A DNA stretch of 64,000 bases from Halanaerobium kushneri (lineage in GTDB: Bacteria > Bacillota > Halanaerobiia > Halanaerobiales > Halanaerobiaceae): assembly GCF_900156285.1 (NCBI RefSeq), contig NZ_FTNC01000013.1:1-64000 (forward strand), read 5' to 3'. Position numbers and translations under genes: made by a program. Under the pieces are notes generated by a model. That model was given only the letters and a program-made list of their open reading frames with translations. It did no database searches and had not been told where the DNA came from. This document shows, piece by piece, positions 1-64,000 of the stretch (within the stretch, counting starts at the first letter, position 1; every line of letters begins with the position of its first letter).

Positions 1-157
1 CAAATTCTAAAACGTTCTTTATTTCCTGACTGAAGCCAATTTGATTATCAAATTCTTTAAAAATTAGCAGACCGGAATCGGAAGTTAAATCACCACCATT
101 AAAATTTATTCTTATATTCGACTTGAAATTCACCTTTTTTTCAGATATAGTAACCAC
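1..157 (-). mobile_element. IS1380-family transposase, N-terminal part (cut by window edge)
   Basis: An open frame runs leftwards from a GTG at 157 off the window, with a GGAGGG ribosome binding site 7 nt upstream. The visible 52 residues contain INFNGGDLTSDSGLLIFKEF (residues about 15-34). That matches the usual N-terminus of IS1380-type DDE transposases (a phenylalanine/glycine stretch followed by LTSdaGLLL). The catalytic domain lies outside the window, so it cannot be told whether the element is intact. An ATG one base out of register at 159 would give a different frame and is not used. Confidence 0.7.
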
Positions 158-493
158 ATGGAGTCCCTCCTTTTAATTTTGGTGTAGTTACTATTATTAT
201 AAAGGAAAGGGGCTCCCTTTTCTATGCTTTTAGAGAAAAATTTTAATAAAACTCTTTCACCCACTGGGTGAAAACAATATTTTAATAGATTATTGATATA
301 CTGGGCCTGACAATTTATTTCGTGGTTGCTATGAATAATTCAGGATAACAAATTAATAGAATAATTTCCAGCTTTTATGACAAAAATCAAAAAATGTATT
401 AAAATTTTAAAAACATTGATGCCAGTATACTAATATGATAAAATAAACAGGCAAAAGTAAATAAAAGAAGCGAAATAACAAGGAGGATTTTCT
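158..493. other. Gene-free stretch holding the presumed IS end and the symporter promoter
   Basis: No coding frame is visible here. It contains a 6-bp stem at 206-220 (AAAGGG, loop GCT, CCCTTT) and a perfect 19-bp palindrome at 255-273 (TTTCACCCA, C, TGGGTGAAA). Either could belong to the end of the IS element or to an operator. The element's terminal inverted repeat could not be identified with confidence because the other end is outside the window. Confidence 0.4.
416..444 (+). promoter_or_regulatory. Sigma-A promoter of the NSS symporter
   Basis: TTGATG at 416-421 and TAAAAT at 439-444 are separated by 17 nt, with a TG dinucleotide one base before the -10 (extended -10). It lies about 50 nt upstream of the ATG at 494. 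Confidence 0.55.
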
Positions 494-1819
494 ATGGAAA
501 GAGAAAACTGGACTTCCAGACTCGGCTTTATACTGGCTGCATCTGGATCTGCCATTGGACTAGGTAACATCTGGCGTTTTCCATTTATTACTGGAACAAA
601 TGGAGGCGCAATTTTTATTTTAATTTATCTTGCTGCAATATTATTTATCGGTTATCCAATTTTAGTTTCCGAAATGTCTCTGGGAAGGATTACTCAAAAA
701 AACCCAATTGGTGCCTTTAAAAAAATGGCTCCAGATACTGCCTGGCCCCTGGTTGGTGCTCTTGGAGTTTTATCGGGTTTTGTAATCTTAAGCTATTATT
801 CTGTTGTAGCAGGCTGGGGAATGTCTTATATTTTTAAATCATTATCTTTTACTTCAAAAAGTAATTTCCCGGCAATTTTTTCAGCTCATATTAGCAGTTT
901 AACTGAACCAATTTTATGGCATGGTATTTTTATGTTTCTTACAATTGCTGTAATTGGAGCAGGAGTGGTCAATGGAATCCAAAAACTGGTCAAAATATTA
1001 ATGCCAATTTTATTTGCAATAATTTTTTTACTAATTATCCGTTCTGTTACTCTGGAAGGAGCAGCTGCCGGACTTAGTTTTTACCTGAAACCTAACTTCT
1101 CTGCAATTAGTTTTCAGACCTTTACAGATGCAATATCTCAGGCTTTTTTCACTTTAAGTCTGGGAATGGGAGCTATGATTACCTATGGAAGTTATCTTAG
1201 TAAAAAAGAAAGTATCAATGAAAGTGCTGCTTATGTGTTAGTTTTTGATACTGCTGTAGCTTTACTTGCTGGTTTTGCAATTTTTCCGGCCGTTTTTGCT
1301 TTTGGTCTTGATCCTGCCTCAGGCCCTGGTTTAACTTTTATTACTCTACCAGCTGTTTTTACTCAGATGCCTTTTGGTACTTTTTTCTCATTAATTTTCT
1401 TTTTACTGCTGACAATCGCAGCTCTAACCTCATCTATTTCGATGCTTGAGGTTGTAGTAGCTTTTTTAGTGGACGAATATAACTGGAATCGAAAAAAGGC
1501 ATCATATCTAATGGGATTTTTTATCTTCTTAGTCGGTATTCCTCCACTTCTGGGTTACAGTTCTTTTTCTAACTTCAGTTTTTTAGGAATGGATGTTCTG
1601 GATACTTATGATTGGTTTTCTAATAATATCTTTCTTCCAACAGGGGGTATTTTAACTTCTATTTTTGTCGGCCATATCTGGGGAAGTAAAAATGCGATTA
1701 AAGAGGCAAATTTAAACAGCCGTTTCCAAATTGGAAATATTTATTCACTGTTATTGAAATATATTGTTCCAGCTGCTGTATTATTAATAATGCTCTTAAA
1801 CATTTATCAAACATTTTAA
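494..1819 (+). CDS. Neurotransmitter:sodium symporter (NSS/SNF) family transporter
   Basis: This is a 441-residue polytopic membrane protein that should carry an amino acid or related solute into the cell with Na+. The N-terminus has the family hallmark GSAIGLGNIWRFPF (about residues 18-31), which is the unwound part of TM1 that binds Na+ and substrate in LeuT. GYPILVSEMSLGR follows at about 53-65. About 11-12 hydrophobic segments fill the rest, and the length fits bacterial NSS proteins. The ATG at 494 has AAGGAGG 7 nt upstream. Sodium coupling would suit a halophile. The substrate cannot be told from sequence. It is followed 30 bp later by the methyltransferase gene, so the two may be cotranscribed. 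Confidence 0.92.
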   Translation: MERENWTSRLGFILAASGSAIGLGNIWRFPFITGTNGGAIFILIYLAAILFIGYPILVSEMSLGRITQKNPIGAFKKMAPDTAWPLVGALGVLSGFVILSYYSVVAGWGMSYIFKSLSFTSKSNFPAIFSAHISSLTEPILWHGIFMFLTIAVIGAGVVNGIQKLVKILMPILFAIIFLLIIRSVTLEGAAAGLSFYLKPNFSAISFQTFTDAISQAFFTLSLGMGAMITYGSYLSKKESINESAAYVLVFDTAVALLAGFAIFPAVFAFGLDPASGPGLTFITLPAVFTQMPFGTFFSLIFFLLLTIAALTSSISMLEVVVAFLVDEYNWNRKKASYLMGFFIFLVGIPPLLGYSSFSNFSFLGMDVLDTYDWFSNNIFLPTGGILTSIFVGHIWGSKNAIKEANLNSRFQIGNIYSLLLKYIVPAAVLLIMLLNIYQTF

Positions 1820-1849
1820 ATAAATTTAAAAATCATAGGAGGTTCAATA

Positions 1850-3016
1850 TTGGTAGAAAACAAAGAATTATGTGTTCATTATGATCGCTGTGGAGGCTGT
1901 TCAATTCAGGAAGTCTCATATTCTAAACAGCTGAAGGATAAAAAAAATACTCTTTTAGAGATCTTTAAAGATAAAAACATTGAAATTGACAATTTTGAGG
2001 AGATACTGGCAAGTCCTGATATTTATGAATATCGGAATAATATGGAGTTCAGTTTTGGTGATCTGAAAAAAGGAGGTACACTCCAGCTGGGAATGCATCC
2101 TCGAGGCAGAAGATTTGATGTAATAACTGTTGACAACTGCTTACTTGTCGATCAGGATTTTAGAGATATCTTAAGTACAATTTTAAAATACTGCCGTCAA
2201 AACAACTTTAAAAAATATCATATTAAATTAAGGGAAGGTTTTTTACGCAATCTAGTTATCAGAAAGGGAATCAACACTGGTGAGATAGTAGCAAATCTAA
2301 TAACAACCAGTCAGTCTGATCATGATTTCTCTCCTCTAACTGAAGAATTAAAAGCTCTCGATCTAAAGGGTAAACTTGTAGGTTTTGTCCAGACTATTAA
2401 TGATGACTACTCAGATCAGGTAAGCTGTGACAGGATGAAAATTTATTATGGTCGAAATTATTTTTATGACAGTTTACTGGAAAATAAATTTAAAATTGAT
2501 TCTTTATCCTTTTTTCAGACTAATACCAGAGGAGCAGAATTATTATATTCTGAGGCACAAAAATATATAAGTAACGCTAAAGATAAAATTGTTTATGATC
2601 TCTACTGTGGAGCAGGAACTATTTCTCAAAGTATTGCAGCTGAAGCTAAAAAAATATTCGGTATTGAAATTGATCAGGCCGCTGCAGACAGAGCGGCAGA
2701 AAATGCCCAGCTGAATAAAGTGGATAATACTCAATATATTGCAGGTGATGTTCTGGAGGAAATTAATAATATCGATCAGCAGGCTGATTTAATCATTATT
2801 GATCCACCAAGACCGGGCATTAATCCAAAAGCTCTAAACAAAATTGCTGCTGCCGGAGCAGAGGAAATTCTTTATATTTCCTGTAATCCAAAAAGTCTGG
2901 CCAGAGACTTAAAGGAGTTACAGCTTCATAACTATCAATTAGAGAAATTCAAAGCTGTAGATATGTTCCCGCATACAAAACATCTGGAGGTAATTACCCA
3001 TTTAAAGAAGGTATAA
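1850..3016 (+). CDS. rlmD: 23S rRNA (uracil-5-)-methyltransferase, RlmD/RumA family
   Basis: A SAM-dependent enzyme of the TrmA/RumA family that makes 5-methyluridine in rRNA. An N-terminal [4Fe-4S] signature is present as C8, C14, C17 (CGGCSIQ) with a probable fourth ligand near residue 97 (DNCLLVD). The catalytic domain shows SFFQTN (about 223), DLYCGAGTI (SAM binding, about 251), IIDPPRPG (about 316) and YISCNPKSLARDL (about 343), which carries the catalytic cysteine. An N-terminal TRAM domain, common in the family, is absent. The start is a TTG at 1850 with AGGAGG 8 nt upstream. Which uridine is modified (position 747 or 1939 type) is not decidable here, so the symbol is tentative. Confidence 0.88.
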   Translation: MVENKELCVHYDRCGGCSIQEVSYSKQLKDKKNTLLEIFKDKNIEIDNFEEILASPDIYEYRNNMEFSFGDLKKGGTLQLGMHPRGRRFDVITVDNCLLVDQDFRDILSTILKYCRQNNFKKYHIKLREGFLRNLVIRKGINTGEIVANLITTSQSDHDFSPLTEELKALDLKGKLVGFVQTINDDYSDQVSCDRMKIYYGRNYFYDSLLENKFKIDSLSFFQTNTRGAELLYSEAQKYISNAKDKIVYDLYCGAGTISQSIAAEAKKIFGIEIDQAAADRAAENAQLNKVDNTQYIAGDVLEEINNIDQQADLIIIDPPRPGINPKALNKIAAAGAEEILYISCNPKSLARDLKELQLHNYQLEKFKAVDMFPHTKHLEVITHLKKV

Positions 3017-3040
3017 TTTCAATTTTAAAATATCTAAATA

Positions 3041-3092
3041 AAAAAATGGCCACTGATGTCCGGGAATAGTCCAGACTTCAGCGGCCGTTTTT
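3041..3092. terminator. Bidirectional rho-independent terminator between rlmD and mntP
   Basis: A GC-rich imperfect stem (GGCC-A-CTGA-T-GTC paired with GAC-T-TCAG-C-GGCC) is flanked by A-runs on the left and T-runs on the right. It can therefore serve both converging genes. Confidence 0.8.
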
Positions 3093-3114
3093 AATTTTAC
3101 CTTAATCCAGTCCA

Positions 3115-3660
3115 TTAAAGCAAAAAGGTATTTAAACCAATCAGTAAGAGAATTAATCCCCCAACATAATCAGCATATTTTTCTACTAAAGCTATATGCT
3201 TAATATAATGGACTATCTTAAAAGCTGCAGCCGTAATTACAGCTGCTATTAAACCAATTATTAAAGAATCCTCAAAAATCAGACCATAATCTAAATGAAA
3301 TAGCAGCGAAAATCCAACACCAAGGGCATCAATGCTTACACTAATCCCTAAAACTACAACTGTCCAAAAACTAAGCTGTCTATAAATACACTCTTCCCCA
3401 TTTTTGTATCCTTCGCGAATCAAAAATATACCCAGCAAAAAAATTACTGTTCCACTAAAATAATTGGATATTGTAAAGAAATTCTGATCGATATAATTTC
3501 CCATTAAGCCTCCGGTTAAGGCAAAAAAGAATTGAAAAAATCCAAAGGAAAAAATAACTTTTAACTTCTCTTTCAAATTTGTTCTGGTACCACAACCGAT
3601 GGCCATTGTTACCCCGGCTGCATCCAGTGCTAATGCCAGTGCTACTAATAAAATATTTAT
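3115..3660 (-). CDS. mntP: MntP-type manganese efflux pump with a near-cognate start codon
   Basis: A small membrane exporter of the MntP (DUF204/YebN) family, expected to pump Mn2+ out. The second repeat has GISVSIDALGVGFSL, the family's SIDA-type motif. The first repeat motif (ALALALDAAG) lies upstream of the first in-frame ATG (3606), so the protein must start earlier. In-frame codons back to the stop at 3685-3687 contain no ATG, GTG or TTG. A strong GGGGAGGGG site sits exactly 8 nt before an ATA at 3658-3660 (an ATT follows at 3652-3654, 14 nt from the site). Starting at the ATA gives 181 residues, the normal family length of about 180-190, with six membrane segments. A conventional annotation would begin at 3606 and lose the first helix. 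No yybP-ykoY Mn riboswitch was recognised upstream. Confidence 0.8.
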   Translation of the reverse strand: MNILLVALALALDAAGVTMAIGCGTRTNLKEKLKVIFSFGFFQFFFALTGGLMGNYIDQNFFTISNYFSGTVIFLLGIFLIREGYKNGEECIYRQLSFWTVVVLGISVSIDALGVGFSLLFHLDYGLIFEDSLIIGLIAAVITAAAFKIVHYIKHIALVEKYADYVGGLILLLIGLNTFLL

Positions 3661-3869
3661 TTTAAACCCCTCCCCAATGATCTGTTATTAAATGTTAAGT
3701 TTCACGATCTGACTAAATCAAAATGTAACTAAATATGGCTAAATTATATTTAACATTAATATATTATAAAATATTGAGCTTAAAAATTCAATTGAATTAA
3801 TCATATTTGGTAGGTTTAAGTTACATTATAGTTAAATTATAAAATTAATTACAAAATTTTTATACTCAG

Positions 3870-3898
3870 TTTCACTTTTAATAAATATTTGTTATAAT
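3870..3898 (+). promoter_or_regulatory. Candidate promoter of hutP
   Basis: TATAAT at 3893-3898 is preceded by a weak -35 TTTCAC at 3870-3875 with a 17-nt spacer. It lies 30 nt upstream of the hutP ATG. The rest of the 3661-3929 intergenic region is very AT-rich and shows no other structure. Confidence 0.45.
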
Positions 3899-3929
3899 AA
3901 AATAAACAATTACTTAAGGAGGAAAATTT

Positions 3930-4352
3930 ATGGAACACAACAGTCTTGAAACAGCAAAGGCTGCCATTAAAATGGCTATTTCTACCAGAAGTGAAGAAAA
4001 AGAATTAAAAAAAACATTTGCTGATGATGATATAAATACTGCTGCTGTTGATTTTGGAGGAGAATTTAATAAATCAGTCCCCGAAATTATTGAAAGAGCG
4101 GTTATTGCAGCTAAACGTGAAAATATAATTAGTGAATCTCATGTAGCTCAGGGTGCGGTTGCTGGAGCAGCACATGATGCAGTAACTCAGATCATGCCCC
4201 GAACTATGGGTCTAAATGTAGGTGGTAAAATTGGTGTTGCCCGCAGTGGTGAGCATATTGTTGTTGCAGTTTTCTTTGGAGTTGGCATGTTCAATTTAAA
4301 CGAGGTAACTGTTGGCTTAAGTCACCGCTCTTTACTGGATGAAAAAGCTTAA
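3930..4352 (+). CDS. hutP: HutP-family L-histidine-dependent RNA-binding antiterminator
   Basis: A 140-residue HutP homologue, about the size of the Bacillus protein (about 148 residues). The core QGAVAGAAHDAV (about residues 74-85), LNVGGKIGVARSGEH (about 97-111), VAVFFGVG and VGLSHRS matches the conserved half of the family, including histidines in the metal/histidine-binding region. Known HutP forms a hexamer that, with L-histidine and Mg2+, binds NAG-triplet repeats in mRNA and prevents terminator formation ahead of histidine-use genes. No hut catabolic genes are in the window. Instead an attenuated leader and an ABC importer follow directly, so its target here is probably that importer (inference). 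AAGGAGG precedes the ATG by 8 nt. No terminator is visible after the gene. Confidence 0.9.
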   Translation: MEHNSLETAKAAIKMAISTRSEEKELKKTFADDDINTAAVDFGGEFNKSVPEIIERAVIAAKRENIISESHVAQGAVAGAAHDAVTQIMPRTMGLNVGGKIGVARSGEHIVVAVFFGVGMFNLNEVTVGLSHRSLLDEKA

Positions 4353-4392
4353 AAAAGACTCGAATTTAGATTAAAGCTATTTGGATATACAG

Positions 4393-4422
4393 TTGACAAA
4401 TGTATGAAGTTAATAGTATAAT
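4393..4422 (+). promoter_or_regulatory. Sigma-A promoter of the attenuated transporter leader
   Basis: TTGACA at 4393-4398 and TATAAT at 4417-4422 with an 18-nt spacer are both perfect consensus hexamers. Transcription should start near 4429, giving a leader of about 180 nt before the transporter gene. Confidence 0.8.
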
Positions 4423-4428
4423 AAAGAA

Positions 4429-4572
4429 AATTAAATAACTGGTAGCATGGTAATACGGTAGGAGAAATTTGTAGGAAAGCTGAGGCTATTTTGTTTAGAC
4501 AAGGGGTATTTATACCTAATTTTAGATGTTCTAGCTGACAGCTAATTAACACTCCACCAGGAGTGTTTTTTT
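4429..4572 (+). promoter_or_regulatory. Transcription-attenuation leader of the ABC importer (probable HutP target)
   Basis: The leader ends in a strong intrinsic terminator: AACACTCC (4548-4555), loop ACCA, GGAGTGTT (4560-4567), T-tract to 4572. Upstream, GGTAGGAG at 4457-4464 can pair, with one bulged A, with CTCCACC at 4552-4558. That would disrupt the terminator and so act as an antiterminator (inference). Two other hairpins are visible: GGTATTTATACC at 4505-4516 and TAGCTG-A-CAGCTA at 4532-4544. UAG or GAG triplets occur at 4443, 4459, 4462, 4472, 4482, 4496, 4523 and 4532, but without the strict 4-nt spacing of the Bacillus HutP site. No T-box sequence is seen. Confidence 0.6.
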
Positions 4573-4610
4573 ATTATTATCCCCACTACCAGTTAGAAAG
4601 GGGAATAAAA

Positions 4611-5585
4611 ATGAAAAAGTCTTTTTCAATTTTAATTGTTTTAACTGCTTTAATGGTTTTGTTTGCTGCTTCAGCAGCTGGTGCTCAGGAATACAGAATT
4701 GGGATTTCTCAATTTGTTGAACATCCCGCTCTTGATGCAGCACGTGAAGGCTTCATTGAAGGTTTAGCGGAAGAGGGAATTGAAGACGTAGAGTTTATAG
4801 AGCAAAATGCTCAGGCTGATTTTGCAACTGCTCAGTCAATTGCCCAGAAATTTAAAAGTCAAAATTTAGATCTTATTTTAACAATTGCAACTCCCAATGC
4901 TCAGGCAGCTGCCAACGTAATTACAGAAACACCTGTTTTGTTTACCGCAGTTACCGATCCGCTAGAAGCTGGTTTAGTAGATAGTATGGAAGTTCCAGGT
5001 AGAAACCTGACAGGAACTACAGATATGAATCCTGTAGAAAAACAAATCGAATTAATAAAAGAGTTTATTCCAGAATTAAATGATCTGGGAGTTTTATATA
5101 ATCCTGGTGAAGTAAACTCCGTAGTTCAAGTTGACCTCGTTAAGGCAACAGTTGAAAAAATGGGAATTAATTTACATGAGGGCACTGTCAGCAACAGCAG
5201 CGAAGTTAGTCTGGCGACTTCCTCTCTAATCGGAGATGTTGATGCTATTTATGTTCCAACAGATAATATTATTGTATCTGCTCTACCTTCTGTTTTAAAT
5301 ATTACCAATCAAAATAATATTCCTGTTTTTGCATCTGAAAATGGTCAGGTCAGACAGGGATCAATTGCTACTCTAGGAATTGATTATAAACTGCTTGGAA
5401 TTCAAACTGGTAAAATGGCAGCCAGAGTATTAAATGGTTCTGATCCTGCGGACATGGCAGTTGAATCTTCTAATGAATTAAAATTATATTTAAACACAAA
5501 GGCTGCAGAAAATCTTGGTTTAAAAGTGCCAGAAGCAGTCTTAAATAGAGCTAACGTTGTTTATGATGAAATTACACAGGAATAA
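4611..5585 (+). CDS. ABC importer substrate-binding protein (TrpX/COG2984, PF04392 type)
   Basis: A 324-residue periplasmic-binding-type protein. Residues 1-25 form a Sec signal peptide ending AGA before QEYRIGISQFVEHPALD. The mature domain has the GISQFVEHPALDAAREGF N-terminus and FTAVTDP segment usual for this family. There is no lipobox cysteine, so it is either freely secreted or membrane-held by its uncleaved signal. The start is the ATG at 4611 with AAAGGGG upstream. A GTG further upstream at 4563 lies inside the terminator and is not used. The family transports amino acids (tryptophan, tyrosine and others) or unknown ligands. The adjacent hutP makes histidine a reasonable guess. Confidence 0.88.
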   Translation: MKKSFSILIVLTALMVLFAASAAGAQEYRIGISQFVEHPALDAAREGFIEGLAEEGIEDVEFIEQNAQADFATAQSIAQKFKSQNLDLILTIATPNAQAAANVITETPVLFTAVTDPLEAGLVDSMEVPGRNLTGTTDMNPVEKQIELIKEFIPELNDLGVLYNPGEVNSVVQVDLVKATVEKMGINLHEGTVSNSSEVSLATSSLIGDVDAIYVPTDNIIVSALPSVLNITNQNNIPVFASENGQVRQGSIATLGIDYKLLGIQTGKMAARVLNGSDPADMAVESSNELKLYLNTKAAENLGLKVPEAVLNRANVVYDEITQE

Positions 5586-5627
5586 GAAAAAATAAAATTG
5601 TAGTGTAGAAATGGTGTGAGGTGTGTT

Positions 5628-6494
5628 ATGAATTTAAGTTTTGCAATAACGTCTTTAGAACAGGGGCTTGCCTTTGGCATTATGGCCCTGGGAGTATTTA
5701 TATCTTTTAGGATTCTTGATTTTGCTGACCTTACAGTTGACGGCAGTTTACCATTAGGTGCTGCTGTCTCAGCAAGATTACTGACTATGGGAATGAATCC
5801 ATTTTTTTCTCTGGGAGCTGCTATTATTGCAGGTGGAATGGCAGGTGCAATTACTGGCTTTTTAAACACTAAATTAAAAATAGCTCCTCTATTATCAGGT
5901 ATTTTAACAATGACTTCTTTATATTCAATTAATTTACGAGTAATGGGTAGACCAAACATTCCTCTAATAGGTAAGGAAACTATTTTCTCTTTCATTAGAG
6001 ATCTCGGTATTCCTTATCCCTGGAATAATTTACTTTTATTAATCATTGTTATAGTTGCTGTTAAATTAATTCTGGATGCCTTTTTGAATACTCAAATTGG
6101 TTTTGCTCTCAGAGCTACGGGTGATAATCCACAGATGATTAGAAGTATGGGTATCAGCACTAATTCAATGAAAATGCTGGGCTTAATTATTTCTAACGCT
6201 CTGGTTGCTTTATCCGGTGCACTTGTAGGACAGTATCAGGGATTTGCAGATGTAAATATGGGTGTTGGTACAATTGTAGCTGGTCTGGCATCAGTAATTA
6301 TTGGAGAAGTTGTAATTGGAGAGAAATCTATAATGATAGCTACTATTGGAGTGATTGTCGGTTCTATACTTTATAGATTTAGTATCTCAATCGCATTAAA
6401 TTTAGGTCTTGCAGCTTCTGATTTAAAATTGCTGACAGCTATACTAGTTATAATATTCCTATCAACTCCAAGAATTAAAAAGGCATTGAGGTGA
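5628..6494 (+). CDS. ABC importer permease (TrpY/COG4120 type)
   Basis: A 288-residue inner-membrane permease of the branched-chain/ribose permease superfamily, with eight or more hydrophobic segments. ADLTVDGSLPLGAA near residues 31-44 and GFALRATGDNPQMIRSMG in the cytoplasmic loop (about 158-175) are typical of this permease family and contact the ATPase. The start was taken at the ATG 5628 because GAGGTG sits 5 nt upstream; the GTG 12 bases earlier lacks a good site. It lies 42 bp after the binding protein and 7 bp before the ATPase gene, so the three form one operon. Confidence 0.88.
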   Translation: MNLSFAITSLEQGLAFGIMALGVFISFRILDFADLTVDGSLPLGAAVSARLLTMGMNPFFSLGAAIIAGGMAGAITGFLNTKLKIAPLLSGILTMTSLYSINLRVMGRPNIPLIGKETIFSFIRDLGIPYPWNNLLLLIIVIVAVKLILDAFLNTQIGFALRATGDNPQMIRSMGISTNSMKMLGLIISNALVALSGALVGQYQGFADVNMGVGTIVAGLASVIIGEVVIGEKSIMIATIGVIVGSILYRFSISIALNLGLAASDLKLLTAILVIIFLSTPRIKKALR

Positions 6495-6501
6495 AAATAA
6501 A

Positions 6502-7299
6502 ATGCTCAAAATCAAAAATTTAGAAAAAATTTTTTACAGAGGAACTCCAAATGAGAATATAGCAATTAATAAGATTGATCTTACAGTCAATGAAGGCGAT
6601 TTTATTACAATAGTAGGGAGTAATGGAGCCGGAAAATCAACTCTTTTGAATTCTATTGCAGGTGTTTTCCCAGTTGAAAATGGGACTATTATTTTAGATA
6701 ATGAAGATATTACTAAAAAAACAGAGTACAAATGTGCTCAAAAAATTGGAAGAGTTTTTCAGAACCCACTTGCTGGAACTTCACCTGAAATGACTATTGA
6801 AGAAAATCTATCACTGGCAATATCGAAATCTAATAATCTTTCCCTTAAATGGGGTTTAAGTAAACACAAAAGAGAAATTATGCGAAAACATTTAGAAAAA
6901 ATTGATTTAGGTTTAGAAAAAAGACTAACCACTAAAGTTAAACTGCTTTCTGGTGGTCAGCGACAGGCTCTAACACTTTTAATGGCTACTGTAGCTAATC
7001 CGCGCTTACTTTTATTAGACGAGCATACGGCTGCTTTAGATCCTGCTACAGCAATAAAAATTAAAAACTTAACTGCAGAACTGGTTAACGAAAATAATAT
7101 TACTACTTTAATGATTACTCATAATATGGAAGACGCTATTAAAATGGGTAACCGACTAATTATGATGGATGGTGGAAAAATAATCTATGATATTCCAGCT
7201 GCTGAAAAAGCAGATTTAACTATTGAGAAACTGCTTAAAATGTTTGAAATTAAACATGGTGGTAAATTTAATAATGACCGAATGTTACTTTCAGTCTAA
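6502..7299 (+). CDS. ABC importer ATP-binding protein (TrpZ/COG1101 type)
   Basis: A 265-residue ABC ATPase that powers the importer. Walker A is GSNGAGKST (about residues 38-46), the Q-loop is in RVFQNPLAG, the signature is LLSGGQRQAL (about 151), Walker B is LLLLDEHTAAL (about 170), and the switch histidine is in MITHNMEDA. All catalytic residues are present. It is the last gene of the operon and is followed immediately by a strong terminator. Confidence 0.92.
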   Translation: MLKIKNLEKIFYRGTPNENIAINKIDLTVNEGDFITIVGSNGAGKSTLLNSIAGVFPVENGTIILDNEDITKKTEYKCAQKIGRVFQNPLAGTSPEMTIEENLSLAISKSNNLSLKWGLSKHKREIMRKHLEKIDLGLEKRLTTKVKLLSGGQRQALTLLMATVANPRLLLLDEHTAALDPATAIKIKNLTAELVNENNITTLMITHNMEDAIKMGNRLIMMDGGKIIYDIPAAEKADLTIEKLLKMFEIKHGGKFNNDRMLLSV

Positions 7300-7306
7300 A
7301 AATTAA

Positions 7307-7330
7307 GGGCTCCCAGATGGGAGCCCTTTT
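7307..7330 (+). terminator. Rho-independent terminator of the TrpXYZ-type operon
   Basis: GGGCTCCC (7307-7314), loop AGAT, GGGAGCCC (7319-7326), then TTTT. Confidence 0.9.
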
Positions 7331-7393
7331 ATAGTCCAAAGTTATTCTAAAAAAAGAATTTAATTTTAAAAAAGTAATTTTACTTATATTAAT

Positions 7394-9694
7394 TTATATT
7401 TTAAGACTATATTCAGCTCCAGGTTTCAAAACCTGTTTTTGGTCAAAAACTCTAAATTCCAGCTCAGTTTGATTACTAGTAGCTGCCTTTAATTTGAATT
7501 GATTTTGATTTAGAGAAACTTTAAATTTTTTCTCTTTATAGTTTAATTTAAATTCTAATTCTTCCCATTCCTGACAGAGAGTCGGTTTAAATGACAGTCC
7601 CTTTTTATCAATTTTCATTCCGGCAAAACCATTAACAATTAACTGCCAGATTCCGCCTGCAGCTGCAGTATGAACTCCCCCAATAAAAGTCCCACCACTA
7701 ACCGCTTTATTAGTACTCATAAGATCTATAAAAGCTGATTTTTTAAAATAATCATAGGTCTCTTCTGCTCTTCCTAATCTGGCCGCCACAATCGCATACT
7801 GAGATGGACTCAGAGAAGAACCATGCTGAGTTCTTGGCTCATAATAATCATAATTTGCAGCCAGAACTTCCTCGTTAAAAGTATCATGAAGAGTAAATAA
7901 CTGAATCACGTCAGCCTGCTTAATTACCTGAGTAAATACAGCTACTCCATTAGGCCAACCCCAGTATTCTTCTTTATCAATTAACCTATCTTCCAGCACT
8001 TCAGCTGTTGTATCTTCTAAGTCAAAATATCCATCAAACTGTTCAATTAAATTATTTCCATTTGGTTGGGGCAGATATATTTTTTCTGCTATCTGCTGCC
8101 AGGCTGTAATTTCGGAATCATTTAGATTAATTTTTGTTTTTAATTCAGATAGTTTATCGGGATATTCGTTCTCCATTTTATAATAAAAATACAGAGCTTT
8201 TTTTAGAGCAAATTGAGTCTGATAATTGGTAAACGCATTATTATCTACATTCTCATGGTATTCATCTGGTCCCAGAAGTCGAATTATCTCGTACTGATCT
8301 TTATACTGATTGTAGTAAACTCTGGAATGTAAAAAACGTGCCACCTCAAATAAAATTTCACTTCCATATTCAACAACAAAATCAATATCATCTGTTGCCA
8401 GATAATACTTCCAGATCGTATAGCTAATATCCGGAGAAACATGAATCTGCCAATCATTAAAATGATTTCTAATCTTACGTCCACTGATTACATCTTTAAA
8501 GAAAAAGGAAGGACATAATTCAGCACCACTTTTACCCGATATCCAGGCATAGAATGCTCCTTCATATCCTAAATCTTTCGCCTTCTTGCGGGCTCCATTT
8601 AAAGTATGATAACGATATTTTAGTATATTTTTGGCAGTCTCTGTCTCCGTAAAAAGAAACATGGGTAAATTAAAAATTTCCTGATCCCAAAAAGCAGCTC
8701 CCTGATAAGCCTGACAGGATAAGCCACGAGCTCCTATTGGTAAACGCTCACTATGAGCAGGTGTAGCAATAATATTATGATAAAGATTAAATCGGACTGC
8801 CAGCTGATCTAAAATATTCCCCTTGACTCTAATATCCATCAGCTCCCATTTTTTATCCCAGACCGCCTGATGTTCATTTTTTAAAGTTTGATAACCGGTT
8901 TTCAAAGCTGAACTGGCATCATTTAAGGCTGCTTTTAAAGGTTCTTCCCGATCATTACTGGAGTAGACAATCATATTTCTATCAAGTTCAATTCCTCCTG
9001 CTTCAGCTTCAATATCCATTAAAAGATAAATAGACTTTTTTTCATTTTCAACTTTAAGATTCTGTATTTTACCTTTTTTAAATTTAAATGAAAGAGCTGT
9101 TACCAGAGTGATATTACTTTCTACAGTTTCAGCCTTTAAATAAAGAGTATTCTCACTTGAATCATATTCTCCACTAAAATTTTCCAGGTGACTTCCATTT
9201 AAATCCCAGACATCCCCGTTTATTCCAAGTTTCAATTCTACCTTTTGATTGCTTAAATTTTTTATTTGATAATTATTGGCTATCAAATGCAAATTAGAAT
9301 AAGAAGCAAACCTCTCAGAGACAATATTAATTTTTTCGTCATTGATTGAATTTCTTTTAAATATCCCATATTTATAATTGAAATTCAATTCTGTTTCCAT
9401 CTGATCTTCTCCGGGATAATCCCCCAGCTTTTTCTCATTTAAGCGGACTTCTGTTGCCAGTGCATTAGGAGAATTAGAAAGTTCTCTCCATTTATCATCT
9501 GCCATATCATAGGTATCTGTAATTACACAGGCCTGATACTGATTCTTATTCCATTCTACCAGCGTACCTCTGTAACCCAGATATCCATTCCCACATAAAA
9601 GGTTACTCCCATAATGGACTAATTGTTCCTCTTTTAAACTCTCAATCTTTAAATTCCAGCCATCTTTTATTTTAAAAAAATCTTCATGATTCAA
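7394..9694 (-). CDS. Glycoside hydrolase family 65 disaccharide phosphorylase
   Basis: A 766-residue GH65 enzyme, the normal length. These enzymes split alpha-glucosides such as maltose, trehalose, kojibiose or nigerose with phosphate to give beta-glucose-1-phosphate and a sugar. AAFWDQEIFNLPMFL (about residues 336-350) forms the substrate site. GPDEYHENVDNNAFTN (about 475-490) holds the catalytic acid Glu. HGSSLSPSQYA (about 627) is the phosphate-binding loop. The N-terminal beta-sandwich and C-terminal domain are present. The start is a TTG at 9694 with GGAGG 8 nt upstream. It follows an alpha-glucoside-type ABC importer and should act on the imported disaccharide. No beta-phosphoglucomutase gene, its usual partner, is in the window. 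The exact substrate is not decidable. Confidence 0.9.
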   Translation of the reverse strand: MNHEDFFKIKDGWNLKIESLKEEQLVHYGSNLLCGNGYLGYRGTLVEWNKNQYQACVITDTYDMADDKWRELSNSPNALATEVRLNEKKLGDYPGEDQMETELNFNYKYGIFKRNSINDEKINIVSERFASYSNLHLIANNYQIKNLSNQKVELKLGINGDVWDLNGSHLENFSGEYDSSENTLYLKAETVESNITLVTALSFKFKKGKIQNLKVENEKKSIYLLMDIEAEAGGIELDRNMIVYSSNDREEPLKAALNDASSALKTGYQTLKNEHQAVWDKKWELMDIRVKGNILDQLAVRFNLYHNIIATPAHSERLPIGARGLSCQAYQGAAFWDQEIFNLPMFLFTETETAKNILKYRYHTLNGARKKAKDLGYEGAFYAWISGKSGAELCPSFFFKDVISGRKIRNHFNDWQIHVSPDISYTIWKYYLATDDIDFVVEYGSEILFEVARFLHSRVYYNQYKDQYEIIRLLGPDEYHENVDNNAFTNYQTQFALKKALYFYYKMENEYPDKLSELKTKINLNDSEITAWQQIAEKIYLPQPNGNNLIEQFDGYFDLEDTTAEVLEDRLIDKEEYWGWPNGVAVFTQVIKQADVIQLFTLHDTFNEEVLAANYDYYEPRTQHGSSLSPSQYAIVAARLGRAEETYDYFKKSAFIDLMSTNKAVSGGTFIGGVHTAAAGGIWQLIVNGFAGMKIDKKGLSFKPTLCQEWEELEFKLNYKEKKFKVSLNQNQFKLKAATSNQTELEFRVFDQKQVLKPGAEYSLKI

Positions 9695-9771
9695 TTTTAT
9701 ACCTCCTTAACAATAGTTGAGGGACTTATAAATATCCCGGTTATTTTCTCTTAAAATTTAACAAATAAATT

Positions 9772-9810
9772 AGGCCACCAAATTATAGTTCTCCTGTAAT
9801 CTGATGGCCT
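9772..9810 (-). terminator. Hairpin between malG-like and GH65 genes
   Basis: AGGCCATCAGATTA pairs with TAATTTGGTGGCCT (read on the minus strand) through 14 base pairs including two G-U, around an 11-nt loop. The following U-tract is poor (ATTTATTTG), so termination may be partial and GH65 may be partly cotranscribed with the importer. Confidence 0.5.
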
Positions 9811-9917
9811 GATTTTCTCTTATTTCTAATCAGACTTATATTATATTTTTAATTTTTAAGATTTAAAATTATCTAATCCCATATTCTCATATAATATAAA
9901 TACAATAAATATCCAAA

Positions 9918-10784
9918 TTATCCTTTAACAGCACCTGCAGTTAAACCTGCTACAATTCGCTTCTGGAAAATTAAGACCAAAACCACAATTGGAATTGTAA
10001 CTACAACAGCTGCAGCCATTATCTCTCCAAAAGGTTCCTGGCGAGCAAACTCACCGGAAAAATACTGAATAGCTACCGGTACAGTTCTCGCTTCAACATC
10101 TATCGAGGTAAATGTTAAGGCAAATAAATACTCATTCCAGGCCTGAATAAAAGATAATAACCCTGTTGTAACAAGAGCCGGTGCAGTAAGCGGCAGCAAA
10201 ATCATATGGAAAGTTTGAAATGGAGTTGCTCCATCTACCTGAGCTGACTGCATAATTTCATCCGGCAAATCCCGGAAAAATGAAGTTAATACCCAGGTTG
10301 TAAAAGGTAGGGTAAATAAGAGATATGTAAAAATCATACTTACCCTGGCACTTAAGTTTAAAGCATTAATTACGGCGTATAATCCTGAGAGAACAGTAAC
10401 CTGAGGAAACATGGTCATTGCCAGTATTGTATATAAAGCAGGAGCTTTACCTTTAAAGCGAAGCTTCCCTAAAGCAAAAGCCGCAAAAGAACCGGTCAAC
10501 AATGCTAGAATTGTAGTTGAAGTTGCTACAATAGTACTGTTAATCAAACCTCTAATAAATCCACCATTTGTAAAAATAGCTTTATAATTTCTGGTAAAAA
10601 TCGATATTTCACCTGTATCAGGATCTCTAGGAATCAAAGTAGCTGGTGTCATACTTAACTGGGCTTCAGTTTTTAAAGAAGAAGATATTGCCCAGTAAAA
10701 TGGAAATAATAAATATATTACAATTATGGCCAGCACAAGGTAAAAAAGAACCTTTTTAAGTATTTTTTTCTGATCTCTTGTCAT
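9918..10784 (-). CDS. Sugar ABC importer permease, MalG family
   Basis: A 288-residue inner-membrane permease with six hydrophobic segments. The EAA-loop is recognisable as MQSAQVDGATPFQTFHMILLPL (only the core quoted: QVDGATPFQTF, about residues 179-189), where the ATPase docks. The C-terminus GLTAGAVKG is typical of MalG. It overlaps the upstream malF-like gene by 4 bp (ATGA). A short insert (LIPRDPDTGEISIFTRNY) lies in the first extracytoplasmic loop. With the MalF- and MalE-like proteins it should import an alpha-glucoside such as trehalose or maltose for the GH65 enzyme. Confidence 0.9.
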   Translation of the reverse strand: MTRDQKKILKKVLFYLVLAIIVIYLLFPFYWAISSSLKTEAQLSMTPATLIPRDPDTGEISIFTRNYKAIFTNGGFIRGLINSTIVATSTTILALLTGSFAAFALGKLRFKGKAPALYTILAMTMFPQVTVLSGLYAVINALNLSARVSMIFTYLLFTLPFTTWVLTSFFRDLPDEIMQSAQVDGATPFQTFHMILLPLTAPALVTTGLLSFIQAWNEYLFALTFTSIDVEARTVPVAIQYFSGEFARQEPFGEIMAAAVVVTIPIVVLVLIFQKRIVAGLTAGAVKG

Positions 10785-11851
10785 TCTGTATCAACTCCCA
10801 GGGATTTCATATAAAGAATAGCAAAAGCAAAAATAATGATGAAAATTATAACACCTATTGCAGATGCCATTCCCATTTTTCTGGCTGAAATCAATTGAAA
10901 ATAATTAAAACTTGCCATTGAATATCTCTTCTGTGACAGCATAACCTGAAAAACATCAAATACTCTTAGAGCATCCAGGGTTCTAAAAATTAAAGCAACT
11001 GCCAGTGAAGGTTTTAATAAAGGCAAAGTAATATTAAAAAACTGTCTAAATTTACTGGCTCCATCTACTTCAGCAGCTTCATAAAGTTCGTTTGGAATTA
11101 ACTGTAAACCAGCCAGAATCAATAATGCCATAAAAGGTGTTGTTTTCCAGACATCAACTGCAATAATTGCTGGCAGCTGCAGATTGGCACTACTTAAAAA
11201 TGAATAGCTGCCATCGATCAAACCAAATCTATCTCCCAGCATATTAAACAGTCCTGCTCTGGTTGGCTCAAACATCCATTCCCACATTCTTGCAGAAACA
11301 ACAGTAATGACCGCCCAGGGAACTAACATAACTGCTCTCATTGCACCTCTACCTTTAAATTCACTGTTAACTACTAAAGCAACAATTAACCCCAGCAATG
11401 TCTCAAAAAAGACAGAGAAAAAAGTGAATACCAGAGTATTCCAAACTGACCTAATAAAATCAGGTGTCCTTGCTCCTACAACATACTTGTTGCCAAAAAA
11501 ACTGAATTCAAATGCAGGTCGATAGAGATGAGGATCTCTGGGTAAAACTCTTATTGGGCGCTGAAATTGTTTTTCACCAGTTTCTTCATCGACTGCCTGT
11601 TCCCCTGTTTCTTGATCAATAATAGGATCAAGCTCTTTAACAGTAAAAGACAGTAATGCCTGATAATTATCCAGACCAACAAATTCGGTTTTTGTACTGG
11701 ATGCAAATTCTCGATTGGTAAAACTTGTATAAAAAACCTGGCCCAGAGGATATAAAGCAATTATAATGAGAATTAAAAATGCTGGTAATAACAATTTAAA
11801 AGCTAATTTCTGCTCTTCTTTTGCCAGATTTGACGAACTACTTATGGCCAT
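10781..11851 (-). CDS. Sugar ABC importer permease, MalF family
   Basis: A 356-residue permease with six main membrane segments and the EAA-loop EAAEVDGASKFRQFF (about residues 255-269). An insert of about 60 hydrophilic residues (about 65-125), with acidic repeats such as IDQETGEQAVDEETGEK, lies in the first extracytoplasmic loop, which makes it longer than the usual 290-300-residue MalF-like permeases. It resembles the trehalose/maltose importer permeases of thermophiles. The ATG at 11851 has GGGGGG upstream. A 26-bp perfect palindrome separates it from the binding-protein gene. No ATPase gene is near, so it probably shares an MsmX-type ATPase encoded elsewhere. Confidence 0.88.
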   Translation of the reverse strand: MAISSSSNLAKEEQKLAFKLLLPAFLILIIIALYPLGQVFYTSFTNREFASSTKTEFVGLDNYQALLSFTVKELDPIIDQETGEQAVDEETGEKQFQRPIRVLPRDPHLYRPAFEFSFFGNKYVVGARTPDFIRSVWNTLVFTFFSVFFETLLGLIVALVVNSEFKGRGAMRAVMLVPWAVITVVSARMWEWMFEPTRAGLFNMLGDRFGLIDGSYSFLSSANLQLPAIIAVDVWKTTPFMALLILAGLQLIPNELYEAAEVDGASKFRQFFNITLPLLKPSLAVALIFRTLDALRVFDVFQVMLSQKRYSMASFNYFQLISARKMGMASAIGVIIFIIIFAFAILYMKSLGVDTE

Positions 11852-11874
11852 TTAAATTCCCCCCTTTATAAAAT

Positions 11875-11900
11875 CTGGAGAGGGAAATTTCCCTCTCCAG
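11875..11900 (-). terminator. 26-bp perfect palindrome between malE-like and malF-like genes
   Basis: CTGGAGAGGGAAA is followed directly by its exact complement TTTCCCTCTCCAG. Only ATTTTATA follows on the minus strand, so it is a weak terminator or an mRNA 3'-end stabiliser that would let the binding protein be made in excess over the permeases. Confidence 0.6.
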
Positions 11901-11927
11901 CTAATAAGCACTTTTAAATAATTTTAC

Positions 11928-13229
11928 TTATGGCTGTGTTGGTTCTCCAGTTTCAAATCCTGTAGTATCCATCAGATCTAATTCTAAATACTCAATAGCC
12001 GAACGAGCATCACTTTCACCAGTTAGTACTGAATGTACTGCCTGGAAGAATTGTTCTGAAACCTGATTATACTTAGGAGCAGTTGCTGTTGAAGGACGAG
12101 CTACTGCATTGGTAAATACATCATATAGGCTGCCAAAGAATGGAGCCGCTTCTAATACATCTTCGTCTTCATATAATGATTTTATTGTTGGATTTAAAGT
12201 AGCTTCTACAGCGCGTAATTTCTGAACTTCTTCGCCAGCCATAAACATAGCCAGTTTTGCTGCTTCTTCAGGATGTTCACTATACTTACTTACTGCGAGA
12301 TTCCAGCCACCTAAAGTACCGGCAGAACTTCCACTATCTCCAGCAGGTAGAGGAGATACATCAAAATTGCCAGCTGTAGGTTTACCTTCTTCATTTCCTA
12401 AAGCATAAGCATAAGGCCAGTTACGCATGAACAGAGCATTTCCAGCTTCCCACATTGAACGAGCATCTTCTTCTCCCATACCGGTTACTCCTGCAGGAGA
12501 AATGCCGCCAACCCAGCCAGCAGCCTGATCAATTATTTCAATTGCTTTGTCATTATTAATAGTTATTTTCTTATCATCACTAACTATTTTGCCACCACCA
12601 TTAGAATAAATCCACTCTAAGGCGTCACAGGTTAAACCTTCATAGGCATTACCCTGCCATACATAACCATAAAAATCTTCATTACCTGCAGCTCTCTCTT
12701 CTTCCATAATATAGCGAGCTGTTTCTTCTAATTCATCCCAGGTTTTTGGAACTTCACGGTCATATTTTTCTAATAAATCGGTTCTATAATAGAGAAGTCC
12801 TGCATCAGTAAACCATGGTAAAGCAATTAATTTTCCATCAACTGTATTGTTCTGAACAATTGCCTGGAAGTGTTTATCTACAACTTCCTTAGCACCATAA
12901 TCATAAAGATCTAGAAAATGTTCTGCTAATTCACCAGGCCAGATTACATCAATTTGATAAATATCTACCTTAGAACTTTCAGCTTCTAAAAACTGAAGGT
13001 ATAATCCATATCTATCATTAGCAAGGTCTGGAGTATCTAAAATTTCTACATTTACCCCCGGATTTCTTTCCATATACATTGCTGCAGCTTCTTCTGCAGT
13101 TGCTTTTTCCTGACCTACTGCACCGGCAGCAATTGTTAATGTAATTTCATCTTCTTCCTGAGCCATTACCACACCACTAAATGCAATAATAAAAACTAAA
13201 GCTAAAACTAAAAGCAAATTTTTTCTCAT
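11928..13229 (-). CDS. Sugar ABC importer substrate-binding protein (MalE / trehalose-maltose-binding type)
   Basis: A 433-residue extracellular solute-binding family 1 protein. Residues 1-23 form a Sec signal peptide (LLLVLALVFIIAFSGVVMA, then QEED). The mature chain has the usual domains, including WPGELAEHFLDL, LPWFTDAGLLYYRTDLLEKY (about 140-159) and GGWNLAVSKYSEHPEEA, all close to trehalose/maltose-binding proteins. There is no lipobox cysteine. The ATG has GGAGGAG upstream. It lies just downstream of the LacI gene and just upstream of the permeases. A 7-bp stem (13272-13290) sits in the short gap before it. Confidence 0.9.
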   Translation of the reverse strand: MRKNLLLVLALVFIIAFSGVVMAQEEDEITLTIAAGAVGQEKATAEEAAAMYMERNPGVNVEILDTPDLANDRYGLYLQFLEAESSKVDIYQIDVIWPGELAEHFLDLYDYGAKEVVDKHFQAIVQNNTVDGKLIALPWFTDAGLLYYRTDLLEKYDREVPKTWDELEETARYIMEEERAAGNEDFYGYVWQGNAYEGLTCDALEWIYSNGGGKIVSDDKKITINNDKAIEIIDQAAGWVGGISPAGVTGMGEEDARSMWEAGNALFMRNWPYAYALGNEEGKPTAGNFDVSPLPAGDSGSSAGTLGGWNLAVSKYSEHPEEAAKLAMFMAGEEVQKLRAVEATLNPTIKSLYEDEDVLEAAPFFGSLYDVFTNAVARPSTATAPKYNQVSEQFFQAVHSVLTGESDARSAIEYLELDLMDTTGFETGEPTQP

Positions 13230-13271
13230 TAATAATTCTCCTCCTCTAAAGTTGTTAATAAATAAAATTAT

Positions 13272-13290
13272 GTTAAGAAAATATCTTAAC
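13272..13290 (-). promoter_or_regulatory. Inverted repeat between the lacI-like and malE-like genes
   Basis: GTTAAGA, 5-nt spacer AAATA, TCTTAAC. It begins at the last base of the regulator's stop codon. It could be an operator or a processing/attenuation hairpin. Confidence 0.4.
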
Positions 13291-14339
13291 TACCCCCTAT
13301 TATTTATTATCACCTCCTCTTTAGTAGTAAGTTCATTTAATTTATTTGTGCTTTCTCTAACCACAAGTTTGTGTGGAATAAAGACTTTATTATCCTCAAT
13401 TTTTTCTTTATTAATAATTTTGTTCAACATATCTATGCTTTTTAAACCAAGCTGATAGCCTGACTGTTTTACAGTAGTTAAAGCAGGATCAATATATTTG
13501 CCCAGTTCGATTCCATCAAAGCCAACAACTGAAATTTCTTCTGGAATTTTGATATTCTGTTCTTTTAGATATCTAATTGCTCCCACTGCCATTTCATCAT
13601 TAAAAGCAAAAATAGCTGTCACATCCGGGAATTTTCTAATAATTTTTTTGGCAGCTGAATAACCGCTTTCAAAAGTGAAATCTCCCTCAATAAAGCGATT
13701 AGGATCATATTTGATCTCACTGAGCCTTAAAGCAAGTTTTACCCCTCTAAGTCTCTCCTGACTGGCAAGTAAATCTAAATCAGGTCCCTTAATGAAAGCA
13801 ATATCTTTATGGCCCGCCTGACAGAGAAATTCAACAATATCATAGGCAGCTGCCACATTATCAACTGTCACACAACTAATTTCCGGATCACTAATATATC
13901 CTGAAGCAAAAACTACTGGAATTTGATAGTTTTTGACAATTGAAAGCAAATCATTATAATAATTTGTTGTAATTAAAATAATTCCATCAATTTTTTTCTG
14001 CTTCATAATATTAAGATAATTTTGTTCTTTCTCGAACTCGCCATCTGAATCCCCATAAATAAGTGCATAGCCCCGTTCTCTAGCTTCTGCTTCAATTCCT
14101 TTTAGCAAATTTGCCAGAAACGGCCTCTCCATGCCTGCACCAATAACTCCAATCAGATTACTTGTATTGGTTCTTAATATTCGAGCAGAATCATTAATCT
14201 GATAATCCAGTTTCTCAACTGCTTTTTGAACTTTCCTGGCTGTTTCTTCTCTTACCAGTGAGCTATCATTTAAAACACGAGAAACTGTACTTAATGAGAC
14301 TCCTGCTAATTTTGCTACATCTTTCATAGTTACATCCAT
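13290..14339 (-). CDS. LacI-family transcriptional regulator of the sugar locus
   Basis: A 349-residue LacI/GalR repressor. The N-terminal helix-turn-helix is VTMKDVAKLAGVSLSTVSRV (about residues 3-22) with the hinge near LDYQINDSARIL. The periplasmic-binding-like effector domain follows, with VIGAGMERPFLANLLKGIE, FNDEMAVGAIRYL and SVVGFDGIELGKYIDPALTT. It likely represses the importer/GH65 genes and itself, and should be released by the imported sugar or a product. Two copies of a TGAAAT-type palindrome lie upstream. The C-terminal tail of about 20 residues (NKLNELTTKEEVIINNRG) is longer than usual. The ATG has GAGGAG 8 nt upstream. Confidence 0.92.
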   Translation of the reverse strand: MDVTMKDVAKLAGVSLSTVSRVLNDSSLVREETARKVQKAVEKLDYQINDSARILRTNTSNLIGVIGAGMERPFLANLLKGIEAEARERGYALIYGDSDGEFEKEQNYLNIMKQKKIDGIILITTNYYNDLLSIVKNYQIPVVFASGYISDPEISCVTVDNVAAAYDIVEFLCQAGHKDIAFIKGPDLDLLASQERLRGVKLALRLSEIKYDPNRFIEGDFTFESGYSAAKKIIRKFPDVTAIFAFNDEMAVGAIRYLKEQNIKIPEEISVVGFDGIELGKYIDPALTTVKQSGYQLGLKSIDMLNKIINKEKIEDNKVFIPHKLVVRESTNKLNELTTKEEVIINNRG

Positions 14340-14361
14340 AATTGTCGCTCCTCGAAAATAA

Positions 14362-14375
14362 TGAAATCCATTTCA
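14362..14375. promoter_or_regulatory. LacI-type operator candidate 1
   Basis: TGAAAT-CC-ATTTCA, a perfect 6+6 palindrome 22 bp upstream of the regulator's start. It lies inside a longer block (GAAAATAATGAAAT...) that recurs around 14577. Confidence 0.55.
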
Positions 14376-14574
14376 CTATTTAATATATTCAATGCAAAGT
14401 TAAAATCTCCTGCACAAAAATCAAATTTTTTTGATTATTTTGCTTAATCATGTCAAAAAGAGCATTATTTTCACTAAAAAAGCCTTTTTTAGAACTTAAA
14501 AACCGCTTCTATAAAAAAATATGTTTTATTTTTAATATTGATAAATTTCTGTTAATTTAAGTCTTGAAAAAACC

Positions 14575-14612
14575 CTGAAAATAATGAAATGCTTTTCAAA
14601 ATTTCCAGGGTT
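14575..14612 (-). terminator. Hairpin with embedded operator candidate 2, after the broken SBP gene
   Basis: AACCCTG...CAGGGTT arms enclose a second copy of the motif GAAAATAATGAAAT-GC-TTTTCA. As RNA it makes an imperfect hairpin that may end the upstream transcript. As DNA it may be a second site for the LacI protein. Between it and the regulator gene (14376-14570) there is a TTGACA on the minus strand near 14452-14457 but no clear -10. Confidence 0.45.
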
Positions 14613-14626
14613 ATATTGAATATATT

Positions 14627-16214
14627 TTATTTAAAATTTATTTGTTCCAAATTATCACTCATTAGAACCTTTTCCAGCTTTTGATTTGCAATTTTATTTG
14701 AAAATAAATAAGGATCTCCCCCCTGTAAAACTAAAATCAGGGGATTATCTTCTAGCAAGATTTCTTCAATTAATTTATATGCCTTTTCCTGATCTTTTTT
14801 ACTACTCACTAATTTTAAATAGTCAATTAAATTATCAACTCTGCGATTACTATAATTAAAATAATTCAGTTCTGATTCGGAATAAAAATTATCAGCTAAA
14901 AATTCAAATTTATTATGATAATTATATGACATTATAAATAGCTCGCTTTTAAAATCTTTACTTTTAATAAGATTTAAATATTCTGACCAACTAAATTGAC
15001 TTAAGTTAAGCTTAATTTTTTTTTTCCTGTAATTCATTCTTTATTAAATCTGCAATTACTTTATTATTTTTAGAATCATTACTCACTAAATTAAGTTGTT
15101 CGGGATAAGCCTCATCTTTTAAATTATTATCATTATTTTTTTTAACCAAATTATTAATCTGGTCAATATAAGAAGCTTCCTTTGAATACTGAAAAGGAAA
15201 AATAAAACTTAACAAGTCATCATTCTGCTCCAAGTTAATCTCATTCAGGCTGTTTCTTAAATATTCTTTGATATTTTGATCACTGATAACTTTTTTTAAA
15301 GAACTATTGTAATTATAACCAAGATAATAATAAATATTTTCTGCTGTTTTTTTTAGCTGATAATTATCTGTCTTTTCAAGCTCCGAATACTTCTGGTAAA
15401 GTTCCGAACTCAATTGATAAATGTCATAATTGTGATATTCTTTTATCTCAGACTCATTAGCAGAAAAATCAATTTTTATTCTATCTAAATAGGGTAATTT
15501 CTCTTTGCGATAATTATTTTTCCAGTAATTATCAATTTTTTTTAAAATAATCTGATCTGGATTAAAATTATTTAATACAAATGCTCCTGTACCAATTGGC
15601 TCCATAAAAAATTTAGAATTATTTAGTACTGCTTGTTCTGGCAAAACAACGGCAGCATTTTCAGTTAAATTATAAATGAATGGAGCATAAGATTCTTTAA
15701 GTTCTATTTCCAACAAATATTCATCCAAAATTTTAATTCCTGATATTTCTTTACTCCTTCCCTGCCTGTATTCTTCATAACCTTTAACCTTATTCAACAG
15801 ATTAGCGTAAGGAGATTTATTTTCTGGGGCGGCTAAATATTCTAGAGACCACTTCCAGTCTGCTGCTGTTACTCTTCTTTTGGATAAAGAACTTAGAGTT
15901 CCATTAATCTGAAAGGGATGAAAATATATATTTTCTCTTAACTTAAATCTAAACACTCTGGCCTGATTATTGATTTCCCATGTTTTGGCAAGGTTAGGAA
16001 TTAGCTCTCCTTCTGCATTCAAAGTTACCAGACTATCAAAAATTTGCTGACTGATTATTTTTTCCGCTTTATTTGCTGCATAAATTGGATTTAAATTGAT
16101 TGGGCGCTGCTGTAATTTAATATTCAGTTCTCCACCATAGTTAGCTGCCTGAATAGTAAATGAAAATATGAACAAAACCATAATTATTATCAAAATCATT
16201 TTAGGATATCTCAT
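14627..16214 (-). pseudogene. Solute-binding protein family 5 (OppA/DppA type), broken by a frameshift in an A10 run
   Basis: Two overlapping frames make one protein of about 525 residues. Frame 1 (15012-16214, 400 aa) has a signal peptide (residues 1-23) and the family 5 start, with NLNPIYAANKAEKIISQQIF and LAKTWEINN. Frame 2 (from 14627; coding 14627-15037) gives the C-terminal part. They join at ten consecutive A's in the mRNA (15016-15025). With nine A's, the reading ELQEKKIKLNLSQ would be continuous. So this is a one-base insertion, a sequencing error, or a gene rescued by polymerase slippage on A10. The gene lies after the oligopeptide importer operon, separated by a terminator. The protein is lysine- and asparagine-rich compared with the main SBP. 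The ligand is unknown. Confidence 0.75.
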
Positions 16215-16281
16215 TTTTTTACCCCTTTATATTTTTATAGTAAAAATAATTGTCTGCTCATTTTATTATTCTATAAAAACA

Positions 16282-16322
16282 AAAAAATCCCTGTCTACTA
16301 ACTAAATTAGCAGGCAGGGATT
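16282..16322 (-). terminator. Terminator of the oligopeptide importer operon
   Basis: On the minus strand AATCCCTGCCTGCTAA pairs with TTAGTAGACAGGGATT (with mismatches), followed by seven T's. Confidence 0.8.
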
Positions 16323-16346
16323 CAGAAACATCTATATATTTTTACT

Positions 16347-17321
16347 TTATTTATCTAATAAATGACAGGCTGCAAAGTGGCCATCACCATACTCTTTAAA
16401 CTCTGGCTCTTTAACAGGACAGGGTTCAAAAGCTTTAGGACAGCGGGGATGGAATCTACAGCCAGAAGGTGGATCTACTGGGGAAGGTACATCTCCCTCA
16501 AGTACGATTCTATCCTTCTTCTTTTTCGGATCTGCCTCTGGAATTGCAGATAAAAGAGACTGAGTATAAGGATGCATTGGATTTTTAAATAATTCCTTTT
16601 TGTCAGTCAGTTCCACTATTTTACCAAGATACATTACTGCTACTCGATCACTAATGTGTTTTACTACACTTAAATCATGAGCAATAAATAAATAGGTTAA
16701 ACCATATTCTTTCTGTAAATCCTGCAGCAGGTTTACAACCTGAGCCTGAACTGATACATCAAGGGCAGATACAGGTTCATCTGCAATTATTAATTTAGGA
16801 TCAACTGCTAACGCTCTAGCTACACCTATCCGCTGGCGCTGCCCTCCAGAAAATTCGTGAGGATAGCGGTTCATATATTCCTCTCCCAGACCTACATTTT
16901 CCAGAATTTCTTTAACTTTTTCATTTCTTTCCTGCTTATTTTTAGCAAGATTATGGATATCTAAAGGCTCACCTACGATATCTGCAACAGTCATCCTTGG
17001 ATTTAAAGAAGCATAAGGATCCTGAAAAATGATCTGCATGTCACGTCTGATTGCCCGCATTTCTTTTTTATCTAAATCCATAACATTTTTACCATCAAAA
17101 ATAACTTTACCTTCAGTAGCTTCTAAAAGACGAAGAATGGTTCTGCCAGTTGTCGATTTACCACAACCGGATTCTCCAACCAGACCGAGTGTTTCTCCTT
17201 CTTCTACTGCAAAGGAAATATCATCAACAGCTTTTACATGGGCTACTGTTCTTTTAAAAACACCTGCTTTAACTGGGAAGTATTTTTTTAAATTCTTTAC
17301 TTCTAACAAATTCTCAGCCAT
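16347..17321 (-). CDS. Oligopeptide-type ABC importer ATP-binding protein (OppF/DppF family)
   Basis: A 324-residue ATPase: Walker [14 protein letters not shown] (about residues 49-61), Q-loop in [14 protein letters not shown], signature [15 protein letters not shown] (about 153), Walker [15 protein letters not shown], and H-loop AHDLSVV. The C-terminal Opp/Dpp extension with [15 protein letters not shown] is present. Its start overlaps the stop of the upstream ATPase gene by one base (TAATG), so the two are translationally coupled and probably form the heterodimeric motor. Confidence 0.93.
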
Positions 17322-18361
17322 TAGTCTAAAACACCTCGATCCTCATAAATTCTTTCTCCACGTTCTTTTATTTTTTCTAAGTCTTTATATCTCCAGCAGC
17401 GTACCTTATGTCCTTCAGTTGCATTTTCCAAAGGTGGCTCTACGTCAAAACATTTACCTTCAGCTAAAGGACAGCGAGTATTAAACTTACAGCCTTCCGG
17501 AAAATTAAGAGGTGAAGGTACACTACCTGGAATTGCTTCCAGCCGGTCAACATCTTTATCTAATTTAGGAATTGAGTTCATTAGTCCCCAGGTATAAGGA
17601 TGCTTAGGATCTTCAAATAATGTATCTACATCTGTATATTCTACTACCTTACCAGCATACATTACTGCTACTCTATCCGAAACCTCAGCAATTACTCCTA
17701 AGTCATGAGTAATCATCATAATAGACATACCGTAACTTTCTTTTAGGGAGTTCATTAACTCCAGAATCTGAGCCTGGATAGTTACATCAAGAGCTGTTGT
17801 CGGCTCATCTGCAATTAAAAGCTGTGGATCACAGCTTAAGGCCATCGCAATCATTACCCGCTGCCTCATACCACCTGACAGCTGGTGAGGATATTCGTCT
17901 ACACGCTGTTCGGGCAGAGGAATACCTACTTTCTGAAGCATATCAACAGCCTGACGTCTTGCTTCTTTTCTGTCCACACCTTTATGCAGCATAATTGCTT
18001 CCATAATCTGATCTCCAACAGTATAAACCGGGTTTAAAGAAGTCATCGGTTCCTGGAAGATCATTGAAATATCATTACCACGAATTTTTCGCATTTCTTT
18101 TTCTGATAACTTAGTTAAATCTTTTCCCTGAAAATTAATTTCTCCAGCCTCTATTCTACCCGGAGGAGATTCTACCAGCCTCATAATTGATAATGAGGTA
18201 ACACTTTTACCACAGCCAGACTCACCTACAATACCTAAAGTTTCGCCAGGATAGATCTCATAATCAACACCATCTACCGCCTTAACTACTCCTTCTTCTG
18301 TATAAAAATATGTTTTTAAGTTTTTAACTTCTACTAAAGCTTCTTTACTCAAAAAATTCAC
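17321..18361 (-). CDS. Oligopeptide-type ABC importer ATP-binding protein (OppD/DppD family)
   Basis: A 346-residue ATPase: Walker [14 protein letters not shown] (about residues 44-56), Q-loop in [14 protein letters not shown], signature [16 protein letters not shown] (about 160), Walker [16 protein letters not shown]-loop THDLGV, and C-terminal cysteine-containing Opp extension ([15 protein letters not shown]). It pairs with the next ATPase and the two permeases. The tail after the extension ([17 protein letters not shown]) is slightly long. Confidence 0.93.
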
Positions 18362-18388
18362 CTACCTTATTAATGGCTAAATTTATAA

Positions 18389-19264
18389 TTAATTAAGTTT
18401 TGGATCTAAAATATCACGGAACGCATCACCAATTAAGTTCCAGGATAAACAGAAAAGTGTGATTGCAACTCCTGGAATAACCAGAGTATACCAGTAATGA
18501 AGTGGGTCACCCTCAACTCCCAAGATCCAGTTACGAGCAAAAGAAATCATCTGACCCCAGTCAGCATAGCCTTCTGGTGCGCCTACCCCTAAAAAGCTTA
18601 AAGTTGAGGCGGTAATAACCATAGAGCCCATTCTCATTGAAGCCTGAATTACAACCGGGAATATTGTATTTAGAATAATATGTCTAAAAATAATTCTAAA
18701 ATCGTTTGCTCCAAGAGCTAAAGCTGCCTGAACAAACTCATCTTCTTTTACTGATAACACCTGCGATCTCATCAATCTGGCGGTACTCATCCAACTAAAG
18801 GTGATTAAAGCAATCATTACATTCGTTATACCCTGTCCTAAAATAGTTACCAGTACTATTGTGGCAATAATAAAAGGGATAGACATGAAGACATCTGTAA
18901 TTCTCATAATGACTTCATCAATCCAACCACCATAATAGGCAGCAATTGTACCAACAATGATCCCGATAGAACTACTAATTCCAACAACAATCAAACCAAT
19001 TCTAAAAGCTGTTCTGGTTCCCCAAACAATTCCATAAAATATATCATATTGTCCTTCTGTAGTACCAAAAATATATTCTTCACTTGGCGGCTGTGGTTGA
19101 ATTGCCCAGCCACCTCTGGGGATTAAATAGGGTTCGTCTGCATCCCGGGGTGGTGCAATCCAGGGTGCAAAAACAGCGACAACAATAAAAAATAAAATAA
19201 TTAAAATACCTAATAATGAGATTTTATTTTGTAATAAACGTTTTAAAACTTCTTGCCATTCCAC
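18389..19264 (-). CDS. Oligopeptide-type ABC importer permease (OppC/DppC family)
   Basis: A 291-residue permease with an N-terminal membrane anchor (residues 17-36), an extracytoplasmic segment of about 50 residues rich in prolines (PPRDADEPYLIPRGGWA), and five further membrane segments. The EAA-type loop is ALALGANDFRIIFRHIILN (about 185-203). The C-terminus GDAFRDILDPKLN is typical for OppC. It lies 8 bp after the OppB-like gene. Confidence 0.92.
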   Translation of the reverse strand: MEWQEVLKRLLQNKISLLGILIILFFIVVAVFAPWIAPPRDADEPYLIPRGGWAIQPQPPSEEYIFGTTEGQYDIFYGIVWGTRTAFRIGLIVVGISSSIGIIVGTIAAYYGGWIDEVIMRITDVFMSIPFIIATIVLVTILGQGITNVMIALITFSWMSTARLMRSQVLSVKEDEFVQAALALGANDFRIIFRHIILNTIFPVVIQASMRMGSMVITASTLSFLGVGAPEGYADWGQMISFARNWILGVEGDPLHYWYTLVIPGVAITLFCLSWNLIGDAFRDILDPKLN

Positions 19265-19272
19265 TTAAACCA

Positions 19273-20307
19273 TCACTCCAATCTAATTCTTGGGTCAATT
19301 ACAGCATAAGAAACATCAACAAAGAGGTTAATCAGGATTAATAAAAATCCAAAATATAAAGCTCCACCCAGTACACCCGGATAATCAAGCTGCTGAGCTG
19401 AATTAGCCATAAACTGTCCTAATCCTCTTATATTAAAAATACTTTCTACAATTACCAGACCACCTGCAAGTCCTAAAACCATCTGTCCTGCTACTGTTAC
19501 AACAGGTATTAGAGCATTTCTAACAGCATGCTTATAAACAACAATATTATCAGCTAAACCTTTAGCTCTTGCAGTTCTAATATAGTCCTTTTTTAATGTT
19601 TCCAGCATATTTGAACGAGTTATTCTTAATATAAAAGCCCACCATAATATAGAAATTGTAATTACCGGGGCAATCATATGTCTAATAGCATCTAAAACTA
19701 TTGAAAAATCAAGGTTTAAGATCCCATCCAGAATATATAGACCGGTATAATTTACAAATTCTGCAGATCTGACAATTTCTGTTGCCCAATTCGAAAGCCT
19801 TCCTGGTGGCAGCCAGCCTAAAACCCCATAGAAAATCATTAACACTAATAATCCAAAAACAAATGATGGAAACGACCATCCAATCACAGCAAAAATTCTA
19901 ATAGTATGGTCAATAATCTTGTTGTGATGAACGGCAGACACAACCCCTAATATAATCCCGCCAAATATAACAGGTATTAAGGATAAAAGTGCTAATTCGA
20001 TTGTTGCAGGAAATCTATCAGCAATCGCCCTAGTTACTGGTGCACCTGCTGATTCTGACCAACCAAAATCACCCTGTGCAACTCCGCTAATCCAACGACC
20101 ATACTGTTCATACCAGGGATCATCAAGTCCATATTTGGTCACCAGCTGATCAATATCCTCTGCTCCTTTTAATTGAGCAGGATCAGTGATATATGTACTC
20201 AACCTCTGGTAAGGTCCCAGCATCATAATCATAGAAAATATTAATAAACTTACTCCTAAGAGGATTACTGGAAGTATCAAAAAACGCCTTATAATATAAG
20301 AAATCAT
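19273..20307 (-). CDS. Oligopeptide-type ABC importer permease (OppB/DppB family)
   Basis: A 344-residue permease with the OppB N-terminus (MISYIIRRFLILPVILLGVS), six membrane segments, and the EAA-loop TARAKGLADNIVVYKHAVRN (about 243-262). The C-terminus VDVSYAVIDPRIRLE matches the family. The extracytoplasmic loop between the third and fourth segments is enlarged. It is separated from the binding-protein gene by a very stable hairpin. Confidence 0.92.
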   Translation of the reverse strand: MISYIIRRFLILPVILLGVSLLIFSMIMMLGPYQRLSTYITDPAQLKGAEDIDQLVTKYGLDDPWYEQYGRWISGVAQGDFGWSESAGAPVTRAIADRFPATIELALLSLIPVIFGGIILGVVSAVHHNKIIDHTIRIFAVIGWSFPSFVFGLLVLMIFYGVLGWLPPGRLSNWATEIVRSAEFVNYTGLYILDGILNLDFSIVLDAIRHMIAPVITISILWWAFILRITRSNMLETLKKDYIRTARAKGLADNIVVYKHAVRNALIPVVTVAGQMVLGLAGGLVIVESIFNIRGLGQFMANSAQQLDYPGVLGGALYFGFLLILINLFVDVSYAVIDPRIRLE

Positions 20308-20353
20308 CCTCTAAATTCATCCTTTCCAACTTTTTTATTATATATACAATAAC

Positions 20354-20385
20354 ATATCTGGGGGGTTAAATATCCCCCCAGATAT
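20354..20385 (-). terminator. Very stable hairpin between the SBP and permease genes
   Basis: ATATCTGGGGGG (20354-20365), 8-nt loop, CCCCCCAGATAT (20374-20385): a perfect 12-bp stem. The flanking minus-strand sequence (GTTATTGTATATATAA) has no real T-tract, so partial termination or mRNA protection is likely. Confidence 0.65.
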
Positions 20386-20413
20386 TTATTGTAATATTTT
20401 TACTGATTCAATA

Positions 20414-22225
20414 TTACTTGTCTAGTGAGTAGAAGTACTGGCCTGGATCTCTAATTGGATCATAGTACCATCCTTCAACCCAGTCTCTCATAACTACCTG
20501 AGCAGATGGCTGATACAGATAGAAATCAAGTGCCTGATCATATGCAATCTGCTGTAATTCTTTATAAATTTCTTCACGTTTTGCTGGATCTGTTGAAGAA
20601 ATACCTTCGTCAATTAGTGGATCAATATTTTCTTTAGCGAAATTAATATAATCCTTACCTTTGAATCCACCATAAGTTCCGTCACTACCTAAGAAAGGTA
20701 CAACGAAGTTGTGAGGATCGGCATAATCAGCACCCCAGGCAATAAAACCTAAAGTAAACTTATTAGCAATTAACTTGTCTAAATAAGTAGCCCACTGAAT
20801 ACCACGAACGTTAACTTTGAACTTAGGATTAATCTGTTCAACATAATATTTCAACATATCAACAGCACTCTTACGCACGTCATTACCTGAGTTATAAAGA
20901 ATTGTGATTTCAAATCCTTTTTCCCATAATTCTCCATCAAAAGCTTTCTTAAAGTGCTCTTCTGCTTTTTCCAGATCTAACTCATAAGTTGGAGAATTTT
21001 CATCATATCCTAATAATGGTTCAGGAATTGGTCCACGTCCCTTCTGACCATCACCATTCAATACATCATTAATGAATGCTTCATAGTTCATTGAATAAAG
21101 GAATCCTTTTCTAACATCAATATCACTAAAGAAGTTAGAAGGAATACCATTACCATCTAATTTACCACTGTGAACATCAGGATTACCCTCTGTTACAATA
21201 TTAAAGTTCATAAGTCCAGCACCCATGTAAATGTTTGGAAGTCCTGTAATAACTTCAACTCCATCCATGTTTTCTACCTGACTCATGTACTGTTTGTCTA
21301 CATAAACGATATCAGCATCTCCACGCTGTAACATTAACTTACGTGTTGACCATTCATCAATCATTCTAATTATAACTTTTTTAATAGGAGCAGGTTCACG
21401 CCAGTAATCATCATTTCTATTTAAGATTACTTCTTCACCATTTACCCATTCTACTAATTCATATGGTCCAGTACCATTCATTTTATCAAACAGTGGATCA
21501 TCTTCTTTAGTTGGGTTGGTATACTCTGCTATTGAATCTGGCTGACCATCCCAGTCTCCCTGTTCAACAGACCATTCTTTGTCAACAATTGCGCCAAGGC
21601 CATTACCCTGAGCAATAATACTTAAGAATGGTGGGAAAGCTTTTGGTAAATGGAATACTACACTATTTCCATCTACTTCAACTGCTTTTTCTAAATAAGC
21701 ATAAACTTCTTCAGACTCAGCTGCTGTTAAATCAGATGGGCTTTTTTCTTCTCCCAGCACTTCAGTAACAACATCTGCTAATGAACCTTTTTGGAATAAT
21801 GGTTCATAAATCATCCAAACAGGGCCACCATCTCTATCCTGAATTAGAGCTCTCAAGAAACTGTATTTAACATCTTCTGGAGTTAAAGGATCACCATTCT
21901 GGAAAGTAACTCCTTCTCTAATAGGAAACTCATAAACGGTACCATTTTCTCTAATTAAACCATTTTCTTCTGTTGGTACCTCTGTTGCAAGATGAGGCAT
22001 GAAATCTGTAATATCTCCCTCATTAAATTTAATTAAATTTTCATATACATTATCAATAATCTCTGCACTTGCAGAATCATACTGAAAATGAGGATCTAAA
22101 CTATCAATTGTTCCCATATTAACTTCAACAAATGTATCAGGGTTTGTAACTTCCTGAGCTCCTACTACGGAAAATACTGAAACTACTAATAATAAAGTTA
22201 AAAATACTACTAATTTTTTTTGCAT
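20414..22225 (-). CDS. Oligopeptide-type ABC importer substrate-binding protein (SBP family 5)
   Basis: A 603-residue secreted binding protein. Residues 1-23 form a signal peptide (LVVFLTLLLVVSVFSVVGA, then QEVTNP) with no lipobox. The family 5 signature region is DSASAEIIDNVYENLIKF (about 46-63), with further conserved parts such as VTFQNGDPLTPEDVKYSF and LNRNDDYWREPAPIKKV. The ligand could be peptides or oligosaccharides, since both are carried by this family. GGAGGG sits 10 nt before the ATG. It is the first gene of the operon, with its own promoter. Confidence 0.92.
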   Translation of the reverse strand: MQKKLVVFLTLLLVVSVFSVVGAQEVTNPDTFVEVNMGTIDSLDPHFQYDSASAEIIDNVYENLIKFNEGDITDFMPHLATEVPTEENGLIRENGTVYEFPIREGVTFQNGDPLTPEDVKYSFLRALIQDRDGGPVWMIYEPLFQKGSLADVVTEVLGEEKSPSDLTAAESEEVYAYLEKAVEVDGNSVVFHLPKAFPPFLSIIAQGNGLGAIVDKEWSVEQGDWDGQPDSIAEYTNPTKEDDPLFDKMNGTGPYELVEWVNGEEVILNRNDDYWREPAPIKKVIIRMIDEWSTRKLMLQRGDADIVYVDKQYMSQVENMDGVEVITGLPNIYMGAGLMNFNIVTEGNPDVHSGKLDGNGIPSNFFSDIDVRKGFLYSMNYEAFINDVLNGDGQKGRGPIPEPLLGYDENSPTYELDLEKAEEHFKKAFDGELWEKGFEITILYNSGNDVRKSAVDMLKYYVEQINPKFKVNVRGIQWATYLDKLIANKFTLGFIAWGADYADPHNFVVPFLGSDGTYGGFKGKDYINFAKENIDPLIDEGISSTDPAKREEIYKELQQIAYDQALDFYLYQPSAQVVMRDWVEGWYYDPIRDPGQYFYSLDK

Positions 22226-22382
22226 ACTCGAAATTCCCTCCTAATATTTTTAAATTATCTATACTCTCTTATCTCTAATCTCTTCTCTTTTTAAATTTAC
22301 ACCCCCTTATCAGATGTGTCTGTTGTTTTAAAAAGAAAAACTAAACTTAATAATTTAAAACTTAAATTTTTTACTAACTTAA

Positions 22383-22411
22383 ATTATATAATTATTTACT
22401 GAAAAAATCAA
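22383..22411 (-). promoter_or_regulatory. Sigma-A promoter of the oligopeptide importer operon
   Basis: On the minus strand TTGATT (22406-22411), 17-nt spacer, TATAAT (22383-22388). The 150-nt untranslated leader that follows is purine-rich and has only a weak hairpin (ACAC...GTGT). Confidence 0.75.
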
Positions 22412-22473
22412 GTTGTATCCAACTATATATAATTTTCATACAAAATAAGACAATAATTTCTATTTATGATATA

Positions 22474-23085
22474 TTATTCAGAAAAATTAGCCAAAAGCAG
22501 ATCGAAAGTAGATAAACTGTATATTTTAAGGTTGTTTTTACTATAGTAATCTTTTGTTGAGATAACTCTTCTCACAAAACTATCTGTTTCTGCAAATGGA
22601 AGTTCTTCTTTTAGATCAGCATTCCAGCCGTTATTGATCCATTTTTGAACATTTCTTTCGCCCGCATTATAAGCAGCAATAGTTTTAATAAGATTTTGGT
22701 CAAATTTCTGATAAAGATAGCTAAAATACCAGCTGCCAAATTTAATATTCAAATCTGGATTGTCTAAATCTTTTAAACTAAAATTTTTATAACCCAGCTC
22801 TTTTGCAACCCAGTTTGCTGTAGCTGGCATCAGCTGCATCAGGCCAACTGCTCCTTTAGGAGAAATTGAATACTTATTAAATCTGCTTTCAACATAAATT
22901 ATAGCTGCTAGTAGTTCAGGTTCAAGAGAAAATTCTTTAGAATATTTATCAATCTGCTTTTTATATTTAACCGGTTCTAAGTTTCTCCTGATAGTCCAGA
23001 AATCAAAATTGCTATTTATGGTGATCAACAATATAATTGATAAAAGAAGAAAAATAATTCCTTTAATTAAGTATTTTCTCACCAA
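22474..23085 (-). CDS. Membrane-anchored soluble lytic transglycosylase (SLT, GH23 type)
   Basis: A 203-residue peptidoglycan-cleaving enzyme. There is one N-terminal membrane anchor (residues 7-25). The catalytic domain has AAIIYVESRFN with the catalytic Glu (about residue 68), SPKGAVGLMQLMPATA (about 79-94) and IAAYNAGERNVQKW (about 136-149), which are the three SLT motifs. The start is a TTG at 23085 (MVRKYL) with GGAGG 10 nt upstream. It sits 21 bp after the coaE-mgsA gene; a small SLT gene next to polA-mutM-coaE is a familiar arrangement in Firmicutes. Confidence 0.92.
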   Translation of the reverse strand: MVRKYLIKGIIFLLLSIILLITINSNFDFWTIRRNLEPVKYKKQIDKYSKEFSLEPELLAAIIYVESRFNKYSISPKGAVGLMQLMPATANWVAKELGYKNFSLKDLDNPDLNIKFGSWYFSYLYQKFDQNLIKTIAAYNAGERNVQKWINNGWNADLKEELPFAETDSFVRRVISTKDYYSKNNLKIYSLSTFDLLLANFSE

Positions 23086-23106
23086 CTTAATTTATCCTCC
23101 CTTTAG

Positions 23107-24087
23107 TTAAGCCCTATTTTTTTCAGCCAGAGAGTGAATAATCATTTCTGCAGTCGCCAGATTAGTAGCCAGTGGGATCTCATGTACATCACAGAGTCTC
23201 AAAAGAGCACTTACATCGGGCTCATGTGGCTGAGCTGTCAGAGGATCCCGCAAGAAAATCACTCCATCCAGACGATCTTTAGCAATTTCAGCTCCAATCA
23301 TCTGATCACCACCGATTGGGCCAGAGGCCATTCGTTCTACATCCAATCCGGTCTCATCAATTAAACGCTGACCTGTAGTACCGGTAGCAATTAAACGCAT
23401 TTTTGCCAGAACCTCTCTGTGTTTTTTCGCAAAGCTAATCATATCTTCTTTTTTTTCATCATGAGCTATCAAGGCAATTCTAATCAATTTATCATCTACT
23501 CCCTTCAATACTTTCTCCCAGTTTAAGTCCAGTTTTGTTTTTAAATCTTCTATTGTTGAATTATTTTCAACTACTTTATCAGCCCTTTTCCTCTTTTCTG
23601 ACAGCGGCATTTGAGAATTTATTCTTTTCAGTGCTTCTTTTCGAGTAAAATCATTTCTCTTTTTTAATCTATTTATCTGCTGTTCTTCTGAACTGGCAAT
23701 GACCCAGATCTGATCACAGAAACGATCAAGTCCTGTTTCATAAAGTAATGGTGCCATAAAAACAACTATTTCGTCATCTTCTAGATACTGATGTGCCTGT
23801 TCTTTCATTTCATAAATTATCAGGGGGTGGAGAATAGATTCTAATTTTTTTCTCTTAACTGGATCAGAAAAAACTATTTCTCCCAGTCTTTCTCGATCAA
23901 ACTCTCCATCCGCTTTTAATATTTGATCACCAAATTCCTCTACAACCAGCTGCCATCCTTTTTCTCCCTGACGACTAATCTTATGGGAAATCTGATCTGC
24001 ATCAATAATTCTGGCCCCTTTTTGGGCAAGATATTCTGCTGCTGTAGATTTACCAGTAGCAATTCCACCTGTTAAACCAATAATCAT
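23107..24087 (-). CDS. coaE: Fusion of dephospho-CoA kinase (CoaE) and methylglyoxal synthase (MgsA)
   Basis: One uninterrupted 326-residue frame with two complete enzyme domains. Residues 1-196 are dephospho-CoA kinase, the last step of CoA synthesis: P-loop [12 protein letters not shown] (4-15), DADQISH (about 29-35), [19 protein letters not shown], and the R-rich LID ([17 protein letters not shown]). Residues about 200-326 are methylglyoxal synthase, which turns dihydroxyacetone phosphate into methylglyoxal: [22 protein letters not shown] (phosphate site), [12 protein letters not shown] with the catalytic Asp, and [19 protein letters not shown] with the catalytic His. Both look active, and both match the full length of the stand-alone enzymes. 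The linker is only a few residues. AAAGGGG lies before the ATG at 24087. It lies in the polA-mutM-coaE-SLT cluster. Confidence 0.92.
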
Positions 24088-24108
24088 AATAATCCCCTTT
24101 CTCTATCT

Positions 24109-24939
24109 CTATTTTTGACATTGAGGACAAAAATAAGTTGAACGCCCACTAACCTTTATCTTCTCGATAGTAGTACCACAGCTGTAGCATTCCTCTCCCT
24201 GACGCTGATGGACCTGCAGCTCTTCCTGAAAGGAACCTTTTTCACCAAAGGCATTAACATAATCACTAAAAGAAGTACCTCCATAAATTATTCCTTTCTG
24301 AAGAACATCCCGCATATTATAATAAATCTTTTCCTTTTCAGAATCATTTAAGGTATCAGCTGTTCTATCAGGTTTTATTCCTGCTCTAAAAAGTATTTCA
24401 TCGGCATAAATATTACCAATTCCAGCAACAAAATGCTGATTTAAAAGCAGTGATTTAATGATTGCTCTCCGACCTACAAATAATTTCTTGAAACCTTCCA
24501 GATTCAGACTATCACTCAGAGGCTCAGGTCCCAATTCTGCCAACCCTCCTGCCTGTTCAGGGTGGTTTTTATCTATTAAATAAACCCGACCGAATTTACG
24601 GATATTGTTAAACCTGATTTCCTGTCCATCATTAAGACTAAAAATTACATGAGTGTGTTTATCTCTAAATTCTTTAACCTCTTTAACCAGAAGTTTACCT
24701 GTCATCCTGAGGTGAATTATCATATTTTGATCACTGTTTAATTCAAAAATAATATATTTACCTCTACGATTAACAGCTTCAATTTTGGAACCAATTAATT
24801 TTTCTTTAAAAGCAGAAATATTTTCTTCCGGATAGGCAATCATATTCTTTTCTCTAATTTCTACTCCAGTAACTACTTTATCTTCTACCAGAGGTCTTAA
24901 ACCCTTAACCACTGTTTCAACTTCTGGAAGTTCAGGCAT
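24109..24939 (-). CDS. mutM: Formamidopyrimidine-DNA glycosylase (Fpg/MutM)
   Basis: A 276-residue base-excision repair enzyme that removes 8-oxoguanine and formamidopyrimidines and cuts the abasic site. The mature N-terminus PELPEVETV (Pro2 nucleophile, Glu3) is intact. The helix-two-turn-helix region LLNQHFVAGIGNIYADEILF (about 166-185) and the C-terminal zinc finger (CYSCG...CPQCQK) with four cysteines are present. The gene overlaps the end of polA by 8 bp, so it is cotranscribed with it. Confidence 0.95.
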   Translation of the reverse strand: MPELPEVETVVKGLRPLVEDKVVTGVEIREKNMIAYPEENISAFKEKLIGSKIEAVNRRGKYIIFELNSDQNMIIHLRMTGKLLVKEVKEFRDKHTHVIFSLNDGQEIRFNNIRKFGRVYLIDKNHPEQAGGLAELGPEPLSDSLNLEGFKKLFVGRRAIIKSLLLNQHFVAGIGNIYADEILFRAGIKPDRTADTLNDSEKEKIYYNMRDVLQKGIIYGGTSFSDYVNAFGEKGSFQEELQVHQRQGEECYSCGTTIEKIKVSGRSTYFCPQCQK

Positions 24940-27577
24940 CTTTATTCACCTCATAATCCTTTTTATCTCTCCAGTTTTCCCCTGTCTGAAGATCAACCAA
25001 AAGTGGAACATCCAGTTTAGCTGCATTTTCCATTTTAGCTTTTATTAATTCTGCTGCCGGTTCTAAATCAGATTTTGCCACTTCAAATACTAATTCATCA
25101 TGTACCTGCAGTAGAATATTCAGGTTTAAATTCGCGTTTTCTAAAGCATTATAAACATCAATCATTGATTTTTTCATAATATCAGCAGCTGTCCCCTGAA
25201 CCGGTGTGTTAATTGCTGTTCTTTCAGCAAAAGAACGTCGATGATAGTTACTACTATTAATTTCTGGTATATAACGGCGGCGGCCAAACATAGTCTCCGC
25301 ATAACCACATTCTTTAACTCTTTCGATTGTCTGATCCATATACTTTTTAACTCCAGAAAATCGATTGAAATATTTATCAATATAATCCTGAGCTTCCTCA
25401 ACTGGAATATCCAGGTCCTGACTTAAACCATAAGAACTCATTCCATAGGCTATACCAAAATTGATAACTTTTGCATGTCGGCGAAGATTGGGAGAAACTT
25501 CTTCTGGTTCTACCTCAAAAACCTCACTTGCCGTTTCGGTATGAATATCAGCACCGCTATTAAAAGCTTCTTTAAGTTTTTTATCACCACTCAAATGAGC
25601 AAAAACTCTCAACTCAATCTGAGAATAATCTACCGCCAGCAGTAACATATCTTTCTCCGAAGGTATAAAGGCCTTTCTAATTTCTCTACCTTCTTCAGTT
25701 CTGATTGGTATATTCTGCAAATTAGGATCTGTACTACTTAAACGACCGGTAGCAGTTACCATCTGATTAAAAGAAGTATGGATTTTTTCTGTTTCCTGAT
25801 TAATGAGTGGTGGTAGGGAATCGACATAGGTTGATTTTAATTTTGATAACTCTCTGTATTCTGAAATAAGTGGAATAATCTCATGTTTTCCTTCCAGTTT
25901 CTCTAAGACACTGGCATTAGTTGAATAACCAGTTTTTGTTCTTTTGATAACTGGCAAACCCAATTTTTCAAATAAAATTTCTCCCAGCTGTTTGGGGGAA
26001 TTCAAATTAAACTCTTCACCAGCAAGTTGATGTGCTTTTTCGGTTATAATATCAAGTCTTTCGCCAAGTTTTTCTGAAAGATTATTTAGCCAGTCTCGAT
26101 CAACTTTAACACCATTATATTCCATCCGAGCCAGAACTTTAATTAAAGGTAATTCGATCTCATTATACAATTTAAGCAGCTCATCTTTTTCTAATTTTGG
26201 CATTAATTTATCTCTTAAATCAAAAAGCCTGGAGATTTCGATTAGCAGCTTCTCTTGCTCTTTAATTTCTTCAAAACTAATTGTTAATTCCTGACTTAAT
26301 ACTTGCTCCAGCTCAGGCAGAGATGAGGATGGCTGCAGTAAATAATAGGCAAGCAGTGGCTCAAAACTAATATTCAAAATCTCTAGCTCATGTTTTAATA
26401 AAGCAAGAGATGCTTCTTTAGCATCAATGATTAGTTTTGCAATCTCTTTTGCTGACAGAATATCCTCTATCAGAGGATCTATTTCTTTATCTTCAACCGG
26501 ATAGGAATAAATTTCACTTTCAGATTTTAAAGCAAAGTAGATTGCTTCAATTTTACCCTGAATTGCTTTGGTATTTTTTTTCAATTTAACCGCTACCGCA
26601 ATTTCTCCTGCCTTAACTGCTTTTTCTTGTAATTCTTTTAATGATCTTTGATTTAAAGTAATAATTTCTAAATCTGAAAATTCAACTGCTTCTTTAAAGT
26701 CAAAACGATCTAGCAGAGAAGTAAAACCGAGTTTTTCAAACTGTTCAGCAGCTTCCTTATCATCATAAGAATCCAGGCGGCATTTATCAAAATTAATCTC
26801 TACAGGAACATCGCGCTTAATTTTACCCAGTCTGTAACTCATCCTGGCCTGATCTGCATATTTTCGCAGATTCTCTTTTCTCTTTTTACCTGAAACCTGA
26901 TCAATATTAGCGAGAATTTCTTCCATAGAGCCAAATTCTTTTAATAGTTTTAAAGCAGTTTTTTTGCCAATGCCAGGAACTCCAGGAATATTGTCAGAAC
27001 TGTCACCCATCAAACCTTTGCGGTCTATTAATTTTTCTGGTGGTAGTTCATATTTTTCCATTACTTTTTCCAAATCAAATTTAACTAAATCGGAAATACC
27101 TTTCCGGGTATACAAAATATTTACATTATCTGAAACCAGCTGCAAGGCATCTCTATCGCCTGTAACAATATAAACCATATATCCTTCTTCGGCCGCCTCT
27201 TTTGAAAGTGTTCCCAGTAAATCATCTGCTTCAAAACCTTCTTTAGCGAGCATTGGTATTTTTAATTTTTCGATTGTCTGCTGTAAAAGAGGAATCTGTG
27301 GCACCAGTTCTTCTGGCATTTTTTTTCTGGTCCCTTTGTAATCCTCATATTCTTCGTGTCTGAACGTTGGTGCTTTTTTATCAAAAGTAATAATCATTCG
27401 GTCCGGATTCCATTCATCAGTAAGACTAAATAGCATTCTTACAAAACCAAAAACCGCGTTAGTATATTCTCCCTCATCATTGGTCAGTAATGGTAGTGCA
27501 TAAAAAGCACGGTGGGTCAAACTGTGCCCATCCAGTAAAAAAAGTGTTTTTTTCTCCTTGTTTTCTTTATTTGCCAA
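24932..27577 (-). CDS. polA: DNA polymerase I
   Basis: A repair and Okazaki-fragment polymerase of 881 residues. The 5'-3' exonuclease domain occupies about residues 10-270 (FDKKAPTFRHEEY, GDRDALQL, GLMGDSSDNIPGVPGIG). The central 3'-5' exonuclease domain is degenerate: where DTETTS-type catalytic residues belong it reads IAVAVKLKKN, so proofreading is probably lost, as in Bacillus PolA. The polymerase domain has DYSQIELRVFAHLSGD (motif A), RRHAKVINFGIAYGMSSYG (motif B) and LQVHDELVFE (motif C). The TTG at 27577 has AGGAG at the right distance (9 nt). The ATG 9 bases upstream touches the ribosome site, so it is less likely. Confidence 0.94.
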   Translation of the reverse strand: MANKENKEKKTLFLLDGHSLTHRAFYALPLLTNDEGEYTNAVFGFVRMLFSLTDEWNPDRMIITFDKKAPTFRHEEYEDYKGTRKKMPEELVPQIPLLQQTIEKLKIPMLAKEGFEADDLLGTLSKEAAEEGYMVYIVTGDRDALQLVSDNVNILYTRKGISDLVKFDLEKVMEKYELPPEKLIDRKGLMGDSSDNIPGVPGIGKKTALKLLKEFGSMEEILANIDQVSGKKRKENLRKYADQARMSYRLGKIKRDVPVEINFDKCRLDSYDDKEAAEQFEKLGFTSLLDRFDFKEAVEFSDLEIITLNQRSLKELQEKAVKAGEIAVAVKLKKNTKAIQGKIEAIYFALKSESEIYSYPVEDKEIDPLIEDILSAKEIAKLIIDAKEASLALLKHELEILNISFEPLLAYYLLQPSSSLPELEQVLSQELTISFEEIKEQEKLLIEISRLFDLRDKLMPKLEKDELLKLYNEIELPLIKVLARMEYNGVKVDRDWLNNLSEKLGERLDIITEKAHQLAGEEFNLNSPKQLGEILFEKLGLPVIKRTKTGYSTNASVLEKLEGKHEIIPLISEYRELSKLKSTYVDSLPPLINQETEKIHTSFNQMVTATGRLSSTDPNLQNIPIRTEEGREIRKAFIPSEKDMLLLAVDYSQIELRVFAHLSGDKKLKEAFNSGADIHTETASEVFEVEPEEVSPNLRRHAKVINFGIAYGMSSYGLSQDLDIPVEEAQDYIDKYFNRFSGVKKYMDQTIERVKECGYAETMFGRRRYIPEINSSNYHRRSFAERTAINTPVQGTAADIMKKSMIDVYNALENANLNLNILLQVHDELVFEVAKSDLEPAAELIKAKMENAAKLDVPLLVDLQTGENWRDKKDYEVNKDA

Positions 27578-27621
27578 AAATATCATCTCCTAATTAAACA
27601 TCTATTTAAACTGATTTTTGA

Positions 27622-29022
27622 TCAATCATTTATCTTATTTTTTTGATTTAATGGTAAAATAATAATAAATTTTGTGCCTTTTCCTGTTTCACTTTCAACA
27701 TCGATATCACCACTGTAACTTTCGACAATCTGTTGCGCAATAGCTAGCCCCAGACCGGAACCCTGATTATCTTTTCGGGTTCGCGATTTATCTGCCTGAT
27801 AAAATCTATCAAAAACAAAAGGCAAATCTTCTTCCGGAATCCCCGGTCCATTATCTGCTATAGAAAAATAAAAGTTATTGGAGTCAACCCTATCAATTTT
27901 GATTTCTATTTTACCCATCTGCGAAGTAAATTTAATTGCATTATCCAGAAAAATACGCAGCAGCTGTTTAAAGAGATTCTGATCTCCATAAAACTCAATT
28001 TTGGCTTCTTCAATAAATTTTAACTTAACTTCCTTTTCCACCAGCTCAAACTCTTTAATTATTTCCTCAATCAGACTATTAAATTCAAAAAGTTTTTCCT
28101 CTTTTTTTAGTTCACTATCATCACCGCGAGCTAAAAGAAGTAAATTTTCCATTAACTGTTTCATATTAACTGTTTCTTTTTTAATAGCCTCAATTGCTTC
28201 ATCCCTAACATCTTCTCTCTCTTTACCCCAGCGATCAAGTAAATCAACATAACCTTTTATTACAGAAATAGGTGTCCTGAGTTCATGAGAAGCATCAGAA
28301 ACAAATTGTTTCTGTCTCTGAAAAGATTTTTCCAGACGATCAAGCATCGAATTAAATGTCAGAGCAAGTTTTTTTAGCTCATCATCAGGCCCACTAACCT
28401 CCAGCCGACGTCCTAAATCACTGGAACTAATTTCTCTAGCTGTCTCAGTAATTTTGTTAATTGGTGACAGCATTTTCTTAGTAGTAAAATAACCTAAAAA
28501 AACCGAAATTAAAGCTCCAATTCCAGCTGCAATAGTCAAAACAATGATTAAAAAATCCAGAAAGTTTTTTTCAAAAGTAATATCCCTAACTACCTGAAGA
28601 TAACCTCTTGAAAAGACAAAATTATTCATTGGTATTGTTTTAACTGTAAGCATTTTTGAACCAGAACGAAATTCTTCAATTTTGGCACTGATTGGTATAT
28701 CCATATCTTCCAAATATTTAGATTGAGCATTAACCTGTCCATCTTTATCAAGTACTCTAAAAAAAATATTTTCCTCACTACGACTTATCTGCTGCAGAAG
28801 ATCGGTATCAAAAAAATTAACTGGATCTCCAATACCAGAAAACTGCGAAAGAACAAGCTCAGTAGTATTATTGATACTTCTTTTAATATTATCATCAATA
28901 AAACTGGACAGAAAAAAGTAAATTGAAAGATTAATTAAGAAAATTAGCATCATAAACATAAAAGCATATAATATTGTGATCTTCCAGGAAATTTTACTTT
29001 TTTTACTCACAAAATCAAACAT
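27622..29022 (-). CDS. Sensor histidine kinase (two membrane segments, HAMP)
   Basis: A 466-residue membrane kinase with TM1 at about residues 14-36, an extracytoplasmic sensor of about 120 residues, TM2 at about 156-178, HAMP, then HisKA with the phosphorylated His in FVSDASHELRTPISVIKGY (about 241-259). The catalytic ATPase domain has N-box DNAIKFTS, G1 DNGPGIP, and G2 GSGLGLAI. It overlaps the response regulator gene by 8 bp. Lying just downstream of an HtrA-type protease gene, it resembles CssS-like envelope-stress sensors (inference). Confidence 0.93.
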   Translation of the reverse strand: MFDFVSKKSKISWKITILYAFMFMMLIFLINLSIYFFLSSFIDDNIKRSINNTTELVLSQFSGIGDPVNFFDTDLLQQISRSEENIFFRVLDKDGQVNAQSKYLEDMDIPISAKIEEFRSGSKMLTVKTIPMNNFVFSRGYLQVVRDITFEKNFLDFLIIVLTIAAGIGALISVFLGYFTTKKMLSPINKITETAREISSSDLGRRLEVSGPDDELKKLALTFNSMLDRLEKSFQRQKQFVSDASHELRTPISVIKGYVDLLDRWGKEREDVRDEAIEAIKKETVNMKQLMENLLLLARGDDSELKKEEKLFEFNSLIEEIIKEFELVEKEVKLKFIEEAKIEFYGDQNLFKQLLRIFLDNAIKFTSQMGKIEIKIDRVDSNNFYFSIADNGPGIPEEDLPFVFDRFYQADKSRTRKDNQGSGLGLAIAQQIVESYSGDIDVESETGKGTKFIIILPLNQKNKIND

Positions 29023-29713
29023 ACTTATCTGACCTCAAAACATAGCCAACCCCGCGAACAGTATGGATTAACTTTTGCTCAAAAGGATCATCTATTTTAC
29101 TGCGTAAATAACGAATATATACATCAACTATATTGGTTTCTCCCGTATAATCATAGCCCCAGACATTATTTAATAATTTATCTCTACTGACTACAATACC
29201 TTCGTTTTTGACTAAGTAAACTAAAAGATCATATTCTTTTTTCGTTAATTCTATTTCTTCTCCAGCTCTTTTTACTACATGAGCATCTAAATTTATTTCT
29301 AGATCAGCAGTCTTAAGAGTATTATCTGATTCAACATTACCCTCATCTCTTCTTAGATGGGCACGAATTCTAGCCAGCAGTTCTTCAATTTCAAAAGGTT
29401 TTGTTAAATAATCATCTGCTCCTATATCAAGACCTTCTACTTTATCATCCAGCTCAGATTTAGCAGTCAGCATAATTATCGGAATATCCGAAAATTCCCT
29501 AATTCTACTGCAAACTTCAAAACCATCAAGCCCGGGCAGCATGATATCCAATAATAGCAGATCATAATCATCTTCTTTAAGTTTATTAATTCCATCATAA
29601 CCATTATCAAATTTTTTAACCTGATAACCCTCATGCTCAAGTTCCAATTCTACAAAACGAGCAATCTGGACATCATCTTCAATTAACAGTATTTTTTTCT
29701 GCAATTTACTCAC
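29015..29713 (-). CDS. OmpR/PhoB-family response regulator
   Basis: A 232-residue regulator. The receiver domain (residues 1-120) has the acidic pair in LLIEDDVQIA, the phospho-acceptor Asp in LLLLDIMLPGLDG (about residue 55), and the Lys in YLTKPFEIEEL (about 106). The C-terminal winged helix shows LTKKEYDLLVYLV and VWGYDYTGETNIVDVYIRYL (about 193-212). It is the cognate regulator of the kinase that follows with an 8-bp overlap. A CssR-like role over the neighbouring protease gene is plausible. Confidence 0.94.
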   Translation of the reverse strand: MSKLQKKILLIEDDVQIARFVELELEHEGYQVKKFDNGYDGINKLKEDDYDLLLLDIMLPGLDGFEVCSRIREFSDIPIIMLTAKSELDDKVEGLDIGADDYLTKPFEIEELLARIRAHLRRDEGNVESDNTLKTADLEINLDAHVVKRAGEEIELTKKEYDLLVYLVKNEGIVVSRDKLLNNVWGYDYTGETNIVDVYIRYLRSKIDDPFEQKLIHTVRGVGYVLRSDKYV

Positions 29714-29771
29714 CCCTCTTATTATATCAATAAAATAATAAAATTTAAAATCTATTATTATAATTTACTAA

Positions 29772-29797
29772 ATCCCGGACCAGATAAGGCCCGGGAT
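29772..29797 (-). terminator. Terminator of the HtrA-like protease gene
   Basis: ATCCCGG...CCGGGAT stem extended by CC/GG pairs, followed on the minus strand by a short weak T-run (TTTAGT). Partial read-through into the two-component genes is possible. Confidence 0.6.
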
Positions 29798-29832
29798 CAT
29801 TCTGAAAAGTATAATCCAATTTAGATATTTAA

Positions 29833-30975
29833 TTAAACATCATTAGGCTTATCACCAATTCGGCCAAAGAGAATTTTGCTCTGACCATTTCTAATTACTT
29901 TAAACATAATCTTATCTCCAACTTCTTTTTTGGTAATAATGTCACTGACATCCGAAGTTGAATTAACCTGTTTTTGGTCTATCTCTGTAATGATATCATA
30001 AGTCTGGATACCAGCTTTTTCTGCCGGACTATCCTTATAAACTTCAATAACTACTACACCTTTTTGATCCTCTAAACCAAAGTATTCCTGTACTTCTTTA
30101 GTGATTTCGCTAAAGGCAATTCCAACCCATGGTCTTGTTACTTCGCCAGTTTTCTGTAATTCTGTAACAATATCTTTTATTTCATTCACAGGAATTGCAA
30201 AACCAATTCCCTGTCCTGCTGCTGAAACAGCAGTGTTAATACCAATTACCTTACCCTGATTATTTAGAAGTGGTCCTCCACTATTACCTGGATTAATAGC
30301 TGCATCAAGCTGAATTAAATTCTGATAAGTTCTAACCTGACGATCATCTGTTGGTATTTGAATAGGTCTTCCCAGGGCACTAATTACTCCGACTGTAACT
30401 GTATGCTCAAAACCTAATGGATTACCAATTGCAATTGCCCAGTCTCCGGGATGTAATTTATCAGAATCCCCCATTTCTAAAGGACTTAATTCCTGATCAA
30501 TTTTTGAAGTATCAACCTTTAGTATTGCCAGGTCCAGACTAAAATCAGACCAGGCTACCTCTGCCGGAATGGGATCTTCAACTCCATTGATTGCAATCTC
30601 TATTTTATCAGCTCCATCAATTACATGCTGGTTTGTCACTATATATCCATCTTTTGATACTATAAAACCTGAACCAAAACCTTTTCTTTCACGAGGCTGC
30701 TGTTCTGGCGCCTGAAAACGATCACCAAAAAAGAACCTGAAATATGGGTCATTAAACATTTCAGGCAGCTGCTGGCCCCCTGAACTCTTAATTGTTGAAG
30801 TGACTTTTACGACTCCATTATCTGCATTCTGAGCAATATTAGCAAAATAGTTAGTTGCATAAATATTTTCACTTTCCCCATTTTGAGCCAGTACAGCAGG
30901 AGCAGCAGATATTACTAATGATAAGACAATAAGAGCCAACAATGATTTCTTTAATAAATTATTCTTTATTTTCAT
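29833..30975 (-). CDS. HtrA/DegP-type serine protease with PDZ domain
   Basis: A 380-residue secreted or membrane-tethered quality-control protease. Signal/anchor residues are 1-31 (SLLALIVLSLVISAAPAVLA). The trypsin-like domain has the catalytic His in IVTNQHVIDGAD, Asp in SDFSLDLAILKV, and Ser in NPGNSGGPLLN. One PDZ domain follows (about 290-380; GVVVIEVYKDSPAEKAGIQ). It cleaves misfolded envelope proteins. The start was set at the ATG (MKIKNN) because AAAGGA is 11 nt upstream; an earlier ATG at 30987 overlaps that site. It sits just upstream of a two-component system, as in the Bacillus cssRS-htr arrangement. Confidence 0.93.
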   Translation of the reverse strand: MKIKNNLLKKSLLALIVLSLVISAAPAVLAQNGESENIYATNYFANIAQNADNGVVKVTSTIKSSGGQQLPEMFNDPYFRFFFGDRFQAPEQQPRERKGFGSGFIVSKDGYIVTNQHVIDGADKIEIAINGVEDPIPAEVAWSDFSLDLAILKVDTSKIDQELSPLEMGDSDKLHPGDWAIAIGNPLGFEHTVTVGVISALGRPIQIPTDDRQVRTYQNLIQLDAAINPGNSGGPLLNNQGKVIGINTAVSAAGQGIGFAIPVNEIKDIVTELQKTGEVTRPWVGIAFSEITKEVQEYFGLEDQKGVVVIEVYKDSPAEKAGIQTYDIITEIDQKQVNSTSDVSDIITKKEVGDKIMFKVIRNGQSKILFGRIGDKPNDV

Positions 30976-31026
30976 CACTAACACCATCCTTTTAAAATTT
31001 GATTTAATTAAAAATACTCAAAACAA

Positions 31027-31058
31027 TTATTATCCCCCGTTTAAACGGGGAATAATAA
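31027..31058 (-). terminator. Long hairpin in the gpmA-htrA gap
   Basis: TTATTATCCCCCGTTT is followed directly by AAACGGGGAATAATAA, with 15 of 16 pairs matched. On the minus strand TTGTTTTGAG follows. A TATAAT on the minus strand at 31184-31189 could be the -10 of htrA, which would place this hairpin in the htrA leader. Alternatively it ends gpmA transcription. Confidence 0.55.
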
Positions 31059-31243
31059 AACACCTTAAGGAGGGAATTTATTTCTGCTTTGAGTTTTAGC
31101 TTTTTAGCCAGACTTTAAAATTAAATATTAACATGATATTACTGATCAATCCAATTTAAAGTAAGGCTTTATTTCAGCTTACAATTATAATATAGCAGAG
31201 ATAAATTAAAGAATAATTAAGCCAAAATTAAATTTAGATTAAA

Positions 31244-31984
31244 TTACTTTTTGGCCTGATTTTTAACTTTATTCATTTCTTTTTCTATTTCTTCCTGATC
31301 ACCAAGATAATATTTATCTAAAACATTCATCTCCTGATCAAACTCATAAACTAATGGTCTTCCGGTCGGAATATTGACAGATGGTATATCCTGATCAGAA
31401 ATTCCATCCAGATGTTTTACTAAAGCCCGCAGACTGTTGCCGTGAGCAGAAATAATTATTTTTTTACCTTCTTTCATTCTGGGCACTATTTCATCTTCCC
31501 AGTAAGGCATTACTCTCTCAATAGTCATTTTTAAGCTTTCTGCAGTTGGTAATTGTTCATCACTAAGTTCAGCATATTTTTCCTCATGGCCCGGATAACG
31601 TTCGTCATTTTTATCTAAAGCGGGTGGAGGAGTGTCAAAACTTCTCCGCCAGATATGAACCTGTTCTGCCCCTTCCTTTTCTGCAGTCTCAGCTTTATTC
31701 AGCCCCTGTAAAGCACCATAGTGACGTTCATTTAATTTCCAGGATTTAATTACCGGTATCCAGTGCAAATCCATAATATCCAGAATAATATTTAAAGTTT
31801 TAGTTGCTCTTTTTAAATAAGAAGTGTAGGCTAGATCAAAGGTAAAACCCTCTTTTTTTAATAGTTGACCTGCCTCTTCCGCCTCCTTTACTCCCTGTTC
31901 ACTTAAATCTACATCTGTCCAACCTGTAAATTTATTGGCCAGATTCCATTTGCTTTCCCCATGACGAACCAGTACAATTTTCAT
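31244..31984 (-). CDS. gpmA: 2,3-bisphosphoglycerate-dependent phosphoglycerate mutase
   Basis: A 246-residue glycolytic enzyme that interconverts 3- and 2-phosphoglycerate. The phosphohistidine motif is [10 protein letters not shown] (about residues 4-13), followed by [27 protein letters not shown] holds the active-site Glu/Arg region, and [14 protein letters not shown] the second histidine (about residue 182). Length and motifs fit GpmA and not the cofactor-independent enzyme. The ATG at 31984 has AAAGGGTG upstream; a TTG one codon earlier is less likely. Confidence 0.95.
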
Positions 31985-32090
31985 CAAATCACCCTTTCAT
32001 ATTTTAAAGTTTATATTTATTAGCATTATTTATCCTAATTATTATTATAACATTTTAATCCAAAAAGTAGATATTAATTAATTTACAAAT

Positions 32091-35000
32091 TTAAACATCA
32101 ACAAAACTAACTGTTATTTCCCATTCCGAATTAAGTTCGGCTGTGAGCAGCTGCTTATACTTTTTAAGCTGTTCCGGATTGCGATAACTACCACTTTTAT
32201 AGTCGATTATTTTAATTTTCTTCTCTGCTCTGTCAACCAGCAGTCTGTCTATTCGATAATGTTTTTCTTCAGCTATATCTTTTTCTTTTAATAAATACTC
32301 ATTAAAAATCTGATACTTTTTTGAAAAAATATCCGGATTATCTGCAATAAAGATTTGAGCTTTCTTTATTACAGCTTTAATCTTTTCTTCCCCCAGCAGA
32401 TTTCCATACTTACTTTTAAGCAGTCTGCGGGCAGAAATTTTTTCTTTCTCACTATTATACTTAATATTTTCCAGATAATAATGGAGAGCCAGGCCTTTTA
32501 GTTTCTTTGCTGAAATTTTCAAACTGCTGCTCTGCTTTTTAAAATAGGCATATTTTTCTTCATTTTCCTCACTTCTAGGCTCGTGTTTTTTCTGCTTTAA
32601 ATATTTATTGAGAGGGTTCAACTTATGCTTTCCACTTGAATTATCTTCTTCAATCTGCAGTGGCTCTCCAACCGATTCCTGCTCTAAAAGATCAGTTAAT
32701 TTGTCTCCCGCAACCGCATTTAAAAGCATCTTTTCATAATAATCATAACTGCTGCCAGCCCACATCAAATCCTGAGCAGGCTTTATTTTTCGAGGTGCTT
32801 CTATATATAAATGCAGATCCTTTTCTGCCCTACTCAGGGCAACATAAAGGTTATTAATTTCTTCCATTTCTGCTTTCTTTTCTGCCTTTTCCTTAAAATC
32901 ATAATCAAGCCAGTCTAAAATAGCAAGGTACTGGTCCTGGATAAACAAATAATCATTTAACTTTTCATATTTCTGATCAAAATCAAGATAAAAATTTATG
33001 CCACCACTGCTCATTCCACTTCTGCGGCCTGGATTCCAATAATAATACTCTGCAGGCAGCGAAAGTCCTTTTGCTTGATGGATAGTCATTAAGCTAACTG
33101 CATCTTTATTTTCTACCTTCTGCTGTTTTAATTCCTCACTCTCTCTATTTTCAGCTAAATAATTAAGCAGCTCTTTTAAAGAAGAAAAAGAATTTAGAAT
33201 TTCGAAAAATGAATAAAGATTTTTTAAGCTAAGACTATTATCTGCTGCAAGCCCAAGCAGCTCTGTCTGTTGATAAAGATAGTTTATAATTTCCTGATAA
33301 TCTCCATCAATTAGTTTTTTAATTTTTTTGAAGGTTTTTATTAAATTATTCATTTTATTTTCCGGCAGCTGCTTATCGTTTGTATACAGCAGCTTAAACT
33401 CCTGCTTTAATTCAATTTTTTGCCTGGAGGTGAAATAGTCTTTTAAAAGTTTCTGTTTTTTTAAAATTAATTTTAGAATCTGATTATCAATTTTGACCAG
33501 ATCACTGCGCAAAAACTTAAGCAGGGAATAAAAATCTCTGTAAGCTGCAAAATATAAAAAATCATAAACTGCTTTCGGCAAGGCTGCCGCAAGCAGTGAA
33601 TTTCTATTTTCCAAAATGTAGGGCACTCCCTCTTTTTCCAGACTTTCTGCAATGGTATTTAATTCATTTGAGGTACGGGCCAGCACACTAACCTGACCAT
33701 AATCAGCAGCATATTTTGCTTTAATATCTGCTGCTATCTCAGCCGGGAGATTTTCTTTAATTTTACTGTTTAAGTCTTCTATCTCCCTCTGTTTTTCTGC
33801 CCCCAGACTCTCAAAGGTTTTGGTATCAGTATTATAAAAAGCAGAACTGCCACCATAAATCACCTTAGTTAAACCTGAGTCCTTAGAATTAGCCTCAACC
33901 GGGTGATACTCCCAATCGACTTCTGATTGTTCAAAAAAATTATTTAAAAGCTTAATTATATTCTGATCACTCCGGTAACAGCACTCCAGCCTTTCGGTTT
34001 CAGCTTCTATAATCTCCTCCAGAGAGGCAAATAACTTCTTCTCTCCCCCCCGCCATCCGTAAATAGACTGTTTTTCATCTCCAACAGCAATAAAATCACT
34101 GGCCTTTTTAATCAGCGGTCTTAAAATTTTCCACTGAAGAATACTGGTGTCCTGAAACTCATCAATAAAAAGAGCCTTATATTCTCCCCCCAGCAAATCC
34201 AGCAGATAACTGCTTGCCTGACCAACTTTAATCAGGCCAATTTTTTCAGATTTTAAATACTTAAAAGTATAATTACTGATATCAGAATGAGTAAATTTAC
34301 CTGTTTTAAATTTGAGCTGTTCGTAAATATCCAGAACCAGGCTGGCAAAATTAATAATTTCTTTTTCGGCCGGAATTACCTCCTGATTGTAAACTTCTGC
34401 AGCCAGTTTTTCTCTAAACAATTGATATTCATATTCTAATTTTTCTTTTAAATCTGCAGTTTTTTGCGCCCTTAATTTATTTCCACTCCAGTAGCTGTTG
34501 TTTAATAAATAGTTTCTTTTCTGGTAAAGAAAATTCTTTTTTTTCGTTCTTGAATTAAGTTCAGGGTACTGTTCAAAAAATGGAAGACCGGCTTTGACAA
34601 AATAGGATGAAGAAAATTCTTCTCCTCGTAATTTAGCAACTTCTTTAAGAGTCTGGTAGCTCTCTTCAAATAAGTCAGATATCTCTGCCTGTGGTAATTT
34701 TTCTTTTAACTTTAAATCTGATGATTCTAAAAGCATAAATTTCCAGGCGTTGTCAACAATATCTCTAATAAATTTCAAATAAGGCTCCAGATTCCGGGCA
34801 CTGTTGGCTTCTAAAAAACTCTGCATACTCTCATAGTAATCCTGATTATTCAATATTATTTTTAATAACTCTTCTATAATCTCCTGATTCTGGCTGTCAT
34901 CTATAATCTGGTAGTTATAGAGAGAAAGATAGGGGGCAATTCCTCTATTAAAAATTTGATTTGTAAAAGCATCAATGGTAAATATTTTTATATCCTCATC

Positions 35001-35288
35001 ATTCAAAATCATTTTACGATAAATTATTTCAAGTTTCTCCGGCTCAACTTCAAGCTCCGGATAAATATCTTTAAGTGAATTGATTATATTTTTCTTTTCC
35101 GGGCCCTCAGTAATTATAGCCCGCAAATGGTCCAGAATTCTATTTTTAATTTCTGCAGTTGCTTTTTTAGTAAAAGTCATAACAATAATTTCCGAAAAAT
35201 CTATCCCATTTAAAAGTGCAGCCAGATATTCCAGAGACAGTCTGTACGTTTTACCTGTCCCGGCACTGGCTTTAATTACTTTTTTCAT
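32091..35288 (-). CDS. addA: AddA-like ATP-dependent helicase/nuclease subunit (UvrD family plus PD-(D/E)XK nuclease)
   Basis: A 1065-residue subunit of a RecBCD/AddAB-type complex that processes double-strand breaks. Superfamily 1 motifs: Walker A KASAGTGKTYRLS (about 6-18), MTFTKKATAEIK (Ia), LFIDEFQDTS (II), GDEKQSIYGWRGG (III), SLMTIHQAKGLSLP (V), LYVALSRAEKDL (VI). A C-terminal PD-(D/E)XK nuclease shows YRIDRLLVDRAEKKIKIIDY with KSG. It is somewhat shorter than Bacillus AddA (about 1230). It overlaps the addB-like gene by 17 bp. Whether it recognises a Chi site is unknown. Confidence 0.87.
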   Translation of the reverse strand: MKKVIKASAGTGKTYRLSLEYLAALLNGIDFSEIIVMTFTKKATAEIKNRILDHLRAIITEGPEKKNIINSLKDIYPELEVEPEKLEIIYRKMILNDEDIKIFTIDAFTNQIFNRGIAPYLSLYNYQIIDDSQNQEIIEELLKIILNNQDYYESMQSFLEANSARNLEPYLKFIRDIVDNAWKFMLLESSDLKLKEKLPQAEISDLFEESYQTLKEVAKLRGEEFSSSYFVKAGLPFFEQYPELNSRTKKKNFLYQKRNYLLNNSYWSGNKLRAQKTADLKEKLEYEYQLFREKLAAEVYNQEVIPAEKEIINFASLVLDIYEQLKFKTGKFTHSDISNYTFKYLKSEKIGLIKVGQASSYLLDLLGGEYKALFIDEFQDTSILQWKILRPLIKKASDFIAVGDEKQSIYGWRGGEKKLFASLEEIIEAETERLECCYRSDQNIIKLLNNFFEQSEVDWEYHPVEANSKDSGLTKVIYGGSSAFYNTDTKTFESLGAEKQREIEDLNSKIKENLPAEIAADIKAKYAADYGQVSVLARTSNELNTIAESLEKEGVPYILENRNSLLAAALPKAVYDFLYFAAYRDFYSLLKFLRSDLVKIDNQILKLILKKQKLLKDYFTSRQKIELKQEFKLLYTNDKQLPENKMNNLIKTFKKIKKLIDGDYQEIINYLYQQTELLGLAADNSLSLKNLYSFFEILNSFSSLKELLNYLAENRESEELKQQKVENKDAVSLMTIHQAKGLSLPAEYYYWNPGRRSGMSSGGINFYLDFDQKYEKLNDYLFIQDQYLAILDWLDYDFKEKAEKKAEMEEINNLYVALSRAEKDLHLYIEAPRKIKPAQDLMWAGSSYDYYEKMLLNAVAGDKLTDLLEQESVGEPLQIEEDNSSGKHKLNPLNKYLKQKKHEPRSEENEEKYAYFKKQSSSLKISAKKLKGLALHYYLENIKYNSEKEKISARRLLKSKYGNLLGEEKIKAVIKKAQIFIADNPDIFSKKYQIFNEYLLKEKDIAEEKHYRIDRLLVDRAEKKIKIIDYKSGSYRNPEQLKKYKQLLTAELNSEWEITVSFVDV

Positions 35289-37887
35289 CACTTAAAACCT
35301 CCACTCTGCAAATATCTCTGTAAGGGCAGCGCTGACAGCGAGACTTATAAATACGCTTATATTCTCCAGCTGCAAAAAGTTGTTCTGTCAGTTCTTGCAG
35401 CTCTGCACCCAATCTATCTTCTCGTTCCCTTTTATTATATGAGTATTCCATAGCCTGATCAAAGACATTATAGATTGCCTTTCTACTCTCAGACGGAAGT
35501 TTTTCCGGATAATTCTGGCGCAGAAAAAGTGAATAAAAATCAAGCTGTTTGCTGTCTCCACTGCCTGTTTTAAAGTCAACAATAAAATATTCAGCCTGTT
35601 TTAGTAACAGCAGATCTATTCTACCGGAAAGATAAAATTTAGTCTGTTGAGCTGAAAAATATTTCTGGCGCTGATAGTTCCATTCCGGCCATTCTACCAG
35701 AACATCCTGATAATCTTCGGGCAAATATTTATGCAGTAGTTCTGAAAAGTGGATAAAAGATTTTTCCAGACTTTTAAAAATGATCTTCCGATAATAGTTT
35801 AAATAATCCTGATCAATTTTCAAATTATTATCTTCAATTACCTGCTGAATAATTTTTTTTCGGCTCTCTGCGGGAATCTCCCTGGGAGCAAGATTCTGCT
35901 CTCTGGCATAAATTATCAGCTCACCAAAAATCTCATGGGTTAAAATCCCTAGTGCCATTAAAGAAAGAGAAGGTTTTATCTCCAGAGAGGTATCAAGTTG
36001 AGCCAGCTGCTCCAAATAAAAGCGATGATAGCAGTCTTTTAAATATTTATATTTATAATAGCTAAAATTAAAGCTGCTGCCAAAATCTTCTTTTTCTACT
36101 TTTAGATTCTGATTAAAACCAGCTGAGCTATTAACTTTTAAATCTACTTCAGTCTTATAATTAAATAAATTATTTAAAATTTCTTTTTCACTCAAGCTGT
36201 TTACTTTACTATCTTGATAGTTCAGGCCATATTCTAAAGCAAGTTCTTCCAAAATAACTGCAGGTGAAATATTCTGATCTTCATTCTCTACAGTATAGAT
36301 AATACTCTGATCAGCATTCAAAATATGTCTTAAAAACTTATATTTTTTTAAAAGTTGATTTTTGTGCTGTAAAAACAGCTTATTATTTCTAAGTTGTTTT
36401 TCACTTAAAAAGTAAAGACCATCATTTTTTTGAGCAAAATTATCCTGAATTAAATTATTTACCAACAGCTTTTTGCGCTTAGTTTGAGGAGCTTTTTCCA
36501 GATTTAAAAATTCAGCTGCCTCATCATTTTTACTGAGGGAAATAGATTTAAAACTTAAGTGATTTAAAAATAAGGAAAAAAGTCCAGCTCCCTGATCAGC
36601 ATAATAATCATTCCAGCTTGAAACTATACCCATTTCTTCGATGCTTTTCAGCTCCAGCAGGCTGTCATTAAATTTCTCTGCTGTTTCTTTAGCTTCTTTA
36701 TCAAGAGCAAAATCTGAGATTTCCGTTAGTAACTCACTTAAATCTGAAATATTTTTGATCTTTCTCAATTTCTTAAGAAAATGATAAAGAGGTTTTAAAG
36801 CCGGAAGTTCTGACTCAATCAAATCCAAATCGAGATAATAATAGTCATTACGCAGAAGGTTTTCTATTTTTTGTAGACTTTCTGTCCCCAATCCAATCCA
36901 TTCTTTAAATAAACTCTGAGTAGATAAATCATAGAGCTCTTTTAATTCGATTAAAATTTGGGAGGAGCTTTTTCCCTGTTGGTAGAGCTGATAGAGGGAT
37001 TCCAGCAGCCTATAAACTGCAGTTTCACTTAAGCTCTGATAGGAATTAAGATTTAAGTGGTCACTTAAAATAGCAGCTGAATCAATTTCTCTACCTGCAT
37101 CCAACAGCTGAACCTCTTGCCGCGAATTTTCTTTCTCATTTAAGAGAGCTGCCAGGCCTTTAAGCTTCGAATTCAATTTTTTAATTTCAATAATATTTGT
37201 TTTTTCCGGTAAAGTTAGCTTTTCAATTTCTAATTTTTTTTGATTGAAATCCGATTTTTTGAGCTGTAGATGAAGCTTAACTTCAAATTTCTGAGCTATC
37301 TCCTGCAGTAATTCTTTAAAATAAGGAGTAAAATCCATTATGTTGAATAAATTAATCTTTTTAAACTCGCTTAAAAATTGTAAATTTAATTTTTTCTCTT
37401 CCCTGAGCAGAAGCTGATCAACAAAGCCAAGTTCCTTTAAGCGTTTTTGATATCTTACTTTAATACTTTCCAGTCTTTCTACTCTCTCCTGCTGCCAGTC
37501 TGCCAGACCTTTAATCTGGTCTAGATGATAATCCTGCAGCAGTTTAAAATAAGCAAAAAAGCGAGATGAAAACTGATAAATATCCTGATAACTATCCAAC
37601 CGCAGCTTCTTTTTTTCCTCTTTTGTTAAAACAGAATACAAAAGCAGGGGAAGTTTTTCTTCTTTAAGCAGAATCTGATCACTGCTCAAGATCCGCTCCT
37701 TAAATTCTTTTAGACTAAAAAATTGGCTCTGCTGACTGAGAGGCTGAGGCTGATAATATTTAAGTGCCTCTTTTAAATCATTATAACCGGCAAAGATATA
37801 AATTTCTGGCTCTTCCGAAATTATTTCTTTAAATAAGTTTTGATTATAACTGTAATATTTAAAGCTTAAATTATTTTTTAATTCCAT
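35272..37887 (-). CDS. addB: AddB-like PD-(D/E)XK nuclease subunit
   Basis: An 871-residue partner of the AddA-like protein. The C-terminal nuclease domain has LTHEIFGEL, then GRIDLLLLKQAEYFIVDFKT with the catalytic acids and lysine. Four cysteines for the AddB [4Fe-4S] staple are present: one in LKDCYHRFYL (about residue 635) and three in CQRCPYRDIC near the C-terminus. The N-terminal helicase-like part has no recognisable Walker A, unlike Bacillus AddB. It is also shorter than AddB (about 1170), so ATPase function is probably only in AddA. Start at the ATG 37887 (MELKNN) with GAGG 9 nt upstream. Confidence 0.8.
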   Translation of the reverse strand: MELKNNLSFKYYSYNQNLFKEIISEEPEIYIFAGYNDLKEALKYYQPQPLSQQSQFFSLKEFKERILSSDQILLKEEKLPLLLYSVLTKEEKKKLRLDSYQDIYQFSSRFFAYFKLLQDYHLDQIKGLADWQQERVERLESIKVRYQKRLKELGFVDQLLLREEKKLNLQFLSEFKKINLFNIMDFTPYFKELLQEIAQKFEVKLHLQLKKSDFNQKKLEIEKLTLPEKTNIIEIKKLNSKLKGLAALLNEKENSRQEVQLLDAGREIDSAAILSDHLNLNSYQSLSETAVYRLLESLYQLYQQGKSSSQILIELKELYDLSTQSLFKEWIGLGTESLQKIENLLRNDYYYLDLDLIESELPALKPLYHFLKKLRKIKNISDLSELLTEISDFALDKEAKETAEKFNDSLLELKSIEEMGIVSSWNDYYADQGAGLFSLFLNHLSFKSISLSKNDEAAEFLNLEKAPQTKRKKLLVNNLIQDNFAQKNDGLYFLSEKQLRNNKLFLQHKNQLLKKYKFLRHILNADQSIIYTVENEDQNISPAVILEELALEYGLNYQDSKVNSLSEKEILNNLFNYKTEVDLKVNSSAGFNQNLKVEKEDFGSSFNFSYYKYKYLKDCYHRFYLEQLAQLDTSLEIKPSLSLMALGILTHEIFGELIIYAREQNLAPREIPAESRKKIIQQVIEDNNLKIDQDYLNYYRKIIFKSLEKSFIHFSELLHKYLPEDYQDVLVEWPEWNYQRQKYFSAQQTKFYLSGRIDLLLLKQAEYFIVDFKTGSGDSKQLDFYSLFLRQNYPEKLPSESRKAIYNVFDQAMEYSYNKREREDRLGAELQELTEQLFAAGEYKRIYKSRCQRCPYRDICRVEVLSDEKSN

Positions 37888-37980
37888 AACTTTCATCCTC
37901 AATTGAAAATTAATTTTGATCGACTATTATTAGAAAGTTCATCCAGATAACAAAACTAAAATAGAGCTAGCTGATAAAAA

Positions 37981-38751
37981 TTAAGTATTTTGTCCAATGA
38001 TTTCTAAAATAATAATTATGACAGCACCGGCTGCAAATGCTGCCAGTCCCCCAATATTAAAGCTTGCTGGAAATACAGCTGCTGAAGAGCCCAGAATTAG
38101 ACCAGTTAAAATAACCATTATTTCTTTCTGATGTTTCTGCAGCAAATAGGAAAAAAGCCAGGCAAAAACTAATAAACCTGCTGCTACACCCGCCCCAAAC
38201 ACAATTAAAATTAAGAATTCCAGATTATTGATTGCATTTAAAACCGGGTGATAAACTCCCATTAAAATTAAAAGAGTCCCTCCACTAATACCTGGCAAAA
38301 TCATTGCTATACTGCCAAAAAAACCAGCTATAAAGAAAAGCATTAATCCTTCTGCATTTAAAAAACCAAACTGAATTTCTCGGGCAAAAAGGAGGGCAAA
38401 AGCAAAGGCTAAAACCATAACCAGAAGTTTTAAAAAGCTTAAATGCCCAATTTTTTTATATGTAGAATGGGCTGAGGTAATTACCAGACCAAAGAGAAAA
38501 TAATTTACAAACAAAGGTTGGTTTTGATAAAGATCAGTAATCACAGCTGAGCCAAATAAAACACCCACTGCAGCACCTATTCCAATGACAAAGAGCTTCT
38601 TGATTTTAATATCTTTGATTGCATTTATTAAAGTTTCATAAATATTTAAAACCAGAGCCAGTGTACCTCCACTCACACCGGGCAGAGTATTGGCCAGTCC
38701 AATCGGAATTGACTTGAAAAATAAAGATAAATATGAATTCTTTTTTGACAA
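37981..38751 (-). CDS. DUF368 membrane protein, PopT-type polyprenyl-phosphate transporter
   Basis: A 256-residue polytopic membrane protein with the two inverted family motifs: LPGVSGGTLALVLNIYE (about residues 23-39) and LPGISGGTLLILMGVYH (about 153-169). About eight hydrophobic segments are visible. DUF368 proteins have been shown in other bacteria to return undecaprenyl phosphate across the membrane for cell-wall synthesis, so that role is assigned by family. The start is a TTG at 38751 with AAGGAAG upstream. A monocistronic unit is likely, since addB ends 94 bp away. Confidence 0.87.
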   Translation of the reverse strand: MSKKNSYLSLFFKSIPIGLANTLPGVSGGTLALVLNIYETLINAIKDIKIKKLFVIGIGAAVGVLFGSAVITDLYQNQPLFVNYFLFGLVITSAHSTYKKIGHLSFLKLLVMVLAFAFALLFAREIQFGFLNAEGLMLFFIAGFFGSIAMILPGISGGTLLILMGVYHPVLNAINNLEFLILIVFGAGVAAGLLVFAWLFSYLLQKHQKEIMVILTGLILGSSAAVFPASFNIGGLAAFAAGAVIIIILEIIGQNT

Positions 38752-38847
38752 ATAAATCTTCCTTTCAATTTTTATTTTTAGATAGCTTTAATTCTTCTCT
38801 ACTTAATATTATTCAAGATAATCAGTGTTTTTACCTGCCTTTAAAAT

Positions 38848-38892
38848 AAAAAAGCTCAACCACTGGCTCTCTGACAGAAGTTGAGCTTTTTT
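38848..38892. terminator. Bidirectional terminator downstream of the glyoxalase gene
   Basis: AAAAAAGCTCAAC (38848-38860) and GTTGAGCTTTTTT (38880-38892) form a perfect 13-nt pairing that includes the A- and T-runs. Confidence 0.85.
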
Positions 38893-38945
38893 GTAGATTA
38901 TTATTTTAATTTTATTTCAATACGCTATAAGTAGCTGATACTCTT

Positions 38946-39329
38946 TTATCTCGCTATAACTTCAGTTCGGTAACCATCTGGGTCTGTAATAAAATAATAT
39001 CCTGAAGAATCTTCACTTAAACTTTTGAGGTCACCAACTTTATAACCAGCCTCTTGATGACGCTGATATGATTTTTCTAAATCATCAACAACTACTGCAA
39101 TATGACTGTAGCCATTGCCAATAGTATAGGGTTCTTCTCGATCATAATTATAAGTTAATTCCAACTCAAAACTTTCATTTTGATCTGTTAAATAAACCAG
39201 GGTAAATTCAGCTTCCGGAAAATCTTTACGTCTGCTTTCCTTTAGATTTAGAGCGTCCTGATAAAACTCAATAGATTTCTCTAAATCCATAACCCGAATA
39301 CATGAATGAACGAAATCATAATTCTGCAT
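38946..39329 (-). CDS. Glyoxalase I / VOC-family protein (lactoylglutathione lyase-like)
   Basis: A 127-residue vicinal-oxygen-chelate protein with two beta-alpha-beta-beta-beta modules. Metal ligands fit the GloA pattern: His in DFVHSCIRVMD (about residue 8), Glu in SFELELTYN (about 56), His in GYSHIAVVVDD (about 77), Glu in GYRTEVIAR (about 124). Length and motifs are those of small bacterial glyoxalase I, which detoxifies methylglyoxal bound to a thiol. The thiol cofactor in this organism is not known. The gene stands alone between terminators, upstream of which the pyr operon ends. Confidence 0.85.
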   Translation of the reverse strand: MQNYDFVHSCIRVMDLEKSIEFYQDALNLKESRRKDFPEAEFTLVYLTDQNESFELELTYNYDREEPYTIGNGYSHIAVVVDDLEKSYQRHQEAGYKVGDLKSLSEDSSGYYFITDPDGYRTEVIAR

Positions 39330-39405
39330 TTATTATCACTACTCCTTTAATAATTTTTATTCTGATTTTAATTATAAAGATTTATCAATTAAATTGCAAA
39401 TAAAA

Positions 39406-39427
39406 AGCTCCCTACTTTTCGGGAGCT
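39406..39427 (-). terminator. Terminator of the pyr operon
   Basis: On the minus strand AGCTCCC, loop GAAAAGTA, GGGAGCT, then TTTTTATTT. Confidence 0.85.
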
Positions 39428-39460
39428 AAAATAATATCTCTTTATCTTTTTACGAATATT

Positions 39461-40033
39461 TTATTTTTCTTTACTGCCTGGTCGAGTAATAGCAACACCC
39501 TGTTTGCAAAGTTTGCACTGACCAGCTTTATATGATTTAATATCGATCGGAAGCAGGGCCTTAAAATCATAGTTAAAATCAACCTGACCATTACTGCGGT
39601 CAACTATGGAACTCAAACCTATTATATCTACATCGAGTCCTTCTAGAACTGCCAGCACTTCTTTGACAGAACCACCAGTTGTCACAACATCTTCTACAAC
39701 CAACACCTTTTCCCCAGGTTTTAATTCAAAACCACGCCTGATCTTCATCTCTCCATTTTTGCGCTCACTAAAAATTGAGCGGACACCGAGTTCTTCTGCT
39801 ACTGCATAAGATAATACAACCCCTCCCAGTGCCGGTCCAATGACCACATCAATCTGCTCATCTTCCCATTTTTTTGCAATCTCAGCAGCCAGTGTTGCTG
39901 CATGTTCAGGATACTGTAAAACCTTAGCACACTGCATATAAATATCAGCATGACGGCCTGAACTCAAAACAAAGTGGCCTTCCTGGATCACATCTGTCTC
40001 TACCAATAATTTTCTAATTTCTGCTTTAGTCAT
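39461..40033 (-). CDS. pyrE: Orotate phosphoribosyltransferase
   Basis: A 190-residue enzyme that joins orotate and PRPP to give OMP. The PRPP-binding motif is VLVVEDVVTTGGSV (about residues 109-122), with GPALGGVVLSYAV for the pyrophosphate site and FSERKNGEMKIRRGF. A C-terminal cysteine pair (CKLCKQG) is present, as in several clostridial PyrE proteins. It is the last gene of the pyr operon, 80 bp after pyrD, and is followed by a terminator. Confidence 0.94.
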   Translation of the reverse strand: MTKAEIRKLLVETDVIQEGHFVLSSGRHADIYMQCAKVLQYPEHAATLAAEIAKKWEDEQIDVVIGPALGGVVLSYAVAEELGVRSIFSERKNGEMKIRRGFELKPGEKVLVVEDVVTTGGSVKEVLAVLEGLDVDIIGLSSIVDRSNGQVDFNYDFKALLPIDIKSYKAGQCKLCKQGVAITRPGSKEK

Positions 40034-40114
40034 TTAACCCACTCCTGATGATAAATTTGAAAGAATATAAATTTTAATTAAATTTTCCAGCTAATTAATA
40101 CCAATTTTTTATAA

Positions 40115-41092
40115 TTAATGGGCTGCCCCAATAATTGAGCTTAAATCTTTAATCTGATGTTTAAGCATATATTCTTCTACCTCTTTTATTATTCTTGGTC
40201 CTGCCGCTGGATCAGTCATATTAATCGTTCCAATTCCAACTGCTGTCGCTCCAGCAAGCATAAATTCAATTACATCACTGCCATTCTTAACTCCGCCCAG
40301 CCCTAAAATGGGAATATCTATTTTTTTAAATGTTTGATAAACCATTTTTACTGCTATCGGTCGCACTGCTGGCCCCGAAAGGCCACCAAAAGTATTAGCT
40401 AAAAGAGGTTTCTGGGCTTCAATATCAATCTTCATTGCCGAAAGAGTATTGATCATAGCTACTGCATCAGCTCCTGCTGCTTCGGCAGCCAGAGCAGTAG
40501 TTGTAATGTCAGTAATATTTGGAGTCAACTTAACAATAATATAGCCTGAATAAATTTCTCTCACTTTTTTAGTTATCTGATAGACTTTCTCTGGCTCAGT
40601 CCCAAAAATCATACCTCCACCTTTAATATTAGGGCAGGAAAGATTGACTTCAATTCCAGCAAGTTCTTCTCTCCCTTCTAATTTCTCGGCCAGAACTTCA
40701 AAATCCTGCTCACTGTAACCAGAAATATTTGCCAGAATAGGCAGAGTATATTCTTTAGTTTCTGGCAGTACCTCGAGAATAAAATTCTCTACTCCAGGAT
40801 TTTCTAAACCAATTGAATTAATAATTCCTGCTGATGTTTCAGCTATTCGGGGAGTTTGGTTTCCAGACTGGGCTTTAACTGTGATCCCTTTAGTTGTAAA
40901 AGCACCAAGTTGGTTAATATCATAAAAGTTTGCAAGTTCTTGACCATTACCACAAGTTCCCGATGCAGTAATCAAAGGATTTTTTAAATTTAAATTATTT
41001 TGCTTGCTTTTTTGTTGTGACTGCATTACTACAGATAAATTTAATTCTGCTTTAGTTATTTTTTGTTCAAGTTTTGATTGCTTTTCAGGCAC
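40115..41092 (-). CDS. pyrD: Dihydroorotate dehydrogenase B, catalytic subunit
   Basis: A 325-residue FMN enzyme that oxidises dihydroorotate to orotate, delivering electrons to NAD+ through PyrK (class 1B). Motifs: NPLITASGTCGNG (about 38-50), EVNLSCPNIKGGG with the class 1B active-site Cys (about 145-157), IVKLTPNITDI, and GLGGVKNGSDVIEFMLAGA. The N-terminus is about 20 residues longer than usual; an internal ATG at about residue 23 is a possible alternative start. It overlaps pyrK by 8 bp. Confidence 0.93.
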   Translation of the reverse strand: MPEKQSKLEQKITKAELNLSVVMQSQQKSKQNNLNLKNPLITASGTCGNGQELANFYDINQLGAFTTKGITVKAQSGNQTPRIAETSAGIINSIGLENPGVENFILEVLPETKEYTLPILANISGYSEQDFEVLAEKLEGREELAGIEVNLSCPNIKGGGMIFGTEPEKVYQITKKVREIYSGYIIVKLTPNITDITTTALAAEAAGADAVAMINTLSAMKIDIEAQKPLLANTFGGLSGPAVRPIAVKMVYQTFKKIDIPILGLGGVKNGSDVIEFMLAGATAVGIGTINMTDPAAGPRIIKEVEEYMLKHQIKDLSSIIGAAH

Positions 41093-41861
41093 TAAGTACT
41101 ACCTCCCCCAATCCAAAAACTGGACCTTCCACACAGGCTCTCTTATTTTTCTGGTCTTCTGCTTTTGTCTCACAACTGCAGGATAAACATACTCCAATTC
41201 CACAGCCCATTCTTTTTTCTATAGAAAGCTCACCACCTATATTATTTTTAAGGCATTCTCGTTCAACAGCAACCAGCATTTTTTCGGGTCCACAGGTGTA
41301 GACATAATCCGGAGTGTTTTTTTCCAGATAATTTAACCAGAGAACAAGGGCTGAACCTTTAATCTCAAGTTTTTCTTCCATTGCAGCCAGATGCAATTCT
41401 ACTCCCAACCCTTTAAATTTTTCTTCAAAAAATTCTAGTTCGGCTTTATTTGCTGCTCCCAGATATACTTTTTGATTGCTGCTTTTTAACTCTTTTGATA
41501 GATAGTATAAAGGAGCTATGCCCATTCCTCCACCAATTAAGTGTACATTACCTTTGTTTTTATTTAGAGAAAATGGACTTCCGAGAGGTCCCAGTAGATC
41601 AAGTTCAGTCTCGGCTTCTAATTCAGAAAGTATTTTAGTTCCCTTACCAACAACTCGATAGATAAACTCCACCTTTTTTTCGGCTGCATCAAAATCAAAA
41701 ATACTAAACGGTCTTCTCAAAAGTGGGTCATCACTTCCAGATTGACTGACTTTGATATTAAAAAACTGTCCCGGCTCCGGCTTCTGTGGCAGCTGATCAT
41801 AATTCAGAACAAGCTGAAAAATACCGGGTCCAACCTCTCTATTAGCAATAATTTTAAACAT
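41085..41861 (-). CDS. pyrK: Dihydroorotate dehydrogenase B, electron-transfer subunit
   Basis: A 258-residue FAD/[2Fe-2S] protein of the ferredoxin-reductase family. LLRRPFSIFDFD (about residues 46-57) binds FAD. HLIGGGMGIAPLYYLSKEL (about 106-124) is the nucleotide site. The [2Fe-2S] cluster is held by MGCGIGVCLSCSC and RACVEGPVF near the C-terminus. It passes electrons from PyrD to NAD+. GGAGGAG lies before the ATG. A long perfect inverted repeat separates it from pyrF. Confidence 0.93.
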   Translation of the reverse strand: MFKIIANREVGPGIFQLVLNYDQLPQKPEPGQFFNIKVSQSGSDDPLLRRPFSIFDFDAAEKKVEFIYRVVGKGTKILSELEAETELDLLGPLGSPFSLNKNKGNVHLIGGGMGIAPLYYLSKELKSSNQKVYLGAANKAELEFFEEKFKGLGVELHLAAMEEKLEIKGSALVLWLNYLEKNTPDYVYTCGPEKMLVAVERECLKNNIGGELSIEKRMGCGIGVCLSCSCETKAEDQKNKRACVEGPVFGLGEVVLSA

Positions 41862-41889
41862 AAACTCCTCCTTTGGAATGCTGATACCA

Positions 41890-41916
41890 AGTATCTAGAA
41901 ATAATTTCTAGATACT
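41890..41916. repeat. 27-bp inverted repeat between pyrF and pyrK
   Basis: AGTATCTAGAAAT, one central A, ATTTCTAGATACT: a perfect 13-bp dyad in a 74-bp gap within the operon. No T-tract follows. It may be an mRNA processing or stability element, or a protein-binding site. Confidence 0.6.
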
Positions 41917-41935
41917 AAGCACCTACCATTTCTTG

Positions 41936-42841
41936 CTATCTCAAAACCTCATTGATTTCTTTTTTCATTTTTTCAGCAGCTGCTCTTGCTGCTTTAGCAT
42001 AATTATCTGCTCCAAAGTGAGCATATTCTTCTTTACGATAGGCGAAATTAATTCCGCGCGAAGAATTAACAACTGCACCTCTACCATAACTATCAAAACC
42101 TGCCTTAATATCTGACGCGCCCCCACCCTGAGCACCAAACCCGGGAATTAAGAAAAATACAGAATCCAGCTGGGCTCTAATTTCTTTCAGCTCTTTCGGA
42201 TAGGTTGCTCCAACCACTGCTGCCAGATTTGAATAACCACATTCACCAAGATAATCACTACCCAGATCCCTCAGAAAATCTCCGACTGCCTGATAAACAG
42301 TTCTTCCGTCAGCAAGCTTAAGATCCTGAAGTTCAACTGCCGAAGGATTTGAAGTTCTTAAAAGAGCAAATGCTCCCCGCTCCTTATTCCGCAAAAATGG
42401 AAGAATTCCATCACTACCTAAATAGGGATTGATTGTTATCGAATCTATCTCTGTCTTTTTATTTTCAAGATAGGCTTCTGCATAGGCACCCGCTGTTGAA
42501 CCGATATCATTTCTTTTACCATCCAGCAGTACAATCAAGTCTTTAGTTTTAGCATAGGCCATTGTCTGCCAAAGAGTTTCCATCCCCGGTATTCCAAGTT
42601 TTTCGTAAAATGCCATCTGTGGTTTCACTACCGCTGTCATATCAGCCACTGCATCAATAATATTTTTGTTAAAAGTTAAAACAGCTGCTGCAATTTCTTT
42701 CTGATTTGCTTCCAGATCTTCCAGTAATTCAGCTGCCAGTACCTTTTCCGGCAGCAGATTAAGATGAGGATCCAGTCCGACACAAATTCTGGAATCTTTC
42801 TCTTCAATTTTCTGCTGCAGCTGATCAATAAAGTATTTCAT
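41936..42841 (-). CDS. pyrF: Orotidine-5'-phosphate decarboxylase (PyrF group 2)
   Basis: A 301-residue enzyme that makes UMP from OMP. RICVGLDPHLNLLPE (about residues 19-33) and the catalytic array LLDGKRNDIGSTA (about 107-119; Lys-Asp pair) are present, with FLIPGFGAQGG for the phosphate site. Length and DGKRNDI mark it as the longer group 2 type. Start at the ATG 42841 (MKYFID) with GGGAGG 6 nt upstream; it overlaps the end of pyrC by 17 bp. Confidence 0.93.
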   Translation of the reverse strand: MKYFIDQLQQKIEEKDSRICVGLDPHLNLLPEKVLAAELLEDLEANQKEIAAAVLTFNKNIIDAVADMTAVVKPQMAFYEKLGIPGMETLWQTMAYAKTKDLIVLLDGKRNDIGSTAGAYAEAYLENKKTEIDSITINPYLGSDGILPFLRNKERGAFALLRTSNPSAVELQDLKLADGRTVYQAVGDFLRDLGSDYLGECGYSNLAAVVGATYPKELKEIRAQLDSVFFLIPGFGAQGGGASDIKAGFDSYGRGAVVNSSRGINFAYRKEEYAHFGADNYAKAARAAAEKMKKEINEVLR

Positions 42842-44123
42842 TTTTGCCTCCCCGGTCATCATAAACCATTTTACCACCGACAAAGGTAATTTCATTTTTT
42901 CCTTTTAAGTTCCAGCCGGCAAATGGAGTATTTTTTCCTTTAGATTTAAATTTGTTTTTATCAACTGTCCACTCTCGCTCGGGATTGAAAATTAAGAAAT
43001 CTGCTCTGGATCCCTGTTTCAGGCCTTCAGATTCAATCTTTAATATCTCACCCGGCTTATAATAATACATTCTAAGCAGGTCATTCCAGTCAATGATTCC
43101 GGTCTTAATAAAGTTATAATATAAAAGTCCAAGTGCTGTTTCCAGACCCGAAATTCCAAATGCTGCATAGTCAAACTCACCTAATTTATCTTCATAAGTA
43201 TGAGGGGCATGATCTGTAGCCAGCACATCAATTTGTCCAGCCTTTAAAGCCTCAACCAGTACATTTTTATCTCTTTCTGAGCGCAGTGGAGGGTGAACTT
43301 TAGTATCCGGATTATAATCTTCAACTGCCTGATCAGTCAAAAGTAGGTGATGTGGTGTTACTTCAAAGGTCACATTAACTCCTCTGGCCTTTGCTTCCTT
43401 TACCAGATTCAAACTGCCCTCTGTACTCAGGTGGGCGATGTGGAGGTGAATTCCTGTCATTTCAGCCAGAACTATATCTCGAGCCACCATGATCTCTTCT
43501 GCTGCTGCCGGAATTCCCTTCAGGCCAAAAATTGTAGAGTGATAACCTTCGTGCATTACTCCATCCTGAGATAAATTTTCATCTTCACAGTGATCAATCA
43601 CCGGCAGATCAAAGGCTGAAGCATATTCCATTGCTCTCCGCATAATTTCCGAATTCATGACCGGGTTGCCGTCATCAGAAAGCGCCTTAACTCCAGTTTT
43701 TGCTAGAGTTCCTATCTCTGAAAGCACCTCTCCCTTACTGTCCTGAGTAATACTTCCAATTGGATAGACTCTAACTGCTGCCTTTTCAGATTTTAATTTT
43801 AAATGCTCAACTACCGCTGGATTATCAGCAATTGGTTTTGTATTGGGCATCGCTGCCACTGCTGAAAAACCCCCTGCCGCTGCTGCCTCACAGCCGGTCT
43901 TAACTGTTTCTTTTTCTTCATAACCGGGCTCCCTTAAATGAGTGTGCATATCAATCAGAGCTGGAATAATTATTTTACCTTCAGCATCTATAATTTGATA
44001 TCCCTGATCTTTGATTTCTTTTTCTACTGCAAAAATCTTATTGCCCTCAATTAAGATATCATATTTACCTTCAAGTCCATTTTTTGAATCATAAACTCTT
44101 CCATTTTTAATTAAGGTCTTCAT
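42825..44123 (-). CDS. pyrC: Dihydroorotase (class I)
   Basis: A 432-residue zinc amidohydrolase that closes carbamoyl-aspartate to dihydroorotate. DMHTHLREPGYEEKE (about residues 58-72) carries the first metal His pair. Further ligands are in IDHCEDENL (about 176), HIAHLSTEGS (about 231) and LATDHAPHT (about 304, catalytic Asp). It overlaps pyrB by 17 bp and pyrF by 17 bp. Confidence 0.95.
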   Translation of the reverse strand: MKTLIKNGRVYDSKNGLEGKYDILIEGNKIFAVEKEIKDQGYQIIDAEGKIIIPALIDMHTHLREPGYEEKETVKTGCEAAAAGGFSAVAAMPNTKPIADNPAVVEHLKLKSEKAAVRVYPIGSITQDSKGEVLSEIGTLAKTGVKALSDDGNPVMNSEIMRRAMEYASAFDLPVIDHCEDENLSQDGVMHEGYHSTIFGLKGIPAAAEEIMVARDIVLAEMTGIHLHIAHLSTEGSLNLVKEAKARGVNVTFEVTPHHLLLTDQAVEDYNPDTKVHPPLRSERDKNVLVEALKAGQIDVLATDHAPHTYEDKLGEFDYAAFGISGLETALGLLYYNFIKTGIIDWNDLLRMYYYKPGEILKIESEGLKQGSRADFLIFNPEREWTVDKNKFKSKGKNTPFAGWNLKGKNEITFVGGKMVYDDRGGKNEILY

Positions 44124-45048
44124 TATCTATCTCCCTCCCGGCCAGCAGATAAAGCAGTGCCATTCTGATTGCTACACCGTTTTTGACCTGTTCAGTGATT
44201 ACAGATTGGGGGCTGTCGGCAACTGAGCTCTCAATTTCTATACCTCGATTCATTGGGCCCGGATGCATGATCATTGCTTTTTTTCCGATCCTTTCCAGAC
44301 GTTCTGCATTCATTCCATAAATCTCTCTGTATTCTCTGATTGAAGGAAAAAGTCCGCTTTCCTGTCTTTCCATCTGAATCCTTAAAATATTAACTACATC
44401 TACATTCTCCAGCGCCTGATCAAGATCAGAATAAACCTTAACTCCCATTTTTTCGATTTCTCTGGGGATTAAAGTCTGAGGACCGGCAACTGCAACTTCA
44501 GCTCCCAGTTTATTCAACCCCCAGATATTAGATCGAGCCACCCGACTGTGAGCAATATCTCCTACAATTAAAACTTTCAGTCCAGCAATCTCTCCCAACT
44601 TTTCTTTAATACTGTAGATATCAAGCAGAGCCTGAGTTGGATGGGCATGAGCCCCATCTCCTGCATTTAATACACTTGCCGAAATATTATCCGCCAAAAA
44701 CTTAGCTGCTCCGGGAGCACTATGTCTAATTACTACTACATCAGCTCCCATAACTTCCATAGTTTTGGCTGTATCAAGCAGGCTTTCCCCCTTTGCAATA
44801 CTGCTTGAAGATTTAGAAATACTCATTACATCTGCACTAAGTCTTTTGGCTGCAAGATTAAAAGAAAATTTGGTTCTTGTTGAAGGTTCATAAAATAAAT
44901 TGATTACTGTTTTCCCCCGCAGGGTGGGTACTTTTTTAACTGTTCTGGTCAGAATATCTTTCATAGCCACTGCAGTATCAAGAATCTGATTAATTTCTTC
45001 TGCTGACACATCATAAAGGCCTAAAAAATCTTTCCTTTTTAATGACAT
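44107..45048 (-). CDS. pyrB: Aspartate carbamoyltransferase, catalytic subunit
   Basis: A 313-residue enzyme that joins carbamoyl phosphate and aspartate. FYEPSTRTKFSFNLA (about residues 52-66) is the carbamoyl-phosphate site, with HAHPTQALLD and MHPGPMNRGIEI. No pyrI regulatory subunit gene is present, as in Bacillus-type operons regulated by PyrR. It follows uraA by 30 bp. Confidence 0.95.
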   Translation of the reverse strand: MSLKRKDFLGLYDVSAEEINQILDTAVAMKDILTRTVKKVPTLRGKTVINLFYEPSTRTKFSFNLAAKRLSADVMSISKSSSSIAKGESLLDTAKTMEVMGADVVVIRHSAPGAAKFLADNISASVLNAGDGAHAHPTQALLDIYSIKEKLGEIAGLKVLIVGDIAHSRVARSNIWGLNKLGAEVAVAGPQTLIPREIEKMGVKVYSDLDQALENVDVVNILRIQMERQESGLFPSIREYREIYGMNAERLERIGKKAMIMHPGPMNRGIEIESSVADSPQSVITEQVKNGVAIRMALLYLLAGREIDNEDLN

Positions 45049-45078
45049 TCAATTACCTCCTGCCCGTTATTCACTTTT

Positions 45079-46374
45079 TTAATTAGCTTCATATCTTAAC
45101 TCCGAATTGATTTCTAATTCTTCTTCTGTAATTTCTGATTCATCTTTTTCAATTTCAGGTAAAATCAGGTTCATAACAATCCCAACAATTGCTGCCAGTC
45201 CCATGCCGCCAAATTCCAGACCGGCAAAACTTAAAGTCAGATTTGAAATTCCCACTACCAGAGTTACAGAGACAATAACTAAATTTCTATTTTTAGATAA
45301 ATCTACATTATTTTCAACTAAAGTTCTAAGCCCGATGGAAGCTATCATTCCAAAGAGTAGGAATACAATCCCCCCCATTACTGCTGTCGGGATGGTTCTG
45401 ATTAGGACTCCAATTTTCTGAACAAAGGAGGTCAAAATCACTATTACTGCAGTCAGCTGAATAATCATTGGGTTATATACTTTTGTTAAAGCTAAAACCC
45501 CAACATTTTCTCCATAAGTTGTGTTAGGTGGTCCACCAAAAAGTCCTGCAGCCAGAGTTGCAACTCCGTCTCCCAAGAGAGTTCTGTGCAGACCAGGTTC
45601 AGCTACAAAATCTTTTTTGACAGTTGAACCAATTGCTACAACATCACCCAGATGCTCAACCATTGTAACTAGGGCAATTGGAGCTATTAAAGAAATCGCT
45701 TTTAAATTTCCTTCTACAGCTGGTAGTGCGAATTTTGGAAAAGCAAACCAGGAAGCTTCCATTACCGGTGTGAAATCCACCAGACCTGAGAAGGCTGCAA
45801 ATGCATAACCACCAATGATTCCGAGTAAAATTGGTATTACCTTAACTATTCCTTTGGCAAAAACACTAACTCCAACTGCAATTGCAAGAGTTACAGCCGC
45901 AACTAATAGATGTTCTGAAGCCATATCTTTCGCTGTTGGTGCAAGACCAAGCCCAATTGTTATAATTACCGGTCCAACTACTACAGGAGGCAGAAGTTTT
46001 CGAAAAAAGTCTGTTCCCAGCATTCTGATCACCGCTGACATCAGAATATATACAAGACCGGCAGTTACAATTCCAAGCATTGCACCATCTCTACCAAACT
46101 GTTCTTGAGCTGCAATTATTGGCCCGATAAAAGCAAATGAAGAGCCTAAATATGCAGGTACTTTTCCTTTTGTAACTAAATGAAAAATCAAAGTACCAAG
46201 CCCTGATGTAAAAAGGGCAACCGCTGGATTTAAACCTGTAAGTGCTGGTACTAAAACTGTAGATCCAAACATCGCAAACATATGTTGAAGTGCCAGTATA
46301 AATAGTCGGTGTTTTGTAATCCCATCTTTTTCTAATTGATTTAAATTTTCTTTACTCTGTGCTAAAATTTTCAT
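45079..46374 (-). CDS. uraA: Uracil permease, NCS2 family
   Basis: A 431-residue polytopic transporter that imports uracil, probably with H+ or Na+. FAMFGSTVLVPALTGLNP (about residues 33-50) is TM1/TM3-type NCS2 sequence, with the substrate-binding Glu in MVEHLGDVVAIG (about 239) and the family signature region GPPNTTYGENVGVL (about 277-290). The C-terminal 25 residues are acidic. It is preceded by a PyrR attenuator, so uracil uptake responds to the UMP pool. AGGAGG lies before the ATG. Confidence 0.94.
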   Translation of the reverse strand: MKILAQSKENLNQLEKDGITKHRLFILALQHMFAMFGSTVLVPALTGLNPAVALFTSGLGTLIFHLVTKGKVPAYLGSSFAFIGPIIAAQEQFGRDGAMLGIVTAGLVYILMSAVIRMLGTDFFRKLLPPVVVGPVIITIGLGLAPTAKDMASEHLLVAAVTLAIAVGVSVFAKGIVKVIPILLGIIGGYAFAAFSGLVDFTPVMEASWFAFPKFALPAVEGNLKAISLIAPIALVTMVEHLGDVVAIGSTVKKDFVAEPGLHRTLLGDGVATLAAGLFGGPPNTTYGENVGVLALTKVYNPMIIQLTAVIVILTSFVQKIGVLIRTIPTAVMGGIVFLLFGMIASIGLRTLVENNVDLSKNRNLVIVSVTLVVGISNLTLSFAGLEFGGMGLAAIVGIVMNLILPEIEKDESEITEEELEINSELRYEAN

Positions 46375-46489
46375 TTTATACCTCCTGGATGTTATAAAAT
46401 TATTGAAAAACTTTTTTGATCAAATTTCGAAAAATATTTGTCTAATTCCCTCTTTGATTTAACTTGCTTTGACTAATAACTTAAGCTAT

Positions 46490-46640
46490 TAAAAAAACTC
46501 CCTACCAGTTTGAGCCTGATAAGGAGTTTAAAATCTATTAGTAGCTGCCCTACTTTGCTGGCCGTTTTAAATCTAAACTTTTAGCCAAACACAGTTCGAG
46601 CTTCTATTCCTTACCGGCCTCTCTGGACCAATTTAAAGGA
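46490..46640 (-). promoter_or_regulatory. PyrR-dependent attenuator before uraA
   Basis: The PyrR-binding loop (minus strand: TTGGTCCAGAGAGGCCGG, within 46605-46640) begins just after the pyrR stop. A terminator follows: AACTCC (46523-46528 on this strand's left arm) and GGAGTT (46496-46501) with TTTTTTT. No promoter is visible between pyrR and this leader, so it gates read-through from pyrR into uraA and the biosynthetic genes when UMP-bound PyrR stabilises the anti-antiterminator. Confidence 0.85.
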
Positions 46641-46663
46641 TACGATATTTAATTATTTTTATT

Positions 46664-47342
<679 letters not shown>

Positions 47343-47364
47343 AACAATTATCTTATTTGAATTT

Positions 47365-47393
47365 ATCTTATCAGAATCAAGATTTTAAGTCAA
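47365..47393 (-). promoter_or_regulatory. Sigma-A promoter of the pyrR operon
   Basis: On the minus strand TTGACT (47388-47393), 17 nt, TAAGAT (47365-47370). It places the transcription start just before the PyrR-binding loop. Confidence 0.75.
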
Positions 47394-47472
47394 GGGTTAA
47401 TTTCTGAACCAGGTATAAAATGAGAGTTTTGGACCTGGTTATAGTGAATGAAAGTATAAATCTAAAATAAAA

Positions 47473-47511
47473 ATACCGGGTGCTGAAAATAATTGATTCT
47501 GCCCCCGGTAT
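47473..47511 (-). terminator. Terminator of the carAB operon
   Basis: ATACCGGG (47473-47480) and CCCGGTAT (47504-47511) form an 8-bp stem, followed on the minus strand by TTTTTATTTT. Confidence 0.85.
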
Positions 47512-47523
47512 AGTTATATTTAT

Positions 47524-50500
47524 TTACTTCTGATAATCCTGTAAAGCTTTATATTCTATTCTTTCACCATGCTCAATTTCCTTTAAGACCTTGAGCATAG
47601 CTCGAGTGGTATCCAGTGAAGTAAGGCAAGGAATTCCCATTTCTACTGCTGATCTTCTGATCTTAAAACCATCTCTTTCTGGAATCTTTCCTTTTGTCAG
47701 AGTATTAATTACCAGATCAATCTGATCATCAGAAATTAACTCCAGCGAATCAGGTGAACCATCTCCCAATTTCTTTACTATTTCTACTTTAAGACCTTTT
47801 TCATTTAAAGCAGCAGCTGTTCCTTCAGTAGCTGCGATTTTAAAACCAAGCTCTGCAAAATCTTTAATATACTCTACCGCCTCATCTTTATCCTTATCTG
47901 CTATTGTGGCCAGAATAGTTCCCTGTCGAGGAATTTCTAGACCGGCTCCTATCAAGCCTTTATAAAGTGCTTTCTCATAGCTGTCAGCCAGACCCAGAAC
48001 TTCTCCGGTTGATTTCATCTCAGGCCCCAGATTAGTATCAACCTGAGTTAATTTAGAAAAAGAAAAAACTGGAACTTTGACTGCAAAATGAGACTTCTCA
48101 GGCACCAGACCGCTTTCCCAGCCCAGATCTTTAAGTTTTTTGCCCAGCAGAGCCTTTGTTGCCAGGTCAACCATTGGTACTCCAGTCACCTTACTTAAAT
48201 AAGGTATTGTCCGGCTTGAACGGGGATTAACTTCAATTACATAAATTTTCCCCTCGCTAACAACATACTGAATATTAACGACTCCTTTAACATTAAGTGC
48301 TCTTGATATTTTTTCTGTATATTCGACAGCTTTTTCTTTTAAATTCTCTGTCAGACGATGAGGAGGATAAACAGCAATACTATCACCGGAATGGACACCC
48401 GCTCTTTCTACATGCTCCATTATGCCAGGTACAATCACTGTTTCACCATCAGAAATGGCATCAATCTCAATTTCAGTTCCAGTCAGATATTTATCTACCA
48501 GTACAGGTCTATCAGGTGAAACTTTAACTGCATTTTTCATATATTCTTCTAACTCTTTTGCATTATATACAACCTCCATTGCCCGACCACCGAGTACATA
48601 AGATGGTCTAACCAGCACTGGATAACCAATCTCTGCAGCTATTTTCTCTGCTTCCGTTAGTGAAGCAGCAACCTCACCTGCTGGTACAGGAATATCAAGC
48701 TCATTTAAAAGTCCAATAAAACGATCCCGGTCTTCTGCCAGATCAATAGAATCAACTGAGGTCCCTAATATTTCAACTCCAGCTTCTGCCAGCGGCTCAG
48801 CCAGGTTAACTGCTGTCTGCCCACCAAACTGGCAGATTACTCCTTCTGGTTTTTCATTATCAATGATATGCATTATATCTTCTTTAGTTAAAGGTTCAAA
48901 ATACAATCTATCTGAAGTATCAAAATCTGTACTTACAGTCTCCGGATTATTATTAACAATAATCGACTCATAACCTTCTTCATTTAAAGTCCAGGCAGAA
49001 TGAACACTGCAATAATCAAATTCAATACCCTGACCAATTCTAATTGGTCCTGAACCGATAACCATAACTTTCTTCTTTTCAGTTGGTTCCGCTTCATTAA
49101 CTTTCTCATACGAAGAATAATAATAAGGGGTTTCTGCTTCAAATTCTGCCGCACAGGTATCAACCATTTTATAAACTGGTTTTAAATTAAGCTGATCACG
49201 GATAGCTTTTATTTCCTCTTCCGACTTTTCAGTTATAAGTGCAATTTCAGAATCTGAAAACCCTATTTCTTTAGCCCGTTTTAGGAGTTCTCTTTCCGAT
49301 TCTATCTTATTTTTATTTGCATCCAGCTTATATTCCAGATTAATAATATTATTTAGTTTGTGTAGAAAAAAAGTACTGATCTCTGTAATTTGATGTACTT
49401 TATCTACTGACCAACCCCGCCGTAAAGCTTCTGCAATCACAAAAAGTCGATTATCATCTGCTTTAAATAAAGCTTCTCTGATTTCCGAATCCGTCATCTT
49501 TCTAAACTCTTCTAAATAAAATCCATAACGACCAATCTCCAGAGAACGAACTGCTTTTAGCATAGAAGCTTCTAAGTTACGTTCAATAGCCATTACTTCA
49601 CCGGTTGCCTTCATTTGAGTTCCCAGATCTCGGTCAGCATAATGAAATTTATCAAAAGGCCAGCGTGGTATCTTAAATACTACATAATCCAATGCTGGCT
49701 CAAAACAGGCAGTTGTTTTACCTGTGATTGCATTTTCTATTTCATCCAGGCTGTAACCTAAAGCAATTCTGGCTGAAACTTTAGCAATCGGATAACCGGT
49801 TGCTTTGGAAGCCAGGGCACTGGAACGGCTAACACGAGGATTAACTTCAATTATATAATACTGAAAACTCTCCGGATCAAGTGCATACTGAACATTACAC
49901 CCGCCTTCAATTCCAAGAGCTCTAATAATCTTTAAAGCAGAACTTCTAAACATCTGATATTCTTTATCTGTTAGAGTCTGACTGGGAGCAACAACAATAC
50001 TATCACCAGTGTGAACTCCAACCGGATCAAAATTTTCCATATTACAGACAACTATACAGTTATCATTTTTATCTCGCATTACTTCATATTCAATTTCTTT
50101 CCAGCCTTTAATACTTTTTTCTATTAAAACCTGACCTATTAAACTGTGTTTAAATCCCCGGGCTGTAATTTCTTTTAATTCTTCCAAATTATCTGCAACT
50201 CCACCACCGGTACCTCCCATAGTATAGGCCGGTCGCACAATAACAGGATATCCAATCCCAGCTGCAATTTCAGCTGCCTGATCAATATTTTCTGCAATTT
50301 TACTATCTAATATTGGTTCTCCAATTTCATTCATTAACTTCTTAAAAGTATTTCTGTCTTCTGCCTTCTCAATGGTCTCAATTGGAGTACCTAAAAGTTC
50401 TACATTCAAATCTTCTAAAATATTTGTTTCGGCAAGATCGATAGCTAAATTTAGCGCAATCTGACCTCCCAGAGTAGGAATTAATCCATCTGGGTTTTCC

Positions 50501-50739
50501 TTTTTTAAAATTTCTATTATACTTTCAACAGTTAAGGGTTCTATATATACACGGTCTGCCATATTCTCATCTGTCATTATTGTAGCAGGGTTACTGTTGA
50601 CTAAAACAACTTCTAAACCTTCTTCTTTCAGAGCCCGACAGGCCTGACTACCAGAATAATCAAACTCTGCTGCCTGTCCGATAATAATTGGTCCTGAACC
50701 AATAACCATAACTTTATTAATATCTTCTCTTTTCGGCAT
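47524..50739 (-). CDS. carB: Carbamoyl-phosphate synthase, large subunit
   Basis: A 1071-residue synthetase with the usual duplicated ATP-grasp halves. The N-terminus is [20 protein letters not shown] and the second half starts [17 protein letters not shown] near residue 546. The phosphate loops include [12 protein letters not shown] and [13 protein letters not shown]. The C-terminal MGS-like regulatory domain (about 930-1071) is complete. Start at the ATG 50739 (MPKREDINK) with GGGAGG 5 nt upstream; an in-frame start 36 bases earlier lacks a site. It makes carbamoyl phosphate with CarA for pyrimidines and arginine. Confidence 0.95.
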
Positions 50740-50835
50740 CTTTTCCTCCCTAAATTTTTTAAAATTTGTCTGCAATAAAATATTAGAATATTCAACTGAA
50801 AATATTGCAAATCACCCGAAAACATAAGTTTACAA

Positions 50836-51909
50836 TCAGCGCATCATTTCAACAAATTGATCAAATAAATAGTGTGAATCTTCGGGCCCCGGAGAAGCTT
50901 CTGGATGGTACTGAACTGAAAAAGCAGGATATTTCTGGTGTTTAAAGCCTTCAACTGTACCATCATTAACATTAATATGAGTCAGCTCTAAATCAAGCTC
51001 TGCTAGCGACTCTTCTTTAATTGCAAAACCATGATTTTGGGAAGTTATATAGACTCGATTGCCACTCAAATCTTTAACCGGATGATTTGCTCCCCGGTGA
51101 CCAAACTTCAATTTATATGTTTCTGCACCACAGGCCCTACCCAAAAGCTGATGCCCAAGACAAATTCCAAAAATCGGGACTTCTCCTAACAGTTCCTTTA
51201 TGGTCTCAGAAACATAGTCAGCATCTTCCGGATCACCAGGTCCATTGGAGAACATTACTCCATCCGGTTTATAATTTAAAATTTTCTGGGCTGTAGTACT
51301 GGCAGGCACTATAATAACTTCACAGTTACGCTCCAGCAGTGAGTCCTTAATATTATTTTTAGCTCCACAGTCTACTAAAACTACTCGATACTTATTTTGG
51401 GTTCCGAACTTTTCTACTGTCTTTCGGCTGACCATTGAAACTAAATCTCTACCGGATAACCCGGGTGCTTTTTTTGCTTTAGCTATTAATTTATCGTTAC
51501 TTAAATTTTCAGTAGTTATGATTCCACGCATTGTTCCCTGTCGTCGCAGTATTTTAGTCAGAGCTCTGGTATCTATGCCGCTAATTGCTGTAATTCCATT
51601 TTCTTTTAAGTATTTTTCAAGTCTCTTTTGTAAACGCCAGTTTTCTGGTTCCTCAGCAAATTCCCTAACTATAAAACCATTAACATGGGATTTAAAAGAT
51701 TCGAAGTCGTCTTCGTTAATACCATAATTACCTATTAAAGGATAAGTCATACATACTATTTCTCCTTTATAGGAAGGATCAGTAAGGATTTCCTGATAAC
51801 CAGTCATGCTGGTATTAAAAACTATTTCTCCAGCACTATCTTTTTCAGCACCAAAAAGTTTTCCTGCGAAAATACTCCCTTCTTCTAGAACAAGTTTTGC
51901 TTTTTTCAT
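50836..51909 (-). CDS. carA: Carbamoyl-phosphate synthase, small (glutaminase) subunit
   Basis: A 357-residue class I glutamine amidotransferase. Its catalytic Cys is in FGICLGHQLLGRA (about residues 245-257), and the His and Glu are in VQYHPEASPGPEDS (about 331-344). FSNGPGDP precedes the active site. The N-terminal half has the CarA-specific domain (FNTSMTGYQEILTDPSY). It feeds ammonia to CarB. It lies behind its own PyrR attenuator, so this copy is tied to pyrimidine supply. Confidence 0.95.
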   Translation of the reverse strand: MKKAKLVLEEGSIFAGKLFGAEKDSAGEIVFNTSMTGYQEILTDPSYKGEIVCMTYPLIGNYGINEDDFESFKSHVNGFIVREFAEEPENWRLQKRLEKYLKENGITAISGIDTRALTKILRRQGTMRGIITTENLSNDKLIAKAKKAPGLSGRDLVSMVSRKTVEKFGTQNKYRVVLVDCGAKNNIKDSLLERNCEVIIVPASTTAQKILNYKPDGVMFSNGPGDPEDADYVSETIKELLGEVPIFGICLGHQLLGRACGAETYKLKFGHRGANHPVKDLSGNRVYITSQNHGFAIKEESLAELDLELTHINVNDGTVEGFKHQKYPAFSVQYHPEASPGPEDSHYLFDQFVEMMR

Positions 51910-52026
51910 TTAACTACCTCCACTTTTTTCTTTTACTAGAATCATTGCTTTGATTTTAGTAATTTTACTTTACTACTTTGATTCTTTAACACACTTTTAA
52001 AGTAAACTACTAAAGTTTATTGATAA

Positions 52027-52150
52027 AAATAAAACCCTCTCACCAGAAAGAATGGTTTGAAGGTCAAAAATGATATAGTTAGCCCCACCTCAAATTTAAT
52101 TAGAGTTAACTTTAAATACCTTTGCCAGCCTCTCTGGACTGATTTAAAAG
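52027..52150 (-). promoter_or_regulatory. PyrR-dependent attenuator before carA
   Basis: The PyrR loop, minus strand ATCAGTCCAGAGAGGCTGGC (within 52119-52150), is followed downstream by a weaker terminator: AAACC...GGTTT with TTATTTTT (52027-52058). The rest of the 378-nt gap to hydA (52209-52287) is AT-rich with one AT-only inverted repeat. Confidence 0.85.
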
Positions 52151-52179
52151 GAAGTTCTATTCTTTTATTATTGTGATAT

Positions 52180-52208
52180 AGTTTACCATTAAAAAATAAT
52201 GCTGTCAA
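52180..52208 (-). promoter_or_regulatory. Sigma-A promoter of carAB
   Basis: On the minus strand TTGACA (52203-52208), 17 nt, TAAACT (52180-52185), just upstream of the PyrR-binding loop. Confidence 0.75.
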
Positions 52209-52287
52209 TAGAGAAACTAAGATTTAGAAAATTAATTATTTTAAAATTAATTTAAATTTAACTTTAAGAACTCATTTGTAATTAAAT

Positions 52288-54000
52288 TTAAATTTTTCTT
52301 GCTTTATATTTAGTATGCAGCAGTTTGTGAGCTATTTCGCTGCCCGGGTTTTCTAAATAACTATCATATAATTTTTTAATATAAGGATTTTCGTGCGATT
52401 TTCTTAATTTTTTATTTTTATCTATTTTATAAAGCGCTTTCTGTCTTTTTTCTAATATATTATCATCACAGGAGATAGGCTGACCACCGCCACCCATACA
52501 ACCTCCGGGACAGGCCATAAACTCTATAAAGTCAAATTCTTCGCCTGCTTTAATCATTTCCATTATTTTACGAGCATTACCCAAACCATTTGCAACTGCA
52601 GCCTTTAATTTTAAACCATCAATTTCTATTTCAGCTTTTTTAATTCCTTCTAAACCTCTTAGCTTTTCAAATTCAATTTTTTTAAGTTCAGTACCTGTAA
52701 TAATTTCTGCAGCAGTTCTAAGAGCAGCCTCCATAACTCCACCAGTAGTTCCAAAAATATCTGCTGCACCAGAAGAAACTCCCAACAACTCGTCATATTC
52801 GCTTTTTTCTAAATTAAGAAAATCAATCCCGGCTGATTTAATCATTGAAGCCAGTTCCCTGGTAGTTAGAACATAATCTACATCTCCGGCCATTTCTTCA
52901 CGTTTAGCCTCAAATTTCTTAGCTGTACAGGGCATAACAGAAACAACAACTATATTTTCAGGATCTATTCCCTTTTCTCTAGCATAATATGATTTTGCTA
53001 AAGCTCCAAACATCTGTTGAGGAGATTTGGCTGAAGAAAGGTTATCCAGATATTCAGGATAAAAATGTTCAATAAACTTAATCCAACCTGGACTACAGGA
53101 AGTAAAAAGCGGCAATCTGTGACCACTTTTGATTCTCTCAATTAATTCTGTTCCTTCTTCCATGATAGTTAAATCAGCAGTAAAATTTGTATCAAAAACT
53201 GCATCAAAACCAAGTCTTTTTAAAGCTGTAATCAGTTGGCCTGTAGCTATATCTCCCGCCTGATTAGAAAAAGGTTCCGAGATTGCAATTCTTACTGCAG
53301 GAGCAGTCTGAACTACTACATGTTTGCTCTCATCATTTAAAATATCTAAAACAATATCTTTCTGATAAAGTTCGTGTAAAGCTCCTGTAGGACACGAAAG
53401 AATACACTGGCCACAGTTTGTACATTCGACATTTCCCAGACCTCTATTTTTAAAGGTGGTAACAACAGTTTCCGGTCCCCTATTGGCTGTGGTAAATATA
53501 CCAATACTCTGAATTTCCTCACATTTTCTAATACAGCGATTACAGCTTATACATTTTTCGGGTTCTCTAATAACGGCATAACTGGAATTATCAACACTAT
53601 CACCACGTTTTATTGGCTCCAATCTCATTTTTGAAACTCCTATATCTTCAGCAATTTCCTTTAATTCGCAGTTGCTGGCTCGACTGCAGGTTAAACAATT
53701 TAATTGGCAGTCAATATTATGAGTTGCAATAATTAATTCAAATAAGTTTTTCCTCAGTTCTCTAACCTTTTTAGAGTGAGTTTTAATTTTCATTCCAGCT
53801 TTAATTTCAGTTGCACAGGCAGGTTTTAGTAGTTCCTCTCCTTCAACCTCCACAACACATAATCTGCAGCCTCCATAAATTGATAGACCATCTTCATAAC
53901 AGAGAGTCGGGATATTTATTTTTGCTTTTTTTGCTGCCTCCAAAATACTCATCTTTTCGTCCAGATCTATCTTAATTCCATCAATTTCTGTCCTAAGCAT
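52288..54000 (-). CDS. hydA: [FeFe] hydrogenase catalytic subunit (HydA/HndD type)
   Basis: A 570-residue hydrogenase. The N-terminus is a NuoG-like [2Fe-2S] ferredoxin domain (CYEDGLSIYGGCRLC). Then comes a His/Cys [4Fe-4S] segment (HNIDCQLNCLTC), two [4Fe-4S] clusters (CISCNRCIRKC, CTNCGQCILSCPTG), and the H-cluster motifs L1 FTSCSPGW, L2 VMPCTAKKFEA, L3 FMACPGGCMGGGGQP. It makes or uses H2. With HydB and HydC it resembles NAD(H)-linked, electron-bifurcating complexes that also use ferredoxin. Start at the ATG 54000 with GGAGG 8 nt upstream; it overlaps hydB by 8 bp. The maturation genes hydE/F/G are not in the window. Confidence 0.94.
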   Translation of the reverse strand: MLRTEIDGIKIDLDEKMSILEAAKKAKINIPTLCYEDGLSIYGGCRLCVVEVEGEELLKPACATEIKAGMKIKTHSKKVRELRKNLFELIIATHNIDCQLNCLTCSRASNCELKEIAEDIGVSKMRLEPIKRGDSVDNSSYAVIREPEKCISCNRCIRKCEEIQSIGIFTTANRGPETVVTTFKNRGLGNVECTNCGQCILSCPTGALHELYQKDIVLDILNDESKHVVVQTAPAVRIAISEPFSNQAGDIATGQLITALKRLGFDAVFDTNFTADLTIMEEGTELIERIKSGHRLPLFTSCSPGWIKFIEHFYPEYLDNLSSAKSPQQMFGALAKSYYAREKGIDPENIVVVSVMPCTAKKFEAKREEMAGDVDYVLTTRELASMIKSAGIDFLNLEKSEYDELLGVSSGAADIFGTTGGVMEAALRTAAEIITGTELKKIEFEKLRGLEGIKKAEIEIDGLKLKAAVANGLGNARKIMEMIKAGEEFDFIEFMACPGGCMGGGGQPISCDDNILEKRQKALYKIDKNKKLRKSHENPYIKKLYDSYLENPGSEIAHKLLHTKYKARKI

Positions 54001-55225
54001 ATAATTTACCTCCAATCTCTAAATCAGTTTGATAATTTTCAATAACTGAAATTATAAAATTAAGAGAAGATTGCCCCAGTCCACAGCGAGCTGCCAGTCT
54101 AATTGTATTACCAATATCCGAAACTAATTCCGCATCTATTTTTTTACCATCATTTTTAAATGATTTGAGTATTTTATTAATCTGTCTATTTCCTTCACGA
54201 CAGGGGAAACAGGTTCCACAGGTTTCATCCATATAGAATCTAGATACATTTAACATTAGATCTAATAAGTCATGCTTTTTACTGACTGCGATAACTGCAC
54301 CAGAGCCAAGACTATTTCCTCGTTTTTCAAAATCCTGATAGCTGTAGGGAAAATCTAAATTTTCAGATTTAATTATTGCAGTTGAAATTCCGCCAGGTAT
54401 GACAAATCTTAAATTTTCTCCTTCTTTTAAACCTCCACCCAGGTCATAAATAATTTCTTTTAAAGTGACGCTGGCAAACTCAACTTCGTACAAGCCAGGT
54501 TTATTCAAATCACCACTTAAACACAGAAGTTTTGTTCCCCGACTCCCCTTAATACCAAGTTGAGAAAATTCTTCAGAATCAGGGTTCAAAATCTCTGCAG
54601 TACAGCATAGACTTTCAACATTATTTACTACTGTTGGCTGATTATATAGACCTTTTTCAATTGGGTAAGGTGGTTTAATCCTTGAACGACCTCGTTTTCC
54701 CTCAATGGAATTTATTAATGAAGTCTCATCACCACAGACATATGCCCCTGCACCTCTGATTAATTTTAATTCTAATTTAAAGTCACTACCCTCAAAATAA
54801 TCATCTAAAATTTTTTCTTTCCTTGCAGCTTCAATTGTTTTTAAAAAAACATCTATTGCTTTTGAATATTCACCCCGAATATAAATATATGCTTTATCTG
54901 CTCCCACAGCATAAGCTGCAATCATAATTCCTTCTAGAACTTTAAGTGGTCTCTCTTCTAAAAGATATCTATCCTTAAATGTTCCCGGTTCACCTTCATC
55001 ACCATTACAGACAATAAATTTTTGTTCAGCCTTAATATCTGCTGCCATTTCCCATTTGATTCCTGTTGGAAAACCAGCTCCACCCCGGCCCTTTAACTCT
55101 GACTCTTTGACTTTCTTGATTGTATTTTCTCTGCCCAACTTTAGGGCATTTTTTATTGCCTTAAATTCATAACCGTATATATCCAGTAACTTATCACCTT
55201 TTAGATATAATTTTTCCTGTATCAT
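53993..55225 (-). CDS. hydB: Hydrogenase NADH-binding flavoprotein subunit (HydB/NuoF type)
   Basis: A 410-residue NuoF-like subunit. FMN/NADH motifs are GRGGAGFPTGIKWE (about residues 46-59), CNGDEGEPGTFKDR (about 74-87) and RGAGAYVCGDETSLINSIEG (about 155-174). An SLBB domain follows, and the [4Fe-4S] site is CGTCFPCREG plus a later Cys in RCGLGQ. Unlike many HydB proteins it lacks the N-terminal thioredoxin-like [2Fe-2S] domain and the C-terminal ferredoxin domain, so it is a short form. Confidence 0.93.
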   Translation of the reverse strand: MIQEKLYLKGDKLLDIYGYEFKAIKNALKLGRENTIKKVKESELKGRGGAGFPTGIKWEMAADIKAEQKFIVCNGDEGEPGTFKDRYLLEERPLKVLEGIMIAAYAVGADKAYIYIRGEYSKAIDVFLKTIEAARKEKILDDYFEGSDFKLELKLIRGAGAYVCGDETSLINSIEGKRGRSRIKPPYPIEKGLYNQPTVVNNVESLCCTAEILNPDSEEFSQLGIKGSRGTKLLCLSGDLNKPGLYEVEFASVTLKEIIYDLGGGLKEGENLRFVIPGGISTAIIKSENLDFPYSYQDFEKRGNSLGSGAVIAVSKKHDLLDLMLNVSRFYMDETCGTCFPCREGNRQINKILKSFKNDGKKIDAELVSDIGNTIRLAARCGLGQSSLNFIISVIENYQTDLEIGGKLYA

Positions 55226-55261
55226 AATCTCACTCCTTAATGAGGATTACAAATCAAATAA

Positions 55262-55693
55262 TTATAAGCAGTTATTTAAAATTTCAAGAGCCGTGTTTTT
55301 ATTCACTTTTTTATATATTTTATTATTAACCATCATGACAGGACCTTCACCACAGTGGCCCAGACACTCTACTATTTCCAGGGTGAATTTTTTATCTTCT
55401 GTAGTCTGATGGCTTTCTAAATTTAGAAAAGATTTTACAGCATTTAAAACAGAATCAGATTGATTAAGATGACAGGATATACTATCACAAATTCTAATTA
55501 TATATTTACCTGTTGGTTCAGTATAAAACATAGAATAAAAAGATATAACACCATATACATTGGCTCTCGGCAGCATATATTTTTCTGCCAGATTTTCAAT
55601 CTCAATTTCTGGAATATAACCATAACTGTTTTGAATTTCATGCAATTTTTCTAAAAGACTCTCCCGGTAAAATAAAGATTTAACTTCATTCAT
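55262..55693 (-). CDS. hydC: Hydrogenase [2Fe-2S] subunit (HydC/NuoE type)
   Basis: A 143-residue NuoE-like thioredoxin-fold protein. The four cluster cysteines are seen in ICDSISCHLN (two, about residues 80-85) and VECLGHCGEGP (two, about 121-125). A helical N-terminus is present. It is the first gene of the hydCBA operon; GGAGGGGG precedes the ATG. A TTGTGAT-AAAT-TTAACTA dyad just upstream of the ribosome site may be a Rex site. Confidence 0.93.
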   Translation of the reverse strand: MNEVKSLFYRESLLEKLHEIQNSYGYIPEIEIENLAEKYMLPRANVYGVISFYSMFYTEPTGKYIIRICDSISCHLNQSDSVLNAVKSFLNLESHQTTEDKKFTLEIVECLGHCGEGPVMMVNNKIYKKVNKNTALEILNNCL

Positions 55694-55709
55694 TTAATCC
55701 CCCTCCTTT

Positions 55710-55738
55710 TTGTGATAAATTTAACTAATTTTGTTATA
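55710..55738 (-). promoter_or_regulatory. Hydrogenase operon -10 and Rex-like operator candidate
   Basis: The minus-strand TATAAC (55733-55738) is a possible -10; no good -35 is visible. At 55710-55727 the sequence TTGTGATAAATTTAACTA matches the Rex consensus TTGTTAAnnnnTTAACAA at 11 of 14 positions and would overlap the transcription start. NADH-sensing Rex often controls hydrogenases, but this call is weak. Confidence 0.3.
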
Positions 55739-55890
55739 CTTTCATGAATTTTCAGACTATTGTACTCACAAGGTACCTTTAATCCAAATTTCTCTAAGTT
55801 AATAATATCACATCTCAACCATTATAAGCAAATGTTATTAACTTGGTTAAATATAAAAAAATTGAAAATTAACTATTATCTTAATAATAA

Positions 55891-55940
55891 ACTCAAACTT
55901 AGCACTCTAAGAATCTTTTGGCAAGTGCGAAGTTTGAGAT
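55891..55940 (-). terminator. Terminator of the antiporter gene
   Basis: CTCAAACTT-A-GCACT pairs with AGTGC-GA-AGTTTGAG; on the minus strand TTTATTATTA follows. Confidence 0.65.
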
Positions 55941-55946
55941 AGCAAC

Positions 55947-57137
55947 TTATAAATTAGAATCGGCTTTTAACCAGTGACTACCAGCAGTTTTAATTGCAAC
56001 CGCCCCCAGCGGTGCTGTAACAACAATCGATAAAACGGCCAGAGCCAGAATTAGATCTCCAGAAGCCACACCAGCTGCAAGTGGAATAGCTCCTATTGCT
56101 GCCTGAACTGTAGCTTTAGGGGTATAGGCCAGTACACAAAAAACTCTTTCCTTTAAATTGAGCTGTGTTCCTGCAAGAGAGATAAAAACTCCAATAGACC
56201 TAGCACTTAAACCTATTGCAATAATAATTAAGCCTAATAAACCTGATTCAAGGGCAAGCTGAACATTAACTTCAGCCCCAATTAAAACAAATAACATTAG
56301 TTCTGCAAAAACCCAAATTTTATTAAATTTAGATGATAGTCTTTTTCCTAAAATAGAATAGCGTTCCTGAATTACAAAGCCAATTACCATTATACCTAAT
56401 AAAGTAGCAATTGGAATAATTCCATCCAGTAAATTTTCCAAAGAATTCATTAAAATACCAAAACTTAAAATCAAAAGTGCTTTTTTTGTATCACGAATAT
56501 GATATTTTTTAAAAATATAGATTAAAAATAAAGCAATAGCTGTTCCCAGAATAATCCCCAACAAAATGGCAACCGGTACATTTAAAATCTGTCTGAATAT
56601 ATTAATCTGTTGTCCACCATAAATACTTAAAAATGCAGAAAATATTGTAATTGCTACAACATCGTCAACCGAAGCACCTGTTAAGACTAAAGTGGGAATT
56701 CCTTTATCTGCACCTTTCCCCTGATCAATTAAAGCTAACATCTGAGGCACAACTACAGCTGGGGAAACAGCTGCAATTATAAAAGCCAGAATACCCGCTT
56801 CCACAAATTCAAAATTCAAAAAATAAACAGCAGCTAAAATAACAGCTGCTCCCTCCATTAAACCGGGAATAAAACTCAATTTTACTGCCGGAACACCAAC
56901 TTTTTTTAGAGTTTCTTTTTCAATTCCCAGTCCTGCTCTAATTAAAATTACTATTAAAGCAATCATTCTTAAATCCGAAGATATGTTTAAAATATCCTGG
57001 CTTATCAGATCAAAACCATATGGCCCCAACAAAATTCCAATTAACAACATTCCCAGCAGAGCGGGTAATTTTAAACGATCAAAAAATCTACCAAATAATA
57101 AAGCAAATAATATAATTAAAGCTAAACTTAAAGCCAA
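55947..57137 (-). CDS. Cation:proton antiporter (CPA family, NhaP/Kef-type membrane domain), fluoride-switch controlled
   Basis: A 396-residue membrane antiporter with about 12-13 hydrophobic segments and no C-terminal regulatory (TrkA-N) domain. LLGMLLIGILLGPYGFDLIS (about residues 26-45) and the ion-binding core TGASVDDVVAITIF (about 152-165), with its conserved acidic pair, fit the CPA superfamily. It should exchange Na+ or K+ for H+. A fluoride riboswitch lies directly upstream, and antiporters are among the known gene classes under that switch, so it may help resist fluoride (inference). The start is a TTG at 57137 with GGAGAG upstream. Confidence 0.88.
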   Translation of the reverse strand: MALSLALIILFALLFGRFFDRLKLPALLGMLLIGILLGPYGFDLISQDILNISSDLRMIALIVILIRAGLGIEKETLKKVGVPAVKLSFIPGLMEGAAVILAAVYFLNFEFVEAGILAFIIAAVSPAVVVPQMLALIDQGKGADKGIPTLVLTGASVDDVVAITIFSAFLSIYGGQQINIFRQILNVPVAILLGIILGTAIALFLIYIFKKYHIRDTKKALLILSFGILMNSLENLLDGIIPIATLLGIMVIGFVIQERYSILGKRLSSKFNKIWVFAELMLFVLIGAEVNVQLALESGLLGLIIIAIGLSARSIGVFISLAGTQLNLKERVFCVLAYTPKATVQAAIGAIPLAAGVASGDLILALAVLSIVVTAPLGAVAIKTAGSHWLKADSNL

Positions 57138-57212
57138 AGTAATCTCTCCTCTCTTAATCTTTTGTAGCCTATGCTTAGAAATAATTTTTAAATAACTGGT
57201 AACAAATGCAAT

Positions 57213-57305
57213 AAAAAAAGGCCCCTATCTAGATAGGGTAAACCCTAAAAAGATAGGAGCCATCAACTGCTATTTAACAGTGGTTAAAGGGGGAGCTCCA
57301 TCCCC
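57213..57305 (-). promoter_or_regulatory. Fluoride riboswitch (crcB type) with terminator platform
   Basis: On the minus strand the aptamer begins GGGGATGGAGCTCCCC (57290-57305), then TTTAACCACTG...CAGTTGATGGCTCCTATC. These match the crcB-motif plan: P1 GGGG/CCCC, loop GGAGC able to form the pseudoknot with GCTCC, and the UGAUGGCUCCUA block. The expression platform is a terminator: GGCTCCTATCT pairs with AGATAGGGGCC, followed by seven T's (57213-57262). It shares the GCTCC strand with the pseudoknot, so fluoride binding should prevent termination and switch the antiporter on. The aptamer starts at the base after the aminotransferase stop codon. Confidence 0.88.
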
Positions 57306-58442
57306 TTAATTCATTTTATTTACAAAAATTTTATGTAATTCAACATTTAACCCAAAACCTAGTTCTCTTAAACTGTGGTCAAATGCTTTTAAAGTTCTGT
57401 AAAGTTTTTCTTCGTAACAATTTTCTCCCATATGACCAATCCGAATTAATTTATCTTCAAACTCTCCTAGAGAAGCTGCAATCATTACATTATGACTTTC
57501 TGTCATCAGCTGATTTAATTCCTGATAACTTATACCTTCTGGTATTTCAATTGCAGTCACTGTGTCAGAATAACCATTTTCAGCATATAAATTTAAATTA
57601 GATTCCTTGATAGCATGTCTGACTGCACTGGCAATTTTACTGTGACGCTTAAATACTTCTTTATCTGCCAGCCACTTATTTAAAGCAGCATCCAGAGCAT
57701 AAATATCACTAACTGCCTGAGTATAGGGAAAATATTTTTCTTCATACCAATTCTGCCAGAGCTGTAAATTAGTATAATAACCTCTAACAGCTGTTTTTCG
57801 GTTATTAACTGCCTCCCAGGCTGCATCACTAACACTCATAAAAGTAAGTCCTGGTGGTACAGAAAGACACTTTTGCGAACCACCGAGTATTATATCAATT
57901 CCCCAGTTATCTACTTCAATAGGTACACCACCAATTGCAGAAACAGAATCTACAACTGATAAAATATTATATTCATTTAATAAACTGGTGATTGCTTCAG
58001 CATTATTTATTACCCCAGTAGGAGTTTCACAGTGAACAAAGGTAGCAAATTTAAAATCATGTTCCTCTGCCAGCTTTGCTTCTAATTTATCGATATCAAT
58101 CTCTTTATTATAGGGGAATTCCCATCTTATAACCTCTGCCCCATAAAGATCAGCAAAATCTGCAAAGCCTCTGCCAAAGATTCCATTGTCCAGGACTAAA
58201 ACTCTATCCCCGGGCTCAATTAGAGAAGCACAGGCAGACTCAAGGCCTAAAATTCCCTCCCCACTCATAATAATCACATCATTTTTTGTCCTTAATATCT
58301 GCTGCAGTTTTGAACTAACATCCAGGTAAAAATCAAAAAAATCAGGATCAAGATCCGGGTTGGTAATTTTGCGGCTCATCGCCCGTCTAACTTCTTCGCT
58401 GACCTCAGTTGGACCGGGTGTCATTATTAATAAATCACTCAC
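57306..58442 (-). CDS. Class V pyridoxal-phosphate aminotransferase (alanine/serine-glyoxylate aminotransferase type)
   Basis: A 378-residue PLP enzyme. The N-terminus LIMTPGPTEVSEEVRRAM is typical of alanine-glyoxylate, serine-pyruvate and ureidoglycine-glyoxylate aminotransferases. The PLP Lys lies in GGSQKCLSVPPGL (about residues 186-198), with FVHCETPTGVINN and VDSVSAIGGVPIEVD. The exact amino donor is not clear. Start at the GTG 58442 (VSDLLIMTPGP) with GGGAGTGA upstream. Its stop codon abuts a fluoride riboswitch. A possible promoter for that switch (TTGAAT at 57338-57343, AATAAA at 57315-57320, 17-nt spacer) lies inside its last codons. Confidence 0.9.
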   Translation of the reverse strand: MSDLLIMTPGPTEVSEEVRRAMSRKITNPDLDPDFFDFYLDVSSKLQQILRTKNDVIIMSGEGILGLESACASLIEPGDRVLVLDNGIFGRGFADFADLYGAEVIRWEFPYNKEIDIDKLEAKLAEEHDFKFATFVHCETPTGVINNAEAITSLLNEYNILSVVDSVSAIGGVPIEVDNWGIDIILGGSQKCLSVPPGLTFMSVSDAAWEAVNNRKTAVRGYYTNLQLWQNWYEEKYFPYTQAVSDIYALDAALNKWLADKEVFKRHSKIASAVRHAIKESNLNLYAENGYSDTVTAIEIPEGISYQELNQLMTESHNVMIAASLGEFEDKLIRIGHMGENCYEEKLYRTLKAFDHSLRELGFGLNVELHKIFVNKMN

Positions 58443-58675
58443 AAAAATCACTCCCACAATTTTACGGTCTAATATAGATTTTATAACTTTTTATAGGAGA
58501 TTGTCAAGCTAATTATTGAAAGAAATAGCCCTAACATTTCTGATTTAAAGTGATTATAGTTAAATAGGAACTACAAACTCTTTTTTTGAAGTATTAATCA
58601 AATTTTAATATTTTGCAGTAAAAATAGCCAGTTTGAACTTTCAGACTAAATATTAAATTTTCTCCGCCAGTAATT

Positions 58676-59539
58676 TTATGTTTTTTCCCTTATCTTAAAC
58701 TCAAGCAAAAACAAAGGAAGCAAAAAAGCACTCAACATAATAACAGCCAGTGCGATTGCCTGAGTTATATTGGTCTGACTAAGACTATAAATAGCTGTAG
58801 TTAGTGTTTGAGTTTTACCGCTCATATTGCCAGCAAAAATAATTGTTGCTCCAAATTCCCCAGCAGCTCTAAGGACAGAAATAATTAACGCAGTAATAAA
58901 TCCTCTCCCACTCAGAGGTAAATATACTTTAAATAACAGATCTTTTTCGGCAGCTCCTTCAACTAGAGCAGCCTCAATTATATTTTTATTAACTGCTGCA
59001 AAAGAGTTTTTTAAAGTATGAATAAATAGAGGCAGCATAACAAATACCTGAACAATGATTAAAGCTGTAAAGGTAAAAGCCAGGTTGTCAGTCAGTTTAG
59101 ATAAAATTCCTCTGCTGCCAAAAGTTAATAGTAAAGCCAGGCCAGTAATACTTGGAGGAAGCAGTAGTGGAAGACTGATGACTATATTTATCACTTTATT
59201 TATATTTCTATTTTTACGACTGCTAAAATAACTAAATGGGACCCCTAAAACAATTGTTAATAGAGCTGAAATACTTAATGACAAAAAAGTAATTTTAAAA
59301 GCTGATAAAATATCCATACTTTTAAATATGCTGATAATTTCTGCAGCTGAACTTTCTACAAATAAAGAAAGAATTATGAGTGAAATAAAGAGGATACTTA
59401 AAACTGCAGGGATCAAAATTAATAACTCATCGGAAAAGGTAAATTTCTCAGGCTTCGAAAAATAATCCGGTGGAAATAAAGAAATTCTTTGCTGTTTTCT
59501 TTTTTGATTTTCTGTATCCAGAACTAAATCCTTACTCAT
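58676..59539 (-). CDS. modB: Molybdate/tungstate ABC importer permease (ModB family)
   Basis: A 287-residue permease with six membrane segments. Conserved parts are SLPLLLPPSITGLALLL (about residues 145-161), EAALVEGAAEKDLLFKVYLP (EAA loop, about 201-220) and RAAGEFGATIIFAGN (about 234-248), all close to ModB. The N-terminal cytoplasmic stretch of about 35 residues is longer than in E. coli ModB. It overlaps modA by 8 bp. No modC ATPase gene follows; 58458-58675 holds no gene and only a weak palindrome at 58630-58647. Confidence 0.9.
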   Translation of the reverse strand: MSKDLVLDTENQKRKQQRISLFPPDYFSKPEKFTFSDELLILIPAVLSILFISLIILSLFVESSAAEIISIFKSMDILSAFKITFLSLSISALLTIVLGVPFSYFSSRKNRNINKVINIVISLPLLLPPSITGLALLLTFGSRGILSKLTDNLAFTFTALIIVQVFVMLPLFIHTLKNSFAAVNKNIIEAALVEGAAEKDLLFKVYLPLSGRGFITALIISVLRAAGEFGATIIFAGNMSGKTQTLTTAIYSLSQTNITQAIALAVIMLSAFLLPLFLLEFKIREKT

Positions 59540-60317
59540 TTGTTTTCACTCTCTTAAAATTATATTTTGAAAATATTTTTTGTGCTGCATTACTTAAAAT
59601 ATAATTATAAACTTTTTCTGATCCTGATGTAGAATTATAACTTAATCCCATATAATATTTTGCTTCTATATTATATTTTGCAGGGATTTTAACTCGATAT
59701 AAATCCTGATCATCATTATAATCACTTAAATAGACAATCCCTGCATCAGCTGCTCCCAGTTTAACTTTGTTCAATACACTTTTTACATCAAATTCTCTGG
59801 AAACTATTGAAGAATTAAAGTCTGTTTTAATTTTTTGTCTAATTTTTGGATCAGCAATTGAATCTAAAAAGTTTTTGATCATTTTGCCGGTATAATCGCC
59901 AACAGGAACAGATCTATCAGCAAGCAGTAAAGAATAATCACTGCTTATTAATTGTTCCAGATTATTTATTTTCTCATTTTGAGAATTTATTATAATAATC
60001 AATTCATTTCTGGCAAAAATCGTTTCTTTTGCTATTATATTTTCACGGGATAACTGATTTAAATAATTATAGTTTGCAGATAAAAAGAGATCAAAATCTA
60101 CTCCCATTTTTATTTGACTGAAAAGCATCTGACTTCCTGCATAATTAATTTCCAAGCTATAATCTCTGCTTTCTGCCTCAAATTTATCTTTTATCTCATT
60201 TAAAGGTTCCTGCAAACTGGAAGCTGCCATTATTCTAAATGTTGAAACAGCAGTTACTTCTGTAGTCAAAATAAATATAATTAAAATAATTAATATAATT
60301 ATCTTTTTCTTTGCCAT
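59532..60317 (-). CDS. modA: Molybdate/tungstate-binding protein (ModA family)
   Basis: A 261-residue binding protein. An N-terminal signal or anchor covers residues 1-24 (IIILIILIIFILTTEVTAV). The family start FRIMAASSLQEPLNEI (about 27-42), FDLFLSANYNYL, SVPVGDYTGKM (about 137-147) and DAGIVYLSDY (about 193-202) are ModA features. There is no lipobox. Start at the ATG 60317 (MAKKK) with GAGGTGGAG upstream. A ModE-like palindrome lies 28 bp upstream. It should bring in molybdate or tungstate for Mo/W enzymes not in this window. Confidence 0.9.
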   Translation of the reverse strand: MAKKKIIILIILIIFILTTEVTAVSTFRIMAASSLQEPLNEIKDKFEAESRDYSLEINYAGSQMLFSQIKMGVDFDLFLSANYNYLNQLSRENIIAKETIFARNELIIIINSQNEKINNLEQLISSDYSLLLADRSVPVGDYTGKMIKNFLDSIADPKIRQKIKTDFNSSIVSREFDVKSVLNKVKLGAADAGIVYLSDYNDDQDLYRVKIPAKYNIEAKYYMGLSYNSTSGSEKVYNYILSNAAQKIFSKYNFKRVKTNE

Positions 60318-60344
60318 CCGGCTCCACCTCATTAAAAATTAACC

Positions 60345-60368
60345 CGTTATACCCAACCTCACATAACG
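60345..60368. promoter_or_regulatory. ModE-like operator upstream of modA
   Basis: CGTTATA, 9 bp, ACATAACG: a 24-bp dyad with the same arms and spacing as the E. coli modA operator (CGTTATAT...TACATAACG). It lies just upstream of the modA ribosome site. No modE gene is in the window. Confidence 0.65.
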
Positions 60369-60503
60369 AATTTAAAAATATATTCAATTTCCAGAATTAT
60401 TTCTCTATTTATGTATATTCTTGATCAACAATAATTATCCTCTATTTTGTAAAAATCAAAATTATTATAAAGACAAAATATCCTATTAACCCAGCTTAAG
60501 AAC

Positions 60504-60532
60504 TTGCAATAAATGCCTGTTTTTCCTATACT
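60504..60532 (+). promoter_or_regulatory. Promoter of the uncharacterised membrane protein gene
   Basis: TTGCAA (60504-60509), 17 nt, TATACT (60527-60532), only 22 nt before the reading frame. Confidence 0.6.
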
Positions 60533-60554
60533 TAAGTAAATTAGTTCTCTGGAG

Positions 60555-61277
60555 GTGATTCCAATTAATAGTCAGGAAAACTTTCAAAAAGTTCAACAAG
60601 AAAATGATAAGTCAATTCCCTTCATTATCAGCAGCTCTTATCTTTTAAGCTTTTTATTAATTAGACTGGCTGTAATGATAGCTGGTTCTGCAGGTAGTGC
60701 AGCATCCAATGCTGCTAAGACTGGTGATATAAAGTTTTATATAGGTTCCAATATTATACTTTTTGGTTATCATATTCATCACCTGTATATTGGAATTGCA
60801 TTAATTGCTCTGGCAGGTTGGTTTTCTATAACCAGGACACAATTTATTGACCAGAGGGATAATGCTCTAATTTATGGTATTGGTCTTGGTTTATTTATGG
60901 ATGAAATTGGATTGCTTTTAAGTTGGGGAAATTACTGGAATAGTTCAACTTATCTCCTTAGTTTATTACTTGGTGGAATATTTTTAAATATAATATTCTT
61001 TCCAGATTTTTGGAAAGACCTGCGGTCACATCTTGGCGAATTTAATCCTAAAAACAAAATATTAAAACATTATAATTCAAATGCTTTTGTTCTGGGGGTG
61101 GATAAATTGGCAAACAAAGCTGATAAAACTAGCAAAGTTAGTTTAGTATTTTCTGGATTAATATATATTATTGTAGGAATCTTAATTATTTCCAATCCAG
61201 AACTTGTATACTACTGGGTGGCAGGTGGTTTTTTCCTTCAGGGGCTGACAAAACTGGTAGAAGCCTGGAAAGAATAA
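60555..61277 (+). CDS. Uncharacterised integral membrane protein
   Basis: I do not recognise a named family. The 240-residue product has five to six hydrophobic segments. YHIHHLYIGIALI (about residues 76-88) puts three histidines at a membrane face and could bind metal. GLGLFMDEIGLLLSWG (about 115-130) has acidic residues in a helix. The last 45 residues (two helices, IVGILIISNPELV) recall DUF308/HdeD-type hairpins. The GTG at 60555 overlaps the GGAGG site, so it is unlikely to be the true start. An ATT at 60564 stands exactly 8 nt after GGAGG and is more probable. No ATG, TTG or other GTG occurs before the first helix. Confidence 0.8.
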   Translation: MIPINSQENFQKVQQENDKSIPFIISSSYLLSFLLIRLAVMIAGSAGSAASNAAKTGDIKFYIGSNIILFGYHIHHLYIGIALIALAGWFSITRTQFIDQRDNALIYGIGLGLFMDEIGLLLSWGNYWNSSTYLLSLLLGGIFLNIIFFPDFWKDLRSHLGEFNPKNKILKHYNSNAFVLGVDKLANKADKTSKVSLVFSGLIYIIVGILIISNPELVYYWVAGGFFLQGLTKLVEAWKE

Positions 61278-61301
61278 AATAATCTGTTTAAAATTTATAT
61301 A

Positions 61302-61377
61302 TGGAGCCGATGACAGGACTTGAACCTGCAGCCTTCGGTTTACGATACCACTGCTCTACCATTTGAGCTACACCGGC
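61302..61377 (-). tRNA. tRNA-Thr (anticodon CGU)
   Basis: A 76-nt cloverleaf with CCA encoded. The acceptor stem is GCCGGTG/CATCGGC, the D-arm GCTC...GAGC, the anticodon loop ATCGTAA with CGT (reads ACG), and the T-arm GCAGG-TTCAAGT-CCTGT. The 5' end GCCGGTGTAGCTCAA is the same as Firmicute tRNA-Thr. The anticodon stem GTGGT/ACCGA has one G-A mismatch and one U-G, and position 32 is A, which is unusual. It begins 5 bp after the degV stop, so it may be processed from the degV transcript. Confidence 0.88.
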
Positions 61378-61382
61378 TTTTT

Positions 61383-62219
61383 CTAAAATGCTATAACTAT
61401 CCCACCTTCATTAGCATAGACTGTGCTAATCCCAGCTGTTTCTACGATAATAATCTTTCTAAAATTATATTTTTGAGCAGCCTGTTTTTTAATATATTCT
61501 GCTTTCTCTAGAGCATTGCAGTGAGCAATTCCGAGAACTTTTTCTTCTAGTTTTTCCCCTTTTTCTCCAATTTTATCTACCAATTTTCTAATTGCTCTTT
61601 TACTTCCCCGGGCTTTATCAACAAGAGTTATTGTACCTTCCGGAGTTGCACCTAAAACTGGTTTAATATTAAAAAAAGAAGCTATTTTCCCTTTTAATTT
61701 TCCCATTCTTCCCGCTTTAATGAGGTTATCAAGAGAATCTAAAACAAATAATGTCTGCATCCCTGCAATATATTCTTCAGTTTTTTCTATAATTTCCCCT
61801 TTTTTTAAACCAGATTCAATTAACTCTCCCAGTTTATAAGCAATCATTGTTTCTCCGACTGAAGCACTAAAAGAATTAAATACCTTAATAAATTTATTTT
61901 CAGACTCTTCAACTAGCATATTTTTTGCCAGAACAGCATTCTGATAAGTTGCGCTCAATTCTTTAGAAAGAGTTACTACAAAAATATTTTCATATTTTTT
62001 ATATAAATCTAAAAAACGACCCGGTCCCGGGCTGGCAGTTTTTGGAGCCTGATTATGATTACGCATTTCAGCTAACAAAGCCTCACGGTCCAAATTCTCA
62101 TCATCCACAAAATGTTTATCTCCAATATCTATTGACAGAGGTGCTGTCGAGATATCAAATTTATTTCTTATTTCATCTGTTAAATCACAGCAGCTATCAA
62201 CTATTATTTTAAAGTTCAT
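61383..62219 (-). CDS. DegV-family fatty-acid-binding protein
   Basis: A 278-residue DegV protein. Conserved parts are KIIVDSCCDLTDEI (about residues 4-17), TASPGPGRFLDLY (about 59-71), VVTLSKELSATYQNAVLAK (the lipid head-group Ser region, about 78-96), SFSASVGETMIAYKL (about 115-129) and GRMGKLKGKIASFFNIKPVL (about 170-189). Family members bind fatty acids and, as FakB, feed them to the FakA kinase; which role applies here is not shown. GGAGG lies before the ATG. A tRNA-Thr gene follows at once. Confidence 0.92.
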   Translation of the reverse strand: MNFKIIVDSCCDLTDEIRNKFDISTAPLSIDIGDKHFVDDENLDREALLAEMRNHNQAPKTASPGPGRFLDLYKKYENIFVVTLSKELSATYQNAVLAKNMLVEESENKFIKVFNSFSASVGETMIAYKLGELIESGLKKGEIIEKTEEYIAGMQTLFVLDSLDNLIKAGRMGKLKGKIASFFNIKPVLGATPEGTITLVDKARGSKRAIRKLVDKIGEKGEKLEEKVLGIAHCNALEKAEYIKKQAAQKYNFRKIIIVETAGISTVYANEGGIVIAF

Positions 62220-62330
62220 AATTAACCTCCATATTTGGTTTTTAAACTTTCTTTATTTGATTATCTATTATATAATTTTATCTTTATTGAAAACAAAAAT
62301 CAACTAATAAATTATTTTTTTATTAAACAT

Positions 62331-62362
62331 AAAAAAACCCCGACTAAGTTAATAGCCAGGGT
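62331..62362 (-). terminator. Terminator of the cold-shock gene
   Basis: On the minus strand ACCCTGGCT pairs with AGTCGGGGT (nine pairs, two G-U), followed by seven T's. Confidence 0.8.
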
Positions 62363-62381
62363 AATTTCCATAATTTTTTAC

Positions 62382-62585
62382 TTATATAACTTCAACATTC
62401 TCTGCCTGAGGTCCACGATCTCCTTCAACAATCTCAAATTCAACTTCCTGACCTTCTTCTAAGGTTTTAAAACCTTCCTGCTGTAAAGCAGAGAAATGTA
62501 CAAATACATCGTCGCCATCTTCTCTTTCAATAAATCCATAACCCTTTTTCTCATCAAACCACTTAACTTTTCCTGTGTAAACCAT
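62382..62585 (-). CDS. Cold-shock domain protein (CspA family)
   Basis: A 67-residue single-strand nucleic acid-binding protein. RNP1 is KGYGFIERE (about residues 14-22), RNP2 is DVFVHFSAL (about 25-33), and the start [14 protein letters not shown] is typical. The C-terminus is slightly extended and ends AENVEVI. The gene has its own promoter and a structured leader, and GGAGGAAG lies before the ATG. Confidence 0.97.
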
Positions 62586-62612
62586 ATTAATATCTTCCTC
62601 CTAAAATTTAAC

Positions 62613-62680
62613 CTGAGTAAGTGTAACTAGTTTAGAATACTCAGTGCTTTAAATATATCATTAGATTTCGGATTTGTCAA
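62613..62680 (-). promoter_or_regulatory. Cold-shock gene promoter and 5' leader hairpin
   Basis: On the minus strand TTGACA (62675-62680), 17 nt, TATATT (62652-62657). The first transcribed bases can form a hairpin, CTGAGTA...TACTCAG (62613-62644), about 30 nt before the start codon. Leader structures of this kind are common in csp mRNAs. Confidence 0.75.
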
Positions 62681-62731
62681 ATTTTTCTGACTCAATTAAT
62701 TAAGCATTTGCTTTTAGTAAATTAATAGTTG

Positions 62732-62740
62732 TGATATAAT
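62732..62740 (+). promoter_or_regulatory. Extended -10 promoter of the antiporter-like gene at the right edge
   Basis: TG-A-TATAAT at 62732-62740 is a perfect extended -10. The nearest -35-like TTGCTT (62708) is too far, at 21 nt. The ATG follows 20 nt later behind GGAAGGAGG. Confidence 0.55.
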
Positions 62741-62760
62741 TCTGGGAAGGAGGAGTTAAA

Positions 62761-64000
62761 ATGGTCTATTTTATTTCCAGCAATTTTAGTATTAATAAAA
62801 TTAATAGCTTATTTTTAATTACTGGATTATTGGTAACTTTTTTTACTCTGGTCTCCAACTGGAGAAAAATTAAAAATTACCGAGCTATCTTTTTAACAAT
62901 TACAGTAATTTTTATTATGAGCTTTTCTCTTATAATTACTACCAAAAACTGGTTCGTTTTTGTGCTTGGTTGGGAACTTGCTACATTAACTACCACTTTA
63001 ATGCTGTTCTGGGACAATAAAAATATTGCCTGGGAATATTTTGTGATTCAGTTTGTAGGAGGAAGTTTTTTAATATTTACTGTTTTAACAGCTTATACAA
63101 ACGGATATCAAGTTATAGGGGCTGTAGAGGAGGTCTGGCTGCAGCTAATGTTTATTATTGGACTGGGGGTTAAAAGTGCAATTATCGGCCTGCACAGCTG
63201 GTTACCTTATATTTATAAACAGGCATCAACTGGCTTTTGTGCAATTTCCTCTGGCCTGGTCGCCAAACTCGGTTATATTTCTCTGCTGAAAATTATTACA
63301 AATGGCAATAGATTACTCTTATATTTAGGATTAATTATGATTTTCTATGGTGGAATAAAAGCTCTTGCAGAAAAAAACTATAAGCTAATTTTAGCTTATA
63401 GTTCAATAAGTCAATTTGGATTTATAGCCCTGGCAATTGGCAGTGGTAATATCTATGGCTATTATGGAGCAGTTATTCAGATTATTGCTCATGCTTTGGC
63501 TAAATCGACATTATTTAATGGTGCTGGAAACTGGATTAAAGAATTTAAGTCTACTTCTATTTTTGATTTTAAGTACTGTACAGTCAGACACAAAATAACT
63601 ACTTTCAGTACCCTACTTTCTTTTTTATCATTAATGGCCTTCCCTTTTTTTATTGGCTATAATAGCAAAGATTTAATAAAATATTCTTTAAGCAGTATTC
63701 CAATATTTGAATTTTTACTGCACCTGGGAAGTATTCTAACCGCCGCTTACTCTCTAAAAATATTATGGTTAGTAATATTTAAAGATCTAAAAAGGAGTAA
63801 GTTAAACTTTAAGACTGAAACAAAAGATTTTTATTCAGTCACAATCTGGGAACAGCTTTCGCTCCTGCTTCCTGCTTTATCGCTAATAATTCTTTCAGTC
63901 TCAATAAATACTTATTTAGATCATTTTTTTAATTTTAATTATAAAACCGGGTTACTGACCAGCCTGATATACATTGTAACAGCCTACTTAATCATTTTTC
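62761..64000 (+). CDS. NuoL/MrpD-like proton-translocating subunit (partial, runs off the window)
   Basis: An open frame of at least 413 codons starts at the ATG 62761 (GGAGGAG upstream) and has no stop before the window end. It encodes a polytopic membrane protein of the proton-antiporter M family (complex I NuoL/M/N, Mrp antiporter A/D, and membrane hydrogenases). Key family residues are seen: the Glu in VLGWELATL (about residue 75), the Lys in GVKSAIIGLHSWLP (about 141-154), and the helix HALAKSTLFNGAGNW (about 245-259). The short N-terminal region lacks the long NuoL leader. What follows decides whether this is Mrp, a complex-I-like or a hydrogenase-linked ion pump. Confidence 0.85.
   Translation, partial: MVYFISSNFSINKINSLFLITGLLVTFFTLVSNWRKIKNYRAIFLTITVIFIMSFSLIITTKNWFVFVLGWELATLTTTLMLFWDNKNIAWEYFVIQFVGGSFLIFTVLTAYTNGYQVIGAVEEVWLQLMFIIGLGVKSAIIGLHSWLPYIYKQASTGFCAISSGLVAKLGYISLLKIITNGNRLLLYLGLIMIFYGGIKALAEKNYKLILAYSSISQFGFIALAIGSGNIYGYYGAVIQIIAHALAKSTLFNGAGNWIKEFKSTSIFDFKYCTVRHKITTFSTLLSFLSLMAFPFFIGYNSKDLIKYSLSSIPIFEFLLHLGSILTAAYSLKILWLVIFKDLKRSKLNFKTETKDFYSVTIWEQLSLLLPALSLIILSVSINTYLDHFFNFNYKTGLLTSLIYIVTAYLIIF

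Follow-up and report, generated by a model that had tools for sequence, protein, structure and literature searches.

The window, that is the whole stretch of 64,000 nucleotides from Halanaerobium kushneri analysed here (contig NZ_FTNC01000013.1), carries on its minus strand a class V aminotransferase gene, a fluoride riboswitch and a cation/proton antiporter gene, in this order (Table 1). The aminotransferase ends with a TAA stop codon at 57308-57306 and the P1 helix of the aptamer begins with the very next base, 57305, just as the initial annotation had placed it; the interval delimited there, 57213-57305, extends from this first P1 base through the end of the terminator U-tract. With 0 nt between the stop codon of this same-strand upstream gene and P1, there is no other terminator ahead of the switch.

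Table 1. Features of the aminotransferase-riboswitch-antiporter locus (positions in the window).
Feature	Position	Strand	Basis or remark
Aminotransferase promoter, TTGACA-18-TAAAAT	58478..58507	-	11/12; consensus match and conservation
Class V aminotransferase ORF, 383 codons as listed	57306..58457	-	PF00266, E 1.1e-21
Fluoride riboswitch aptamer, RF01734, full-length	57247..57314	-	cmscan and pair counts in 12 genus sequences
P1	57305-57302 with 57293-57290	-	part of aptamer
Pseudoknot	57299-57295 with 57260-57256	-	GGAGC pairs with GCUCC
P3	57281-57278 with 57269-57266	-	part of aptamer
Intrinsic terminator, 11-bp stem and inner hairpin, then U-tract	57213..57261	-	fold and pairing in 12 sequences
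Cation/proton antiporter, PF00999	55947..57137	-	Pfam E 1.7e-40; TTG start; Shine-Dalgarno GAGAGGAGAG at 57153-57144

The assignment of the RNA element to the fluoride (crcB) class, for which the initial annotation had proposed a covariance-model search, was borne out by that search: cmscan returned a significant RF01734 match (score 53.6 bits, gathering score 34, E 4.8e-12) covering model positions 1-64 in full. No other copy in the window's genome scored above the cut-off; two further matches, at 16.5 and 15.4 bits, were weak and regarded as noise. Across 12 sequences of the genus, P1 was 100% paired with compensatory changes on both sides, and the four pseudoknot pairs counted were all invariant. 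P3 was paired in only 61%, in an alignment that contains misaligned loops and one decayed copy (from genome G005, see below). The terminator stem was paired in 132 of 132 cells, two of its pairs showing compensatory changes, so neither P1 nor this stem is a product of chance. By its sequence, then, the RNA element itself is an ordinary, canonical fluoride riboswitch.

The terminator overlaps the aptamer, as had also been claimed: its 5' arm contains GCUCC, the 3' half of the pseudoknot, and folding of the sequence from the pseudoknot on gave -27.1 kcal/mol (z -5.56 against shuffled sequences). In the published mechanism of fluoride riboswitches, the pseudoknot and the terminator are mutually exclusive and fluoride protects the pseudoknot (PMC11077080), and the window copy is therefore predicted to be an ON switch. 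Fluoride binding, the direction of switching and read-through in vivo are all predictions made from the sequence.

The downstream antiporter announced by the initial annotation is equally clear, matching PF00999 with 139.5 bits (curated cut-off, 26.2) over profile positions 2-369 of 375. Its orthologues sit behind a fluoride riboswitch in 10 genomes of the genus, and it was the only gene of the window genome recognised in our analysis as fluoride-controlled, judging from sequence. Among the gene classes associated with fluoride riboswitches, Na+/H+ antiporters rank second in frequency (PMC11139923). The exporter CrcB/Fluc (PF02537) was absent from the window genome and from all genus members searched except G011, with positive controls detected, and the window genome encodes a CLC protein with GRIGP instead of the CLC-F signature GREGT/V and with no GNNLI or GMGLI motif. 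We infer a role of the antiporter in ion and pH homeostasis under fluoride, in which it may work against acidification or assist the exit of fluoride. The distribution of CrcB is complementary to that of the cassette: it occurs solely in G011, the sole genus member searched that has neither riboswitch nor antiporter.

A promoter between the terminator and the antiporter was considered and rejected: this stretch gave no consistent match, is variable and contains palindromes in relatives. One palindrome, GTACCnGGTACAAAA...TTTTGTACC, lies between the riboswitch terminator and the antiporter start in several of them (L070, L071, L072, L074 and L075); it had no match within the 64-kb window and two dispersed copies elsewhere in the window's own genome.

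Orthologues of the aminotransferase were found in 11 of the 12 genus genomes, and no NCBIfam equivalog cut-off was reached. The listed GTG start (GTGGGAG; window 58457-58440, minus strand) is probably part of its Shine-Dalgarno sequence; the better fit with a conserved GGGAG suggests that the true start may be the in-frame GTG at 58442 (MSDLLIMTPGPTEV). Further upstream, the core of the aminotransferase promoter does not vary among the eight genomes in which the aptamer is linked to this gene, and its TTGACA hexamer is also present in the three unlinked genomes, that is in 11 of 11. This promoter is thus a probable promoter of the whole unit.

We compared the locus across the 12 genomes of the genus (G000-G011). 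The order aminotransferase-riboswitch-antiporter was found in G000, G001, G003, G004, G007, G008 and G009. These seven and an eighth, G005, place the aptamer 0-1 base behind the stop codon; in G005 the aminotransferase and the riboswitch are present and the antiporter is reduced to a remnant. The G005 aptamer has itself decayed, with an A to C change in the pseudoknot and a broken P3, whereas its terminator stem is full. An intact terminator despite a decayed aptamer is what would be expected if the terminator still served the aminotransferase, and this single case fits that idea. In G006, G010 and G002 the riboswitch and antiporter lie at other places, and G011 has the aminotransferase without riboswitch or antiporter.

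The unlinked genomes also suggest how the arrangement arose. G006 and G010 share synteny with the window ahead of the aminotransferase, and two permease-like genes stand directly behind that gene; in G001, G008 and G009 this pair comes after the antiporter instead, and in G003 its first member is found at the contig end. Since the aminotransferase of G006 and G010 directly precedes the permease pair found behind the antiporter in linked genomes, it is probable that the riboswitch and antiporter arrived as a cassette that inserted at the stop codon, between the aminotransferase and the permease genes. Alternatively, and less simply, the cassette moved away from the aminotransferase site in G006 and G010; with its small number of supported branches, the aminotransferase tree does not tell insertion from loss. 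A different terminator-like hairpin, read by eye, follows the aminotransferase in G006 and G010, and the cassette terminator appears, on sequence comparison, to have replaced the former terminator of this gene.

The initial annotation had left two alternatives: either the extension of the aminotransferase mRNA into the antiporter is under the control of the switch, or a promoter (TTGAAT/AATAAA) is hidden in the last codons of the gene. The comparative evidence favours the former. We consider it likely that one aminotransferase promoter drives both genes and that fluoride decides whether the message continues into the antiporter. RNA polymerase would start at TTGACA-18-TAAAAT, transcribe the aminotransferase and then reach the switch. 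In the absence of fluoride, formation of the terminator hairpin would disrupt the pseudoknot and stop transcription, which would also define the 3' end of the aminotransferase mRNA; once Mg-fluoride is bound, the aptamer would hold the pseudoknot, the terminator would not form and the transcript would run on into the antiporter. What argues for this reading is the aptamer and the terminator with their overlap, the zero gap, the conserved upstream promoter, the lack of a conserved internal promoter and the presence and absence of the cassette among relatives.

The second alternative, that a promoter within the last aminotransferase codons alone drives the riboswitch-antiporter unit, as for most fluoride riboswitches, and that the abutting position merely reflects compaction, seems unlikely to us. 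Riboswitches elsewhere in the genus do have strong promoters of their own 20-33 nt away; four of the five (TTGACT-17-TATAAT) score 11/12 and the remaining one 10. However, the proposed TTGAAT/AATAAA hexamers, 17 nt apart, score 8/12, at background, and are specific to the window species, relatives reading TAGAAC/ACGAAA, TAGCAC/AATGAA, TAGATT/AATGAA and so on. Over the 69 nt that lead to the stop codon, the best sigma-A-type scores in the eight linked genomes were 7-9/12, no higher than in background windows of the same gene (P 0.13-0.99), and the 3' ends of three aminotransferase genes without riboswitch gave an equally good best score (9/12). Linked riboswitches differed in promoter score from those elsewhere (Mann-Whitney p 0.004, 8 versus 6, the sixth coming from another family of the order), as did five abutting placements, one per upstream gene, from 23 others (rank test p 0.003), with relatives that are not independent and classes set after looking. 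In seven of the eight linked genomes, a weak TTGATC/T-16-TAAAAT-like match (8-9/12) precedes the aptamer model by 22-23 nt, a canonical distance, and speaks for a hidden promoter; conservation of the codons for F-D/E and H-K-I can account for it, because the riboswitch-free G011 has an equally good one. Moreover, synonymous change in the last 15 aminotransferase codons is not reduced (36th percentile), and the idea of a hidden constraint on them was dropped since their divergence is ordinary. The scan covered sigma-70-type consensus promoters, and a weak internal promoter, or one of a non-sigma-A type, may still be present.

A further possibility is that the zero gap adds a layer to fluoride-dependent read-through. 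A ribosome stopped at the UAA would cover the first ~12 nt of the aptamer, which correspond to the P1 5' strand and the 5' half of the pseudoknot, and might so couple translation to the fluoride decision. In favour of this, seven of the eight linked genomes show a gap of 0 nt and the remaining one a gap of 1 nt, across aminotransferases down to 85% identity. A single insertion with a conserved aptamer would likewise preserve the gap, however, and other abutting cases leave about 10-24 nt; in Firmicutes, furthermore, the coupling of transcription to translation may be loose. We thus regard such coupling as highly improbable. Nor do we give much credence to the wider scheme in which the terminating ribosome would mask the aptamer 5' strand, so that the translation state of the aminotransferase mRNA would determine whether the antiporter responds to fluoride, and the antiporter would also be the main fluoride-inducible defence in a genus most members of which lack Fluc and recognisable CLC-F exporters.

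The window switch resembles the Bacillus cereus crcB switch and the RF01734 class in its aptamer, pseudoknot and overlapping intrinsic terminator, but unlike a typical member it begins at the stop of a metabolic gene and has no recognisable promoter of its own. Riboswitches that end the transcripts of upstream genes lacking their own terminator are known from Listeria and other species (PMC3179153, PMC8079631, PMC7821165). A close likeness is to the Listeria monocytogenes LysRS (lmo0799-LysRS-lmo0798), which also lies between two same-strand genes, the upstream one having no other terminator, and whose state chooses between a short and a long transcript (PMC3179153, PMC8079631, PMC7821165); the fluoride case is known here from sequence alone. 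The two differ in that lysine turns LysRS off whereas the ligand is predicted to turn the fluoride switch on, and in that LysRS has its own SigB-dependent promoter and an observed co-transcript. The architecture shared by a riboswitch and an upstream transcript is therefore already described, and the window locus adds another case. It offers a clean evolutionary example, in which a riboswitch-gene cassette at the end of an unrelated gene appears to borrow the promoter and replace the terminator of that gene. The consequences of ending upstream transcripts by riboswitches are still to be elucidated (PMC7821165).

The initial annotation had called the position of the switch unusual. The abutment is real, but a survey of relatives and of a sample of 80 public loci showed that it is not unique, other fluoride riboswitches being separated by no more than a few tens of bases from the stop codon of an unrelated upstream gene. 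Their upstream neighbours are a dihydrolipoamide dehydrogenase-type gene, an MgtE gene, a permease gene and a phosphofructokinase-like ORF, and in several of these cases an antiporter gene follows the riboswitch. Among the matches listed, 6 of 46 same-strand upstream ORFs ended within 40 nt; this count comes from a rough sample with ORFs called mechanically, and in high-GC genomes some of these ORFs are probably spurious. Placement at the end of an unrelated gene is thus a recurrent minority pattern. Closest to the window are the dihydrolipoamide dehydrogenase-type (L004, L006), MgtE (L009) and Chlorogloeopsis phosphofructokinase-like (L130) cases, with a same-strand stop 2-16 nt before the model start and an antiporter downstream; because their upstream genes differ and their gap to P1 is larger, they represent independent placements.

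The survey also turned up fluoride riboswitches with other partners. At L076 (G006) and L080 (G002) the riboswitch is followed by a dynamin-like GTPase gene (PF00350), with the antiporter next in G006, and the antiporter locus of G010 seems to retain a remnant; our literature search found no paper linking riboswitch, dynamin and fluoride. A second fluoride riboswitch of G006 (L079) lies upstream of a gene for a MutS-like protein (PF00488), in agreement with an early mention in the literature of DNA repair genes under crcB motifs. Elsewhere in the window, two PyrR binding-site leaders were detected on the minus strand, at 52155-52025 (59.4 bits) and 47347-47259 (57.9 bits), the former shortly before a gene homologous to a carA-like gene of G011.
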